DNA of 64,000 nucleotides from Cycloclasticus pugetii PS-1 (lineage in GTDB: Bacteria; Pseudomonadota; Gammaproteobacteria; Methylococcales; Cycloclasticaceae). The stretch spans positions 1,488,001-1,552,000 of the forward strand of contig NZ_ARVU01000001.1 in assembly GCF_000384415.1 (NCBI RefSeq), read 5' to 3'. The position numbers and the translations under genes were made by a program. The notes beneath the pieces were generated by a model that saw nothing but the letters and a program-made list of their open reading frames with translations, was not told the origin of the DNA and did not search any database. Positions 1 to 64,000 of the stretch are shown here, piece by piece (position 1 is the stretch's first letter; the number at the start of each line of letters is the position of its first letter).

Positions 1-578
1 TATGCGCCGAACATAATATGCAAGTTTGTGTTCCATCGACACCAGCACAGATCTTTCATTTATTACGCCGCCAAACATTGAGTTACTTCCGTAAACCACT
101 GATTATAATGAGCCCTAAGAGCTTACTGCGACACAAACTAGCAACATCTACCTTAGAAGAGCTCACTGAAGGCAAGTTTCACCCACTGATTCAAGAAGTG
201 GATGATATTGATCCTAATAAAGTCACAAGACTGATCGTCTGCTCTGGAAAAGTCTATTATGATTTACTCGAACAGCGCAGAAGCGATGGCCTTGAAAACG
301 TTGCTATTTTCAGAGCCGAACAGCTTTACCCATTCCCTATCGATGAGCTACATGAGTCTTTTGAGCAATACCCTCAATTAAAACAACTCGTTTGGTGTCA
401 AGAAGAGCCCAAAAATCAAGGTGCCTGGTACCAAATTAGACATCGGTTTTTTGATTTACTCAGCGAGAAGCTAGAACTTAAATATGCAGGTCGGCCTATG
501 TCAGCATCACCAGCCGTTGGTCAATTTAGCCTACATGTTGAACAGCAACAAAAATTAATCCATACAGCACTTTATTAA
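1..578 (+). CDS. sucA: 2-oxoglutarate dehydrogenase E1 component, C-terminal part (partial)
   Basis: This is the C-terminal end of the thiamine-diphosphate E1 subunit of the 2-oxoglutarate dehydrogenase complex, which decarboxylates 2-oxoglutarate in the TCA cycle and passes the succinyl group to E2. The reading frame is open from base 3 (C-A-E-H-N-M-Q-V-C), so the gene continues upstream of the window and the ATG at 18 is internal. Family stretches visible are VCVPSTPAQIFHLLRRQ, the MSPKSLLRH segment and the terminal WCQEEPKNQGAW region typical of the E1 C-terminal domain. sucB starts 29 bases downstream, and with lpd this is the usual sucA-sucB-lpd order, so one operon is likely. Identity is very secure; only about the last 190 residues are present. 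Confidence 0.97.
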   Translation, partial: CAEHNMQVCVPSTPAQIFHLLRRQTLSYFRKPLIIMSPKSLLRHKLATSTLEELTEGKFHPLIQEVDDIDPNKVTRLIVCSGKVYYDLLEQRRSDGLENVAIFRAEQLYPFPIDELHESFEQYPQLKQLVWCQEEPKNQGAWYQIRHRFFDLLSEKLELKYAGRPMSASPAVGQFSLHVEQQQKLIHTALY

Positions 579-607
579 AAAATAGACTTTAAAAAAAAGG
601 AACAAAC

Positions 608-3311
<2,704 letters not shown>

Positions 3312-3336
3312 GTTGTAATAGTTAAGGTTGTTTATA

Positions 3337-3379
3337 GAAGTACGTCAATACCATCACCAAGACGATGTTGACGTACTTC
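3337..3379 (+). terminator. 12-bp perfect hairpin after lpd
   Basis: A perfect inverted repeat has GAAGTACGTCAA (3337-3348) as its left arm and TTGACGTACTTC (3368-3379) as its right arm around a 19-base loop. It begins 25 bases after the lpd stop. There is no T-run behind it, so it is not a classical Rho-independent terminator; it could be a 3'-end-stabilising hairpin, a weak terminator or a protein-binding dyad. Confidence 0.45.
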
Positions 3380-3527
3380 AACACCTTCCCCCAGCACCAA
3401 TCAAATAGCACATTATTTAATTATTGCCCATTGGCTAGGCTCATTAAGAATATGATTTTTCAGAGCATAAGTTTTTCTCTTCTCCCAAAATTAAGGCTTT
3501 ACAAACAGGGACAATTATACTAATTTT

Positions 3528-3556
3528 ATTAACTTAATATAATAATTTAAGTTAAT
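3528..3556 (+). promoter_or_regulatory. Perfect 10-bp inverted repeat around a TATAAT box (candidate promoter/operator)
   Basis: ATTAACTTAA (3528-3537) and TTAAGTTAAT (3547-3556) form a perfect dyad whose nine-base centre contains TATAAT (3538-3543). A further half-site-like ACTAACTTA lies at 3558-3566. It is about 50 bases before the start of the acetolactate-synthase-like gene, in the longest gene-free gap of this part. No strong -35 box is seen at 17 bases, as would suit an activator-dependent or repressed promoter. Dyad and -10 match are direct observations; the regulatory role is inferred. Confidence 0.5.
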
Positions 3557-3605
3557 CTACTAACTTATTGATTATTAGGTATTTAAAAATCCAATGGAGA
3601 ACCGG

Positions 3606-5435
3606 ATGAGTTTAACCCTAACACAAGCAGTCCCGCAAAATGAAATCGCCACATGCGAGCTTCTCCTCGATTATTTAGAAAAAATTGGTGTTGAATATGT
3701 TTTCGGCATTCCAGGTGGTGCTATCGAACCACTCTACAATGCCTTAGCTAAAAGTGAGAAACGTGGCGGCATAAAAGCTATCACCGCTAGACATGAAACA
3801 GGGGCTGTTTTTATGGCCGACGCCTATGCAAGAAATACCGGGAAACTAGGTGTCTGCTGCTCCACTACCGGCCCAGGTGCAACAAATATGATCACCGGTG
3901 TTGCTTCCTCATTTGAAAATAACACCCCGTTACTTGTTATCACTCCTCAAGCATCTCAGGATAAAGTAGGTAAAAAGGCTCTCCAAGAATCTGGAGATAC
4001 AGGGGTTAATATCCCTGGAATGTTTCAGTTTTTTACCAAATACAATAGTTATGTAACGCATGTGGGGCAATTTGAGCATAAACTTGTATCTGCTATCATG
4101 TCTGCTTTTAGTATGCCAGGAGGCCCAACACACCTGAACATTCCAACTGATGTATTAAAAAGCCATATCCCACCTAAACAACATCCAGTCAATATAAATA
4201 ATTTATTAAGCCGCCCCTACTTAAAAGACGAAAAAGCTATACAAGCTCTTATAAGTGAACTTCGTCATTCAAAAAAGACTATTTTCGTAATCGGTGCAGG
4301 CGCTAAAGGTTGTAGCCGATTAATAACCGATTGCATTAATGATTTAGGTATTGAATTTGTTGCTACACCTGATGGTAAAAGTTTTATTAATCCTTACCAC
4401 CCATCCTATAAAGGTGTTATTGGTTTTGCCGGACATAAGAGTGCGAGTAAAGCACTTCAATCCGATGCCGTTGACTCTATTGTCCTTATTGGTTCTTCTT
4501 TAGGTGAGTTTAACAGTAATGCATGGGACCAATTATCTTTATTGAACAACAAATTAATACATATTGATAATAACGAAGATAACCTAACAAGATCTTCTAT
4601 GGCGAAGCTCCAAGTAGGCGGTCACATTCCAACTATCTTAGAAGCCATTTTAGAAAATAATAGAACGCAAATTAAAAATAAAGAAAAAATCTCAACCAAG
4701 TCCGTTATAGATAAAACTCAATTATTCGCTGATATATGTATAGATAATCAAAAAAAACTCCATTTTGAGCTTGATGACTCTACAAAAACCAAAGATCGGT
4801 CTAGCCCATTAAAACCACAGTTTTTAATGGCGCAGCTAACTCAACTTTTCCCACCTAATACCCGTTACTTAGCTGATAATGGCAATAATATGGCTTGGGC
4901 AGTTCATTATTTAAACCCCTATGACAGGCGCTTTAGTGGCCGCCGATCTTCACAAAGAGACCAAAAAGATAGACGAGCATTTAGCGCCGGGTTATTACAA
5001 ATTAACACTGAGTTTTGTTCAATGGGTTGGTCAGTTGGAAGCGCCATCGGTACTGCACTAGCGCACCCAAATGATCCCGTTCTTTGTATTGTTGGTGACG
5101 GCAGCTTCCTCATGTCAGGTAACGAAATAACAGTCGCATTACAAGAAAAGTTAAATATTATTTTCCTTGTGATGAACGATCAACATCTTGGTATGGTTAA
5201 ACATGGTCAACGATTAAATAAATCAGCCGATATAGCCAACACATTACCGAATATTAGTTATGCTTTAATGGCATCAGCCATGGGCATCATGAGTCATACC
5301 ATTGAAACAGCCGATGACTTACTGCAGCTCGATACCAATAAAATTTGTGAACGTAAGGGGCCCACTCTACTCGACGTTAGAATAGATGCAGAAGAAGTTC
5401 CCCCTATTGCTACGCGCTTAAAAGGGATGAAGTAA
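3606..5435 (+). CDS. Acetolactate-synthase-like thiamine-diphosphate enzyme
   Basis: Member of the acetohydroxyacid synthase/pyruvate oxidase superfamily of ThDP carboligases and decarboxylases, 609 residues from this start. Visible features: FGIPGGAIEPLYNAL, RHETGAVFMADAYA carrying the ThDP-activating glutamate (E64), TTGPGATNMITGVA, and the metal/ThDP motif GDGSFL (497-502) closing with ND at 524-525. An Arg-rich stretch RRFSGRRSSQRDQKDRR near residue 440 looks unusual. The ATG at 3606 is preferred over that at 3594 because GGAGA lies five bases before it. No ilvN-type regulatory subunit gene follows; instead two citrate-synthase-fold genes are coupled to it (2-base gap, then 4-base overlap), so biosynthetic acetolactate formation is not the obvious role. 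The true substrate cannot be told from sequence. Confidence 0.85.
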   Translation: MSLTLTQAVPQNEIATCELLLDYLEKIGVEYVFGIPGGAIEPLYNALAKSEKRGGIKAITARHETGAVFMADAYARNTGKLGVCCSTTGPGATNMITGVASSFENNTPLLVITPQASQDKVGKKALQESGDTGVNIPGMFQFFTKYNSYVTHVGQFEHKLVSAIMSAFSMPGGPTHLNIPTDVLKSHIPPKQHPVNINNLLSRPYLKDEKAIQALISELRHSKKTIFVIGAGAKGCSRLITDCINDLGIEFVATPDGKSFINPYHPSYKGVIGFAGHKSASKALQSDAVDSIVLIGSSLGEFNSNAWDQLSLLNNKLIHIDNNEDNLTRSSMAKLQVGGHIPTILEAILENNRTQIKNKEKISTKSVIDKTQLFADICIDNQKKLHFELDDSTKTKDRSSPLKPQFLMAQLTQLFPPNTRYLADNGNNMAWAVHYLNPYDRRFSGRRSSQRDQKDRRAFSAGLLQINTEFCSMGWSVGSAIGTALAHPNDPVLCIVGDGSFLMSGNEITVALQEKLNIIFLVMNDQHLGMVKHGQRLNKSADIANTLPNISYALMASAMGIMSHTIETADDLLQLDTNKICERKGPTLLDVRIDAEEVPPIATRLKGMK

Positions 5436-5437
5436 CA

Positions 5438-6265
5438 ATGGAACAAGAAAAAATAAATACTAAAATTTGGTTTGAAGAAGAAGAACCTGACAACCCATTT
5501 GCCGCCAAAACATCTTACTGTTCTGGTTACGATGTTTATGGTGATTTATTGGGTAAAATCTCTTGGCCCGAATACATTTTTTTATTATTTAAGCTTGAAA
5601 AACCCTTACCCTGGCATTCTAAACTATTAGAGGCTATCGCTATTGCTATTGCCAATCCGGGCCCTCGTGATTTAGGTGTCCGTGCTGCTATGAATGGTGG
5701 TGTAGGCGGTTCAACCGCCGCTTCCTGTTTAATGGCCGCCTTAGCACCCAGTGCTGGCAAAAATGGAGGGGCAAGGGAAGTTTATCAAGTGATGCGCTTA
5801 TGGCAACAGTGTGAATTTGAATTAACTCAATGGAAACAAAGTTTATCCAACTATCAAGATGAAGAAGAAATTGAAGTTTGGCCAGCTAGTGAACACACCC
5901 CTGGCTTTGACCCGTATGGGGCAAGTTGTGCCACCCCCGTTTTACAAACATTGGATCACTTAACGTCCATATACTCTGACGGAGCTCTCAGCTATTTATC
6001 AGCTAATCGACAGATATTTGAAAAAGTTGCTGATGCGCCATTAGGCATGACTGGTGTCATAGCCGCAGCCTTCACCGACTTAGGTTTTACGGATGAACAA
6101 GCAGAAATGCTATACCTTTTACTTCGCCTTCCGGGCGCTGCAGCACACTCACTTGAACAAAAAAAGCTTGGCTGGCGTAAATACCCATTTTTTGGAAATG
6201 GCTTAACCCTCACCAACGACCCTGGCCCATCAAACTCTAACCAAACATCCCAAGACGAACTATGA
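5438..6265 (+). CDS. Citrate-synthase-fold / citryl-CoA lyase-like protein, first of pair
   Basis: A 275-residue protein of the citrate synthase superfamily, about the size of stand-alone citryl-CoA lyase domains and much shorter than true citrate synthases (about 430). By-eye alignment to citrate synthase places the CoA/His loop at GKNGGAREV, where the usual HGGA histidine is asparagine (N109). SEHTPGFDP may hold the second histidine (H153), VADAPLG the catalytic aspartate (D199), and LPGAAAHSLEQ (231-241) matches the conserved C-terminal helix. It starts two bases after the ThDP-enzyme stop and overlaps the next gene by four bases (ATGA), so the three are translationally coupled. Family placement is good; activity and substrate are unknown. 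Confidence 0.78.
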   Translation: MEQEKINTKIWFEEEEPDNPFAAKTSYCSGYDVYGDLLGKISWPEYIFLLFKLEKPLPWHSKLLEAIAIAIANPGPRDLGVRAAMNGGVGGSTAASCLMAALAPSAGKNGGAREVYQVMRLWQQCEFELTQWKQSLSNYQDEEEIEVWPASEHTPGFDPYGASCATPVLQTLDHLTSIYSDGALSYLSANRQIFEKVADAPLGMTGVIAAAFTDLGFTDEQAEMLYLLLRLPGAAAHSLEQKKLGWRKYPFFGNGLTLTNDPGPSNSNQTSQDEL

Positions 6266-7062
6266 AAGGTCCGATAACACTTAAGCAGGCTGAAGATAAT
6301 TGGCAAACCAACATGGGCGTTTTCGTCAATGGAGAACGTGCTATTTATCGTGGAAAAGATATATTTAACGAATTGGCCGATATTAATTGGTTTAAGTTAA
6401 TTATGTTTGGTATCACTGGACGTGAATTTAGCAACCAACAAATAAAACTTTTTGAAGCCATTCAGGTAATCACCGTTAGTTACCCTGAGCCAAGGCTATG
6501 GAATAACCGCATCGCCGCCTTATCAGGTAGCGCAAGATCTACGGGTATATTAGGCTTATCAGCGGCCACTGCATGTTCAGAAGCAAAAATTTTTGGAAAC
6601 CAAGCAAATATTATCGCCATTGACTTTATTAAACGTGCAAAAAAAGCTATTGAGGCAGGTGCAGATTTATCTGAATTTGTTATTAGTGAGCTTAAAAATA
6701 AACGAGCTATTGGTGGTTATGGTCGCCCCTTAGTTGATTCTGATGAACGAATCGCACCTTTATTAAATAGAGCTAAAGAGCTTGAACTTGCTAATGGCCC
6801 ACATGTCAAGTTGGCCCTAGACATAGGTAATATTTTATCTAAAAGTCGTTATCGGCAAATTTTAAATGCAAGCGGTTTAGCTGCAGCATTAATGGCTGAC
6901 CAAAACTTTGGGCATCGCGAATACTATTACGCAACCATGCTAGCTTTTTCTGCCGGTATTATACCCTGCTATATTGATGCAGCGAATCACAAAGAAGGCA
7001 GTTTCTTCCCGCTAAGCTGTCAACGACTAAACTACAAAGGACATGACGTAAGAAGCTGGTAA
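6262..7062 (+). CDS. Degenerate citrate-synthase-fold protein, second of pair
   Basis: A 266-residue protein weakly resembling its upstream neighbour and citryl-CoA lyases. An N-terminal VFVNGERAIYRGKDIF segment resembles the start of citrate-synthase-type lyases. Where catalytic residues are expected the sequence differs: FGNQAN (111-116) in place of the HGGAN histidine loop, GGYGRPL (R155) in place of GFGHR, and NASG (202-205) where NVDF carries aspartate. These are alignments by eye. All three changes together suggest a non-catalytic or specialised subunit, perhaps forming a heteromer with the preceding protein, as the coupled 4-base overlap would allow. The gap to the next gene is 50 bases. 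No function is assigned. Confidence 0.68.
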   Translation: MKGPITLKQAEDNWQTNMGVFVNGERAIYRGKDIFNELADINWFKLIMFGITGREFSNQQIKLFEAIQVITVSYPEPRLWNNRIAALSGSARSTGILGLSAATACSEAKIFGNQANIIAIDFIKRAKKAIEAGADLSEFVISELKNKRAIGGYGRPLVDSDERIAPLLNRAKELELANGPHVKLALDIGNILSKSRYRQILNASGLAAALMADQNFGHREYYYATMLAFSAGIIPCYIDAANHKEGSFFPLSCQRLNYKGHDVRSW

Positions 7063-7112
7063 TTTTTAAAATATCCGCTAACCTTAAATAAAATAATATT
7101 TTTGTTCCCCCC

Positions 7113-9188
7113 ATGAAAAAAACACATGCTTGGTTACTATTAACCTTCCTCTCCACCTTTGGAACTAATTCATACGCATTTGATGAGAGCGAGAATGCCT
7201 TAGCAGACATATATGGCGATGAGGATTATATATATATAGCCACAGGGCGAAAACAAACAGTATCTCAAGCACCTGCTGTTGCAAGCACAATTACTGCTAA
7301 AACAATTCGTCAAATCGGCGCGCGTGATATTGATGAAGTATTAGAAACAATACCAGGCTTGCATGTCTCTTATACTGCCGGTGGATACAACCCCATCTAT
7401 CAAATACGAGGCATTACATCAAACTTTAACTCCCAAGTTTTAGTGCTTATCAACGGGATCCCTATCACCAATATATTTACTGGGAATCGCTCTCAAGGGT
7501 GGGGAGGTATGCCGGTTGAAAATATATCTCGTATCGAAGTTATCAGGGGACCAGGTTCTGCTATTTATGGGGCTGACGCGTTTGCTGGAACTATAAATAT
7601 CATTACTAAAAATTCCACCGAAATAGATGGGCTAGAAATAGGCGCGTCCGCAGGAAGCTTTGATGAATATCGAGGTTGGATACAATACGGTGGTTCGAAA
7701 GCCGGTTGGAATACGGCTTTCTCTGCTCAAGTGATGGATACACACGGTCAACACGAAAAAGTAGGAGCAGACATCCAAACAACCCTTGATACCATTACTG
7801 GAACCTCTGCCTCTTTAGCACCAGGTAATATTAGCTTGGGACGCCGATCATTAGACACCCGACTTGATCTCTCTAAGGCTAATTGGCAATTACGCTTAGG
7901 GTATCAAGCTAGAAGAGACGGCCAGGTAGGTGCAGGGCTTTTTCAGGCACTTGACCCCGTTGGTGAAGCTGATACCGATCGTTATAATGCGGATATCACA
8001 TACAAAAACACTAATTTATCTGAGAATTGGGACTTTAAAGCTCAATATAGTTTTTTTAACAGCATCACTCAATCCAACTTAGTATTGCTCCCACCGGGTG
8101 CTAATACAACAGGAATTCCAGCCCATACTTTTCCAAATGGTGTTCTGGGTAAGCCCAATATATATGAGCGCCATAACCGGGTTGATTTATCTAGCTTTTA
8201 TACTGGCTTAAAAAAACATGATATTCGTCTCGGTGTCGGCTTTCACCATCAAGACCAATATAAAATTGAAGAAAAGAAAAACTATTTACCGTTTGGCCCA
8301 GCCTTAATCCCTCTTGGAGGACTTGTTGACGTCAGTGACACGATCCCTTTCAACCAAGAAAAAACACGCAAAATTTATTATAGTTTTGTACAAGATGCAT
8401 GGGACTTTGCCCCTGATTGGACTTTAACTGCTGGTCTACGTTACGACCATTACTCGGATTTTGGCGACACACTTAACCCACGACTGGCCTTAGTCTGGCA
8501 AACCAGTTATCGCTTAACCAGTAAGCTTTTATACGGGCGCTCTTTTCGTGCCCCTTCATTTGTTGAACAGTTCAATATTAATAACCCTGTTGCTTTGGGC
8601 AACCCAGATCTAGACCCTGAGGTTATTGACACCTATGAGATTGCCTTTGATTATAATACATCCAACAACCTAAAACTTAGTTTGAATTTATTCTACTATC
8701 AAATGGATGATATTATTCGTTTCGCCCCTACAACAGCTAGCAATACTGGCAAACAAACAGGGCACGGCTTAGAAATGGAAGCAAACTGGAATGTAACAAA
8801 CAAGCTTTCCATCTATGGTAATTATGCCTACCAGTCTTCTGAGGATAAAGACACTAATAGCGATGCCGCAGATGCCCCTCAACAACAACTTTATCTGAGA
8901 GCCAATTATGACATATCGCCCATGTGGTCAATCAACTCTCAACTAAACCATGTCCGTGATAGGCAACGTGCTGCAAGCGATTTACGCCCAGACATAAGCA
9001 ATTACACCACCATTGATTTAACTCTACGTGCAAAAGGACTTAACCCTGACATAGAACTTGCTTTATCGGCTAGAAATTTACTCGATGAAACAGTCAAAGA
9101 GCCATCCGAAGCACCTGGAAGCATCCCCGATGACCTGCCTCTTGCTGGCAGAGCTTTTTTTGTTGAACTGAGAAAATCTTTTCATTAA
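7113..9188 (+). CDS. TonB-dependent outer-membrane receptor
   Basis: Outer-membrane beta-barrel that would take up a ligand using TonB energy. The 691-residue protein has a signal peptide (about 1-22, cleavage after NSYA), a TonB-box-like DYIYIATGRKQ near residue 40, a plug domain (RQIGARDIDEVLETIPGLHV and the RIEVIRGPGSAIYGADAFAG hallmark), then a barrel of amphipathic strands ending in a C-terminal aromatic/hydrophobic strand (FFVELRKSFH). The layout recalls BtuB/CirA-type receptors. No cobalamin riboswitch or Fur box is visible in the short upstream gap, and the start is preceded by six C bases rather than a purine-rich ribosome site. It is followed by a substrate-binding protein and a sensor kinase, pointing to ligand sensing as much as uptake. 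The ligand is unknown. Confidence 0.9.
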   Translation: MKKTHAWLLLTFLSTFGTNSYAFDESENALADIYGDEDYIYIATGRKQTVSQAPAVASTITAKTIRQIGARDIDEVLETIPGLHVSYTAGGYNPIYQIRGITSNFNSQVLVLINGIPITNIFTGNRSQGWGGMPVENISRIEVIRGPGSAIYGADAFAGTINIITKNSTEIDGLEIGASAGSFDEYRGWIQYGGSKAGWNTAFSAQVMDTHGQHEKVGADIQTTLDTITGTSASLAPGNISLGRRSLDTRLDLSKANWQLRLGYQARRDGQVGAGLFQALDPVGEADTDRYNADITYKNTNLSENWDFKAQYSFFNSITQSNLVLLPPGANTTGIPAHTFPNGVLGKPNIYERHNRVDLSSFYTGLKKHDIRLGVGFHHQDQYKIEEKKNYLPFGPALIPLGGLVDVSDTIPFNQEKTRKIYYSFVQDAWDFAPDWTLTAGLRYDHYSDFGDTLNPRLALVWQTSYRLTSKLLYGRSFRAPSFVEQFNINNPVALGNPDLDPEVIDTYEIAFDYNTSNNLKLSLNLFYYQMDDIIRFAPTTASNTGKQTGHGLEMEANWNVTNKLSIYGNYAYQSSEDKDTNSDAADAPQQQLYLRANYDISPMWSINSQLNHVRDRQRAASDLRPDISNYTTIDLTLRAKGLNPDIELALSARNLLDETVKEPSEAPGSIPDDLPLAGRAFFVELRKSFH

Positions 9189-9244
9189 ACCGATAAAGCT
9201 GTCGATAATGGCAAATAAACAATAATCAGGGATGATTAAACAAC

Positions 9245-10216
9245 ATGATATATTTTAAGATATTTTATAGTACCGCTCTACTTGCCATACTTTTTTATAC
9301 AACGACAATACTTGCTGATGACACATTAGAAGCTAGCGCTACCTTCAACATCACTGTTGTTTACCCTGATGTTAGAAAACCTTATAGTACACTTTTTGAA
9401 TCTATTATTAGTGGCATTAAGGAACAGCCTAAGCTAAACGTACAAACACAATTAATGGATAACTCAATGCTGGAGACAGATATCCTAAATTCTCTTAGAC
9501 AAGAGAGCCCAGACGCTGTTATTTTATTAGGTGGCGGCAGGCGAGCACTACAAGAAAAAATAAACTCTCTTTATAAAACAACCTATGGTGCCTTATTTCT
9601 TTCTGACCATGATATCAACAATGGCCGTTATGGCATTTCTATGACCCCAGACCCCACTCTTCTCTTTTCTGAATTAAAAAAAATACAACCAACAGTCAAG
9701 GAAATTCATGTTGTTTTTGATCCAAAAACTAATGGTTGGTTAGTTCAAAGAGCCATTGAAAACACCCCGAACACAGGAATAACCGTCATTCCATACGAAG
9801 CCTCAAGTTTGCAACAAGCGGCCCTAATTTATAAAGAGATTGCTCGCAATAATGACCATACTAACAGTGCTTTATGGCTTATACACCATGATCCCACCTT
9901 TGATAGTAAAAGCTTATTACCACGAATTTTATCGGACGCTTGGAAATATCAACAAGTCGTCATATCCACTAACCCCTCACATGTACGAAGAGGGGCTTTA
10001 TTATCACTGCTACCAGATAGTCAACAAATAGGAAGAGATTTAGCCACCACCACAGTTCGATTATTAAGTGGGCAAAAAGCATCGCCCGTTACGCCAATGC
10101 AGTCATCCCTAGTTGTTGCGAACCTTAGAACAGCCAAACATCTTCCAAACACCATTCGTTTAGATCAAAAAACCAATTTTGCTTTGACCTACCCAAGAGC
10201 CTCAGCAAATGATTAA
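9245..10216 (+). CDS. Periplasmic ABC-type substrate-binding-like protein
   Basis: Secreted two-lobed binding protein of the uncharacterised ABC_sub_bind type (similar in outline to COG2984/TrpX proteins). It has a signal peptide (hydrophobic 5-23, cleavage near ILADD), the first-lobe pattern ITVVYPDVRKPYSTLFESI, a PDAVILLGGG strand-loop and a second-lobe IHVVFDPKTNGW stretch. No ABC permease or ATPase gene is adjacent; instead its end overlaps the start of the large sensor kinase by eight bases. That coupling suggests it presents a ligand to the kinase's periplasmic domain rather than to a transporter. The ribosome site is weak (CAGGG about 13 bases from the ATG). 323 residues, normal for the family. 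Confidence 0.8.
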   Translation: MIYFKIFYSTALLAILFYTTTILADDTLEASATFNITVVYPDVRKPYSTLFESIISGIKEQPKLNVQTQLMDNSMLETDILNSLRQESPDAVILLGGGRRALQEKINSLYKTTYGALFLSDHDINNGRYGISMTPDPTLLFSELKKIQPTVKEIHVVFDPKTNGWLVQRAIENTPNTGITVIPYEASSLQQAALIYKEIARNNDHTNSALWLIHHDPTFDSKSLLPRILSDAWKYQQVVISTNPSHVRRGALLSLLPDSQQIGRDLATTTVRLLSGQKASPVTPMQSSLVVANLRTAKHLPNTIRLDQKTNFALTYPRASAND

Positions 10217-13200
10217 AACGTTTTACAAATTTTTAACACAACGTAGTTTTAAAAACCTCCTAACGACAACCTACTTTATTGGCATCATACTTTTAATATC
10301 CATTGCCACTTTAATCACCTCCAATTTATCGTCTAAAAGTGTTCATGACAGCCTTAATCAAACTGGACTCCAGCTTGTTGAGTCATTAGGAAATAACAGT
10401 CGCATCGCCCTTCTCTATCTCAGTCAGGATGAAGCTGAATTAGTCGTAGAATCAATCCTCTCCTTCCCGGATGTTAAAGCAGCAGGGATCTATGATGACA
10501 AAATGCAAGTAATCTACCAAAGTAGTGACCTGTTAAGTGCAGGCACTAACACCTTACCAGTAGAATCAACGTCTTTAGATTATGAAAATGAGCATGAGTG
10601 GAGCTATAGCTCACCTGTTTATAGTACGCTCGATGAAGAAACATTACTTTATTCAGATAGTGAATTTAAGCCAGAACTTCTAGGTTACGTGCGCCTAACG
10701 GTTGGAAAAAATGTACTCAGGTCGCTTAAAAGTGATTTTTATAAGTACAACTTAATGGTGATAGGTAGCTTAGCCCTATTATTATTGTGGGCTCTTTTAT
10801 TCATCACAAAACGTATTAGCAAACCAATCGATAATTTAGCTAAAAATATGCTAAATGCTGCTCAAGGCAAGCGAACTGAACGCAAAGGTATCGGTAGCAC
10901 AGAAGACATTATGCGCATGGAACAAGCCTTTACAGACATGATGCATATTTTGGAAAATCGTGAACAAGAACTCATTACTACGCGTGACATCGCTATTGAG
11001 GCAGCTAAAGTCAAAAGCGAGTTTGCCGCCAATGTCAGTCATGAACTGAGAACGCCTTTAAATGGTATTTCAGGCATGCTAGAACTATTATCTGATATGG
11101 ACCTTAACGTCCAACAGAAAGAATACCTAAAGGTTGCCTCTAGCAGTGCAAATTCATTACTAAGCCTTATCGATGATGTTTTAGATTTTTCCAAATATAA
11201 CCAACAAGATGTCGACTTACACGAAGAATCGTTTAATTTACGTAACACGTTGGAAAACTCCATTACCCTACTCAGCGCTCAAACTCAGCACAAAAACATT
11301 TCTATCGCCTATTTTTTAGATGCCGATGTACCTCTTCATCTAATTGCTGATGAGTTGAGGCTCCAACAAATCATACAAAATTTACTCGGTAACGCCATTA
11401 AATTCACTCCGGCTGGTGAGGTGAGCATTTCTATCTCAACCTCAGCATTGAATGAAAACAACCTAACCTTATTATTTGAAGTAAAAGACACCGGCGTTGG
11501 TATCCCTCAAGAAGTTCAAAATAAAATTTTCACTGCCTTCTCTCAAGCCGATAACTCTACTACTCGAGAATATGGTGGAACAGGCTTAGGGCTTGCCATC
11601 AGCCGACAGCTAGTCACTATTTTTGGCGGTGAAATGGGCGTAAAAAGCAAAGTTGGTAAAGGCAGCACTTTTTGGTTTACTGCTAATTTTACTGTCGACA
11701 TGCAAGCCGAAGCCTTTGAACTATCAAGCACTCAAATATCACCCACTCAACCTAATGTTTTAACGGTTAGCGATGATGATTTTTCTCACCGTTTTATCGT
11801 TCAACAATTTCAAGCATCACCTTTTCATGCCGACCATGTCACTGATGGGATGACAGCTATAAAGAAACTGCGTCAACACGAAACTTTATCAAAGCCTTAC
11901 GATTATATTTTAATTGATAATCTTCGTTCAAACATTAGCCAAACAGCCTTAATTCGTATGATTAACGCTGACCATACTTTAGCCAACACAAAGATAATTG
12001 TCCTCATCGCTAACCAGTCAAGTCAGCTTAATGCAACAAAAGAGCTCAACGTATTTGGGCATATTACTAAACCAATTAAACAATCTGATTTATTATTGCA
12101 TTTACACTCAACCGTTGAATCAAAACCAACATTATTACCTGAACAGCAAGCACTCAAAGAACCCCTACCAGACTATTCATTTAAGAAAATTCTTGTTGTT
12201 GAAGACAATAAAGCGAATCAACTGGTTGCTAAAGCCATGCTAGAACGCTTCCACTGTAATGTAACCTTGGCTAACGATGGTCTTGAGGCATTAGAGCTTT
12301 TTTCCAGCCAGTCCTTTGACCTTATTTTGATGGACTGTCAAATGCCAGAGATGGATGGTTATGAAGCAACATTCCAAATACGTGAACTTGAAACTGTCGA
12401 CAAACACACACCTATCGTTGCACTAACAGCCAACAAACAAAACGCTGACCGAGAACAATGTATCGCGGCGGGAATGGATGACTTCATGTCAAAACCATTA
12501 ACACTGCCCACATTAAAAACCACCTTACAGAAATGGGTTACGCAAGAAGCTGCACAAACCAACCCTATCGAGGACAGTGAAGACAAACCTCTCATACAAA
12601 CAGTCTTGGATGAAAAAACATATTTAAAACGGCAACAAAACCTTGGAGCTGAGTTCAAAACTACTTTACAGTCTTTCCTTGAGCAAACCCCTCTCAGCTT
12701 ATCCCGCTTAACAGATAGTGTCTCAAAGCTCGATAGGATTGCTATAAAACGTCTTGCAGAATCTGTTAAAAATAGCGCTTTCGATATTGCTGCACTACGC
12801 CTTTCACAAGCCTGCAAGAAATTAGAAAGTGCTTGTGATGATGGAGAAGCTAAATTTCTAGGCCTTCAACATAAAATAATTCTATTTGAGGCTGAGTTAG
12901 TTATCAAAGAAGTCTCTATAAGACTAAACAACAGTGAGACTGAAAACCCAGTCGTCAGTCAACACCTTAACCCTGCTAGGGTTTTATTAATAAACGCTGA
13001 CAAAAGAGACCGCTTTTTAATCAAAAATGCCTTGGAAGATAGTGGCCACAATGTAGATGAAGTAATTAACAATTATCAGGGGATGCTTTATTGCGAACGA
13101 AATAAACCTGATATCGTTATTTTAAATCATGATTTATCTCATGATGACATTGAGCTTGTCAAAACGTGTGAGGTTTTTAATAGCAGCGGTATTCCTTTCA

Positions 13201-14672
13201 CTATCACCTCAAACTTAGAGAGTGAAACCTCGATTAATAATGCATTTAAAATGGGAGCACTCGATTATTTTTCAACACCATTAAACTTGTCTCTTTTTAT
13301 TCATCGGATTAATCGAATATTAGCCACCAAACAAACTGAAAAACAAATATTTAACTTAGCGCATAAAGATCATTTAACAGGCCTAATGAACAGGTCTTTA
13401 TTTACTAAGAAAGTTTCTGAGCTGATCAACAAACACGAGCGCGAGCATAAAATAATGGCCGTTATTTTCCTCGATTTAGACCGTTTCAAATTAGTCAATG
13501 ATTCCTATGGCCATGAAGCCGGCGATTTACTGCTTAAAATTGTTGCTGAGCGCCTCTCAAGAAGTGTTAGAGATGTCGATATCATTTCAAGGTTTGGTGG
13601 TGATGAATTTGTTGTCGCTTTAACCGATGTTAAATCACATCAAATAATCGAAACCCTAGCACGTAAAATACAAAACAACCTCTCAAGGCCCTTTGTTTTC
13701 TTAGAGAAAGAAATGCACGTTAGCGCCAGTCTTGGCATCAGTGTCTATCCAAGTAGCGGCAAGACGGTCAGTAACCTGATAAAGAACGCCGATATTGCCA
13801 TGTATTTATCCAAGCAATCAAAAAGCCCTTACGTCTTCTTTGACGATACGATGTCCGAGAGCATTAACCAACGTTTAGTCATAGAAAATGAACTACGTAA
13901 TGTTATTTTACGCGATGAATTAAAGGTTTTTTATCAGCCACAATTTAGCGCCACAAACGGCGAGCTTATCGGTATGGAAGCCCTCGTCCGCTGGCAACAC
14001 CCTAAAAAAGGCCTAATTCCACCGAATAACTTTATCGGTTTAGCTGAAGAAACAGGGCAGATTCATATGATTGGCGAGTGGGTTATGGAAACAGCCTGCA
14101 AAACGTTAAAAAACTGGATTGACCGAGGGGCAAAACCAATTAGAGTTGCCGTTAATTTATCTACACTTCAGCTAGAAGATGACGGCATCGTAAACAAAAT
14201 ATCGTCTATTCTAGAAACCACTCGGCTTCCACATAAGCTTCTTGAATTAGAAATAACTGAAAGCTCCGTTATGAATAACGAACAACTGATGATTGAAAAG
14301 CTAAACACATTAAAAGAGTTAGGTATCAAACTTGCCATTGATGACTTTGGAACGGGCTACTCTTCTTTAAGTTACTTAAAACGTTTGCCAATTAATTTAT
14401 TAAAAATTGACCGCTCATTTGTTAATAACTGCCTGCTTAACTCAATAGATTCTGACATTATACGGACGATTATTATTTTGGCTCACAGTATGGGTATCGA
14501 TGTCATTGCAGAGGGAGTTGAAACAGAACAGCAAAGCACGCTTCTAAAAAGCCTCAATTGTGATTTCGTACAAGGCTATTTATTTGGCAAGCCAATGCCT
14601 AGTGAAGAGTTCGAAAAGCTTATTTTCAACAACGTAAGAGATAACGTATACCCGATCACTTTGTTACAATAA
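10209..14672 (+). CDS. Hybrid sensor histidine kinase with receiver, GGDEF and EAL domains
   Basis: Inner-membrane signalling protein of 1487 residues. Order: membrane helix (about 18-40), periplasmic sensor (about 41-170), second helix (about 175-197), HAMP, HisKA with phospho-accepting H278 in VSHELRTPLNG, HATPase (NAIKFTP, DTGVGIP, GTGLGLAIS), receiver 1 (ILIDNL), receiver 2 with intact D709 in LMDCQMPEMDG, an HPt-like helix bundle, receiver 3, GGDEF (1130-1134) and EAL (E1257) with DDFGTGYSSL and EGVET motifs. Receiver 3 has asparagine (N973) at the phospho-aspartate position and the HPt-like stretch LAESVKNSA has glutamate (E851) where histidine is expected, so both look inactive. GGDEF and EAL appear intact, hence possible synthesis and breakdown of cyclic-di-GMP. 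Translationally coupled to the binding protein; sensor ligand unknown. Confidence 0.93.
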   Translation: MIKTFYKFLTQRSFKNLLTTTYFIGIILLISIATLITSNLSSKSVHDSLNQTGLQLVESLGNNSRIALLYLSQDEAELVVESILSFPDVKAAGIYDDKMQVIYQSSDLLSAGTNTLPVESTSLDYENEHEWSYSSPVYSTLDEETLLYSDSEFKPELLGYVRLTVGKNVLRSLKSDFYKYNLMVIGSLALLLLWALLFITKRISKPIDNLAKNMLNAAQGKRTERKGIGSTEDIMRMEQAFTDMMHILENREQELITTRDIAIEAAKVKSEFAANVSHELRTPLNGISGMLELLSDMDLNVQQKEYLKVASSSANSLLSLIDDVLDFSKYNQQDVDLHEESFNLRNTLENSITLLSAQTQHKNISIAYFLDADVPLHLIADELRLQQIIQNLLGNAIKFTPAGEVSISISTSALNENNLTLLFEVKDTGVGIPQEVQNKIFTAFSQADNSTTREYGGTGLGLAISRQLVTIFGGEMGVKSKVGKGSTFWFTANFTVDMQAEAFELSSTQISPTQPNVLTVSDDDFSHRFIVQQFQASPFHADHVTDGMTAIKKLRQHETLSKPYDYILIDNLRSNISQTALIRMINADHTLANTKIIVLIANQSSQLNATKELNVFGHITKPIKQSDLLLHLHSTVESKPTLLPEQQALKEPLPDYSFKKILVVEDNKANQLVAKAMLERFHCNVTLANDGLEALELFSSQSFDLILMDCQMPEMDGYEATFQIRELETVDKHTPIVALTANKQNADREQCIAAGMDDFMSKPLTLPTLKTTLQKWVTQEAAQTNPIEDSEDKPLIQTVLDEKTYLKRQQNLGAEFKTTLQSFLEQTPLSLSRLTDSVSKLDRIAIKRLAESVKNSAFDIAALRLSQACKKLESACDDGEAKFLGLQHKIILFEAELVIKEVSIRLNNSETENPVVSQHLNPARVLLINADKRDRFLIKNALEDSGHNVDEVINNYQGMLYCERNKPDIVILNHDLSHDDIELVKTCEVFNSSGIPFTITSNLESETSINNAFKMGALDYFSTPLNLSLFIHRINRILATKQTEKQIFNLAHKDHLTGLMNRSLFTKKVSELINKHEREHKIMAVIFLDLDRFKLVNDSYGHEAGDLLLKIVAERLSRSVRDVDIISRFGGDEFVVALTDVKSHQIIETLARKIQNNLSRPFVFLEKEMHVSASLGISVYPSSGKTVSNLIKNADIAMYLSKQSKSPYVFFDDTMSESINQRLVIENELRNVILRDELKVFYQPQFSATNGELIGMEALVRWQHPKKGLIPPNNFIGLAEETGQIHMIGEWVMETACKTLKNWIDRGAKPIRVAVNLSTLQLEDDGIVNKISSILETTRLPHKLLELEITESSVMNNEQLMIEKLNTLKELGIKLAIDDFGTGYSSLSYLKRLPINLLKIDRSFVNNCLLNSIDSDIIRTIIILAHSMGIDVIAEGVETEQQSTLLKSLNCDFVQGYLFGKPMPSEEFEKLIFNNVRDNVYPITLLQ

Positions 14673-14698
14673 GTTTTTTAACCAAACAGGGTGTTTTA

Positions 14699-16222
14699 AT
14701 GACCATTATCAAACAAAATGACCTTATTGAAAGTATCGCAGCTGCTTTTCAATTTATCTCTTATTATCACCCAAAGGACTACATTCAAGCGTTAGGCCAA
14801 GCGTATGAGTTAGAAGAGTCACCCGCTGCAAAGGATGCAATGGCACAAATTCTTCTTAATTCACGCATGTGTGCGATGGACCACCGGCCCATCTGTCAGG
14901 ATACCGGTATAGCAAATATATTTTTGGAAATCGGCATGAATGTCCAATGGGACAGCAGCATGAGCGTCGAAGATATGTGTAATGAAGGAGTAAGACAAGC
15001 TTACCTCCACCCCGACAATGTATTAAGAGCCTCTATCGTCTCTGACCCATTAGGCGCAAGAAAAAACACAGGCGATAACACGCCCGCCGCTATTCACATG
15101 AAAGTAGTGCCGGGTGATACCGTCAGCATTCATGTTGCCGCTAAAGGCGGTGGCTCTGAGAATAAATCTAAATTTGTCATGCTGAACCCGAGTGACAGCC
15201 TTGTAGATTGGGTACTTAAAACGGTACCTACCATGGGGGCTGGCTGGTGCCCACCTGGCATTTTAGGTATTGGTGTTGGTGGCACTGCGGAAATGGCCAT
15301 GAAACTAGCCAAAGAATCGTTAATGGAGCATGTTGACATTCAAGAGCTTAAAGACCGTGGCCCCAGCAATCGTGCCGAAGAACTTCGCCTAGAGCTATAC
15401 GAAAAAGTTAATGCTCTCGGTATAGGTGCACAAGGCCTTGGTGGTTTAACAACAGTGTTAGACGTAAAAATCAACCATATGCCCACACATGCCGCGTCTC
15501 TACCTGTCGCAATGATTCCAAATTGCGCGGCAACTCGTCACGCACACTTTGTTCTCGACGGATCTGGCCCATCCTATATAGAACCACCCAAGCTTGAAGA
15601 TTGGCCAGAAATTGCCTGGGCACCCGATGCAAAAACTAAACACGTTAATCTGGATACTGTCACTGAAGAAGAAACGCATACTTGGCAGCCTGGCGACCGT
15701 CTACTGTTAACTGGTCACATGTTAACCGGCCGCGATGCTGCACATAAGCGCATTGCTGACATGTTTGCCAAGGGTGAAAAGTTACCAGACGGTGTTGATT
15801 TCAAAAATCGTTTTATTTACTACGTTGGCCCAGTTGACCCTGTGAAAGGTGAAGTTGTTGGTCCAGCAGGCCCAACAACAGCAACCCGTATGGATAAATT
15901 TACCGAGATGATGCTCGATAAAACCGGCTTACTGGGTATGATTGGAAAAGCTGAACGTGGTCCTGATGGTATTGCCGCCATTAAAAAACATAAAGCCACC
16001 TATTTAATGGCTGTTGGAGGCGCTGCTTATCTTGTCTCTAAAGCAATAAAAGAAGCTAAAGTTATCGCTTTTGATGACTTAGGAATGGAAGCTATCCGAG
16101 AGTTTTATGTTGAAGACATGCCCGTAACCGTAGCAGTCGACTCTACCGGTGAATCAGTACATAAAACAGGCCCTGCTTTATGGCAGTCGAAAATTGCTGG
16201 TATTCCGGTCGTTAGTGAATAA
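14699..16222 (+). CDS. fumA: Class I fumarate hydratase (4Fe-4S)
   Basis: Iron-sulfur, oxygen-labile fumarase converting fumarate and malate in the TCA cycle. The 507-residue protein contains both halves of the family fused: the alpha part with RPICQDTG and the IPNCAATRHAHF segment, and the beta part with LLTGHMLTGRDAAHKR and YYVGPVDPVKGEVVGPAGPTT. The cysteines in CQDTG and IPNCAATR are among the expected cluster ligands. It starts 26 bases after the kinase gene with AGGGTG as ribosome site, but the kinase and fumarase are unlikely to be functionally related. It ends at a strong bidirectional terminator shared with parC. Gene naming (fumA versus fumB) is arbitrary. Confidence 0.95.
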   Translation: MTIIKQNDLIESIAAAFQFISYYHPKDYIQALGQAYELEESPAAKDAMAQILLNSRMCAMDHRPICQDTGIANIFLEIGMNVQWDSSMSVEDMCNEGVRQAYLHPDNVLRASIVSDPLGARKNTGDNTPAAIHMKVVPGDTVSIHVAAKGGGSENKSKFVMLNPSDSLVDWVLKTVPTMGAGWCPPGILGIGVGGTAEMAMKLAKESLMEHVDIQELKDRGPSNRAEELRLELYEKVNALGIGAQGLGGLTTVLDVKINHMPTHAASLPVAMIPNCAATRHAHFVLDGSGPSYIEPPKLEDWPEIAWAPDAKTKHVNLDTVTEEETHTWQPGDRLLLTGHMLTGRDAAHKRIADMFAKGEKLPDGVDFKNRFIYYVGPVDPVKGEVVGPAGPTTATRMDKFTEMMLDKTGLLGMIGKAERGPDGIAAIKKHKATYLMAVGGAAYLVSKAIKEAKVIAFDDLGMEAIREFYVEDMPVTVAVDSTGESVHKTGPALWQSKIAGIPVVSE

Positions 16223-16234
16223 AAAGTTCGACAC

Positions 16235-16272
16235 ACACAAAAAGCCAAGCGTTATGCTTGGCTTTTTTGTGT
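16235..16272. terminator. Bidirectional Rho-independent terminator (fumarase / parC)
   Basis: AAAAAGCCAAGC (16239-16250), loop GTTAT, and GCTTGGCTTTTTT form a strong stem with T-runs on both strands. It sits between the convergent fumarase and parC genes and should end both transcripts. Confidence 0.92.
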
Positions 16273-16291
16273 TTTCTCTTTTTTCTATCAC

Positions 16292-18535
16292 TTAATTCTT
16301 GTTAAGTAATTCAATGGAACCTGGGTTTTGAAAACCACGTGGTAATTTAACACCACGCTGGGCCCGTTTTCCCTTATAAGCATCTAAATCAGATAATTTC
16401 AAATTAATATGTCGTTTACCCGCATTAATACGAATAGCTTGCTGCTCATTGACCACACAAAAACCGATCACTTTATCATCTCCTGATTTTAAATCTTTAG
16501 TCGGGATTTGAATCAGCTTATTTCCTTTACCACGGCTTAATACCGGCACTTCACTCACAGGGAATATTAATAACCGGCCTTGTTTACTGACAATCGCAAC
16601 CCAGCCCTCTTCAGCCTCGTATAACGCTGGTGATAGTAGCTTTGCACCTTCTGGTATCGTTAATAAAGCCTTACCTGCTTTATTTTTAGTTTGTAAGTCA
16701 TTCAGCTTTGTAACAAAACCATAGCCAGCATCAGATGCCAGCATAATATGCTCATCTACACCTGCAATAACATCCGTAAACATAGAACCGGCAGGTGGTT
16801 TCAAACTACCGGTGATCGGCTCGCCTTGCCCACGCGCTGATGGCAACCCATGAACTGGTAAGTTATATACCCTGCCTGTTGAGTCTAAAAAGTAAACCCA
16901 GTGATTGCTGCGGCCTTTTGCCGATGCTAAGTATTCGTCACCTGACCTAAACGTTAAACTCTTTGGGTCAATATCATGGCCCTTAGCGGCACGAACCCAG
17001 CCTTTTTGTGAAATAACAACCGTCATAGGCTCATTGGGAATAAGCGCTCGCTCATCTAACGCCTGTGCTGCTGACCGATTGACAATCGGCGAGCGCCGAA
17101 CATCTCCATACAATTGAGCGTCTGCCTGAATTTCTTTTTTAACCAATGTCCGCAAACGTTGTTTTGAGCCTAGAATTTTTTCTAACTCATCACGCTCCTT
17201 CGTCAATTCTTCCTGTTCTGCACGAATTTTAAACTCTTCTAACTTTGCTAACTGACGCAATTTAATCTCAAGAATCGCATGTGCCTGAACATCAGTAATA
17301 TTAAATTGCTGCATTAATGCATCTTTAGGATGATCCTCTTCTCGAATAACCCGAATGACTTCATCAATATTTAAATAGACAATCAATAACCCATCTAAAA
17401 TATGTAAGCGATCATTTACTTTATCTAAACGATGCTCCAAACGTTTTCTAACGGTTTCAAGCCGATAAGTTAACCACTCCGCTAATAATACTTTCAAGTT
17501 TTTAACTTGCGGTTTTCCACTTAAGCCGATTACATTGAAATTGACACGGTAGGTTCGCTCTAAATCGGTTGTTGCGAAAAGGTGCGACATTAATTGTTCG
17601 ACACCGACTCGTTTAGAGCGCGGCACAATAACTAATCGTGTTGGGTTTTCATGGTCTGATTCGTCTCGTAAATCTTCTACTATAGGTAGCTTTTTGGCAC
17701 GCATCTGTGACGCAACTTGTTCCAGCACTTTCGCCCCAGATACTTGATATGGCAGCGCAGTCACAATAATTTGACCCTGCTCCATTTCATAACGCGCTCT
17801 CGCACGTAGACCACCTGAGCCTTTTTCATACATTGCACGAATCTCATCACGCGACGTGATTATTTCGGCCTCTGTCGGAAAGTCCGGTCCTTTTATATGT
17901 TCCATCAGCGTATCGATATCTGCCTTTGGTTCATCCAATAGGCGGATACAAGCGCTCGCCACTTCATTTAAATTATGTGGCGGTATATCTGTGGACATCC
18001 CTACGGCAATCCCTGTCACACCATTTAATAATAAATTGGGTAAGCGTGCGGGTAACAACTTAGGCTCTTGTAAAGTGCCATCAAAATTATCGGTCCACTC
18101 AACCGTGCCGTGCCCTAACTCGCTCAACAAACTGTTTGAATAAGGCGCTAAGCGTGATTCTGTATAACGCATCGCCGCAAAAGACTTTGGGTCATCTGGT
18201 GAGCCCCAGTTTCCTTGCCCATCTACCAATGGGTAACGGTAAGCAAACGGTTGCGCCATGTGCACCATCGCTTCATAGCAAGCGCTATCACCATGCGGAT
18301 GGAATTTACCCAGTACATCACCCACTGTTCGCGCTGATTTTTTAAATTTTGCGTTATTAGATAAGCCTAATTCAGACATCGCATAGACGATACGGCGCTG
18401 AACAGGTTTAAGACCATCTGCGATATGTGGCAATGCACGGTCTAAAATAACGTACATGGAATAGTCCAAATACGCTTTTTCAGTAAATGTTTTTAATGGC
18501 AGCGTTTCAATGTTTTCAAAAGATGTTGTCGTCAT
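16292..18535 (-). CDS. parC: DNA topoisomerase IV subunit A
   Basis: Breakage-reunion subunit of topoisomerase IV, which decatenates daughter chromosomes. The 747-residue length is that of ParC, shorter than GyrA, and the C-terminal pinwheel region is ParC-like. The N-terminal domain has [13 protein letters not shown], the quinolone-resistance region with wild-type-looking serine and glutamate, and [18 protein letters not shown] with the DNA-linking tyrosine (about residue 121). It starts nine bases after parE on the same strand, so the pair is probably one operon, and it ends at the shared terminator. No sign of a quinolone-resistance substitution in the visible motif. Confidence 0.97.
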
Positions 18536-18544
18536 AATGTTCTC

Positions 18545-20431
18545 TTATATATCTGCCAAATTACCACTTTCTTCTAACCATGCTTTACGGTCTGAAGCAC
18601 GTTTTTTTGCAAGTAACATATCCATTTTGGCATGGGTTTGATCACCCGATGTCATATCTAGTCTCACTAAGCGACGTGTATCCGGGTCAAGTGTAGTCAC
18701 CCGAAGTTGAGCAGGGTTCATTTCACCTAAGCCTTTGAAACGTTGTACATTAATTTTGCCTTTTAATTTTTCAGCCGCAATACGATCTAACACACCTTCT
18801 TTCTCGGCTTCATCTAGGGCGTAAAACACCTGCTTACCCACATCAACTCGGTATAAAGGCGGCATCGCCACATAAATGTGCCCTGCTTCGACCAATGCCG
18901 AAAAATGCCGAACAAATAAAGCACATAACAGAGTGGCAATATGTAGCCCATCAGAGTCCGCATCGGCAAGAATGCAAATTTTATTGTAACGTAAGGATTT
19001 TAAATCTAAGGAGCCGGGCTCCACACCGATTGCTATTGAAATATTGTGTACTTCTTCCGAGGCTAAAACATCAGCAGGGTCTACTTCCCAGGTATTTAAA
19101 ATCTTTCCTCGTAACGGCATAATAGCTTGAAACTCACGATCACGCGCCTGTTTAGCAGAGCCGCCTGCAGAGTCCCCCTCAACTAAAAATAGTTCAGAAC
19201 GATCGGAGTCTTGGGATGAACAGTCTGCTAACTTTCCTGGCAAAGCTGGGCCGCTGGTCACTTTTTTACGAATAACTTTTTTACCCGCACGTTGCCTATT
19301 TTGTGCACGTTGAATAGCAATCTGGGCAATTTCTTCACCTATAGCGGGGTGTTGATTTAACCATAGACTAAAACTATCTTTAGCCGTTCCCGAGACAAAA
19401 GCTGCACATTCTCTAGATGTCAGCCTTTCTTTTGTTTGGCCTGAAAACTGTGGGTCTTCTAACTTGATAGATAGCACATAATGACAGCGCTCCCAGACAT
19501 CATCTGGCGTAATTTTAACCCCGCGCGGGAGTAACGATTGGAATTCGCAGAACTCTCTGACCGCTTCGGTCAATCCTGTGCGTAAACCATTAACATGCGT
19601 ACCACCTTGTGATGTAGGCACCAAGTTTACATAACTTTCAGTAATCCCTTCACCGGCATCGGTTGACCAAGCAACTGCCCACTCAACCGATTCGCGTTCG
19701 CTACTCGCACCCGACACAAAGCCTTCTGGCGGCAATAAAGTTAAATGTTTTAATTCACCTAATAAATAATCGGTTAGGCCATTTTGATAAAACCACTCTA
19801 ATTTTTCAGCATTGATTTCATCCTTCAAATAAATATGCAAACCAGGGCAAAGGACGGCTTTGGCTCGAAGTACATGTTTCAACTTAGATAACGAAATCAC
19901 AGCCGAGTCAAAATAAACAGGGTCTGGCTTAAAATGAACAGATGTACCGGTGTTTCGCTGTCCTACTGTTCCAAGCTCTGTCAAATCTGCTACTTTGATA
20001 CCATTCTCAAAAGCCATGTGCCAACGCTTACCAGTACGCTTAACTTCCACATCAACCCGAGATGACAACGCATTAACCACAGAAATGCCGACGCCGTGCA
20101 AACCACCAGAAAATTGATAGTTTTTATTTGAAAACTTTCCGCCAGCGTGCAAACGGGACAGAATTAATTCGACACCTGGAACACCATGTTCTGGGTGAAC
20201 ATCCACTGGCATCCCTCGTCCATCATCGTCAATTTTGACCGAGCCATCTTTATATAAAGTTACGACTATTTCACTTGCAAAACCCGCAATTGCTTCATCG
20301 ACACTATTATCAAGTACCTCCTGTACTAAATGATTAGGTCTCACCGTGTCGGTATACATCCCCGGTCTTTTTTTAACTGGGTCGAGCCCCGTTAGGACTT
20401 CAATGTCAGAAGCTTCGTATTGACTATTCAT
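18545..20431 (-). CDS. parE: DNA topoisomerase IV subunit B
   Basis: ATPase subunit of topoisomerase IV. The 628-residue protein has the GHKL ATP-binding motifs (LDNSVDEAIAGFA, DDGRGMPVD, GGLHGVGISVVNALS), the transducer domain, and the Toprim domain with LVEGDSAGGSAKQARDR and DADSDGLHIATLL. Size and motifs separate it from the longer GyrB of gammaproteobacteria. It is transcribed leftward with parC directly behind. The next gene (cyclic-di-GMP protein) is divergent, so the 204-base gap holds both promoters; TATACT on the minus strand close to the start is a possible -10 box. Confidence 0.97.
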   Translation of the reverse strand: MNSQYEASDIEVLTGLDPVKKRPGMYTDTVRPNHLVQEVLDNSVDEAIAGFASEIVVTLYKDGSVKIDDDGRGMPVDVHPEHGVPGVELILSRLHAGGKFSNKNYQFSGGLHGVGISVVNALSSRVDVEVKRTGKRWHMAFENGIKVADLTELGTVGQRNTGTSVHFKPDPVYFDSAVISLSKLKHVLRAKAVLCPGLHIYLKDEINAEKLEWFYQNGLTDYLLGELKHLTLLPPEGFVSGASSERESVEWAVAWSTDAGEGITESYVNLVPTSQGGTHVNGLRTGLTEAVREFCEFQSLLPRGVKITPDDVWERCHYVLSIKLEDPQFSGQTKERLTSRECAAFVSGTAKDSFSLWLNQHPAIGEEIAQIAIQRAQNRQRAGKKVIRKKVTSGPALPGKLADCSSQDSDRSELFLVEGDSAGGSAKQARDREFQAIMPLRGKILNTWEVDPADVLASEEVHNISIAIGVEPGSLDLKSLRYNKICILADADSDGLHIATLLCALFVRHFSALVEAGHIYVAMPPLYRVDVGKQVFYALDEAEKEGVLDRIAAEKLKGKINVQRFKGLGEMNPAQLRVTTLDPDTRRLVRLDMTSGDQTHAKMDMLLAKKRASDRKAWLEESGNLADI

Positions 20432-20571
20432 AAACTGGGTTAATGACTCGTTAAAGTATAAAATGAAGGTCGGATTCTAACCACTAAGCCCACTTCTAAC
20501 AAGCTCGCTTGTCGTATCTAACCATATTACTGATGCTAATACTCATACACGCTATTGCTTTAAGCGCTCAC

Positions 20572-20602
20572 TTGAATAATAAATTTTTTAAACTAGTATA
20601 AA
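20572..20602 (+). promoter_or_regulatory. Possible sigma-70 promoter for the GGDEF-EAL gene
   Basis: TTGAAT (20572-20577) and TAGTAT (20594-20599) lie 16 bases apart in an AT-rich stretch ahead of the gene that starts at 20636. Matches are partial, so this is a weak prediction. Confidence 0.35.
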
Positions 20603-20635
20603 TATGATAATTATAAATATAATGACGCTAAGGAA

Positions 20636-23236
20636 ATGGCTACTTTGAAAGATAGAATTTTACTATTTAACAATATTAATGACACGCTGACCCTACCCGT
20701 CTCAGCGTATCATCGATTAACAAAATCACTCAACTTAGTTTTAGAGTTCCTAGGTGCTGATCGTTGCTCACTGATTTATCCTTGTACAGCCAATGCTTCA
20801 ACACATATCATCCCCATTGAGGTAACCACAGCCAACTACCCTGGTGCCAATAAATTAAAAACCGACCTCTCAACAACCTCACTTTTTAAGCATATTAGCC
20901 AAACTGTTGAACATACAACCGAGCCGGTCTCCTTTGACCTTAACAATATCGAGTCAACTCAATTATCAAACGTATATAAAGACTTCTCTATAAAAGCACA
21001 AATCGTTAAGCTTATTGAGCTACCTGACGGTGAAAAGTGGGGTCTCTCACTTCATCAATGTAATTCAACACGGATTTGGGACGCTGAAACGAAAGATATA
21101 ATAAATTCAGTCGCCGAGATGATCTGTCCTATTCTTTCAACGCTTGTAGATATTCCAACACTCTTAAGCCTTGTTGAGTCTGCAACAGAGGCGATAGACA
21201 ACTCCTCATTGCCGCAAGTGCTATACAACATGGATAGGAAAATTGCATATGCTAATGAGGCCTATTGCCAATTGCATAAACGCGATTTAAATGATTTGCT
21301 ACACCAGCATGGTAAACAATTTTTCTCCGAAGAAGAGCACGATAGGTACGATCAGCTTTTTGACGATATTTTAAAATACGGTAACGCAAACAATAATAGT
21401 ACAAAAACCACAGGGGATGGTGAAACTATTCACACCGAATTTCACGGCTCCTTATTGAATTATAATGGTAGCCGACACTATCATGTTTCGCTCTATGACC
21501 AGACCGAAAAAATTAGAAACCAGCAACAACTCCAATCATACAGTGATATCCAACACGCTATTATGGAAGCCAGTGATGACGGTATGCTGGTCGAAGATAC
21601 TGATAGAAAAGCTATCGCCATTAACCAGACTTTTTTTAATACCTTTGATATTCCACCCAGCTTACTAAAAGAAAAGAACAACCAAACACTAGAAATGTTA
21701 AAGGCTGGCATGGATAAAATGCAAGACGCTGAAAAGATCGCGCAAAATGTGTTGTCCTTAAGCCCTTCTTCAGAGGTTAAGACATCAACACTCATTTATT
21801 TAAAAAATGGCACGATATTAGATTTAGCGTCTTTCCCTTTAATTCACGACAAGACCATCAAAGGGCGTGTTTGGTACTTTAAAGACATCACAGAAAACAC
21901 CCTGCTTACACAAAAGCTAGGCTTCGAAGCAACACATGACCCCCTAACAAAACTCGTTAATCGTCGTGGTTTCGATGAAGAACTTAGTCGCTCTATTAAT
22001 GACTTAAAAGACAGTAATGCCGTTCATGCTTTACTCTACCTTGATTTAGACCAATTCAAAATAATCAATGATAGTAGTGGCCATGCAGCAGGAGATATGG
22101 CACTTATTGAAGTCAGTCAATTACTCTTAAAACAAGTCCGCTCGGCCGACCTGCTCGCAAGAGTAGGTGGTGATGAGTTTTGCATTTTATTAAAAGACTG
22201 CCCACCCGATGCAGCTCATGCATTAGGTGAACAAATCAGACAAGATATCGAAGACTTTATTTTCATATCCGGCGATAAAGAATATAACCTAGGCGTCAGT
22301 ATTGGCATTGTTACCATTGATAAGAGCTTTAATTCATATGAAGATGTTCTCAAACTGGCTGACACATCGTGTTACCTTGCTAAAGAGGCAGGGCGTAACC
22401 AAATTCACATCCACACGAATGCAGATCAAGCAGTTGCGTTACGATTACAACAAAATAATATAGTCAGTCAAATAAATGATGCACTTAAGGCCAATCGTTT
22501 CGAGTGTTATGTACAAAAAATACGCACTGTTTCTAACGAAGACTCCAATACCAAAAATACGCTCTCAAATTATGAAGTATTGGTTCGTATGCTCGATGCA
22601 GATGGCAGTATTATCGCACCCAATGTGTTTTTGCCTGCTGCAGAACGCTATAAGTTAATGTATAAAATTGATCATTGGGTTATAAAAAACTCTATTCAGG
22701 CAATGGCAACCATTCAAGAGCAAGTCGACTGGTTTAGCATCAATCTATCAGGGCAGACCATCGCCCACCAAGGTAGCTTTGAGCTCATCAAAAAGTGTAT
22801 CGATGACGCCAACATCCCTCCCCAAAAGATTTGTTTCGAAATAACTGAAACAGCCGCTATTACTAACCCTGAGTTTGGAGTGAGTTTCCTAAATAAATTA
22901 CAACAACTAGGTTGCTTAATTGCCTTGGATGACTTTGGCTCCGGTCTATCATCGTATGAGTACCTCAAGCGATTGCCCGCTGACATTCTTAAAAGTGATG
23001 GTCAATTTATTCAAAACATGCTCTACAATCCTTTGGACCTTGCGATGGTGAAGTCTATTAACGAAATTTCACACATCATGGGGAAAAAGACTGTAGGAGA
23101 GTTTGTTGAAAACGAAGCAACGCTCAAAAAAATAAAAGATATTGGGATTGATTTTGCACAGGGCTTCTATCTTGATACCCCAAAGCCTCTTCGCACCATA
23201 TTAGAAGCCCACCCCATGCAAATCACTCTAGAGTAA
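20636..23236 (+). CDS. GAF/PAS-GGDEF-EAL cyclic-di-GMP signalling protein
   Basis: Cytoplasmic 866-residue protein with no membrane segments. N-terminal residues about 20-170 look like a GAF domain (LNLVLEFLGADRCSLIYPC), then two PAS domains (about 180-290 and 300-420), a GGDEF domain (about 430-590, DPLTKLVNRRGF and RVGGDEF intact) and an EAL-type domain (about 610-860). In the EAL domain the signature is EVL rather than EAL, the DDFGSGLSS loop is present, and KSDGQF replaces KIDRSF. Such variants can be active. GGDEF looks competent, so the protein may make and hydrolyse cyclic-di-GMP under control of its GAF/PAS input. AAGGA lies only one base before the ATG, so translation may really start at TTG 20645. 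Divergent from parE. Confidence 0.9.
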   Translation: MATLKDRILLFNNINDTLTLPVSAYHRLTKSLNLVLEFLGADRCSLIYPCTANASTHIIPIEVTTANYPGANKLKTDLSTTSLFKHISQTVEHTTEPVSFDLNNIESTQLSNVYKDFSIKAQIVKLIELPDGEKWGLSLHQCNSTRIWDAETKDIINSVAEMICPILSTLVDIPTLLSLVESATEAIDNSSLPQVLYNMDRKIAYANEAYCQLHKRDLNDLLHQHGKQFFSEEEHDRYDQLFDDILKYGNANNNSTKTTGDGETIHTEFHGSLLNYNGSRHYHVSLYDQTEKIRNQQQLQSYSDIQHAIMEASDDGMLVEDTDRKAIAINQTFFNTFDIPPSLLKEKNNQTLEMLKAGMDKMQDAEKIAQNVLSLSPSSEVKTSTLIYLKNGTILDLASFPLIHDKTIKGRVWYFKDITENTLLTQKLGFEATHDPLTKLVNRRGFDEELSRSINDLKDSNAVHALLYLDLDQFKIINDSSGHAAGDMALIEVSQLLLKQVRSADLLARVGGDEFCILLKDCPPDAAHALGEQIRQDIEDFIFISGDKEYNLGVSIGIVTIDKSFNSYEDVLKLADTSCYLAKEAGRNQIHIHTNADQAVALRLQQNNIVSQINDALKANRFECYVQKIRTVSNEDSNTKNTLSNYEVLVRMLDADGSIIAPNVFLPAAERYKLMYKIDHWVIKNSIQAMATIQEQVDWFSINLSGQTIAHQGSFELIKKCIDDANIPPQKICFEITETAAITNPEFGVSFLNKLQQLGCLIALDDFGSGLSSYEYLKRLPADILKSDGQFIQNMLYNPLDLAMVKSINEISHIMGKKTVGEFVENEATLKKIKDIGIDFAQGFYLDTPKPLRTILEAHPMQITLE

Positions 23237-23252
23237 ACGTAGCGTTTACTTA

Positions 23253-23834
23253 TTAATCCAAATCACTCGCCAACGAGTTTCGTATATTATCAGGCACCGT
23301 CACCTCATGTTTATATGCTGGGTGATCAACACCTGCATTGATAATCGCACCGTTTTGCACCGCTTCCACCATCGGTCGGGTCAACTCAAAGCGTAAAAAA
23401 TGAACGGAAGATGTTTTCTCATTCGTTTCACGTTCTAAGTCTTCATTAGCAATGGGGTGAACCTTATCAAAACCCGCTACTTGAATCCACGTCGCACGTT
23501 CAATACCAATCATTTTTTCCAGCGCCACTTTACGGTCACCAGCATTATCAAACTGAATCATCATTGTTGCTTTCCAGTTTTGCCCGTCAGGAATCAATGG
23601 GTTATAGGTTTCAATTTCTTCGATAATGCCCGCCGAGTCAAAGATTTTTTCGGCACGTAACATTTCTTGAACCTGGTAGCGCATGGTTAAATAGTCTTCA
23701 AAATGTAGGCTGACATTCTCCCCGATTCGCACTATTCGATTAAGTTTATGAGCACGAACCTTTTGCCTATATTCATCACGTTTATTCGAATACTCTTCAA
23801 GACCATACAGTTCTTCTTTAACTAGCTTTTTCAT
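23253..23834 (-). CDS. DUF3501 family protein
   Basis: A 193-residue protein matching the DUF3501 family (KLVKEELYGLEEY at the start, RIGENVSLHFEDYLTMRYQV, and a C-terminal VDHPAYKHE segment). No enzymatic function is established for this family as far as I know. ATG 23834 is chosen over an upstream TTG because AGAGG lies six bases before it. It follows the Fe-S protein by 16 bases on the same strand, and rubrerythrin is the first gene of the set. The neighbourhood suggests a role in redox or peroxide/oxygen stress handling. It is soluble, with no signal peptide. Confidence 0.85.
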   Translation of the reverse strand: MKKLVKEELYGLEEYSNKRDEYRQKVRAHKLNRIVRIGENVSLHFEDYLTMRYQVQEMLRAEKIFDSAGIIEEIETYNPLIPDGQNWKATMMIQFDNAGDRKVALEKMIGIERATWIQVAGFDKVHPIANEDLERETNEKTSSVHFLRFELTRPMVEAVQNGAIINAGVDHPAYKHEVTVPDNIRNSLASDLD

Positions 23835-23850
23835 TTTCAACCTCTAATGT

Positions 23851-25176
23851 TCAAATGCCGTACGCTTGCTTTAGCAAACTAATAGGGCTCTTTACGTTTG
23901 ACTCATCTTCCAAACCACTTGCAATGTGATCAGCTGCCATAGGGCAATCGCTTGAAAACACATCCGCTTCAGCCTTTTTCACTCGGTTTACAACCGGCTT
24001 TGCAATTTTTTTAGCTATATCATGGAACTCACTTTTTAGCGCATACGTTCCATCATGCCCAGAACACCGTTCTATCGCATTTACTGATGTATTTGGAATT
24101 AACTCTAATACCTCTTTCGTCTTTAATCCAATATTTTGAACCCGTAAATGACAAGCAACTTGATAAGAGACCTGCCCTAATTCACCTTTAAATTCTGTTT
24201 TTAATAAGTTCGATTTATGGCGAAGCATCAAATACTCAAATGGGTCGAAAATAGCATCACGCACTTTTGCTACCTCTTCATCATCTGGAAACATTAACGG
24301 CAACTCTTGTTTAAACATCAAAACACATGATGGCACAGGGGCAATTACATCCCAGCCCTCATCAATCAATTTAACAAGTTGTGGAATGTTATTGTTTTTT
24401 AAACGCTCTACCTCTTTAAGATCACCCAGTTCAAGCTTAGGCATACCACAACAGTTCTCTTTACTTGCCATCGTTACCGCAACATTATTATGCTCTAGCA
24501 CATCAACCAAATCATTTACTAAATCTGGTCGATTATAGTTACCATAACAGGTGGTAAAAATAGCCACTTTTCCGGTTGTTTCTCCGCAAGCTTGCACACC
24601 CGAAGCATCATGTTTTTGCTGGGCAAATTTTTTCCTTGCTGTTTCGGTATGATAGGCTGGGATAACCGCTTCGTTATGAATCCCTAATTGGCTGTCTAAA
24701 ACTCGTCGAATTGTCTTGTTCTGGTTCGCTGCATTCACCACATTAACAACGATGGGGATAGACGCTAATTTACCAATTCTATCGGTAGATGTAATTAATT
24801 TATCGCGTTGTTTGACTTCATTTTTTTCAAATTTAACGGCCTTCGCACGAAGCATTAAGTGTGGAAAATCCAAGTCCCATTCATGAGGAGGCACATAAGG
24901 GCATTTTGACATAAAGCACATGTCACATAGATAGCAATTATCGACCACATCCCAATAGACTTTTTTATCGACGCTATCGAGTTCCATTGTTTCTGACTCA
25001 TCAATGACATCAAACAATAATGGAAACGCATTACATAAATTAAAACAACGACGACAACCATGACAAATATCAAACACACGATCTAATTCGTTGAATAAAT
25101 TAGCCTCATCGTAAAAACTAGCGCCTTTCCAATCTATTGGATGCCTTGTGGGGGCCTCTAAGCTGCCTTCTCTCAT
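23851..25176 (-). CDS. Fe-S oxidoreductase with 4Fe-4S and CCG domains (GlpC/HdrD-like)
   Basis: A 441-residue protein with two N-terminal ferredoxin-type clusters (CHGCRRCFNLCNAFP near residue 40 and CYLCDMCFMSKCP near residue 80) and two C-terminal cysteine-rich CCG-type domains (ENCCGMPKLELG, and CSGHDGTYALK followed by a DCPMAADHI segment). This is the layout of GlpC/heterodisulfide-reductase subunit D proteins, which usually pass electrons between a dehydrogenase and quinones or disulfides. No flavoprotein partner lies next to it; instead it is between rubrerythrin and a DUF3501 gene. GGAG lies eight bases before the ATG. It may supply electrons to the rubrerythrin; that is inference. 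Confidence 0.88.
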   Translation of the reverse strand: MREGSLEAPTRHPIDWKGASFYDEANLFNELDRVFDICHGCRRCFNLCNAFPLLFDVIDESETMELDSVDKKVYWDVVDNCYLCDMCFMSKCPYVPPHEWDLDFPHLMLRAKAVKFEKNEVKQRDKLITSTDRIGKLASIPIVVNVVNAANQNKTIRRVLDSQLGIHNEAVIPAYHTETARKKFAQQKHDASGVQACGETTGKVAIFTTCYGNYNRPDLVNDLVDVLEHNNVAVTMASKENCCGMPKLELGDLKEVERLKNNNIPQLVKLIDEGWDVIAPVPSCVLMFKQELPLMFPDDEEVAKVRDAIFDPFEYLMLRHKSNLLKTEFKGELGQVSYQVACHLRVQNIGLKTKEVLELIPNTSVNAIERCSGHDGTYALKSEFHDIAKKIAKPVVNRVKKAEADVFSSDCPMAADHIASGLEDESNVKSPISLLKQAYGI

Positions 25177-25186
25177 TTATTTATCT

Positions 25187-25222
25187 CCAAAAAAAAGGAG
25201 AGCACATGCGTACCCTCCTTTT
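25187..25222 (-). terminator. Rho-independent hairpin between rubrerythrin and Fe-S gene
   Basis: On the minus strand AAAAGGAG and CTCCTTTT pair around a partly self-complementary loop, with eight T bases closing the structure. It lies directly after rubrerythrin and just before the ribosome-binding site of the Fe-S gene. It could make rubrerythrin the more abundant product with partial read-through into the two genes behind. Confidence 0.65.
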
Positions 25223-25237
25223 GATCTAAATCAACAC

Positions 25238-25657
25238 TTAAGCGTTTAAGCTATCTAACGCTTTTTGGAAACGGTTCGCGTGTGAACGCTCCGCTTTTGC
25301 CAGTGTTTCAAACCAATCAGCAATTTCATCGTGACCTTCGTCACGTGCTGTTTTTGCCATACCTGGGTACATATCAGTGTACTCATGCGTCTCACCGGCA
25401 ATCGCTGCTTTTAAGTTATCTTCAGTTCCACCAATTGGCAGACCTGTTGCTGGATCACCAGTTTCTTCTAAATATTCTAAGTGACCGTGTGCATGGCCTG
25501 TTTCACCTTCTGCAGTTGAACGGAAAACAGTAGACACATCGTTGTATCCTTCGATGTCTGCTTTGTTTGCGAAGTATAGGTAACGACGGTTTGCTTGTGA
25601 CTCACCAGCAAACGCATCTTTTAAATTCTGTTCTGTTTGAGAACCTTTAAGTGACAT
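25238..25657 (-). CDS. Rubrerythrin-type diiron protein without rubredoxin domain
   Basis: A 139-residue ferritin-like diiron protein related to rubrerythrin, a peroxide-scavenging enzyme. Iron-ligand glutamates and histidines visible are E19 (FAGES), E52/H55 (EGETGHAH), E89 and E92 (AGETHEYTD), and E123/H126 (KAERSHA). The C-terminal rubredoxin-like domain of classical rubrerythrins is missing, so electrons must come from another protein. The ATG at 25657 is taken because AAGAGGAA lies just upstream and the family begins near MSLKG. It is first in a leftward set with the Fe-S and DUF3501 genes, separated from them by a hairpin. Upstream, paired inverted elements may be operators. Confidence 0.9.
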   Translation of the reverse strand: MSLKGSQTEQNLKDAFAGESQANRRYLYFANKADIEGYNDVSTVFRSTAEGETGHAHGHLEYLEETGDPATGLPIGGTEDNLKAAIAGETHEYTDMYPGMAKTARDEGHDEIADWFETLAKAERSHANRFQKALDSLNA

Positions 25658-25690
25658 AGTAATTCCTCTTAATAAGTTGAATGATATCAA

Positions 25691-25832
25691 TTCTACCTTT
25701 AGACTGGGTCTAATAGTAAGCTCAAGATACGTTACCATCTATTTGATGTCAATATGATTGCTTCGTGCTAACTAACACGACAAGCATTTTAAAAAAATAG
25801 TGACCCTATCCAGTCTAGTTAAGGTAACGTAT
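25691..25832. promoter_or_regulatory. Paired inverted elements between rubrerythrin and xseB
   Basis: CTACCTTTAGACTGGGTC (25693-25710) recurs in inverted, gapped form as GACCCTATCCAGTCTAGTTAAGGTA (25802-25826, with inserted TATC and GTT). Separately ATACGTTACC (25727-25736) pairs exactly with GGTAACGTAT (25823-25832). Both pairs are in the gap between divergent genes, suggesting matched control sites for the two directions. The repeats are direct observations; the regulator is unknown. Confidence 0.4.
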
Positions 25833-25861
25833 TTCCTTTTACAAAATCAACGACAAAACTA

Positions 25862-26086
25862 ATGGCCAAAGCAAAAAAACTCGATTTAGAATCATCACTT
25901 CAATCCTTAGAAGAACTTGTTGACCGTATGGAAAATGGAGACTTGAGTCTCGAAGAATCACTAAAAGAGTTTGAATTAGGCATCAAGTTAATTCAATCCT
26001 GTCAAAAGTCACTTACAGACGCTGAACAAAAAGTTGAAACTCTATTAAACAGCTCCGCCTTGGCAAAACCCGTCGATTTCGATTAA
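25862..26086 (+). CDS. xseB: Exodeoxyribonuclease VII small subunit
   Basis: Small subunit of exonuclease VII, which degrades single-stranded DNA together with XseA. The 74-residue protein has the family pattern LESSLQSLEELVDRMENGDLSLEESLKEFE. It begins a rightward set with ispA and dxs, a frequent arrangement in gammaproteobacteria. The ribosome site is weak. xseA is not in the window. Confidence 0.95.
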   Translation: MAKAKKLDLESSLQSLEELVDRMENGDLSLEESLKEFELGIKLIQSCQKSLTDAEQKVETLLNSSALAKPVDFD

Positions 26087-26107
26087 ATATTTAATTTACC
26101 CACAGCC

Positions 26108-26992
26108 ATGACTGCTTTTAAAGACTTCCAAAGCGCCAAAACACAACAAATAGAAACCGCGCTAGCGCGCTATCTCCCCGCGAGTCACATTGAACCCAAG
26201 CGATTGCACGAAGCCATGCGTTATTCAACTCTTAATGGTGGCAAACGTATTCGAGCGATGCTCGTCTATGCGACTGGGAACTTACTTGAAATACAACAAC
26301 CTATATTAGACAGCATAGCTAGCTCAATTGAGCTTATTCACGCTTATTCACTCATTCATGACGACCTTCCATCGATGGACGACGACGATTTACGTCGTGG
26401 CAAACCGAGTTGTCATAAAGCCTTTGACGAAGCAACTGCTATTTTAACCGGAGACGCGTTATTAACACTCGCCTTCAACGTGCTGGCAAAGGCGGATTGC
26501 AGCAATGAACAAAAAATAACCTGTATTCAACTGTTATCACAAGCTGCCGGTTCAAGAGGCATGGTCGGCGGCCAAGCCATTGATCTGGCTAATGAAGGAA
26601 AGTCCATTTCCATTGCTGAAATTGAAAACATGCACCTACATAAAACAGGGGCCTTGATCTGTAGCTGTATCACTTTAGTCGCAAGTTTAAAGTTTCAAAC
26701 AACAGATAGCCAGTATCGCCACCTAAAACATTATGCAGAATGTATCGGACTGGCGTTTCAAGTACAAGATGATATTCTTGATGAAACCTCATCTACTTCA
26801 ACACTCGGCAAAACACAAGGTAAAGACCGGCAAGCTGAGAAGTCCACATATCCTTCTATTTTAGGCTTAAAGGCTTCGAAACACTTAACCAAAGATTTGC
26901 ATGACGAGGCTATACAAAGTCTTTCAAATTTTGATCACCGCGCTAATTACCTTAGGGATATCGCACAGTTCACTATCTCACGGATATCTTAA
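26108..26992 (+). CDS. ispA: Polyprenyl (farnesyl) diphosphate synthase
   Basis: Prenyltransferase condensing dimethylallyl/geranyl diphosphate with isopentenyl diphosphate to farnesyl diphosphate in the isoprenoid pathway. The 294-residue protein contains the first aspartate-rich motif in HDDLPSMDDDDLRRG (about 85-100), the GGKRIRAML motif near residue 45, and the second motif DDILDETSS near residue 220. Residues before the first Asp-rich motif are bulky in the way usual for short-chain synthases. It is 21 bases after xseB and precedes dxs, so the products supply and use the same isoprenoid precursors. Product chain length is assumed from the family and gene context. Confidence 0.95.
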   Translation: MTAFKDFQSAKTQQIETALARYLPASHIEPKRLHEAMRYSTLNGGKRIRAMLVYATGNLLEIQQPILDSIASSIELIHAYSLIHDDLPSMDDDDLRRGKPSCHKAFDEATAILTGDALLTLAFNVLAKADCSNEQKITCIQLLSQAAGSRGMVGGQAIDLANEGKSISIAEIENMHLHKTGALICSCITLVASLKFQTTDSQYRHLKHYAECIGLAFQVQDDILDETSSTSTLGKTQGKDRQAEKSTYPSILGLKASKHLTKDLHDEAIQSLSNFDHRANYLRDIAQFTISRIS

Positions 26993-27082
26993 GTACATGG
27001 TCCTTAGACCAGTATTCACTTGCATAGTCTTTGCTTGCAAACGATAATACGCAACCTTAACCTAACGTATTATGAGCATTAC

Positions 27083-28954
27083 GTGACGCCACTGGCAAAA
27101 TACCCTATTCTCGATAAAGTTGATATACCAAACGACCTTCGTAACCTTACGGAAGAGGAGCTTATTGGTTTGTCACATGAGCTACGTGAGTTTCTAATTT
27201 CCTCCGTCAGTAAATCAGGGGGACATTTATCAGCAGGGCTTGGTACCGTTGAACTGACCATTGCCTTACATTATGTTTTCGACACCCCTACTGATAAATT
27301 AATTTGGGATGTTGGACACCAGGCTTACCCACACAAAATTTTAACTGGGCGTAAAGATAAGATTTCAACAATTCGTAAAAAACACGGCGTTACCCCTTTT
27401 GTAACACGTGCAGAAAGTGAATACGACGCATTTGGCGTTGGCCACTCGAGTACATCAATCAGTGCCGCTTTAGGTATGGCCATTGCCGCCGCTATAAATA
27501 ACGATGAAAAACGCACAGTTGCTATTATTGGTGATGGTGGAATAACCGGTGGTATGGCTTTTGAAGCGCTAAATCACGCCGGTGCCTTAGATGCAAATTT
27601 ACTGGTTATTTTAAACGACAACGACATGTCTATTTCGCCAAATGTCGGGGCGATGAAAAACTATTTAGCTAAAATCTTATCCGGAAAATTCTACACAACC
27701 GTAAAAGAAGGTAGCAAAAAGGTGATGGCTAACATGCCCAGTGTTTGGGAGTTGGCAAGACGAACTGAAGAACACGTAAAAGGCATGGTTATACCGGGGA
27801 CATTATTTGAAGAGATGGGCTTCAACTATATTGGACCTATTGATGGTCACGACCTCCCCACTTTAGTTAAAACATTATCCAACCTAAAAGACTTACAAGG
27901 CCCACAATTCTTACACATTGTGACCCAAAAAGGTAAGGGCTACTCCCCTGCTGAAGCGGACCCAATTGGATACCACGGCGTTTCAACCTTTGACCCAAGT
28001 AAAGAAAAGTTACCAGAAAAGGCACCTAGTTCAGCCACTTATAGTGAAGTTTTTGGCCAATGGCTTTGTGATATGGCTAAAGAAAATGACAAACTCGTTG
28101 GCATTACCCCTGCCATGCGTGAAGGCTCTGGCATGGTGACATTTGAACAGCAATACCCAGAGCGTTTTTTTGATGTTGGTATAGCTGAACAACACGCTGT
28201 TACCTTAGCGGCGGGAATGGCTTGCGAAGGCTTACAGCCTGTTGTTGCTATTTATTCAACGTTTTTACAACGTGGATATGATCAACTTATTCACGACGTT
28301 GCCTTGCAAAAACTCCCTGTTCTTTTTGCTATTGACCGTGCAGGCTTAGTTGGCCCTGATGGCCCCACTCATGCTGGTTCGTACGACTTTAGCTACCTGC
28401 GCTGCATCCCAAATATGGTTATCATGGCGCCCGCTGACGAAAACGAATGTCGACTTATGTTAACAACAGGGATTCAACATAAAGGACCAGTTGCAGTACG
28501 TTATCCACGCGGTAAAGGTCCTGGGGTCACTATTAATAATACACTTGATAGCATTCCAATTGGCAAAGCCGTTACTCTAAGGGAAGGCAAAGATATCGCC
28601 TTATTAGCATTTGGCTCATCGGTGACACAAGCACTTGAAGTAGCCGAGGAATTTAATTCAACGGTGATCAACATGCGCTTTATAAAACCCTTGGATGAAG
28701 ACATGATCAAACATATTGCTAGCACTCACAACACGTTGGTGACACTGGAGGAAAATGTTATCAAAGGTGGCGCAGGCAGCGGTGTTAACGAGTTTATTAA
28801 CCAAGCTTCAATCGATACCAAGGTCTTAAACATTGGCTTGCCAGACCTTAATCTTGAACACGGTTCAAGAGAAGAACTATTGCAAGAAGCAGGTCTCGAC
28901 ACTCAAAGCATAAAAAACTATATAAGCAGCAGCTTAAATAAAACAAACACCTGA
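27083..28954 (+). CDS. dxs: 1-deoxy-D-xylulose-5-phosphate synthase
   Basis: Thiamine-diphosphate enzyme making DXP from pyruvate and glyceraldehyde-3-phosphate, the entry step of the MEP isoprenoid pathway. Motifs: [64 protein letters not shown] (ThDP/Mg), DGHDLPTL, and in the second half [13 protein letters not shown] and [16 protein letters not shown]. There is no ATG near the expected N-terminus. GTG at 27083 is preferred because translation from it ([14 protein letters not shown]) aligns with the N-terminus of E. coli Dxs as I know it; a TTG at 27020 would add 21 residues. 623 residues from GTG, normal for the family. It belongs to the xseB-ispA-dxs set. Confidence 0.95.
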
Positions 28955-28978
28955 TACAACACAGCTTACTTACTAAAT

Positions 28979-29761
28979 ATGACCATCGAAGACGTACAAA
29001 ACCACCCAGATTCTAGAAATATGCCCATTAATAAAGTCGGCATAAAGGATATCCGCCACCCATTTGTTTTTGTCGATAGGGACGGTCACCAACGAGCAAC
29101 TGTTGGCACCTTTAACATGTCTGTCAACTTACCTCATCATCAAAAGGGCACTCATATGTCACGTTTTGTGGCCCTTTTGAATGAAGATTGCCAGCAATTA
29201 TCTATTAAGGGGTTCAGTGCATTATTAGAAAAAATGACCCACACCCTTGAAGCGGAAACAGGTTACCTAACCACAGAGTTCCTATATTTTGTTAACAAGT
29301 CTGCCCCTATTACTGGCGTTAAAAGCTTATTAGACTATCAAATAAAGCTTGACGGGCACTGGTCAAAAAGTGATCACAAAATCAAAATTTCAGTAGTCAT
29401 CCCCGTTACCAGCTTATGCCCTTGTTCAAAGAAAATCTCTGAATATGGCGCGCATAACCAGCGTTCTCATATCACCGTTACCGCAGAAATTGGTGACAAT
29501 ATTTGCGCTGAAGACATTATCCAGCTGGTTGAAAAGCAGGCATCGAGTGAACTTTTCAGCCTATTAAAAAGGCCTGATGAAAAATACGTAACAGAGCTCG
29601 CCTACGACAACCCTAAATTCGTAGAAGATGTCGTAAGGGATATTGCTAGTGCACTTAACGATGACCAGCGAATTTTAGCTTATACCCTAGAAGCTGAAAA
29701 CTTTGAATCCATACACAATCATTCTGCCTACGCAGTAATCGAAAACAACAAATTAACTTAA
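28979..29761 (+). CDS. folE2: GTP cyclohydrolase I, type 2 (FolE2)
   Basis: Metal-flexible GTP cyclohydrolase (COG1469 family) making dihydroneopterin triphosphate for folate and related pterins. Recognisable stretches in the 260-residue protein are [53 protein letters not shown] with the family cysteine and histidine, and the C-terminal [17 protein letters not shown]. It is 24 bases after dxs. FolE2 is unrelated in fold details to FolE and in several bacteria is induced under zinc limitation; no Zur site was identified here. The classical folE may lie elsewhere or be absent. folP for the later folate step lies at 41600-42457. Confidence 0.93.
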
Positions 29762-29780
29762 TAATACCGGAGCTCCAACA

Positions 29781-31385
29781 ATGTCTAACACCATAGACCT
29801 CACCCAATACGGGATAACCAACCCTAGCGAAGTTATCTACAACCCTTCTTTCGACCTTTTATTTGAAGAAGAAACTCGAGACGATCTAACAGGCTATGAA
29901 AAGGGAACTGTAACTAACTTAGGTGCTGTTGCAGTCGATACCGGTATTTTCACTGGACGCTCACCAAAAGATAAATACATCGTGATGGATGACGTATCAC
30001 GTGATACCGTTTGGTGGTCTACCCAAGGCAAAAATGATAATAAACCCTTATCAGAAGAAAACTGGGGACACCTTAAAAACATTGTCACTAAACAATTATC
30101 TGGTCAACGATTATTTGTTGTAGACACCTACTGTGGTGCCAATAAAGATACCCGTTTGGCGGTACGCTTTATTGTTGAAGTCGCTTGGCAGGCACATTTT
30201 GTAAAAAATATGTTTATTCGCCCAACAGAAGAAGAATTGGTTGATTTTGAACCAGACTTCGTTGTTTTAAATGGTGCCAAAACAAATAACCCCGATTGGC
30301 AGGAGCACGGCCTTAACTCAGAAAACTTCATTGCTTTCAACCTAACCGAAAAAATGCAGCTTATCGGTGGCACTTGGTATGGTGGTGAAATGAAAAAGGG
30401 CATGTTCAGCATGATGAACTACCTGCTTCCACTGCGCGGTATAGCCTCAATGCATTGCTCTGCCAATGTTGGTAAAGATGGCGATGTTGCAGTGTTCTTC
30501 GGTTTGTCTGGAACAGGCAAAACAACACTATCCACCGATAAAGACCGTCAATTGATTGGTGATGATGAACATGGCTGGGATGATGATGGCGTGTTTAATT
30601 TTGAAGGTGGCTGCTATGCTAAAGTTATCAATTTAAGCGAAGAAGACGAACCTGAAATTTATGGTGCTATTCGTCGCGATGCTCTTTTAGAAAACGTTAC
30701 TTTATCTGAAGATAACGTCATTCAATTTGCTGATAATTCTAAAACCGAAAACACGCGTGTTTCTTACCCAATTGATCATATTGACAATATTGTTAAGCCA
30801 GTTTCAAAAGGTGGCCATGCTAAAAAGGTTATTTTTTTAACCGCCGATGCGTTTGGCGTAACACCGCCGGTCTCAAAATTAACAGCCGCGCAAACTAAAT
30901 ATTATTTCCTATCTGGCTTTACTGCAAAGTTAGCCGGTACTGAACGAGGCATTACAGCGCCAACGCCAACATTCTCAGCGGCCTTCGGTGCAGCATTTTT
31001 ATCATTACACCCCACCAAATACGCACAGGAATTAGTGAAACGTATGGAGGCTGTTAATGCCGAAGCCTACTTGGTTAATACTGGATGGAACGGCACGGGA
31101 AAACGAATTTCGATTAAAGATACCCGCGCTATCATTAATGCAATCCTTGATGGTTCAATTGAAGAAGCAGAAACAACACATATTCCCTACTTCAATTTAG
31201 AAATACCAACCGCGTTACCAGGCGTTAACACGGACATTCTTGACCCACGAAACACCTATGAAAATGAAGCTGATTGGGAAAAACGCGCCCATGAGCTTGC
31301 TCACTTATTTGAACTTAATTTCGAAAAGTACACAGATAACGAAGAAGGAAAATCTCTCGTAGCTGCTGGGCCGCAACTAAAATAA
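29781..31385 (+). CDS. pckA: Phosphoenolpyruvate carboxykinase (ATP)
   Basis: ATP-dependent enzyme converting oxaloacetate to phosphoenolpyruvate, the first committed step of gluconeogenesis. Its presence suits growth on organic acids, aromatics or other non-sugar substrates. The 534-residue protein has RSPKDKYIV, the P-loop [11 protein letters not shown] (about 240-250), the metal/ATP loop [10 protein letters not shown] and the ribose/adenine region with [15 protein letters not shown] ribosome site lies eight bases before the ATG. It is 19 bases after folE2 and ends at a strong terminator. Identity is secure; the GTP-type enzyme is an unrelated longer family. Confidence 0.97.
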
Positions 31386-31411
31386 TAACGTCAATCATAA
31401 ACGTCAACCTC

Positions 31412-31442
31412 AAAGGCCATGCTCATGCATGGCCTTTTTTGT
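31412..31442 (+). terminator. Rho-independent terminator after pckA
   Basis: AAAGGCCATGC (31412-31422), loop TCAT, GCATGGCCTTT (31427-31437) followed by a T-run. It separates pckA from the formate dehydrogenase operon and rules out a start for the next gene within it. Confidence 0.93.
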
Positions 31443-31485
31443 GGTATCTTTGATAGCTACGTCACCACCGATCTCATCATTATTT

Positions 31486-33177
31486 ATGCCCAATGATCCA
31501 AGCCATATCGTCAGACCTGGTAATAAAAAAAAACGTAAAGGGAAGTTTACTGAGAAAGGACGTCAACTCGATGCCAACGCTCAACAAGCGATAAAGCAAT
31601 TACTTGCTAACAAACCACATCGAAAAGACCTTCTTATTGAGTACTTACACCTTATACAAGATACTTGGTCCTATATCAGCGAACAGCACTTAATGGCCTT
31701 GGCAGATATACTAAAATTACCTCAAGCGGCGGTCTATGAAGTTGCCACTTTTTATCATCATTTTGATGTCATCAAAGAAAATGAGGCCGCACCACCACCT
31801 ATCACAATTCGTGTTTGTCAGTCCTTAAGCTGCTGTCTGGCCGGTGCTGATAATTTAATACTAGAATTAAACAAGCAAAACCCAGAAAACATTCGAATAA
31901 CATCCGCCCCATGCATGGGTTTATGCAACCAAGCACCCGCTGCTGCTGTTGGCAAAAATTATCTCGGTCAGGTAACCTCCAGCTCGCTCCTGTACGCTGC
32001 ACAGAACAACCAGACACAGGCCAATGTGCCTACATACCAACGTTATGAACAATACATAAACGCAAACGGGTATCAATTACTCGCATCGCTGAGCAAACAA
32101 ACTCTCAGCGTCACTGACGCTATTAACGAAATTGAAAAAAGCAATTTAAAAGGTTTAGGTGGGGCGGGGTTTCCTACTGCCAGTAAATTACGTCTTGTAA
32201 AAGCCGAGCCCGCTCCTAAGTATTTTTGTGTAAATGCCGATGAAGGCGAACCCGGCACATTTAAAGACAGACATTACTTGTCCACCGCGCCACATCAATT
32301 TTTAGAAGGCCTGCTCATCGCAGCATATATTATTGATGCTAATAAAATCTTTATTTATTTGCGCGACGAATACCCCGCCATCCATCAATTATTGCACAAC
32401 GAAATTCAACTCCTCATTAACCATAAGATCATTAAAGAAGATTATATCGAGGTTAGGCGCGGCGCTGGCGCCTACATTTGCGGCGAAGAATCTGCAATGA
32501 TTGAATCAATTGAAGGTAAACGTGGCATTCCCCGCCAACGCCCGCCTTATGTTGCCCATCAAGGCTTATTTGGTCGGCCGACCTTAGTACAAAACGTTGA
32601 AACCTTGTACTGGATTCCCACAATTTTAACTGATGGCGGTGAGCACTTTGCACAACAAGGTAAAAATGGGGCCAGTGGCTTGCGCACATTTTCAGTATCA
32701 GGTCGTATCAATAAACCCGGTGTCATTGTTGCCCCCGCTGGCAGCAATATTCGCGAATTAATTCATTTAGCAGGCGGTATGCTTAAGGGGCATTCATTTA
32801 AAGCTTACCTACCGGGCGGTGCCTCTGGTGGTATCTTGCCTTCATCCTTAGACAATATTCCGTTAGATTTTGGCAGCTTAACAGAGTACGGCTGCTTTAT
32901 AGGTTCGCATGCCATTATTGTTTTATCAGACAAGGATAGCATCAAGGCAACGAGTCAAAACCTACTTGCATTTTTTAATGATGAAAGTTGCGGTCAATGC
33001 AGCCCCTGTAGAGTTGGCTGTGAAAAGGCCAGCTCCTTGTTATCCGAACAGCAGTGGAATAAACCACTATTAAAAGAGTTATGTACAACAATGGCTGACG
33101 CATCAATCTGCGGACTAGGCCAAGCCGCTCCAAACCCAATTTTATCGAGCATTAAATATTTCGGCGATGAGGTCTAA
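31486..33177 (+). CDS. NAD-dependent formate dehydrogenase diaphorase subunit: NuoE-NuoF (FdsG-FdsB) fusion
   Basis: A 563-residue fusion of two electron-transfer subunits. Residues about 30-165 are a NuoE/FdsG 2Fe-2S domain (YEVATFYHHF, with cysteines in VCQSLSCC and APCMGLC). Residues about 200-560 are NuoF/FdsB: NADH/FMN motifs GLGGAGFPTASK, NADEGEPGTFKDR and GAGAYICGEESA, and the 4Fe-4S motif CGQCSPCRVGC. It would take electrons from the formate-oxidising subunit and reduce NAD+. ATG 31486 is used since earlier in-frame starts fall in the pckA terminator. The stop directly abuts the next ATG. FdsG and FdsB are separate proteins in well-known Fds enzymes, so the fusion is noteworthy. No complex I genes surround it, and mobA/fdhD neighbours support formate dehydrogenase over hydrogenase. 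Confidence 0.92.
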   Translation: MPNDPSHIVRPGNKKKRKGKFTEKGRQLDANAQQAIKQLLANKPHRKDLLIEYLHLIQDTWSYISEQHLMALADILKLPQAAVYEVATFYHHFDVIKENEAAPPPITIRVCQSLSCCLAGADNLILELNKQNPENIRITSAPCMGLCNQAPAAAVGKNYLGQVTSSSLLYAAQNNQTQANVPTYQRYEQYINANGYQLLASLSKQTLSVTDAINEIEKSNLKGLGGAGFPTASKLRLVKAEPAPKYFCVNADEGEPGTFKDRHYLSTAPHQFLEGLLIAAYIIDANKIFIYLRDEYPAIHQLLHNEIQLLINHKIIKEDYIEVRRGAGAYICGEESAMIESIEGKRGIPRQRPPYVAHQGLFGRPTLVQNVETLYWIPTILTDGGEHFAQQGKNGASGLRTFSVSGRINKPGVIVAPAGSNIRELIHLAGGMLKGHSFKAYLPGGASGGILPSSLDNIPLDFGSLTEYGCFIGSHAIIVLSDKDSIKATSQNLLAFFNDESCGQCSPCRVGCEKASSLLSEQQWNKPLLKELCTTMADASICGLGQAAPNPILSSIKYFGDEV

Positions 33178-35892
33178 ATGAGCAATTTAGTTTCATTTGT
33201 AATAGATGGCAAAAAGGTTTCTGCTGAACCTGAAGAATCAATTTGGCAAGTCGCTAAACGACTCGGCACCACTATTCCGCATTTATGTTTTAACAATAAG
33301 CCCGGTTATCGCTCCGATGGCAACTGCCGGGCCTGCATGGTTGAAATTGACGGCGAACGCACACTCGCCGCTTCGTGTTGCAGACACCCTAGCGATGATA
33401 TGGTCGTTCACACACAGAGTAAACGTGCCACAGCAGCTCGTCGGCTTGTCATCGAATTATTAAGTACCGATGTAGATGAGCAGACGATTGCGGGATCAAC
33501 TTTCGATAATTTGGTGCAATCCATGGAGATTGGGCCTTCACGATTTCCAAAAAAAGTAACTAACACCCCCGACTTATCTCACCCAGCCATCTCTGTAAAG
33601 CTTGATGCCTGTATTCATTGTACGTTGTGCGTTCGTGCCTGCCGAGAAATTCAAGTTAATGGTGTGATTGGTCTAGCTGAGCGAGGTCATGATGAAAAAA
33701 TAATTTTTGATTTTGACGACCCAATGGGGCAATCCACCTGCGTTGCTTGTGGTGAGTGCGTTCAAGCCTGCCCAACTAATGCACTCTCACCTGCTTCAGC
33801 CAAAGTCACTAAGACAGACAAACAAGTACAATCCGTTTGCCCCTATTGCGGTGTAGGTTGCCAAGTTAACTTAAAGGTTAACGATAACAAAATCTGCTCT
33901 GTCGAAGGTGCTAATGGCCCCTCTAACCAAGGCCGTTTATGCGTAAAAGGCCGCTTTGGTTTTGATTACATTACATCTGAACAGCGACTTACCGAGCCGC
34001 TAATCAGAAAAGAGGGTATCGAAAAAGGCGTTAATATCGACCCAGCTAACCCCTACTCGCATTTTAGAAAAGCCTCTTGGGAAGAAGCACTTAATCTTGC
34101 TGCGAAAGGTTTTTCAGACATTAAACAACAGCATGGTGCTGATTCCCTGGCTGGCTTTGGCTCTGCAAAGTGCTCTAATGAAGAAGCTTATATTTTTCAA
34201 AAACTAATTCGAGCCGGCTTTGGCACTAATAACGTCGATCACTGCACACGTTTATGTCATGCTTCCTCCGTTGCCGCACTCATGGAAACAATTGGTTCAG
34301 GGGCCGTTACCGCACCGTTTATGGCTGCTGAAGACAGCGATTTGATCATCGTTATTGGCGCGAATCCAAGTGAAAACCACCCCGTTGCAGCAACCTTTTT
34401 TAAACAAGCTGTCGAGCGCGGTACCGAATTGGTTGTGATGGATCCTAGGGCTCAAGCGTTAAAACAACAAGCAACGCATATGCTACAGTTTACACCGAGC
34501 ACAGATGTTGCCTTACTGAACGCCATCATGCACGTGATTGTTGATGAAAAACTTTATAATCAACATTATATTGATCAACACACCTCTGGTTTTAAGCTGT
34601 TTGCTACACACCTTAAAGACTATGCGCCTGAAAAAATGCAGAGTATTTGCGGCGTAACTGCCGACACCATCAAAACAGTTGCAAGGAAATATGCAACCGC
34701 CAAATCTGCCATTATTTTTTGGGGTATGGGCATCTCACAGCATACACACGGAACAGACAATGCGCGTTGCCTTATTTCATTAGCCTTAATGTGTGGTCAT
34801 ATAGGACGCCCCGGCACAGGCCTCCACCCTCTACGCGGCCAGAATAATGTTCAAGGCGCCTCGGATGCTGCTTTAATCCCAATGTTTTACCCCGACTACA
34901 AGCCAATAAGTGACTGTGAAACACAAACCTTTTTTGAATCCCTATGGGACACACCCTTGAACCCCAAAGAAGGCTTAACAGTCGTTGAAATTATGCATGC
35001 GATACATCGCAACAGCATTAAGTCCATGTACATCATGGGGGAAAATCCCGCCATGTCAGACCCTAATTTAAACCATGCCCGTGCAGCACTGGCTAAATTA
35101 GAGCACCTTGTTGTACAAGATATTTTTCTAACCGAAACAGCTATGTTTGCAGACGTTGTTTTACCTGCTACCGCGTGGCCGGAAAAAAATGGTACTGTAA
35201 CAAACTCAAACAGACAGGTACAAATGGGGCGACAAGCTGTTGAACCACCAGGCAATGCAAAAGCTGACTGGTGGATTACACATCAGATCGCTAAGCGTTT
35301 AGGTTTAGAGTGGCCCTATTCAACACCAAAAGATATCTATCAAGAAATGCTGTTAGCCATGCCCTCATTAGCTAACATCAGCTGGGAACGTCTTGAGCAA
35401 GAGCATTCCGTCACCTACCCTTGCCCGTCCCCTAAGGAAGCTGGTCACGATATCGTTTTTGCCGATGGTTTCCCCACCGAAGACGGACGCGGAAAATTTA
35501 TCCCTGCAAGCTTTTTGCCGGCTAATGACAAATTAGACACCGAATACGACTTTATTCTGACAACAGGCAGACTACTAGAACATTGGCACACTGGCGCAAT
35601 AACTCGACGTAGTGAAGTACTCAACACACTCGAACCAGAAGCTTTTGTTCAAATGAGCCCCACCGATTGTTCAGCGCTTAAGGTACAAGCAGGCGACATG
35701 GTTTGCATTTCAAGCCGCCGAGGATCTATTAACATCAAGGTTCGTGTTGACCATAAAGTACAAACTGGCCTCATATTCATCCCGTTTTCTTACGTCGAAG
35801 CAGCGGCTAATTTATTAACCAGTCATGATCTTGACCCCTTTGGAAAAATACCTGAATACAAGTTCTCAGCTGTCAAAGTAGAGCCAATTTAA
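33178..35892 (+). CDS. fdsA: NAD-dependent formate dehydrogenase, molybdopterin catalytic subunit
   Basis: Catalytic alpha subunit oxidising formate to CO2 at a bis-MGD molybdenum (or tungsten) centre; 904 residues. Order: NuoG-like 2Fe-2S domain (1-90, cysteines in GNCRACMVEI and CCRHP), a His/Cys cluster region, two ferredoxin 4Fe-4S clusters (CIHCTLCVRAC and CVACGECVQACP, about 140-200), a further 4Fe-4S cluster CPYCGVGC (about 221), then the molybdopterin domains. The catalytic metal ligand is Cys360 in DHCTRLCHASS, where E. coli FdhF has selenocysteine; the next His is conserved. VVLPATAWPEKNGT and the C-terminal VQAGDMV domain bind the cofactor. No twin-arginine signal, so it is cytoplasmic. 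mobA begins in its stop codon (1-base overlap). Confidence 0.95.
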   Translation: MSNLVSFVIDGKKVSAEPEESIWQVAKRLGTTIPHLCFNNKPGYRSDGNCRACMVEIDGERTLAASCCRHPSDDMVVHTQSKRATAARRLVIELLSTDVDEQTIAGSTFDNLVQSMEIGPSRFPKKVTNTPDLSHPAISVKLDACIHCTLCVRACREIQVNGVIGLAERGHDEKIIFDFDDPMGQSTCVACGECVQACPTNALSPASAKVTKTDKQVQSVCPYCGVGCQVNLKVNDNKICSVEGANGPSNQGRLCVKGRFGFDYITSEQRLTEPLIRKEGIEKGVNIDPANPYSHFRKASWEEALNLAAKGFSDIKQQHGADSLAGFGSAKCSNEEAYIFQKLIRAGFGTNNVDHCTRLCHASSVAALMETIGSGAVTAPFMAAEDSDLIIVIGANPSENHPVAATFFKQAVERGTELVVMDPRAQALKQQATHMLQFTPSTDVALLNAIMHVIVDEKLYNQHYIDQHTSGFKLFATHLKDYAPEKMQSICGVTADTIKTVARKYATAKSAIIFWGMGISQHTHGTDNARCLISLALMCGHIGRPGTGLHPLRGQNNVQGASDAALIPMFYPDYKPISDCETQTFFESLWDTPLNPKEGLTVVEIMHAIHRNSIKSMYIMGENPAMSDPNLNHARAALAKLEHLVVQDIFLTETAMFADVVLPATAWPEKNGTVTNSNRQVQMGRQAVEPPGNAKADWWITHQIAKRLGLEWPYSTPKDIYQEMLLAMPSLANISWERLEQEHSVTYPCPSPKEAGHDIVFADGFPTEDGRGKFIPASFLPANDKLDTEYDFILTTGRLLEHWHTGAITRRSEVLNTLEPEAFVQMSPTDCSALKVQAGDMVCISSRRGSINIKVRVDHKVQTGLIFIPFSYVEAAANLLTSHDLDPFGKIPEYKFSAVKVEPI

Positions 35893-36530
35893 TGCCCAAC
35901 AACTCAAATAAAATTATCGGCGTCATCCTATCAGGTGGCCTCTCGAGAAGGATGAACAACCAGGACAAGGGCTTCATTCAACTCGCTCATAAGCCTCTTT
36001 TTGAACACGTATTAGAGCGATTGTCTCCTCAATGCGACTCAATTATTATTAGTAGTAACAAGGAGAGCCAGCAACTGTCTTCTTATGACTTACCTATTAT
36101 TAAAGATTCATTAGAAGGGTTCTTAGGACCTTTAGCCGGGCTTTTAGCCTGCATGCAGTGGGTAAGAAAGCATCAACCCGGTGTACAATGGATTGCCTCT
36201 GTGCCCGTTGATACGCCTTTTATACCCCAAAATTTAGTCTCCACGCTTTATCAATCAATGCTTGAAAACACCGCCGATATTGCCTGCGCCACTTCAAATG
36301 GTCGCACACACCCCGTTATTGCCTTATGGCCAATTAGGCTACTTGATGACCTGGAAGCTGCACTAAGCAAGGAGAATATACGCAAAATTGATTTATGGAC
36401 ATCTCGCTACAAAGTCTCCCTCCCAGACTTCAGTGATAGCTTGCTTGACCCTTTCTATAACATTAATTGTCATGAGGATTTAGTGCACGCCGAAGCGTTG
36501 CTACGTAAGCCGAATGAAAATACAGCCTAA
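35892..36530 (+). CDS. mobA: Molybdenum cofactor guanylyltransferase
   Basis: Attaches GMP to molybdopterin to make the MGD cofactor needed by the formate dehydrogenase upstream. The 212-residue protein has the nucleotidyltransferase signature VILSGGLSRRM followed by DKGFIQLAHKPLFEHV, VPVDTPFIP near residue 100 and the FYNINCHEDL C-terminal motif. Its ATG overlaps the last base of the fdsA stop, which makes coupled expression with its client very likely. Having mobA in the operon supports a bis-MGD enzyme. Convergent fdhD ends two bases past its stop. Confidence 0.93.
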   Translation: MPNNSNKIIGVILSGGLSRRMNNQDKGFIQLAHKPLFEHVLERLSPQCDSIIISSNKESQQLSSYDLPIIKDSLEGFLGPLAGLLACMQWVRKHQPGVQWIASVPVDTPFIPQNLVSTLYQSMLENTADIACATSNGRTHPVIALWPIRLLDDLEAALSKENIRKIDLWTSRYKVSLPDFSDSLLDPFYNINCHEDLVHAEALLRKPNENTA

Positions 36531-36532
36531 AC

Positions 36533-37339
36533 TTAAGCTGTTACATCAAACACTATCCGCTCGGCCCCATTCAAAACTTGAAAATGTTGCCCTTTTGCTC
36601 GCGAAATTAAAGTTACATCAAACTCGCAGGCAAGCTCAAACCCCATCTTAGTGGCCCCAGAACGAGACAATAATATAGGCACCCCCATTTGCGCGACCTT
36701 GATAACCATTTCAGAGGTTAAACGCCCTGTTGTGTAGAAAACACAGTCATCACCTTTAATACCCTTCAACCACATATGGCCAGCAATTGTATCAACGGCA
36801 TTATGACGCCCTACGTCTTCAACAAAGAACAATACCTCCTTACCTTTACAAAGCGCACAACCATGAACAGCACCCGCCTTTTTATAGACTTGGTTACGTT
36901 GCCCAAAATGATTAAGCAAATAATACAATACAGATTGTTCAATACTACGTTTGGCTAACACCTGCCCCTTTAAACTCTCAACAACATTACCAAACATCGT
37001 GCCTTGTCCACACCCTGAAGTAATTGTTCGACGTGCTTTTAATTTCTCAATATTAGGCTTATTTTTACTCGATACAATCACTGCAGCATTGGTTTGCCAA
37101 TCAACTTGAAGTACCTTTATATCGCCGATAGTCTCAAAGAAGGTTTGATTTTTAAGGTAACCCAACACCAACAATTCAGGAAAAGAGCCCATCGTCATTA
37201 AGGTTACTATTTCTTTTTTATCGATATAGATGGTTAGCGCACGTTCTTCAACCAATTCAATTTCAATCGACTGCCCCTTTTCATTGACGGCAAAAACACA
37301 GGATGAACCCTTAATTTTTGACGCTGTCATCTCGATCAT
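36533..37339 (-). CDS. fdhD: Formate dehydrogenase accessory sulfurtransferase FdhD
   Basis: FdhD-type protein that delivers sulfur from a cysteine desulfurase to the molybdenum cofactor before it is inserted into formate dehydrogenase. Family stretches in the 268-residue protein are TSGCGQGTMF, AGAVHGCALC, FFVEDVGRHNAVDTIAG, TTGRLTSEMV and LLSRSGAT. Where E. coli FdhD has a CGVC pair, this protein has CGQG, so only the first of the two cysteines is kept. This form is, to my recollection, found in other bacterial FdhD proteins, so activity is not excluded. It converges on mobA with a gap of two bases and is read from its own promoter near 37350-37370. Confidence 0.93.
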   Translation of the reverse strand: MIEMTASKIKGSSCVFAVNEKGQSIEIELVEERALTIYIDKKEIVTLMTMGSFPELLVLGYLKNQTFFETIGDIKVLQVDWQTNAAVIVSSKNKPNIEKLKARRTITSGCGQGTMFGNVVESLKGQVLAKRSIEQSVLYYLLNHFGQRNQVYKKAGAVHGCALCKGKEVLFFVEDVGRHNAVDTIAGHMWLKGIKGDDCVFYTTGRLTSEMVIKVAQMGVPILLSRSGATKMGFELACEFDVTLISRAKGQHFQVLNGAERIVFDVTA

Positions 37340-37377
37340 TATGTTTTCTCTTCTAAAATTAACCCCTTATAACACGC

Positions 37378-37413
37378 AAAAAAAAAGCCATGCAAATGCA
37401 TGGCTTTTTTTAA
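37378..37413 (-). terminator. Rho-independent terminator after mdh
   Basis: GCCATGCA (37387-37394) pairs with TGCATGGC (37397-37404) and is flanked by A- and T-runs on both sides. It is 13 bases past the mdh stop on the minus strand and lies upstream of fdhD, so it separates the two. Confidence 0.9.
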
Positions 37414-37426
37414 ACGCATAGAACAA

Positions 37427-38404
37427 TTAAAGCAGGTGCTTTACACCATCACGTTCTTCTTTAAGCTCATTTTCCGTTGCGGTCATTCTTTCGCGACTGA
37501 AATCATTAATTTCAAGACCTTGAACGATTGAATAGTCACCGTCTTTAACAGTCACAGGGAATGAGTAAATTAAACCTTCTTCAATACCATAGCTTCCATC
37601 ACTTGGAATTCCCATACTCACCCAATCGCCGTCTGCTGTTCCTTGCACCCACGTACGCATATGGTCTAATGCAGAACTGGCAGCAGACGCTGCGCTTGAT
37701 AAGCCACGTGCTTTAATAATGGCAGCGCCACGTTGTTGAACAGCAGGAATAAAGTCATCGGCATACCAGCTTGCATCGACCTTAGATAACGCATCTTCAC
37801 CGTTGATTAAGCAATTGTGAAGGTCTGGGTATTGTGTTGCTGAGTGGTTGCCCCAGATTGTCATCTTAGTAACGTCCGTATTATGATTACCCGTTTTTTC
37901 GGCCAATAAGCTCATCGCACGATTATGGTCTAAACGTGTCATTGCTGTGAAGTTACGTGGGTCAAGGTCTGGTGCATTATTCATCGCAATCAATGCATTT
38001 GTATTTGCAGGGTTACCCACCACTAATACACGAACATCACGTTTAGCAACTTTATTTAAGGCTTTACCTTGTACCGAAAAGATGGCCGCATTTGCTTCCA
38101 ACAAGTCTTTACGTTCCATACCAGGACCACGTGGACGAGCACCCACTAAGAATGCAAAATCGATATCTTTAAAGGCAACTTCAGCATCATCAGACATTGA
38201 AACACTTTGTAATAAAGGAAATGCACAATCGTTCAATTCCATAACCGCACCCTCAAGCGCACCTAAAGCAGGTGTAATTTCTAATAGGTGTAAACAAATT
38301 GGCTGATCTGGGCCTAAAAAGTCGCCAGATGCTATACGAAATAATAATGAGTACGAAATTTGACCAGCGGCGCCGGTAACGGCTACATGAACAGGTGCTT
38401 TCAT
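37427..38404 (-). CDS. mdh: Malate dehydrogenase
   Basis: NAD-dependent oxidation of malate to oxaloacetate in the TCA cycle. The 325-residue protein is of the longer type-2 (cytosolic-like) bacterial malate dehydrogenase group rather than the E. coli type: [17 protein letters not shown] at the NAD site, [16 protein letters not shown] with the mobile-loop arginines, [18 protein letters not shown] and the catalytic histidine in [11 protein letters not shown]. The ATG at 38404 is chosen over a TTG nine bases upstream because AAGGAG fits it better. It follows the DUF2818 gene on the same strand and ends in a strong terminator. Confidence 0.96.
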
Positions 38405-38501
38405 TTCTAACAATCTCCTTAATAAAAAAGATGAATTATAGCTGATATTCGACTTTTTTTACTTAAAAACCACCATTCCTTATTAGTTATAAGGTATTAA
38501 G

Positions 38502-38822
38502 CTATTCTTTTTCTCGAGATTTAAGAATTTTTTTTAAATCGTAATGATAGATAAAGCTCGGCAAAGCAAAGACAACAAATAAACATACTGTAACCACGTA
38601 GAACTCCCAGTTCTGCGCAGTATTTGTTCCCATTATTTTGTATTCCAAAGCAAAGCCAACACTGAACGTCAGCACATACCAACATAGCCATTCAAACCAG
38701 CGAAACCAGCCTGATTTATGCGCGATTTGTCTAATACAAAAAAGTTTATCGCTTAACCATGGCAAATTAGCCATAAGAATCGAAAAAATCAGAAAGATAA
38801 CAATTGTAAATTGATTACTCAT
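38502..38822 (-). CDS. DUF2818 family membrane protein (orphan, usually nuo-linked)
   Basis: A 106-residue protein with three hydrophobic segments (about 7-24, 48-66 and 76-96), a conserved ANLPWLSDKLF near the start and WEFYVVTVCLFVVFALPSF near the end, the pattern of DUF2818. The family is typically found as the last gene of respiratory complex I (nuo) operons after nuoN in proteobacteria. Here it stands directly after tRNA-Leu and before mdh with no nuo gene in sight. ATG 38822 is used; a TTG lies just before it. No function is known. The ribosome site is poor and the gene may be read from the tRNA/secG transcript. Confidence 0.8.
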   Translation of the reverse strand: MSNQFTIVIFLIFSILMANLPWLSDKLFCIRQIAHKSGWFRWFEWLCWYVLTFSVGFALEYKIMGTNTAQNWEFYVVTVCLFVVFALPSFIYHYDLKKILKSREKE

Positions 38823-38848
38823 CAATGAATTTTAATGCTTATAATTAT

Positions 38849-38934
38849 TGGTGCCGAGAGCGGGATTTGAACCCGCACGTCCATAGGACACTACCCCCTC
38901 AAGATAGCGTGTCTACCAATTCCACCACCTCGGC
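38849..38934 (-). tRNA. tRNA-Leu (anticodon GAG)
   Basis: Read on the minus strand, GCCGAGG pairs with TCTCGGC to form the acceptor stem, followed by discriminator A and an encoded CCA (38849-38851). The anticodon stem CTATC/GGTAG encloses TTGAGGG with GAG at positions 34-36, a long variable arm is present, and the T arm has GTTCAAATC. The 86-base length is right for a class II tRNA. It sits between secG and a DUF2818 gene, as tRNA-Leu does after secG in many gammaproteobacteria. Confidence 0.97.
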
Positions 38935-38946
38935 AAATCCATTCAG

Positions 38947-39345
38947 TTAATCAGGAATGGGCAGGTCATCAGCAAGCTTCATACCATTTTGCTTAACCAG
39001 CTCATCTGTTGGTTCCACAAGGTTGTTGATTAAGTCCGCAGGCGTAGCTTCTGTTGATTTTGCTGGTTGTGAAACCGTCAAGCCATCAATAATATCTTCA
39101 GGTGCTGCTCTATTGCCTCCTAGATAAGCAAGCGCTAGACTTGTTGAAAAAAACAATGCGGCCAAAATAGCTGTCGAACGACTTAAAAAAGAGCCGGAAC
39201 CTTTAGCACCAAATACCGTACCGGATGCACCACTGCCAAATGCTGCGCCAGCATCAGCGCCTTTACCATGCTGAATCAAAATCAACCCTATCATCAATGC
39301 TGCAATAACCACATGCACTGATAAAACTATTCCAAACACACTCAT
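38947..39345 (-). CDS. secG: Protein translocase subunit SecG
   Basis: Small auxiliary subunit of the SecYEG channel for protein export. The 132-residue protein has a first membrane helix (about 3-22), the GKGADAGAAFGSGASGTVFG loop, and a second helix near residues 54-72 (STAILAALFFSTSLALAYL), then a variable acidic tail. AAGGA precedes the ATG. It follows tpiA on the same strand (68-base gap) and is followed by tRNA-Leu, the usual tpiA-secG-tRNA-Leu order. Confidence 0.95.
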   Translation of the reverse strand: MSVFGIVLSVHVVIAALMIGLILIQHGKGADAGAAFGSGASGTVFGAKGSGSFLSRSTAILAALFFSTSLALAYLGGNRAAPEDIIDGLTVSQPAKSTEATPADLINNLVEPTDELVKQNGMKLADDLPIPD

Positions 39346-39413
39346 TCTCTTATCCTTCTATACCTAAACGGTATGAGTTTTATTACGGCAGAACTTACCT
39401 ACCAAGTTTATTT

Positions 39414-40160
39414 TTACGCTTTTTGGCAAATTGAGACAAACGCTTTTGCATCCAAGGATGCGCCACCTATCAAACCACCATCAATATCTTTTTGTCCAAA
39501 CAATGACAATGCATTATCTGGTTTTACACTTCCGCCATATAAAATGCGAAGCATGTTAGCTGCATTTATATCTCTCTCGCTAACCAATGCTCTTATAAAA
39601 GCATGCACCTTTTGAGCTTCTTCAGGGGAGGCCGTTAACCCCGTTCCAATGGCCCAAACGGGTTCATAAGCCAGAACCAGTTGCGTCAAATCTACAGCGC
39701 TATTATTTAATAACGCCTCAACCTGATCTTTAATTACATCAAATGTAGCACCAGACTTGTATTCTTCCTGTGTTTCACCAACACAATAAACAGGAGTAAC
39801 TCCAGTCATTTGGGCTGCCAGCACTTTCTTAACCAGCTGCGCATTTGCTTCATTAAATAGTGTTCGCCTTTCTGAGTGACCTATTAGTACCCAGCTACAG
39901 CCAACATCTTCCAACATATGCGCCGACACTTCACCGGTATATGCCCCAGACTGATACTCTGAAACAGTTTGAGCACCTATGGTTATAACTGTCGGTTTAG
40001 TTATTTCTTGTGCAGCCGTTATATAGACGAAAGGCACGCAGACTCCTATATCGCACGTTATTTTATCATCAATTGTCGTTTCAATTGCACGTAAAATTTC
40101 ACTTGTTGAGTCAAGTGAACCATTCATCTTCCAGTTTCCAATAACCAGTGATCGACGCAT
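39414..40160 (-). CDS. tpiA: Triosephosphate isomerase
   Basis: Interconverts dihydroxyacetone phosphate and glyceraldehyde-3-phosphate in glycolysis and gluconeogenesis. The 248-residue TIM barrel has GNWKMNGS with the active-site lysine, the catalytic histidine in VLIGHSERR, the catalytic glutamate in AYEPVWAIGTG, and the phosphate-binding GGSVKPDN and GGLIGGASL loops. ATG 40160 (MRRSLVIGNW) is chosen; upstream in-frame codons do not match the family and an AAGG-type ribosome site fits here. It follows glmM by about 90 bases and precedes secG. Confidence 0.97.
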   Translation of the reverse strand: MRRSLVIGNWKMNGSLDSTSEILRAIETTIDDKITCDIGVCVPFVYITAAQEITKPTVITIGAQTVSEYQSGAYTGEVSAHMLEDVGCSWVLIGHSERRTLFNEANAQLVKKVLAAQMTGVTPVYCVGETQEEYKSGATFDVIKDQVEALLNNSAVDLTQLVLAYEPVWAIGTGLTASPEEAQKVHAFIRALVSERDINAANMLRILYGGSVKPDNALSLFGQKDIDGGLIGGASLDAKAFVSICQKA

Positions 40161-40251
40161 CAAACTTCTTACCTTAAAAACGAGCAAGGTTAGCGGCTAT
40201 TCAGCAATAAATCAATCTTAATTAAGCGAGCACTCACGCCCAATTCACCCC

Positions 40252-41592
40252 TTAAGCGTCAAGTAGGCTTTCAACTGTTTTACTAAGGTCCATTGCCAGT
40301 TTTTCCACTAACTTCACATCTTCGCCTTCTACCATTACCCTAACTAATGGTTCTGTGCCAGAAGGCCTTAACAATACTCTTCCAGCGCCTTTTAAAACCT
40401 TCTCGATAGAAGCAACGGCTTTATTAATATCATCCGTCATCGCAAACTTTTTAGCACCACTTAGCTTCACATTAATCATACATTGAGGATACTTTTGAAT
40501 ATCACTTTTTAGTTCATTCAAAGAGGTGCTCTCGCGCATCATAATCTCAATCACTTGTAGAGCTGAAATAATTCCATCACCTGTTGTCGTTCTATCAGCA
40601 CAAATTATATGCCCAGACCCTTCACCACCCAAGATTGACTCTGATTCATTCATCAACTGAATAACATGCCGGTCTCCAACTGCTGAGCGTAATAAGTCAA
40701 TACCTAATCTATTGAGTGCGTGTTCAACGCCTAGATTAGTCATCAATGTTCCTACAACAGATGAACCTGAATAACCATTTGATTGACGACCTTTGGCTAA
40801 AATATACAAAATATCATCACCATCCAACACTTCGCCTAAGTGGTCAACCATGATTAATCGATCGCCATCGCCATCTAATGCCACACCAAAGTCAGCATTA
40901 TTGGATAAAACCGTCTCGGTTAACGCCTGAGGGTTAGTTGCTCCGCAACCATCATTAATATTAATGCCGTTTGGCTCAGCACCTATTTTAATCACCTCCG
41001 CACCTAATTCACTAAACACATAAGGAGCAATGTGATAGGTAGAGCCGTGTGCGCAATCGACAACCATTTTTAAAGAAGATAAGTCGATCATTGAAGAAAT
41101 TGTGCTTTTACAAAACTCTATGTATCGACCCGCCGCATCATTAATACGGTTAGCTTTACCTAACCGAGACGATTCCACAACGATGAGTGGCTCGTCCATT
41201 TTTTGTTCTATCGCTTGCTCTATCTCATCGGCAAGCTTTTCACCTTCACTAGAAAAAAACTTTATACCATTATCATAATGAGGGTTATGTGAAGCACTAA
41301 TGACTATTCCTGCATTGGCACGGAGCGTTCTCGTTAAATATGCAATTCCTGGGGTTGGCATAGGACCTAATAACTGAACATTTGCGCCTGCTGCAACTAA
41401 ACCAGCCTCTAATGCTGATTCAAACATATAACCGGAAATACGAGTATCTTTACCAATTACAATTTTACAATGCCCTTGTTGCTCGAACACTCTCCCGGTC
41501 GCCCAACCCAGCTTTAAAATAAATTCGGGAGTAATGACCCCTTCCCCAACTAAGCCTCTAATACCATCGGTACCAAAATATTTTCTTGTCAT
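40252..41592 (-). CDS. glmM: Phosphoglucosamine mutase
   Basis: Converts glucosamine-6-phosphate to glucosamine-1-phosphate for peptidoglycan and lipopolysaccharide precursors. The 446-residue protein starts KYFGTDGIRG, has the phosphorylated serine loop ISASHNPHYDNGIKFF near residue 100, the magnesium loop DGDGDRLI near residue 240, and the sugar-phosphate-binding RPSGTEPLVRVMVEG near the C-terminus. It follows folP by seven bases on the same strand, the standard ftsH-folP-glmM arrangement. Confidence 0.97.
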   Translation of the reverse strand: MTRKYFGTDGIRGLVGEGVITPEFILKLGWATGRVFEQQGHCKIVIGKDTRISGYMFESALEAGLVAAGANVQLLGPMPTPGIAYLTRTLRANAGIVISASHNPHYDNGIKFFSSEGEKLADEIEQAIEQKMDEPLIVVESSRLGKANRINDAAGRYIEFCKSTISSMIDLSSLKMVVDCAHGSTYHIAPYVFSELGAEVIKIGAEPNGININDGCGATNPQALTETVLSNNADFGVALDGDGDRLIMVDHLGEVLDGDDILYILAKGRQSNGYSGSSVVGTLMTNLGVEHALNRLGIDLLRSAVGDRHVIQLMNESESILGGEGSGHIICADRTTTGDGIISALQVIEIMMRESTSLNELKSDIQKYPQCMINVKLSGAKKFAMTDDINKAVASIEKVLKGAGRVLLRPSGTEPLVRVMVEGEDVKLVEKLAMDLSKTVESLLDA

Positions 41593-41599
41593 AGTTTCC

Positions 41600-42457
41600 T
41601 CATTTGGCAGCCTGAACAGCCATATAGACTTTTAACGCATCAGCTGTTTCAGCAACATCATGCACACGAACAATAGACGCACCATTAGCCACTGCTAACA
41701 ACGCGGCACTAACACTGCCAATTAATCTCTCATCGACTTTTTTATCTAATAACTGACCAAACATTGATTTTCTTGATAGGCCAGCCAATATTGGGCAGCC
41801 ATGGCTCTCAAACTCTTTAAGTTTCGCCAATAATGTCAGGTTATGTTGTAAGGCTTTACCAAAGCCAAACCCTGGGTCTAATATAATCTTCCCTTTAGCA
41901 ATACCGACTTGCTCACAGGCCGCTATACGCTGAGCAAAAAATTCATTCAGCTCTTCAACCACATTAAGGTAATATGGTTGATCTTGCATCGTGGTAGGGT
42001 CTGCTTGCATATGCATTAAACAGACAGGCACTCCTAAAGAAGCCGCCATATCCAGTGAACCCGGTCTCTGTAAGGCATACACATCATTGATAAAGTCCGC
42101 TCCGGCCTCTATGGCAGCCTTCATAACATCAGCTTTGCTGGTATCAATTGAAATGGCAATATCCGATTTAAGTCGAATCCCTTCAATAACAGGAACCACC
42201 CTTAGGATTTCCTCGTGTGTAGAAACAGGTAATGCATTAGGCCGTGTAGATTCACCGCCAATATCAATAATTGTGGCGCCTTGCTCAGCCATCTTCAAGG
42301 CATGTTGCACCGCTGATTCTATCTGTGTAAAAGAACCTCCGTCAGAAAAAGAATCCGGCGTAATATTAAGAACCCCCATAATTTGGGGGCTCTTTAGATC
42401 AAATATTTGGTCAAGACGACTCTTCACAGCATTAAGGTTGTTCAGCAGGGCCTCCAA
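41600..42457 (-). CDS. folP: Dihydropteroate synthase
   Basis: Joins p-aminobenzoate to dihydropterin diphosphate in folate synthesis; the sulfonamide target. The TIM-barrel protein has [54 protein letters not shown] and [10 protein letters not shown]. No ATG lies in the expected start region: the options are TTG 42457 (overlapping the end of ftsH by 26 bases, 285 residues) or GTG 42427 (275 residues). The longer form is given but the start is uncertain. Genes ftsH, folP and glmM are closely packed and probably cotranscribed. Confidence 0.94.
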
Positions 42458-44363
42458 TAGTCGGCTTTGACTCCTTATCTGTAGCGTCTTTATCTTCTAT
42501 CGTCGCTTTCCCTGAACCAGATTGATCATCATTTTCCCAATCTTTAGGTTCACTCACTGGCTGACGAGCCATTAATTGGTCTAATTGATCGCTATCAAGT
42601 GTTTCATACTTCATTAACGCTTCTGACATAGAGTGTAAAATATCAATATTTTCAGTCAATAAGCTCTTAGCACGCTCGTAGTTTCTATCAATAAACACTC
42701 TAACTTCTTTATTAATAAGCTCGGCTGTTTCATCCGAAATCATCTTAGTTTGACCACCAGAATGCCCCATTGCATTTTCATCTTCTCCGTAATTTAATGC
42801 GCCAAGTTTTTCTGAAAAACCCCATTGAGTTACCATATTTCTAGCAATAGCGGACGCTCTTTCAATATCGTTTGATGCACCAGTTGTTACCGCTTCTTCA
42901 CCAAAGATAATTTCCTCTGCTAAGCGACCACCATATAAGCTTGATAATTGACTTTCTAACTTCTGTTTACTGATACTAATTTGATCTTGCTCAGGTAAGA
43001 ACATTGTGACACCTAACGCTCGCCCACGTGGAATGATGGTCACCTTATAGACAGGATCGTGCTCAGGCACTAAGCGACCAACAATTGCATGACCTGATTC
43101 GTGATATGCCGTGCACCTTTTTTCGTCTTCACTCATCACCATAGAACGACGTTCTGCGCCCATTAACACCTTATCTTTAGCGTTCTCCATGTCGTTCATA
43201 TCAACTAACTTCTTATCAGCTCTAGCCGCAAATAATGCCGCTTCGTTTACCAAGTTAGCCAAATCTGCACCTGAAAAGCCCGGTGTGCCTCGTGCAATCA
43301 CATTAGGGTTAACACTGTCACCGAGAGGCACCTTTTTAAGGTGCACTTTTAAGATTTGCTCGCGCCCTCTAATATCTGGTAAAGGAACAACCACTTGTCG
43401 ATCAAAACGACCTGGGCGTAATAAGGCCGGGTCTAAAACATCAGGACGGTTAGTCGCGGCAATAACAATCACCCCTTCATTACCAGAAAACCCGTCCATC
43501 TCAACCAATAATTGGTTCAAGGTTTGCTCACGCTCATCATTACCACCACCAATACCAATACCACGGGCACGGCCAACCGCATCAATCTCATCGATAAAAA
43601 TAATACACGGTGCGTTTTTCTTGGCTTGTTCAAACATGTCTCGAACACGTGAAGCCCCTACACCAACAAACATTTCAACAAAATCAGAACCCGATATGCT
43701 GAAAAAAGGCACTTTAGCTTCACCAGCAATCGCCTTCGCTAACAAGGTTTTACCTGTACCAGGCGAACCCGACATTAAAATTCCGCGTGGGATTAAACCA
43801 CCTAATTTTCGAAACTTACTAGGGTCTGTTAAAAAATCAACAACCTCTCCAACCTCTTCTTTTGCTTCTTGAACACCCGCCACATCAGCAAACGTTACTT
43901 TTATTTCATCTTCACTTAATAGTTTCGCTTTGCTTTTACCAAAGGACATTGCTCCACGACCACCGGCACCGCCTCCGCCACCTTGCATTTGGCGCATAAA
44001 GAATATCCACACACCAATCAACAAGAGCATCGGGAACCATGATATTAAAATTGACATAAGCACCGATTGCTCTTCAGGTGGTTTGGCAATAATTTCAACA
44101 CCATTTTTTAGTAAGTCATCAACAAGGTGAATATCACCAGGACTACGTGTTGTAAAACGCTCACCTAACGTAGTTTGACCACTAATATTAGGCCCATCTA
44201 TGGACACTTTACTAACCTGGCCTGCATTAACAGCACTGATAAACTGCGAATAACTTAAATTACTAGTTGATGATTGTTTTGATCCACCAAAATTATTGAA
44301 TACGGACATCAGCACGACGGCGATTACCACCCACATAATAATGTTCTTAACCATTTCGTTCAA
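42432..44363 (-). CDS. ftsH: ATP-dependent zinc metalloprotease FtsH
   Basis: Membrane-anchored AAA+ protease degrading sigma-32, LpxC and damaged membrane proteins. The 643-residue protein has two membrane helices (about 7-24 and 104-124), the Walker [14 protein letters not shown] (about 199), Walker [13 protein letters not shown], the second region of homology [19 protein letters not shown], and the zinc site HESGH (about 419). The start is TTG 44363, seven bases after GGGAG; an ATG three codons later is the alternative. Upstream a full sigma-32 promoter lies at 44433-44462, overlapping the end of rlmE, so it should be heat-shock induced. The end overlaps folP. Confidence 0.97.
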
Positions 44364-44432
44364 AGTGTTACTCCCTCGTGATGTTTATGACAGTGCTCAA
44401 TTAAACTGTTATTTTTAAAATTCATTCAGTAA

Positions 44433-44462
44433 TTTATGGGGTTAGATTACTACAATTTCAAG
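44433..44462 (-). promoter_or_regulatory. Sigma-32 (heat-shock) promoter for ftsH
   Basis: On the minus strand CTTGAAA (44456-44462) and CCCCATAAA (44433-44441) are separated by 14 bases, matching the sigma-32 consensus CTTGAAA-N(11-15)-CCCCATNTA almost exactly. The -35 box lies in the last codons of rlmE. It is about 70 bases ahead of the ftsH start. Confidence 0.85.
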
Positions 44463-45070
44463 CCCTTTGCCAAAAGGTAAACCTCTCGACTACGTGCGCG
44501 TGAAGCTTTGGGTTTTCGAATCAGTACTGTCGAGAAAACTTTTTTAGCCTCTTGAAGATACTGGTCAAACCCTTCACCTTGAAACAGCTTTATCAAAAAC
44601 GAGCCCCGGCTATTTAAACTGTTTTTTGCAAAATCTAATGCCAATTCTGCTAAATACATGGATTTTGGTTGATCAATCGCCTTACTACCACTCATATTAG
44701 GCGCGATATCAGACATCACTATATCGACTGCTTGATGACCGATTAAGTTTTGTAAGCGCTCAAAAACCTCGTCGTCACTAAAGTCACCTTTAATAAAGTC
44801 AACACCATCAATAGGATCAATATCTAATAAATCTAACGCGATGACTCGCCCATCGCCTGTGATTTTTTTTATGGCATATTCTGACCAGCCACCCGGCGCG
44901 GCACCTAAGTCCACCACAATTTGTCCAGGCCTCAATAACCGGTCTTTTTTGTCAATTTCTTCTAATTTAAATACGGCGCGCGAACGAAGCCCCATTTGTT
45001 GAGCTTTTTTTACATACTCATCGTTAAAATGCTCATCCAGCCACTTTTGTTTGTTTTTATGCTTGGTCAT
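44450..45070 (-). CDS. rlmE: 23S rRNA (uridine-2'-O) methyltransferase RlmE
   Basis: Heat-shock methyltransferase (FtsJ/RrmJ) that 2'-O-methylates U2552 of 23S rRNA. The 206-residue Rossmann-fold protein has [12 protein letters not shown], the SAM site [15 protein letters not shown], the catalytic aspartate in [11 protein letters not shown] and lysines in [12 protein letters not shown]. It is divergent from yhbY and upstream of ftsH, the usual gammaproteobacterial order. No sigma-32 site was found upstream of it, unlike ftsH. Confidence 0.97.
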
Positions 45071-45193
45071 ACCTTTGCATTATTATTTGTTTACCCACTG
45101 TTAACATAGGTACATCTACAAAACAGACGCACCTTCTTGTATCTTTTAAGTGTAGAATGCGCGACCTAACTTAACAGAATTTAATGAAACACT

Positions 45194-45481
45194 ATGGCAT
45201 TATCAAATCAGCAAAAAAAGAAACTAAAGGCACACGCACACTCTTTAAAGCCTGTTGTTCGTCTAGGTCAGTCTGGCCTAACCAGTAATGTATTAGACGA
45301 GATTGAGTCTGCGATCACGCACCACGAGCTGATTAAGGTAAAAGTGTCTGCTGATGATCGAGACGACAAAAAAGCGATCATTCAAGAGATTGCTGATAAA
45401 ACCGCCTCAGAACTCATTCAAAGCATTGGTTTTATGGCTGTTTTTTACAGAGAAAACCAAGATAAAAAAGCTTATTCGTAA
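45194..45481 (+). CDS. yhbY: YhbY family ribosome-associated RNA-binding protein
   Basis: A 95-residue KH-like CRS1/YhbY (CRM) domain protein that associates with pre-50S ribosomal particles. It matches the family by [28 protein letters not shown], with the GQSG loop in the nucleic-acid-binding position, and [18 protein letters not shown]. It is divergent from rlmE and converges on greA, overlapping its end by ten bases. Confidence 0.93.
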
Positions 45482-45948
45482 CGAACATCCAAAATTTCAA
45501 ACTCTGTGACTCCACCAGGCGCTCTTACCTCAGCAACATCCCCTTCTTCCTTTCCTATCAATGCTTTTGCAAAAGGGGATGCATAGGAAATTAAGTTTTT
45601 CTTTATATCTGCTTCATCTTCGCCAACAATCGTATAGACAACTAACTCTTCTGTCTCGATATTTTCTAGCTCAACGGTACAACCAAAAATAACTTTACCG
45701 TTAGCGTCCATGGTAGAAACGTCTATAATTTGTGCATTTCCTAATTTGCTTTCAATATCACGAACCCGTGCTTCTATTAAGCCCTGCTCTTCTCTGGCCG
45801 CATGATATTCAGCATTTTCTTTTAAATCACCGTGCGCGCGAGCATCAGCAATCGCTTCGGTCACTTTAGGACGCTTTACATTTTTTAGCTCGTCCAATTC
45901 TTTTTTAAGGCTTTCTGCGCCTTTTTTAGTTAATGGTACCTTACTCAT
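45472..45948 (-). CDS. greA: Transcription elongation factor GreA
   Basis: Rescues backtracked RNA polymerase by stimulating cleavage of the transcript 3' end. The 158-residue protein has the N-terminal coiled coil (about 10-75) with the acidic tip [12 protein letters not shown] preceded by ARAHGDL, and the C-terminal FKBP-like domain ending in [14 protein letters not shown]. It is 23 bases after carB on the same strand (carA-carB-greA) and ends overlapping the convergent yhbY by ten bases. Confidence 0.97.
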
Positions 45949-45971
45949 AAATAATCCTTAATTTTTACAAC

Positions 45972-48900
45972 TTAATGACGTGCTTGCAATGCGTGAAGCT
46001 CTCTGACTTCTTTCACAGTAATATCTGCCAATGCATCAATTGTCGCTTTAGCACCCGCCATAGTAGTGCAATATGTCACCTTATTTTGTAACGATTCACG
46101 ACGGATTGAAAATGAATCAAGAATCGCTTGTTTACCTTCTGTGGTATTAACGATTAGCTGAATAGGTTCATTTTTAACCACATCTACAATATGAGGACGG
46201 CCTTCGTTAACCTTGTTGACTAGCTCACATTCAACCCCAGCTGCCTTTAAGGCATCTGCCGTCCCTTTTGTAGCCAGTATTTGCTTCCCGCGTGAAACCA
46301 ATACTTTGGCTAAATTAATCATTTTATCTTTGTCAGCATCTCTAACGCTAAACAATACTTTATCTTTATTTGATAATTCAATACCAGCAGCACGCTGTGA
46401 TTTACCGAATGCCTCTCCAAATGTATCCCCTACACCCATCACTTCACCTGTTGATTTCATCTCAGGGCCTAATAACGGATCTACATTAGGAAATTTAACA
46501 AATGGGAAAACCGACTCTTTAACCGAGAAATACTTAGGAATAATTTCTTGAGTGGTGCCCTGATCCGCTAATGACTGCCCTGCCATACAACGAGCTGCAA
46601 TTTTCGCTAACGGGTACCCCGTCACTTTCGATACAAAAGGAACTGAGCGTGATGCACGGGGGTTTACTTCTAAGATATAAATATCATCCCCTTTAATAGC
46701 GAATTGAATATTCATCAAACCGACAACGCCTAATTCACGAGCAAGGTCTTTAGCCTGTACACGCATTCTATCTTGCACCTGCTGACTCAAATCAAATGGA
46801 GGTAATGAGCAGGCCGAATCGCCCGAGTGAACACCCGCCTGCTCGATATGTTCCATAATGCCGCCGATTAACAACTCCTTACCATCGAAAATAGCATCTA
46901 CATCGACTTCAACAGCATCATCTAAGAAACGGTCCAATAACACCGGTGAATCATTTGAAACACTAACTGCTTCTCGCATATATGTACGAAGTTCTGCTTC
47001 GTTATAAACGATTTCCATCGCACGACCACCCAATACATATGATGGCCTTACAACTAGCGGATAACCAATTTCTTCTGCATGAAGTACGGCTTGTTCTGGA
47101 TTTCGCGCGGTTCTATTAGGTGGCTGTAAAAGCCCTAGCTTTTCAACTAATTGTTGGAAACGCTCACGATCTTCTGCCAGATCAATAGCTTCCGGTGATG
47201 TTCCAATAATTGGGACGCCTGCAGCTTCTAAATCTTCCGCTAGTTTTAGCGGTGTTTGACCTCCGTATTGAACAATCACGCCCTTTGGCTTTTCAAGGTG
47301 CACGACTTCAAGCACATCTTCCAGTGTTAACGATTCAAAGTACAAACGGTCTGAGGTATCAAAATCAGTTGATACCGTTTCAGGGTTACAGTTAACCATA
47401 ATGGTTTCATACCCGTCTTCACGCATTGCCAACGCTGCATGGACACAACAATAATCAAACTCGATTCCCTGTCCTATGCGGTTTGGGCCGCCACCCAATA
47501 CCATAATCTTCTCACGGTCACTTGGCTGTGACTCACACTCTTGTTCATAAGTAGAATACATATAAGCTGTAGAAGACGAAAACTCACCTGCACAAGAATC
47601 AATCCGTTTATAAACAGGGCGAATATTCATCTCGTGTCGGGCTGCCCTTACGGCACTTTCTTTAGCGCCCAGTAAAGCAGCTAATCGCGCATCTGAGAAA
47701 CCTTTTCGTTTCAATCGATACATTGTTAAATTATCAATTGAAGCAAGCTCACTGTTTGATAAAACAGCTTCTTCATTTAACAAATCTTCTATTTGAATCA
47801 AAAACCAGCGATCAATTTTTGTTTGCTCAAAAATACTTTCTAAACCAAAGCCTTTCCTAAACGCATCTGCCAAATACCAAATACGATCAGCACCTGGTTG
47901 TTGTATTTCACGCCTTAAAATAGCATCAACCCCTTCTTCGTTTAAATCAACGATTGGGTCTAATCCATTCTTACCTGTTTCAAGCCCGCGTAAGGCTTTT
48001 TGTAGTGACTCTTGAAACGTTCGCCCTACAGACATTACCTCACCGACAGATTTCATCTGCGTAGTAAGACGGTCATCTGCCATTGGAAATTTTTCAAAGG
48101 TAAAGCGAGGAATTTTCGTAACAACATAATCAATAGACGGCTCAAATGATGCGGGTGTTGCGCCCCCTGTTATTTCATTACTTAGTTCATCCAAGGTGTA
48201 ACCGATCGCCAATTTTGCAGCCACTTTAGCAATAGGAAAACCCGTTGCTTTTGAGGCTAACGCTGATGAACGGGAAACTCGTGGGTTCATTTCAATCACA
48301 ATCATCGCACCATTTTCTGGATTGATTGCAAATTGAACATTAGACCCGCCTGTATCCACACCAATTTCACGCAATACATCGATCGAAGCATTACGCATAA
48401 TTTGATATTCTTTATCGGTTAATGTCTGGGCGGGGGCAACCGTAATAGAATCCCCTGTATGCACTCCCATTGGGTCAAAATTTTCAATGGAACAAATAAT
48501 AATACAGTTATCTTTACGATCACGTACCACTTCCATCTCGTATTCTTTCCAACCTAAGACGGACTCTTCAATCAACAACTCATTAGTGGGTGATAGGTCC
48601 AAACCTCGCTCACATATCTCTACGAACTCTTCTCGGTTATATGAAATACCGCCACCACTACCACCCATTGTAAAAGATGGACGAATAATTGTTGGAAAAC
48701 CGATATCATCCAAGGCTTCAAATGCTTGCTCCATATTATGTGCAACAAATGAACGTGGCGTCGACAAACCGATTTTAGTCATCGCTTTTTTAAACAGATC
48801 CCTATCTTCTGCTTTATCTATTGCTTCTTTTGACGCGCCAATCATTTCAACATTATGTTTTGCAAGCACGCCATGCCTATCCAAATCTAGCGCACAATTA

Positions 48901-49187
48901 AGTGCCGTCTGCCCACCCATCGTTGGTAACAGCACATCTGGCTTTTCTTTTTCAATAATTTTTTCAACCGTCTGCCAATCAACCGGCTCGATATAAATTG
49001 CATCGGCTGTTTCGGGGTCCGTCATGATTGTCGCTGGATTTGAATTAACCAAAATCACGCGATAACCTTCTTCTCTTAGCGCCTTACAAGCCTGCGTTCC
49101 TGAATAATCAAACTCACAAGCCTGACCAATAACAATAGGGCCTGCACCTAATAGTAAAACGGATTTTATGTCGGTTCTTTTTGGCAT
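45972..49187 (-). CDS. carB: Carbamoyl-phosphate synthase large subunit
   Basis: ATP-consuming subunit that makes carbamoyl phosphate for arginine and pyrimidine synthesis from bicarbonate and ammonia delivered by CarA. The 1071-residue protein has duplicated ATP-grasp halves: the first begins [20 protein letters not shown], the second [18 protein letters not shown]-like at about residue 555, each with [10 protein letters not shown] or [13 protein letters not shown] loops, then the MGS-like allosteric domain (about 930-1071). AAGAGAA precedes the ATG. carA ends 80 bases upstream. Length and motifs are standard. Confidence 0.98.
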
Positions 49188-49267
49188 AATTCTCTTTATA
49201 AATTTTTATGGCTAATTGCCAGGTGTACACAAAAGGGTGTCAACGTTTTCATTGACCGCTCGCTTAA

Positions 49268-50401
49268 TTAAGCTTTATATGAGTCCATCATTGTCGTAAA
49301 CCGGTCAAACAGATACACAATATCTTGCGGACCAGGGCTCGCTTCTGGGTGCCCTTGGAATCCAAATGCGGGGCAATCCGTTCGCTCTATCCCTTGTAGG
49401 CTCTTATCAAATAATGAAGTATGCGTTGCCTTTAAATTAGCTGGCAAAGAATCCGCATTCACAGCAAAGCCATGGTTTTGACTAGTGATCATAACCCGTT
49501 GCGTTACTAAGTCCTGTACCGGATGGTTAGCGCCATGGTGACCAAATTTCATTTTTACTGTTGAGGCACCACTGGCTAACGCCAACAATTGATAGCCTAA
49601 ACAGATACCAAATACGGGGACTTTCTCTTTTAAAATAGTTTTGATGGCCTCAATGGCATAATCACATGGCTCTGGATCGCCGGGGCCATTTGATAAAAAC
49701 ACACCATCTGGTGACATTGCTAACACCTCTGAAGCTGGCGTTTTCGCTGGTACAACACAGACTTCGCAGCCCGACTCCACCAACAACCTAAGAATATTTC
49801 GCTTAACGCCAAAGTCATACGCGACAACCTTGTAGTTTGCTTTCTTCGTTGCAGTCTTGCTTGTTTGCCCTAACTGCCAAACTGGGCTTGTCCAGTCATA
49901 AGGTTTTTTGCAGGACACCAGCTGCGCAAGATCAAGCCCTTTAAGTGGCGTCACCTCTTTTGCTGATGCTAAGGCATACGCCTCATCAACTTCCTCTCCG
50001 GCTATGATACAGCCTCGTTGCGCGCCTTTTTCACGTAGAATTCTTGTCAACCTACGCGTATCAATATCAGCAATTGCAACGATATTATTTCTAGCTAAAT
50101 ATGCAGATAAGGACTCTTCTGAACGCCAATTACTATGCAGTAACGGTAAATCCCTAATAACCAAACCCTGCACATGAACTGCGGCAGACTCTTCATCTTC
50201 AGCATTTGCGCCGACATTACCAATATGCGGGTACGTTAGCGTTACAATTTGATGTGAATAGGATGGGTCAGTGAGAATTTCTTGGTAACCCGTCATCGAC
50301 GTATTAAAAACAACTTCGCCTGTTGTCAGGCCTTGAACGCCAATTGATTGGCCGTGAAACACACTACCGTCTTCGAGAACCAGTATCGCTTTGTCAGACA
50401 A
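49268..50401 (-). CDS. carA: Carbamoyl-phosphate synthase small subunit
   Basis: Glutamine amidotransferase subunit supplying ammonia to CarB. The 377-residue protein has the N-terminal ALLVLEDG-like start ([14 protein letters not shown]), [12 protein letters not shown], and a class I amidotransferase domain with the catalytic cysteine in [13 protein letters not shown] and the His-Glu pair in [10 protein letters not shown]. Translation starts at TTG 50401, which has AAGGTGG about seven bases upstream; no ATG is available. An inverted repeat lies just ahead of the gene. The gene follows the FAD oxidoreductase by 140 bases. Confidence 0.97.
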
Positions 50402-50422
50402 ATTACACCACCTTTAGATATA

Positions 50423-50460
50423 CAAAACGGGAAGAACCTTTACTGGCACCACCCGTTTTG
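50423..50460 (-). promoter_or_regulatory. Inverted repeat in carA leader
   Basis: CAAAACGGG (50423-50431) and CCCGTTTTG (50452-50460) are perfect complements around a 20-base loop, 22 bases upstream of the carA TTG. No T-run follows on the minus strand, so it may act as a leader hairpin or operator of carAB rather than a simple terminator of the oxidoreductase gene. Confidence 0.4.
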
Positions 50461-50541
50461 ATTGTTAATATGTATGACCGCGAATTTTACTGGATTAAGT
50501 GCCTCATTGTCCATTCCAACACGAGCATATTTTTTAGCAAA

Positions 50542-51831
50542 TTATTTTGCGACATCCAGCGATTTCGACAAATACGCATTCATTATTAGCGTGGGGTCTT
50601 CTTTTAACCTTTCTTTCCATTCCCCTAAAGGTATTTCCGATTGAATCAATCCTCGCATAACACCAATAAAATCCGTACGACCAACTGTGATAGCACCCAC
50701 CAGCAAATCATCTTTAAAGTTTAAACGAATATATTTATAGTTATCTTTATCTAGCAAAACTGCACTGTCACCACCTTCTACTCCGCCCCAACTGCCAAAT
50801 GAAGTTGATACTAAACCAGATGTATCAAGAACATTCATGCTTAAACTACCTTTATAGGTAGAGTTACCACCCATCATATTAACCGCAGCTATCCGCCCAT
50901 GATCAACGGCTGTTGGCTGAATAGCGTGCACTGAATTTCCACCTGTTGAAAAGTCTGGCCCCTGAGCAACATCACCAGCAGCAAAAACATCTTCAACACT
51001 GGTATGCAGCCCCGCATCGACAAGAATACCGTTATCCGTTTCAATACCACTGCCTTCTAAAAACTCAATATTTGAATAAACCCCTGTTGCAACAATAATC
51101 AAATCGTATTCAGTTAAGCTGTCGTCATCACGCTTCAAAGCTGGGCCAGGCTCAATTGATTTAATACTACTGGGCAGGATCATCTCCACCCCTTTTGCTT
51201 CACACCAAGACTGAATCATTTTGCCTGCGGTTTCATCCATCATCCGGCTAACCATAAAGCCAGTACGCCCCAGCATAACAGTCAGATTAACGCCTTTTTT
51301 TAGCATTGCCTCAATAATAATAGAGGCAACAAAGCCAGCCCCTAATAAAGCTACTTTAGAGCCTGGTTTAATTGAATCAAGTATTCGTCGACCATCCGCT
51401 AATGTCCAACAATTCACCACACCATCTGTTTCCGATCCCGGGAAAGGGCAATTTGCAGGACGCGAACCAGTCGCAATCATCAACTTGTCATACTCAAAGA
51501 CATCGCCACTATCAATAACAACCTGATGGCTTTTAGTCTCTACCTTTTCAACCCTTGCAATAACATGGTTAATATTCAGATCATCGAAATGGCCCGCTGT
51601 TTTTCTAAGGTGCGTGCCCGTATCTTGTATCATGCCACTTAAGTAATATGGCAACGCCATACGGGAATATGGTGACTCTTTTTCTTGACCAATCATCGTG
51701 ATTGAACAATTTGCATCGGCTTTTCTCAGCGTCTCTGCTGCCCTCACAGAGGCTGGCCCAGCACCAATCAGAACGTACTTTTTAATATTCGATGAAGCCT
51801 GCGCCGGCTCAACTGTTTTAACTTGTGACAT
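50542..51831 (-). CDS. FAD-dependent NAD(P)H oxidoreductase (rubredoxin/ferredoxin reductase-like)
   Basis: A 429-residue class I pyridine-nucleotide-disulfide oxidoreductase relative. It has an FAD motif GAGPASVRAAE near residue 24, an ATGSRPANCPFPG segment, a second Rossmann motif GAGFVASIIIE near residue 165 for NAD(P)H, and AAGDVAQG near 295 for FAD. There is no CxxxxC redox disulfide, so it resembles ferredoxin/rubredoxin or NirB-like reductases rather than lipoamide-type enzymes. AGGAG precedes the ATG. It stands alone between dapB and carA, which are otherwise adjacent in gammaproteobacteria, and its partner protein is unknown. It could supply electrons to oxygenases such as the Rieske pair, though nothing in the sequence proves that. 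Confidence 0.82.
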   Translation of the reverse strand: MSQVKTVEPAQASSNIKKYVLIGAGPASVRAAETLRKADANCSITMIGQEKESPYSRMALPYYLSGMIQDTGTHLRKTAGHFDDLNINHVIARVEKVETKSHQVVIDSGDVFEYDKLMIATGSRPANCPFPGSETDGVVNCWTLADGRRILDSIKPGSKVALLGAGFVASIIIEAMLKKGVNLTVMLGRTGFMVSRMMDETAGKMIQSWCEAKGVEMILPSSIKSIEPGPALKRDDDSLTEYDLIIVATGVYSNIEFLEGSGIETDNGILVDAGLHTSVEDVFAAGDVAQGPDFSTGGNSVHAIQPTAVDHGRIAAVNMMGGNSTYKGSLSMNVLDTSGLVSTSFGSWGGVEGGDSAVLLDKDNYKYIRLNFKDDLLVGAITVGRTDFIGVMRGLIQSEIPLGEWKERLKEDPTLIMNAYLSKSLDVAK

Positions 51832-51995
51832 TACTTTTCTCTCCTATGTGTCGGCATCCGGCTTTATACTTTTAATTACCAGTTCCCAACAGTATTGATG
51901 TCCTGCTTTATTACTGATTCTTATAACAGTATTTACATAAACCCTTACGTTATCTTTAAATATTAACAGAAAACTATCAATACAAAAGACGGCAT

Positions 51996-52802
51996 TTAAT
52001 CTTTCAGACCTAGTACGTCTTGCATGTCATATAAGCCAGGAGGTTGATCGGCAAGCCAACAAGCCGCCCTGATTGCACCAGTAGCAAAAGTCATTCGACT
52101 TGTTGCTTTATGACTGATTTCAATGCGCTCACCTTCATCGGCAAACATAACAGTGTGCTCACCTACAATATCCCCACCTCTGATGGTAGAAAAACCAATG
52201 GTTCCCTCTTCACGCTCACCAGTAATACCTTCGCGCGCATAAACTGCACACTCATCTAATGCCTTACCCATTGCATTTGCAACCACTTCGCCCATTTTTA
52301 AAGCAGTCCCAGATGGCGCATCCACTTTATGCTTATGGTGTGCTTCAATCACCTCAATATCAACAGATTGGCCGATTGCTTTTGCCGCCAACTCTAAAAG
52401 TTTTAACGTTACATTGACACCAATACCCATATTAGGCGCAAACACAATTGGGATATTTTTTGACGCTGACACTATCTGCGCTTTATCCGCCTCGCTAAAT
52501 CCGGTCGTGCCAATTACGATTGCTTTTTTCTGTGACTGACAAAAAGACACCTTATCCAAACAAGCCTCAGGCCGAGTAAAGTCAACTAAAACATCAAAGT
52601 TAGGCGCTTGGTTTGAGAAATCTGAAACAACGCGAACTTGCTGCTGGCTCAACCCTGCCATTTCACCTGCATCTTTACCGATTGCAGGAGAGCCATCACG
52701 CTCAATAGCGACACCAAGTGTTGCCAACTTATTTTGTTGGCACGCTTTAATTAAGTTAAGTCCCATTCGGCCACTTGCGCCAGATACCGCTATTTTTGTC
52801 AT
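51996..52802 (-). CDS. dapB: 4-hydroxy-tetrahydrodipicolinate reductase
   Basis: NAD(P)H reductase of lysine and diaminopimelate biosynthesis. The 268-residue protein has [16 protein letters not shown] at the dinucleotide site, [26 protein letters not shown], and the catalytic [18 protein letters not shown] segment with the two histidines. AAGGGG lies close before the ATG. It follows dnaJ on the same strand in the conserved grpE-dnaK-dnaJ-dapB order. It is followed at a 164-base gap by the extra oxidoreductase rather than carA. Confidence 0.97.
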
Positions 52803-52880
52803 CTTTTCCCCTTATCAACATCACCTAGGCTATACACATCACTACAGCCTTTATTTTACTTTATAGAAACTCTAAACCTG

Positions 52881-54011
52881 TTAAGACTTCATTTTGTCAA
52901 AAAAACTTTTAACACCACCTAACCACGAATGCTCTTGTGGATTGTGCTTAGTGCCACCCGTTTTAAATGATGCTTCTAACTGTTCAACCAACGCCTTTTG
53001 TTCAGCTGTTAAACTAACTGGCGTTTCAACATTAACGCGACACATTAAGTCCCCGACAGGTCCTCCTCTTACAGGCTTAACACCTTTACCGCGCAACCTA
53101 AATAACTTACCTGTTTGCGTTTCGGGCGGAACTTTTAATTTAACTTTTCCAGACAAGGTAGGCACCTCAAGTTCGCCACCAAGTGTTGCTGTTGCAAAGC
53201 TAATGGGCATATCGCAATACAAGTTTGCACCATCACGTGTAAATATGGCATGTTCACGAACATTAACTTGAACATATAAATCACCAGCAGGCCCACCATG
53301 ATCTCCTGCTTCTCCTTCACCACCCAAGCGGATACGATCGCCAGTATCAACACCGGCAGGAATTTTTACCGATAATGTTTTTTGCTCTTTAGTTTTCCCT
53401 GTACCCCGACATTTACCACAAGGGTCTGTAATTTGCGATCCTGACCCATGACAGGTTGGACAAGTTTGTTGAACAGAAAACATCCCTTGTTGCATACGCA
53501 CTTGACCATGACCAGCGCATGATGAACAAACACCTGACTTACCACTTTTAGAACCGGTACCCTTACAAGTCGTACAACTAACAGAGGTAGGGATTTTTAT
53601 TTTGGTTTCCATACCAAAAACAGCCTCTTCTAAAGACAAATCCAAGTTATAGCGTAAATCCGCACCACGAGTCACTTGGCTACGATGACCGCCTCCACCA
53701 CCGCCAAATATATCGCCGAAAACGTCGCCAAATACATCACTAAATGAATCGCCACCAGAGTGTCCTCTGCCGCCACCCATAGAAGGATCCACGCCCGCAT
53801 GACCGAATTGGTCATAAGCGGCGCGTTTTTGCTCATCACTTAAAATAGCGTATGCTTCTTGAATATCTTTAAATTTAGCCTCGGCATCTGGGTTATCAGT
53901 ATTTCTATCCGGATGATACTTCATCGCCAAACGTCGATATGCTTTTTTTATTTCGCGCTCACTGGCATTTCGAGCAACGTCTAGTGTTTTGTAAAAATCT
54001 GCTTTTTCCAT
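52881..54011 (-). CDS. dnaJ: Chaperone protein DnaJ
   Basis: Hsp40 co-chaperone that delivers substrates to DnaK and stimulates its ATPase. The 376-residue protein has the J domain (1-70, HPD in [11 protein letters not shown]), a Gly/Phe-rich region including [10 protein letters not shown], four zinc-finger CxxCxGxG repeats ([32 protein letters not shown]), and the C-terminal substrate-binding domain. ATG 54011 ([10 protein letters not shown]) is chosen over an upstream TTG. It follows dnaK and precedes dapB. Expression probably comes from the heat-shock promoter before grpE. Confidence 0.98.
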
Positions 54012-54064
54012 GACTCTCAAACCTTTAATACGTCAAAGCCACCGATAAATCGGCGGCCATGTCG

Positions 54065-54081
54065 TAGCCCAACACGGGCTA
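54065..54081 (-). other. Small hairpin between dnaK and dnaJ
   Basis: TAGCCC (54065-54070) and GGGCTA (54076-54081) pair around AACAC in the gap between the two chaperone genes. No T-run follows, so it may be an mRNA-processing or stability hairpin that tunes the DnaK to DnaJ ratio. Confidence 0.35.
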
Positions 54082-54114
54082 TAGTTAAGTAACTTAAAAC
54101 TAATGTTTTAAGGC

Positions 54115-56049
54115 TTATTTTTTATCGTCTTCTTTTACTTCTTCAAATTCAGCATCAACGACATCATCAGCATTTGCATCAGAGTCAGACTTTGCTTCAG
54201 CAGAAGCGCCTTCAGCCGCCCCTTCAGCGCCTGCATCAGCGTACATTTTTTCAGCTAACTTAGCAGACAATGTTGTTAAGGCTTCAGTTTTTTGCTCAAT
54301 CGCTTCTTTGTCGTCACCTTTAATAGCTTCTTGAAGGTCCGCAATAGCCGCTTCAATATCTGCTTTTTCAGAGGCATCAACCTTATCACCCATTTCTTCA
54401 ATGGATTGTTCAGTTGCGTGAATCATGCCATCCGCTTGGTTTCTAACAGTCACAAGCTCATGCAATTTTCTATCTTCTTCAGCATGCGCTTCAGCATCGT
54501 TAATCATTGCTTCGACTTCCTCATCAGATAAACCACTTGATGCTTTAATAACAACAGATTGTTCTTTACCTGTGGCCTTATCTTTAGCAGATACATTTAG
54601 AATACCGTTTGCATCAATATCAAAAGACACTTCAATTTGCGGCGTACCACGACGTGCAGGCGGTATATCTTGAAGGTCGAAACGGCCTAAAGATTTATTG
54701 CCTGATGACATTTCACGTTCACCCTGTAGAACATGAATAGTAACCGCTGTTTGGTTATCTTCTGCTGTTGAGAATGTTTGACTCGCCTTACTAGGAATAG
54801 TCGTGTTTTTCTCAATTAGCTTTGTCATTACACCACCCATTGTCTCAATACCCAATGAAAGTGGTGTTACATCTAATAAAAGCACATCTTTAACATCGCC
54901 AGCTAAAACACCTGCTTGAATTGCAGCGCCCACGGCAACGGCTTCATCTGGATTAACATCTTTACGTGGCTCTTTACCAAAGAATTCAGCAACAACTTCT
55001 TGAACTTTTGGCATACGTGTTTGACCACCAACCAAAATCACGTCATCAATCTCAGAAGCTGATAAACCAGCATCTTTAACAGCTGTTGCACAAGGTGCGA
55101 CCGTACGTTGAACTAGATCATTAACAAGAGACTCAAGTTTTGCACGTGTCAATTTAACATTCAAATGTTTAGGCCCTGACGCATCTGCCGTAATGTAAGG
55201 CAAGTTAACATCTGTTTGTTGATTAGATGATAGCTCGATTTTTGCTTTTTCAGCGGCTTCTTTTAAACGTTGAAGTGCTAATGGGTCGTTGTGTAAATCT
55301 ACGCTGTTTTCTTTTTTAAACTCATCTGCAAGGAAGTCGATAATACGTAAATCGAAATCTTCACCACCTAAGAATGTATCACCATTGGTTGATAACACTT
55401 CAAATTGGTGCTCGCCATCAATTTCAGCAATTTCAATAATTGAAACGTCGAAGGTACCTCCACCCAAGTCATAAACAGCAACCGTACGATCACCACTTTT
55501 CTTATCCATGCCATAAGCTAACGCAGCCGCTGTTGGCTCGTTAATAATACGTTTAACGTCTAAACCGGCAATCTTGCCTGCATCTTTCGTTGCTTGACGT
55601 TGCGAATCGTTAAAGTAAGCAGGCACAGTAATAACGGCTTCTGTTACCTCTTCACCCAAATATGCTTCAGCATCTTTTTTAAGCTTCATTAAAATACGCG
55701 CAGCTATTTCAGGCGGCGCCATTTTTTTACCCTGCGCTTCAATCCAAGCATCGCCATTATCGGCAGCTAGAATTTTATAAGGCACCATGCTGACGTCTTT
55801 TTGCACAACATCATCTGTAAATTTACGACCAATTAAGCGCTTGGTAGCAAATACCGTGTTTGATGGGTTTGTTACCGCTTGACGTTTTGCAGACTGCCCT
55901 ACAAGCACATCACTTTCTGCTGTAAACGCTACAATTGAAGGCGTTGTTCTTGCACCTTCACTATTTTCAAGTACTTTCGCGCTGTCGCCATCTAATACGG
56001 CAACACACGAGTTCGTTGTTCCTAAATCAATACCAATAATTTTAGCCAT
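54115..56049 (-). CDS. dnaK: Chaperone protein DnaK (Hsp70)
   Basis: ATP-dependent Hsp70 chaperone. The 644-residue protein begins [18 protein letters not shown] and contains the nucleotide-binding motifs [26 protein letters not shown] and [11 protein letters not shown], the linker [14 protein letters not shown], a substrate-binding domain, a helical lid and an acidic C-terminal tail ending EEVKEDDKK like other DnaK proteins. CGGAG lies nine bases before the ATG. It follows grpE at a 68-base gap on the same strand. Confidence 0.99.
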
Positions 56050-56117
56050 TTAAATATCTCCGAAATTTAATTTATTCTATTCTGTTAGTTACGATATAAG
56101 GGCGTGAAATTTAATTT

Positions 56118-56756
56118 TCAAGCCTGCTCATCAATTTTCTTTGTCTCTGTAGGTGCTTGAGGTTGCGACACAATAACCATTGCAGGACGTAATAAACGCT
56201 CATTGAGCGTATAACCTTTTTGAAAGACTTGTATCACCGTATTAGGCTCATGATCAGGGCTTGGAACCATAGAGATAGCCTGATGTAAGTCCGGGTTAAA
56301 ACTTTCACCTTCTGGGTTAATTTGTTTAACGCCGGACTTTTCAAGCGAAGCTAGCAATTGCTTGTGTGTCAACTCCATCCCTTCTTTTATGGCTACAACA
56401 TCACCTTCTGCTGCATCCACTGATGCCAGCCCCATCTCTAAACTATCGACTACTGGCAACATCTCTTTAGCAAACTTCTCAACAGAAAAACGGTGCGCCT
56501 TTTCAATATCTTTTTGTGTTCGACGGCGAATATTTTCCACCTCTGCCTTTGCCAGCAACAATTTTTCCCAGTTTTCATCAGCACGAGTGGTCGCCGCATC
56601 TAGCGCCGCCTGCAAATCAACCTCTTCTGAGGCAGCAGTTTCCCCTTCCGCCTCATCTTTCAATGCATCCTCTACTATTTCACCAACAATACTTTCTTCC
56701 GTTTCAACCGCTGGTTGTTCAATATTCTCTTGATCTGTCTGTTCTTCAGACCCCAT
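56118..56756 (-). CDS. grpE: Nucleotide exchange factor GrpE
   Basis: Releases ADP from DnaK. The 212-residue protein has an acidic Glu/Ala-rich N-terminal arm (1-60), a long coiled coil (about 60-110, ENWEKLLLAKAEVENIRRRTQKD) and a C-terminal beta domain with NPDLHQAISMV and LLRPAMVIVSQ. It is first in the leftward grpE-dnaK-dnaJ set, preceded by a sigma-32 promoter about 70 bases upstream. The reading frame also resembles a serine-rich protein in the antisense direction, which is an artefact of its composition. Confidence 0.97.
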   Translation of the reverse strand: MGSEEQTDQENIEQPAVETEESIVGEIVEDALKDEAEGETAASEEVDLQAALDAATTRADENWEKLLLAKAEVENIRRRTQKDIEKAHRFSVEKFAKEMLPVVDSLEMGLASVDAAEGDVVAIKEGMELTHKQLLASLEKSGVKQINPEGESFNPDLHQAISMVPSPDHEPNTVIQVFQKGYTLNERLLRPAMVIVSQPQAPTETKKIDEQA

Positions 56757-57179
56757 AGCCTTTCCTCTTTTTTACACTTAAATTTGATTGATAGCGACTT
56801 ACCATTAAGGCAAGCGCATAAACTGTTTTAGTTAAATGGTGATGGTTTTCTAAATTTCAAGGTTCCAACCAAAACTTTTACAGCAAAACCAAACAATAAG
56901 CTCAATTTGCCATACAGTTCACCGATTACTCCACCCTTCGGCACTATGTATGATAAACCAAACAGTCGAGTGGCATTCAGCAACGCATACCTTATCAATA
57001 AAGCTATAGAAATGATCTCCAGCAATTAAAATTAGATATCTAACACACGCTTAGCACGCGTAAAATTCAAATTGATCCTTAAAATGCCGACACTCAGTAA
57101 ATAAGCCGTCATTTAGATTTAGATTCTGGTGTAAATCGCTACATTTCGTGTAAACTTTTACCTTCAACTGAGGAGTAAA
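56757..57179. other. Gene-free divergent region between grpE and nadK
   Basis: About 420 bases without a supported gene. It holds the heat-shock promoter of grpE (56833-56861) near its left end and the upstream region of nadK, with a GAGGAG ribosome site at its right end. A 65-codon leftward frame exists but overlaps the promoter and is rejected. The rest is AT-rich with no clear repeat or RNA structure seen. Confidence 0.7.
56833..56861 (-). promoter_or_regulatory. Sigma-32 (heat-shock) promoter for grpE-dnaK-dnaJ
   Basis: On the minus strand CTTGAAA (56855-56861) and CACCATTTA (56833-56841) are 13 bases apart, matching the heat-shock consensus CTTGAAA-N(11-15)-CCCCATNTA with one difference. 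It lies 77 bases before the grpE start, as expected for the first gene of the chaperone set. Confidence 0.8.
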
Positions 57180-58064
57180 ATGAATACAAAATTTAAACGA
57201 ATTGGGCTGATTTCCAAGCCTAATGCCACGGATATATCTGCAACAGTTCAAGCATTATATACGCTGTTAATTGACGCCAATATTAACATCGTTGTTGATG
57301 AAGAAACGGCTCACCATATCTCATTGCCCTCTGAGCACATCATGAGCATCAGTGAATTAGCCGACCAATGTGATCTCATCATGTCTATTGGCGGTGACGG
57401 GACACTCTTATCAGCTGCTCGCGCCTTGGTTGACAAAAAGGTTCCTCTCGTCGGTATAAACTTAGGTCGCATTGGTTTTTTGGTTGATATATCACCAGAA
57501 GAGATGAATGTTCAAATAAGGCAAATCCTCGAAGGCCATTACCATGAGGAAGAACGTATTATCCTCAACACTCAAATCATCCGTAACAATACGCTTATTC
57601 ACGAACAGTCAGCGTTCAATGAAGTCGCCATTCACCGATTAAAATCCCCTGGTTTAATCGACATTGAAACCTATGTTAATCAACGTTTTGTGAATGCTCA
57701 GCGCTCTGATGGATTAATCATAGCAACCCCAACTGGCTCAACAGCTTATGCACTATCCGGTGGTGGGCCGCTAATGCACCCCTCGCTGGATGCCATTGTG
57801 CTGGTTCCTATTAACCCACACACCTTGAGCAACCGCCCACTGGTGGTAGATGGAAAAAGCGAAATTGGTATTCGCTTTAGCCAACGAGATAAGCACGAGG
57901 CGCAACTAACATGCGATAACGTCATTCTTCCAAGTATCCTTGAAGATGACCTTATAAACATCAGTCGCCATGAAAATAAAATTCATTTGTTACACCCAAC
58001 GAATCATGACTTTTTCAATATTCTGCGCGTAAAACTTGACTGGAGCAAAGCTCCTCAAACATAA
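57180..58064 (+). CDS. nadK: NAD kinase
   Basis: Phosphorylates NAD+ to NADP+, using ATP or polyphosphate. The 294-residue protein has the diagnostic GGDGTLLSAARAL near residue 70, GRIGFLVDIS, NEVAIHR, and ATPTGSTAYALSGGGP for the NAD site. GAGGAG lies before the ATG. It runs rightward with recN starting nine bases later, a common nadK-recN pairing in gammaproteobacteria. Confidence 0.96.
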   Translation: MNTKFKRIGLISKPNATDISATVQALYTLLIDANINIVVDEETAHHISLPSEHIMSISELADQCDLIMSIGGDGTLLSAARALVDKKVPLVGINLGRIGFLVDISPEEMNVQIRQILEGHYHEEERIILNTQIIRNNTLIHEQSAFNEVAIHRLKSPGLIDIETYVNQRFVNAQRSDGLIIATPTGSTAYALSGGGPLMHPSLDAIVLVPINPHTLSNRPLVVDGKSEIGIRFSQRDKHEAQLTCDNVILPSILEDDLINISRHENKIHLLHPTNHDFFNILRVKLDWSKAPQT

Positions 58065-58073
58065 AATTTAGGT

Positions 58074-59744
58074 ATGCTTAAATCCATCGACATAAAAGGC
58101 TTAGCTGTTGTTGATCAATTAAACCTCGAGCTTGAGCAAGGGATGACCGTGCTAACCGGTGAAACAGGTGCGGGTAAATCCATTTTACTGACAGCAATGA
58201 AACTGTGCCTAGGCGAACGAGCAGATGCTTCGTTATTGAGACCTGGGGCTAATAAGGCGGATCTTAGCTTAGAGTTTGACATTACCGATCTACCGGCCTC
58301 CCAGCAATGGCTTATAGACAACGACCTTGATGATCAAGGAGATTGCTTCATTCGAAGAACCATCAATGCTGACGGCCGTTCAAAAGCTTATATCAACGGT
58401 CAAGTCGTTAATTTAAAAGCCCTACAACAACTTTCTAAACACCTTATTAACATCCACGGCCAGCATGCACACCTAGATTTATTACACCCCGGCAAGCAAT
58501 GTGAATTAGTCGATTCATCCTTACCCTCTCAGGCCTTGCTTCTTGAATGTCGCAAACAATACTCACATTGGAAACGATTAACCGAAGAGCTTCACCACCT
58601 AACCGATGGCAATGAAGACAATGAGAGTGAAAAACAACTACTTAAATATCAAATCAATGAATTAGAGCAAGCAAATATTATCCATATTGACTACGATGAG
58701 TTGGTGCAAGAACACGCGTTAGCATCCAATATGCGTAAAATCATTGAGACCTCAGCACACCAAATAGACATATTGTATGAAAACGAAAACGCTTCTATAT
58801 ATAGTCAAATTAATAATGTCTCGCATGAATTAGAGTTACTGGCTGACTTAGCGCCTGAATTTACAAGCGTGGGCGAACAAATCAAAGAAGCCAGCATTCA
58901 AATTCAAGAAGCCAGTCGTGATTTGAGGCATCAAATTGATCAACAAGAAGATGACCCAGAAAAACTCAGCTTGCTCGACCAGCAATTAAGCAGCATTCAT
59001 GAATTAGCTCGAAAACTGCATGTTGAGCCCTCGCAACTTTCCGACAAATATAATCAGCTCACTGCACGACTTGACTTGCTTGAAAACCGTAACGAGAAAT
59101 TAAGCGCGCTTCAACTAGACATCGCTGAGGCAGAAACACTTTACCGCAAGCAGGCCGAGCTTCTCCATAATGAGCGCAAGCAACATGCTTTAAAGTTAAG
59201 CCGTAACATTACCAACACTTTAAAAACACTTGGACTTCCGGATGGAAAACTAAACATAAGCGTTAACCATTTGGCGAAGCAGCCGCCACAAAAAAATGGT
59301 CTAGATGATGTCGTCTTCCTTATATCAACAAACCCAGGCATGCCAGATTCGCCGATTGGAAAAGTGGCATCAGGGGGCGAGCTTTCTCGTATTAGCCTAG
59401 CCATACAAGTGGTCACTAGCCGCCGCAATACGACACCTACCTTGGTGTTTGATGAAGTTGATGCAGGTATTGGTGGTGGTGTTGCTGAAACAGTTGGAAT
59501 ACGCCTACGCGAGTTAGCTTGCGACCGTCAGGTCCTATGTGTCACCCACCTGCCACAAGTCGCCTCTCAAGGGCATCAGCATTTATTAGTCAGCAAGCAA
59601 AAAAACCAACAACAAACCACAACGAAAATTGATAGCTTAAATCAAACACAGAGAATTAATGAAGTAGCCCGTATGTTAGGTGGTATTGATTTATCAGATA
59701 AAACCATCGCCCACGCAAAAGAAATGGTGGAAAAGGCTATTTAG
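58074..59744 (+). CDS. recN: DNA repair protein RecN
   Basis: SMC-like ATPase helping double-strand break repair by tethering DNA ends. The 556-residue protein has Walker A TGETGAGKSILL near the N-terminus, coiled-coil arms (about 160-370), and the ABC signature VASGGELSRISLA followed by Walker B TLVFDEVDAGIGG near residue 460. It is 9 bases after nadK. Its end overlaps the convergent fur by eight bases, so no terminator is seen between them. Confidence 0.97.
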   Translation: MLKSIDIKGLAVVDQLNLELEQGMTVLTGETGAGKSILLTAMKLCLGERADASLLRPGANKADLSLEFDITDLPASQQWLIDNDLDDQGDCFIRRTINADGRSKAYINGQVVNLKALQQLSKHLINIHGQHAHLDLLHPGKQCELVDSSLPSQALLLECRKQYSHWKRLTEELHHLTDGNEDNESEKQLLKYQINELEQANIIHIDYDELVQEHALASNMRKIIETSAHQIDILYENENASIYSQINNVSHELELLADLAPEFTSVGEQIKEASIQIQEASRDLRHQIDQQEDDPEKLSLLDQQLSSIHELARKLHVEPSQLSDKYNQLTARLDLLENRNEKLSALQLDIAEAETLYRKQAELLHNERKQHALKLSRNITNTLKTLGLPDGKLNISVNHLAKQPPQKNGLDDVVFLISTNPGMPDSPIGKVASGGELSRISLAIQVVTSRRNTTPTLVFDEVDAGIGGGVAETVGIRLRELACDRQVLCVTHLPQVASQGHQHLLVSKQKNQQQTTTKIDSLNQTQRINEVARMLGGIDLSDKTIAHAKEMVEKAI

Positions 59745-60147
59745 CGCATGATGGGCAGACCCCATAGATATATAAACTATGGTCTGTTATTTTGTAGCCT
59801 TTTTCTTTAGCGATCACTTTTTGACGCTGCTCAATCATCTCGTCGTAGAACTCATCAACCCGGCCACATTTCACACATAAAATATGGTCATGGTGCTCAT
59901 CTTGGCATAATTCAAAAACTGAGTTACCACCCTCAAAATGATGACGATTGACTAAACCCGCCGTTTCAAATTGCGTTAACACACGATACACCGTAGCCAA
60001 CCCAATTTCTTCACCATCGTCTAAAAGAGCCCTATACATGTCCTCAGCTGACAGATGTTTATTCTCAGTACTTTCCAACATATCAAGAATTTTTAACCGA
60101 GGTAAAGTAACCTTTAAACCAGCAGCCCTTATATCTTTTGACTCCAT
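59737..60147 (-). CDS. fur: Ferric uptake regulator Fur
   Basis: Iron-responsive repressor. The 136-residue protein has a winged-helix N-terminus (KVTLPRLKILDML) and a regulatory metal site DEHHDHILCVKCG with an additional histidine, cysteines CVKC and CPSC for zinc, and the family EGGNSVFEL. AGAGG lies five bases before the ATG. It is divergent from bamE, an arrangement known in Pseudomonas (fur and omlA). The short gap holds a near-perfect dyad. Confidence 0.97.
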   Translation of the reverse strand: MESKDIRAAGLKVTLPRLKILDMLESTENKHLSAEDMYRALLDDGEEIGLATVYRVLTQFETAGLVNRHHFEGGNSVFELCQDEHHDHILCVKCGRVDEFYDEMIEQRQKVIAKEKGYKITDHSLYIYGVCPSCAK

Positions 60148-60177
60148 TTCGACCTCTAATTTGGGGTGGATATAAAA

Positions 60178-60199
60178 GTGAGATGATGTATCATCTCAC
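60178..60199. promoter_or_regulatory. Near-perfect dyad between fur and bamE
   Basis: GTGAGATGAT and ATCATCTCAC are inverted arms around GT in the 80-base gap between the divergent fur and bamE genes. It does not match the classical Fur box. It may be an operator shared by both promoters or a hairpin in one transcript. Confidence 0.5.
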
Positions 60200-60227
60200 C
60201 ATTGCAATCATACACAGAAGATCTTAA

Positions 60228-60722
60228 ATGCGAAAGCGTCTCATTCTAATAATGATATTCATTTCAAGCTCAACCTTGGTGGCTTGTTCAACGACAGAAA
60301 CCCTAAACGACAAGATGCTTGACGTTGCTGACACCCTACCCGGTGTTTATAAAATTGATGTCCATCAAGGAAATGTGGTGACTCAAAAAATGATTGACCA
60401 ACTCCGTCCGGGCATGGATAAGCGGCAGGTAAAATTCATCTTGGGCACCCCTTTATTGGTGGATCCATTCCATCAGGAGCGTTGGGACTATTTCTACGAT
60501 ATAAGAAAGGCAGGCAAACCACATAAAAGAGAACGGATTACCGTTATTTTTAATGAAGGCAGTCTTGCTAGCCTAAAAGGTAATTTCAAACCTAGCAATG
60601 AGTTTAAGCCGATGACCATCGATACCAAGGTGATTGATGTCCCCAAACGAGAAAAAAAGGAAGTCGGTATTATGGAAAAAATACTTAAATTCATCGGCAT
60701 CGAACCAGAAGCAAAACCCTAG
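60228..60722 (+). CDS. bamE: Outer membrane protein assembly factor BamE
   Basis: Lipoprotein of the BAM complex that folds outer-membrane proteins. The 164-residue protein has a lipoprotein signal peptide with the lipobox LVAC, cysteine at residue 20, then the SmpA/OmlA domain: [31 protein letters not shown] and a [15 protein letters not shown] stretch. A charged C-terminal extension follows (about 120-164). Divergent from fur. Followed one base after its stop by the first of two thioesterases. Confidence 0.95.
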
Positions 60723-60723
60723 C

Positions 60724-61152
60724 ATGAGCATCCAATCTTATTTAAAAACAATTAACCAAACCCCTCACGCTAAAAAATTAAACATTACCTTGGTGAGCCA
60801 TGGTGAAACATCCACCACATTAAAGCTTCCTTTTAGCAAACAGATTATTGGCGATTGTGTTAACAACTACATTCATAGTGGCGCTGTTTCCACTGCTATT
60901 GATACAGCCTGTGGCGCTGCTATTTTACAGGCACAAAACAATTTACGTGCTATGGCAACACTGGATCTAAGAATAGACCATATTCGCCCCGCTGCCTCCG
61001 GTGCCGATATAAACGTATATGCCGATTGCTACCATTTAACTCACACCATTGCTTTTGTTCGCGCCAGCGCCTATACCGATGATATAAATAGCCCTATTGC
61101 AACCGCCGTCGGTAGCTTTATGCGTTCTAACAAACAATTCCCAGTACAATAA
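60724..61152 (+). CDS. Hotdog-fold (PaaI-type) thioesterase, first of pair
   Basis: A 142-residue hotdog protein of the acyl-CoA thioesterase (PaaI/YbgC-like) superfamily. It has a central helix region IHSGAVSTAIDTACGAA where the family usually has HGG, and DLRIDHIRPAASG. ATG 60724 sits one base after the bamE stop. Together with the next gene, to which it is adjacent (one-base gap), it may form a heteromer. Possible role is hydrolysis of acyl- or aryl-CoA from aromatic degradation; substrate unknown. Confidence 0.82.
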   Translation: MSIQSYLKTINQTPHAKKLNITLVSHGETSTTLKLPFSKQIIGDCVNNYIHSGAVSTAIDTACGAAILQAQNNLRAMATLDLRIDHIRPAASGADINVYADCYHLTHTIAFVRASAYTDDINSPIATAVGSFMRSNKQFPVQ

Positions 61153-61153
61153 A

Positions 61154-61600
61154 ATGTCCTTAGTAGAAAAAATAAATGACATCAAACTGCGTCATGATTA
61201 TGAGGCCATTGTAGAACTTATTCCGTATGCCAAAACAATCGGTGTAGAAACCAGCATGGTTGGCGAAAGCATCGTATCCAGCTTGCGCTTTATGGAAAGC
61301 AATATTGGCAACCCTGCGGTCCCTGCTTTGCATGGCGGCGTTATTGCTGGGTTTATGGAAAATTCCGCCCTGTTACATTTAATCTGGGAAATAGAACTCG
61401 TTAACATCCCTAAAATTATTGATGTCTCTATAGATTATTTACGCCCTGGGCAAACCACTACCACCTACTCAAAGTGCGATATTGTTCGCTTAGGAAGTCG
61501 TGTTGCTTTATGTAATATTATTGCTTGGCAAGAAGATATCAATAAGCCTATTGCGCAAGCGCGCGGACACTTTTTACTGTCAGAAAATAGACCTCTTTAA
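61154..61600 (+). CDS. Hotdog-fold (PaaI-type) thioesterase, second of pair
   Basis: A 148-residue hotdog protein with the conserved LHGGVIAGFMENSA motif near residue 60 and IDYLRPGQTTTTY, suggesting an active acyl-CoA thioesterase. It starts one base after the first thioesterase, with a weak ribosome site, so is probably translated by coupling. Divergence between the two (HGG intact here, HSG in the first) suggests distinct roles. It ends at a terminator. Confidence 0.83.
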   Translation: MSLVEKINDIKLRHDYEAIVELIPYAKTIGVETSMVGESIVSSLRFMESNIGNPAVPALHGGVIAGFMENSALLHLIWEIELVNIPKIIDVSIDYLRPGQTTTTYSKCDIVRLGSRVALCNIIAWQEDINKPIAQARGHFLLSENRPL

Positions 61601-61607
61601 TGCTATA

Positions 61608-61639
61608 AAAAAGCCTTGCTATCTATAGCAAGGCTTTAC
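61608..61639. terminator. Rho-independent terminator (thioesterases / Rieske genes)
   Basis: AAAGCCTTGCTAT (61610-61622) pairs with ATAGCAAGGCTTT (61625-61637). On the minus strand a T-run follows the stem, so it ends the Rieske transcript best; on the plus strand it can also end the thioesterase transcript. Confidence 0.85.
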
Positions 61640-61663
61640 AGGTATCGATTTACTGTTTAACGC

Positions 61664-62920
61664 CTATACATCCATCATTTTCCTATACCCTTTCCACAAA
61701 GATCGTATCGCTCCCTCTGTCACAAAGTGATCATCTGTACCCGTTCCAACGCCACCCATTTCAAGTACATTAGTATAGTTTCCATCTCGCACAATAGCTT
61801 TTTGACACAACTCTGTTGATTCCCCATCTTCCATTGATATAAGCCCAGCAGGCCCGACAAGATTCAATTGTTTTAAGCGGAAGTTACGCATTTCTTCGGT
61901 ATCATCGGCATAACCAAAAAACGTCCAAACTAGCTCAAACTCATTTTCATTCTTTGGCAGAATCTGCCGGAAAGCTAGTGTGTTTTGAATTTGGTGTACC
62001 ACCAACGATGGAAAAAGCGAAAAAATGACGGTCGTGGTGTCATCATCAAATTCTTTCGACCCGGCTAACAAAGACGGGTCAGCTAACTGGTAAGTACCTT
62101 CTTGATAGGTTCTTGTGTTATCACTCTTAACATCAGATAACTTACTTTCATCTTCTTTACTATTTTCCACCCACAACACGGAGTGCACATCATTATTTAC
62201 GATAGTACCACCACCTAATGAAGCACGATAAATACCAAACGTTGGGTGAAATAAATGTAACAGACTCGCATGATAAGGGTCTTTAGTATTTTCTGAATAA
62301 AACTTCCAATTACCAGCTATGTATTGACGAGTATGGCCGATCACTTCAATGGGCCCTTTTAAGATGCGCTTGAAATGATACGCTACATCTTCGCCCATAT
62401 AAGTTTCAATATCAGGCGTTTCATCACTAAAGGTGCCAAAAATAACGCCCAGGTGATTAACAACACGAACTTTACGTAAGCTGTGTTGATCCTTAGCAAA
62501 GTCTTTTGGCATCCCTCCCTTGCCGCCAAGGCCACGTTGAAAAGGGACTCCACGCAAATCACCTTTAGCATCAAATGCCCACTGATGGTAGACACATGTG
62601 TAAGCACCATCTTCTGATTTGCCATGGCGCTCTCGGCAAATTTCCGCACCTCGGTGAGCACAGCGGTTCACCCAAGCGTAAATTTCATTATCTTGACCAC
62701 GGGTAACAACCACCGGAGTGTCACCAATATAAGTAGACTTAAAACTGCCTTTTTCAGGCAACTCTGCTTCTGTCGATAAATAATTCCATGTCGGGCCGTT
62801 ATGTATCTTTTTTTGCTCAAGATCGTAAACTTCACGACTATTAAATATTGAGTAAGGAACCGCCGTATGGTCTGTGCCAGCTGGCCATTTTAAATGTGGG
62901 GGAGTTATTGCATTCATCAT
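61664..62920 (-). CDS. Rieske aromatic-ring-hydroxylating oxygenase, alpha subunit
   Basis: Large subunit of a Rieske non-heme iron oxygenase, 418 residues. The Rieske 2Fe-2S site is C87/H89 (CAH) and C109/H112 (CVYH); the catalytic iron is bound by H217 and H222 in KDPYHASLLHLFH after bridging D214, and probably by the aspartate in ISMEDGES near residue 370. The KDPYHASLLHLFH pattern recalls, from memory, the anthranilate/salicylate hydroxylase group (AndAc, NagG-like) more than naphthalene or biphenyl dioxygenases. GGAG precedes the start. The beta gene lies 12 bases upstream on the same strand, which is beta-then-alpha, opposite to the usual order. No ferredoxin or reductase gene is adjacent. 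Confidence 0.92.
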   Translation of the reverse strand: MMNAITPPHLKWPAGTDHTAVPYSIFNSREVYDLEQKKIHNGPTWNYLSTEAELPEKGSFKSTYIGDTPVVVTRGQDNEIYAWVNRCAHRGAEICRERHGKSEDGAYTCVYHQWAFDAKGDLRGVPFQRGLGGKGGMPKDFAKDQHSLRKVRVVNHLGVIFGTFSDETPDIETYMGEDVAYHFKRILKGPIEVIGHTRQYIAGNWKFYSENTKDPYHASLLHLFHPTFGIYRASLGGGTIVNNDVHSVLWVENSKEDESKLSDVKSDNTRTYQEGTYQLADPSLLAGSKEFDDDTTTVIFSLFPSLVVHQIQNTLAFRQILPKNENEFELVWTFFGYADDTEEMRNFRLKQLNLVGPAGLISMEDGESTELCQKAIVRDGNYTNVLEMGGVGTGTDDHFVTEGAIRSLWKGYRKMMDV

Positions 62921-62932
62921 CTTTCTCCTGAC

Positions 62933-63418
62933 TTAAATAGGGATAACCATCAAGGTGGTAATTCTATGCGTGTCATAAATGACCACACGTTCTTTAAATT
63001 TAAGAACGCCATTTTCGCGAACAAGGAGATCAACATAGCGACCTACGTTATAAACGGTACTTTCACCATCATTACAGGTTTTAAAAACTGCGTAATTAGA
63101 CTGCACCTTAATAGTGTCACCATCTTCTGTACTGATAACAGGGTTACTTGTGATATGGCGATACCATTGAACTTGATAAATATTAGCGTGCCTTAACGCC
63201 GTAATTCTATCTTGCAACATACCTTGGCTATCACACCACATAATAGCTGTCGGCATACCTATTTCATGGTTTTCTCTTGGAATAACCTTATACAAGCAAT
63301 TTTCAGTAAAAAAATCTGGCCAACGTTCTAAATCATCATCATCGATACATTGAACGTAAGCATCAAGCAATTGACTGACTTCATGTTTTAATTCTGGCTC
63401 AATACTAGTACTTCTCAT
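62933..63418 (-). CDS. Rieske aromatic-ring-hydroxylating oxygenase, beta subunit
   Basis: Small, structural subunit of the same oxygenase, 161 residues, in the NTF2-like (SnoaL) family, with LDAYVQCIDDDDLERWPDFF and a CLYKVIPRENHEIGMP segment, then a hydrophobic C-terminal strand. AGGAGAAGG is directly before the ATG. It is the first gene of the two and is read from the 240-base gap after leuA. Beta subunits mainly stabilise the alpha3beta3 hexamer. Confidence 0.88.
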   Translation of the reverse strand: MRSTSIEPELKHEVSQLLDAYVQCIDDDDLERWPDFFTENCLYKVIPRENHEIGMPTAIMWCDSQGMLQDRITALRHANIYQVQWYRHITSNPVISTEDGDTIKVQSNYAVFKTCNDGESTVYNVGRYVDLLVRENGVLKFKERVVIYDTHRITTLMVIPI

Positions 63419-63537
63419 ACCTTCTCCTCAATCTATTGGGTGCGCTAAAAACACCGGCGCGGATGAGTATCGCATTGAGCCTTAAATGAAAAAATGATCG
63501 AGATCAGAAAGGACGTATTACCTTTAATATCTTAAAA

Positions 63538-63577
63538 TAAAAAAAGGCGCTCTGTTTAAATAACAGAACGCCTTTCG
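63538..63577 (-). terminator. Rho-independent terminator after leuA
   Basis: AAAGGCGCTCTGTT (63543-63556) pairs with AACAGAACGCCTTT (63562-63575) with one G-T wobble, and a T-run follows on the minus strand. It separates leuA from the Rieske oxygenase genes. Confidence 0.9.
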
Positions 63578-63657
63578 CGTGTGTTGCAGCGTTGCCAGCA
63601 CATTAAAATATTAGTACTACTCTGCAAGCAAAGCCTCTAGTTTATTGGGCAGTCGAT

Positions 63658-64000
63658 TCAAACCCCTTCATAGGCTTGAGGGTGAATCCGCACACTATCA
63701 CCAAACAATCGATTGAGCGCATTGATATAGGCTTTTGCTGAGGCAATCACAATATCTGTATCCGAACCGTGGCCATTCACAATACGCCCTGCTTTTTCTA
63801 GCCTAACGGCAACTTCGCCTTGAGAGTCCGTCCCTTCAGTAACATTACTGACAGAATAAAGCTGAAGCGTAGCACCACTTTCCACGATTTTCTCAATGGC
63901 CTTAAATGTAGCATCAACAAGCCCACCACCTTGAGAGGTTTCTGTTTGCTCAACCTCATCTACCATTAACGTAATACAAGACTCAGGCATTTCCCCCGTT
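63658..64000 (-). CDS. leuA: 2-isopropylmalate synthase, C-terminal part (partial)
   Basis: C-terminal regulatory (leucine-binding) domain of the first enzyme of leucine biosynthesis, which condenses 2-ketoisovalerate with acetyl-CoA. The visible 114 residues contain GGLVDATFKAIEKIV, a YSVSNVTEGTDSQGEVAVRL stretch and GHGSDTDIVIASAKAYINALNRL, the typical domain. The frame runs off the end of the window, so the catalytic barrel is not seen. A strong terminator follows its stop. Confidence 0.9.
   Translation of the reverse strand, partial: TGEMPESCITLMVDEVEQTETSQGGGLVDATFKAIEKIVESGATLQLYSVSNVTEGTDSQGEVAVRLEKAGRIVNGHGSDTDIVIASAKAYINALNRLFGDSVRIHPQAYEGV

Follow-up and report, generated by a model that had tools for sequence, protein, structure and literature searches.

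A conserved locus linking a ThDP enzyme, two half-size citrate-synthase-fold proteins, a TonB receptor and a sensor in Cycloclasticus pugetii: a candidate make-and-sense module

Gene content and flanking elements of the locus

Cycloclasticus pugetii is a marine, oil-degrading bacterium whose genus degrades hydrocarbons. In the window, which is the whole 64,000-nucleotide stretch of the C. pugetii PS-1 genome that was analyzed, an enzyme resembling acetolactate synthase is encoded directly ahead of two small proteins with the citrate-synthase (CS) fold, here termed A and B. The three ORFs lie on the plus strand; A starts 2 bases after the ThDP gene and B overlaps A by 4 bases, and these coordinates agree with the spacing given in a first-pass annotation of this DNA. 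The operon-like gene string runs on past B, as far as position 14672. The features are as follows:

3337..3379, plus strand: hairpin, 19 bases, 84% complementary, downstream of lpd
3528..3556, no strand assigned: perfect inverted repeat ahead of the ThDP gene, with 10-base arms separated by 9 bases; possible operator
3594..5435, plus strand: ThDP-dependent carboligase/decarboxylase-like enzyme of the acetolactate-synthase superfamily, 613 aa (Pfam TPP_enzyme N/M/C)
5438..6265, plus strand: CS-fold protein A, half-size, citryl-CoA-lyase-like, 275 aa (AlphaFold and structure comparison)
6262..7062, plus strand: CS-fold protein B, paralogue of A, 266 aa (AlphaFold and structure comparison)
7113..9188, plus strand: TonB-dependent outer-membrane receptor, 691 aa (Pfam TonB_dep_Rec_b-barrel, Plug)
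9245..10216, plus strand: periplasmic ABC_sub_bind-type binding protein (PF04392, E 6.6e-11)
10209..14672, plus strand: membrane hybrid histidine kinase/receiver/GGDEF/EAL protein, 1487 aa (Pfam HisKA, HATPase_c, Response_reg, GGDEF, EAL)

The 2-oxoglutarate dehydrogenase operon probably ends at the hairpin, which would make the module a unit of its own. The inverted repeat has one exact match in the window and none in 100 shuffles; as an operator motif it was rejected, being only partly kept in five loci of the same genus and not conserved as such. The first-pass annotation ended at B and had passed over the remainder of the string, with its receptor and sensor part, as well as the loss of the usual catalytic residues in A and B.

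The ThDP enzyme and the A/B pair

The ThDP protein carries all three TPP-enzyme domains (N, M and C; Pfam E 1e-38, 8e-22 and 1.7e-27) together with the catalytic Glu and the GDG...N motif, which places it in the ThDP superfamily. These domains, the Glu and the ThDP motif are common to acetolactate (acetohydroxyacid) synthase and to BbmA and CsmA, the nearest solved chains (8x3x, E 7e-82, and 8x3z, E 5e-70, respectively). A literature search of open-access papers found nothing stating what BbmA or CsmA does, and passages of PMC12247030 mention neither of them. Within the family alignment the catalytic Glu is retained in 87 of 87 aligned letters. The protein differs from biosynthetic acetolactate synthase, however, in several respects: no ilvN adjoins the gene among the window ORFs, as had been stated before; the acceptor-side Trp is replaced by Gly in all 89 members that have a letter at this position; and the best NCBIfam equivalog scores, 284 and 270 bits, lie below the curated cut-offs of 509 and 538, respectively. 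The Lys of the CVKHN motif is mostly not kept either (Arg in 57/72), which means that the reaction may differ from the carboligation proposed below. The host genome encodes a second acetolactate-synthase-like large subunit, 29% identical to the ThDP protein, followed by genes that by eye resemble those for a small subunit and a ketol-acid reductoisomerase.

Neither A nor B matched a Pfam family at E values up to 1. Among NCBIfam models the closest was the citryl-CoA lyase PRK06224, with 54.4 bits for A (cut-off 212) and 45.9 bits for B (cut-off 245). The AlphaFold models (pLDDT 89.8 for A and 91.5 for B) confirmed the half-size CS fold that had been assigned to both proteins at first pass, with Z scores of 20-23 in structure comparison. 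The best matches were citryl-CoA lyase and ATP citrate lyase modules: 6hxo (Z 20.4) and 6hxp (Z 20.3 over 225 residues) for A, and 6hxp (Z 23.3 over 244 residues) for B. The fold is thus shared over nearly the whole length with the Hydrogenobacter thermophilus citryl-CoA lyase (6hxp) and the ATP citrate lyase module. A profile comparison relates A to B with a probability of 97.5% (E 6e-12). In contrast to 6hxp, a single polypeptide, the present locus has two paralogues in another genome context, with the His and Asp positions replaced.

To read the active site we used the His of the GHR motif and the Asp of the NID motif, which we take to be the catalytic residues from work on citrate synthase. 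For A, the structure alignment contained 49 sequences, 47 from a set of 77 together with two loci obtained before; that of B contained 52 of 77. Residue counts excluded divergent sequences whose profile score did not exceed 90, as well as loci L176, L178, L182 and L203-L210. In these counts the Asp position is replaced in 93/93 A and 93/93 B sequences, and so is the position of the second His, which is Arg in all 93 B and lies, in A, in a column of uncertain alignment because the loop there is shortened. A and B differ in which residues are lost and which are kept. B retains a Cys in 89 of 93 sequences and has invariant R-P and D-E-R residues. The earlier suggestion of acyl-CoA plus 2-oxoacid chemistry is, as worded, doubtful for A and B, because the His and Asp responsible are gone from both. 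The nearest sequence family, the PRK06224-type citryl-CoA lyases on plasmids of Diaphorobacter, Azospirillum, Bradyrhizobium, Ruegeria and Azoarcus (24-29% identity to A across all 19 plasmid matches), differs from A/B in the five cases examined, which are single genes and keep the HGG, GHR and NID motifs in 5/5. A CoA transferase adjoins four of these five, Bradyrhizobium being the exception.

Linkage of enzymes, receptor and sensor across genomes

The first-pass annotation had proposed that the ThDP gene and the two CS-fold genes form one unit matching no standard branched-chain or TCA pathway, and the comparison across genomes bears this out. Profile searches of a class sample of 369 genomes detected A in 42 and B in 44, with B in all 42 A genomes, or in 41 of 41 once a genome in which both profiles hit one single gene is set aside. 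Carriers of the pair include Cycloclasticus, Porticoccus/SAR92, Marinobacter, Collimonas, Gallionella and Geobacter-type bacteria. The three-gene arrangement is more than chance and is conserved in genera far apart.

For the neighborhood we took the best 80 of 235 relatives, ranked by closeness to A, a choice that under-represents more distant A/B pairs. Loci lacking full flanks were excluded; they number 30 of 80 when A is detected by profile and 31 of 80 when it is detected by blastp. Each of the 49 full-flank loci contains A, B and the ThDP gene, and 48 have the TonB receptor, 38 the binding protein and 46 a histidine-kinase or GGDEF/EAL homologue. As controls served 20 stretches of 19.5 kb, taken at hand-chosen positions from ten genomes within this set; none contained A, B, the ThDP gene, the receptor or the binding protein, and a sensor homologue occurred in 2. 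Linkage of synthase genes to a sensor, one mark of a synthase-receptor signalling system, was thus found in 46/49 loci versus 2/20 controls. Some loci in the analysis represent the same genome twice (for example L039/L084 and L034/L057). The 49 loci are not independent: grouping by 70% identity of A leaves 18 groups, of which 17 have the receptor and 15 a sensor. The exceptions are L086, labelled Planctomycetota, with neither receptor nor sensor, and L074 and L102, which have no sensor homologue. Linkage is looser in 27 divergent or other-class loci, several of which end at contig ends: with the same test no ThDP gene was seen in 8, no receptor in 8 (present in 19) and no sensor homologue in 10 (present in 17), and three of these last 10 carry kinases according to Pfam.

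Of 14 loci outside Cycloclasticus, 12 have at the corresponding position a receptor with 45-54% identity to that of the window, and in the other two none is seen. Within its own genome the next matches of the window receptor show 29% identity (189 aa) and 34% identity (178 aa). Judged from these sequence identities, it is co-inherited with the ThDP-A-B enzymes. The binding protein, which has a hydrophobic N-terminal segment (6-24), is the only match to itself in its genome, and no permease-like gene adjoins it within the window. The hybrid kinase has hydrophobic segments at 16-42 and 179-203 flanking a presumed periplasmic domain, and is presumably the output of the module.

The sensor type varies by clade, yet some sensor usually stays. 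The Cycloclasticus type combines the binding protein with the hybrid kinase. Marinobacter has a YfiR/HmsC-like protein, a CHASE8 kinase and a GGDEF/EAL response regulator (Pfam on L125); the YfiR-like cluster occurs in 11/121 loci. Another class has a 1727-aa Pkinase/AAA/GAF/histidine kinase with a LuxR-type regulator (Pfam on L209; cluster in L207-L210). Among loci without the TonB receptor, no membrane segment is seen in the kinases of L181, L209 and L210 or in one of the two in L179, which would be expected if periplasmic sensing is all that the receptor serves. The L208 kinase, with two weak hydrophobic segments, and the second L179 kinase, with two clear ones, are exceptions, so this pattern, which is seen in few loci and is not clean, may indicate a link between the missing receptor and a soluble sensor.

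Some loci have accessory genes. An SDR gene lies between the ThDP gene and A in L042-L047, L094, L099 and L103 (the SDR-like cluster occurs in 18/121 loci, not always inside the operon), an O-methyltransferase (PF00891) occurs in 5 loci, two of them from one genome, and an asparagine-synthase-like gene in 2 loci of one genus, in L169 directly behind B (PF00733). Such tailoring genes, present in a minority of loci, point to synthesis and not to breakdown. By eye, no exporter was seen among the 30 most widespread neighbor clusters, from which L178 was omitted.

Proposed role and rival explanations

The presence of a receptor and a sensor shifts the likely role of the module from central metabolism to a metabolite that is made and sensed. 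Our preferred reading, in which we have middling confidence, is that the ThDP enzyme and the A/B pair build a small metabolite that is recaptured by the receptor and read by the sensor. The metabolite would probably be an alpha-hydroxy-carbonyl. The ThDP enzyme would decarboxylate a 2-oxo acid, probably pyruvate, and condense the two-carbon unit with a bulky carbonyl acceptor; the product would be an alpha-hydroxy-ketone or an alpha-hydroxy-beta-keto acid. A and B, as a citryl-CoA-lyase-like heteromer without the usual His and Asp, may then perform a different reaction on this product, or activate and hold a substrate. Gene context suggests that the product leaves the cell and that a TonB receptor of its own carries it back into the periplasm. 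There its capture by the binding protein would make the histidine kinase/GGDEF/EAL protein change its activity, and cells would thereby adjust c-di-GMP or gene expression. Gene linkage alone is no proof that the binding protein and kinase read this very product.

A related arrangement is known from alpha-hydroxyketone signalling, in which the synthase (CqsA, LqsA or JqsA) is one PLP enzyme, whereas the present module has a ThDP enzyme and two CS-fold proteins, plus a TonB receptor and a periplasmic binding protein. Common to both is a synthase gene beside a sensor kinase, as described for CqsA/CqsS, LqsA/LqsS and JqsA/JqsS in PMC3566124.

The main rival is a metallophore system, in which ThDP-A-B make a small alpha-hydroxy-carboxylate chelator of iron, copper or another metal, the receptor retrieves the complex and the sensor reports metal status. 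TonB receptors mostly carry metal chelates, and many carrier genera are iron or hydrocarbon oxidizers. The best NCBIfam model of the window receptor is TonB-hemin (173 bits, cut-off 317), the receptors for colicin I, ferric enterobactin and B12 are the solved chains closest to it, and siderophore clusters likewise pair their enzymes with a dedicated outer-membrane receptor, as seen here in all but one of the full-flank loci and in 19/27 divergent ones. Unlike siderophore clusters, however, most loci of the module include a sensor of the kinase or c-di-GMP type, and by eye no NRPS or NIS gene was recognized among the widespread neighbor clusters. Fur-box-like sequences were not enriched upstream of 87 ThDP genes (the best match averaged 11.5 of 19 bases, versus 11.3 in shuffles) or 87 receptor genes (11.3 versus 11.2), in a scan that had no positive control. 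An iron-regulated siderophore is retained only as a rival, and we regard the metallophore as rather unlikely. A catabolic locus, in which an outside compound would enter through the receptor, be sensed by the binding protein and be degraded by ThDP-A-B, seems clearly unlikely. It would suit a hydrocarbon-degrading host, lyases occur in both enzyme families, and Azoarcus KH32C has an ordinary citryl-CoA lyase flanked by a CoA transferase on one side and a ThDP enzyme on the other, beside shikimate-type genes. The conserved six genes, however, include no CoA transferase, CoA ligase or beta-oxidation gene, A and B have no lyase catalytic residues, and the methyltransferase and asparagine-synthase genes found as accessories are in keeping with synthesis.

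It is highly improbable that A and B are simply the two subunits of a divided citryl-CoA lyase or citrate synthase of the ordinary kind, beside a branched-chain acetolactate synthase. Citryl-CoA lyase is indeed their closest fold and sequence family, but the replaced Asp and second His positions and the NCBIfam scores far under the curated cut-offs argue against this, as does a host genome with two full-size citrate-synthase matches and the separate acetolactate synthase with its small-subunit-like gene. A canonical citryl-CoA lyase system, which the first-pass annotation had named as an explanation that would remove the novelty, was rejected on the same residues and scores, and a role in branched-chain amino-acid synthesis or the TCA cycle was likewise rejected, given the enzymes encoded elsewhere in the genome and the residues missing from A and B.

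Returning to the made-and-sensed metabolite, we tentatively raise the possibility of a new class of bacterial signalling, in which the ThDP enzyme and the A/B heteromer make a signal not seen before and a TonB receptor feeds a periplasmic sensor that sets c-di-GMP. A/B would then be a new kind of CS-fold catalyst that dispenses with the classical His/Asp pair and may use the Cys, R-P and D-E-R residues of B. Our searches of open-access papers found no description of the module. Of the genomes in the class sample, about one in nine (41/369) contains the A/B pair, yet A and B have no Pfam family. If the proposal is true, a widespread and so far unknown metabolite would be taken up and read out by dedicated proteins, and a CS-fold enzyme pair would perform new chemistry.

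Gene organisation of the locus

The ORF coordinates agree to the base with the spacing that the first-pass annotation had claimed for the genes of the acetolactate-synthase-like ThDP enzyme and of the two half-size citrate-synthase-fold proteins A and B, namely 2 bases followed by a 4-base overlap. On the basis of ORFs and Pfam, the gene string reaches past B, through a receptor and a binding protein, to the end of a hybrid kinase at 14672:

3337-3379, hairpin between the sucA-sucB-lpd-like genes and the ThDP gene
3594-5435, + strand, ThDP gene (ORF, 613 aa)
5438-6265, + strand, gene A (ORF, 275 aa), 2 bases after the ThDP gene
6262-7062, + strand, gene B (ORF, 266 aa), 4-base overlap with A
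7113-9188, TonB-dependent receptor, continuing the string after B
9245-10216, periplasmic binding protein (PF04392), after the receptor
10209-14672, hybrid histidine kinase with receiver, GGDEF and EAL (1487 aa), 8-base overlap with the binding-protein gene

The hairpin sets the three-gene unit apart from the preceding sucA-sucB-lpd-like genes. A perfect inverted repeat (10-base arms, 9-base spacer) is located 5' of the ThDP gene at 3528-3556, and is only partially conserved in five same-genus loci.

Fold and active-site residues of A, B and the ThDP protein

The Pfam search gave no match for A or B. Their top NCBIfam models are citryl-CoA lyases, which they match at about one quarter (A) and one fifth (B) of the curated score. 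In structure comparisons, both AlphaFold models matched the citryl-CoA lyase 6hxp, that of A (pLDDT 89.8) with Z 20.3 over 225 residues (rmsd 3.4) and that of B (pLDDT 91.5) with Z 23.3 over 244 residues (rmsd 3.7); full-size citrate synthases scored lower (Z 13-17). Judged by their profiles, A and B are paralogues of one another (hhalign probability 97.5%, E 6e-12). The organism's own genome also contains a third, single half-size citryl-CoA-lyase-like gene (L191, C1:1229816-1230400, - strand, 259 aa), which adjoins a pair of MaoC-like genes and one resembling acyl-CoA dehydrogenase genes (named by eye). Because its NID motif reads NAT, this protein, like A and B, may be without the catalytic Asp.

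We aligned 78 A and 15 divergent sequences, and 77 B and 16 divergent sequences, with five ordinary citryl-CoA lyases; the 93 sequences of each set are all distinct, yet related. All five ordinary lyases have HGG, GHR, DPR and NID, plus the H and E/Q of AHxxEQ. In all 93 B sequences the GHR His is replaced by Arg, the NID Asp and the HGG His are gone, and D-E-R stands at the DPR motif; the NID Asn is kept in 92/93 and the AHxxEQ His is Cys in 89/93. In A, the NID Asp and the GHR His are gone in 93/93, the column of the latter being less sure because the loop is shortened, and the His and Glu of AHxxE are kept in 93/93. The HGG His is gone in 75 of the 78 main-group A sequences, and the column is His in 10 of the 15 divergent ones. 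In citrate synthase the catalytic residues include the GHR His and the Asp; substrate carboxylates are bound by two Arg residues, one in the DPR motif and the other preceding AHxxEQ. If these Arg roles apply here, A would keep one carboxylate Arg (78/78 main-group, 3/15 divergent) and B the other (93/93). The differing kept positions would fit a heteromer with a re-tooled site.

The ThDP protein has all three TPP domains (Pfam), its nearest solved chains being BbmA (8x3x, E 7e-82) and CsmA (8x3z). With the acetolactate synthase of the same genome as reference, the family keeps the catalytic Glu (87 of 87 letters) and the AFQE Gln (90/90), and has Gly for the GMVxQWQ Trp (89/89); the CVKHN Lys is mostly replaced, with Arg in 57 of 72 main-group sequences. 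Since this Trp shapes the acceptor pocket of acetolactate synthase, its change to Gly suggests that the ThDP protein likely takes a bulkier acceptor. The window protein and some relatives carry an Arg-rich insertion of variable length, DRRFSGRRSSQRDQKDRR, before the cofactor-binding part, and other relatives are without it. A second pairing of the citryl-CoA lyase and ThDP families occurs on the Azoarcus sp. KH32C plasmid (L132, NC_020548.1, 602006-608671), where an ordinary citryl-CoA lyase has a CoA transferase on one side and a distinct ThDP enzyme on the other, adjoining shikimate-type genes.

Distribution and linkage to receptors and sensors

In the order sample, A was found in 25 of 201 genomes and 9 of 48 genera, and at least nine genomes of the same genus are without it. 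Profile searches of the class sample (369 genomes) found A in 42 and B in 44, and every genome with A also holds B; excluding G553, where both profiles match one single gene, this is 41 of 41. Two genomes (G252, G378) have B without A at the threshold used, and in G396 the two are on separate contigs. G003 has its B match in two pieces, a short initial one following A, next to a transposase-like gene (L046, G003:C1:3765500-3785000), and the remainder about 0.5 Mb off (G003:C1:3257642-3258289). The phylum sample has B in 11 of 398 genomes (one weak), eight of them from other classes. According to record titles, the best 80 of 235 relatives in the named-genome scan include Cycloclasticus, Porticoccus/SAR92, Marinobacter, Hahella, Collimonas, Gallionella, Dechloromonas, Geobacter and Pelotalea.

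All 49 full-flank loci contain B and ThDP, 48 a TonB receptor, 38 the binding protein and 46 a kinase or GGDEF/EAL homologue (sensor); of 20 control stretches (19.5 kb each, chosen by hand in ten of the carrier genomes), two contain a sensor and none any of the other genes. At 70% identity of A the loci form 18 groups, 17 with receptor and 15 with sensor. ThDP (48/50), B (50/50) and the receptor (38/49) share the strand of A. The same test on 27 divergent or other-class loci found ThDP in 19, receptor in 19 and sensor in 17; three sensor-negative ones (L181, L203, L209) have kinases by Pfam. Of 14 loci outside the genus, 12 have a receptor in the same position that is 45-54% identical to the window receptor. 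The next receptors of its own genome are 29% and 34% identical to it, over fewer than 190 residues; by these comparisons the receptor is co-inherited with the enzymes. One divergent locus (L164) has two TonB-receptor and two ThDP matches flanking a single A/B pair.

The sensor mostly adjoins the enzymes, and its type varies: a binding protein with hybrid kinase; in Marinobacter, a YfiR/HmsC-like protein with a CHASE8 kinase and a GGDEF/EAL regulator (Pfam on L125); or, in another class, a Pkinase/AAA/GAF/histidine kinase with LuxR-type regulator (Pfam on L209). Among receptor-less loci, the kinases of L181, L209 and L210 and one of two in L179 have no membrane segment, the second L179 kinase has two clear ones, and that of L208 two weak ones. 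L086 has the three enzymes alone, without receptor or sensor. Some loci contain tailoring genes (SDR, O-methyltransferase, asparagine synthase). In two divergent genomes, both from one genus, B is directly followed by an asparagine-synthetase-like gene (L168, last 0.7 kb; L169:10798-12711).

A proposed module for making and sensing a metabolite

We think that the ThDP protein and A/B build a small metabolite that receptor and sensor recapture and read, because the sensor usually adjoins the enzymes though its type changes; product, export and sensing are proposed from gene context. The tailoring genes fit synthesis, and a catabolic role of the locus seems improbable to us. L086 counts against a make-and-sense module, and so does inspection by eye of the 30 commonest neighbour clusters, which showed no exporter. 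A further point against it is that most metabolites linked to such receptors chelate metals. This last point favours a metallophore, that is, a chelator made by the module, which we consider rather unlikely.

For the make-and-sense module, the receptor might be needed solely where sensing is periplasmic; the membrane segments of the kinases in receptor-less loci, a small number of cases, fit this loosely. A known parallel is CqsA, LqsA and JqsA, where the synthase gene lies beside its own sensor kinase and the product is an alpha-hydroxyketone (PMC3566124). The locus in the window would share with them a synthase beside a sensor kinase.
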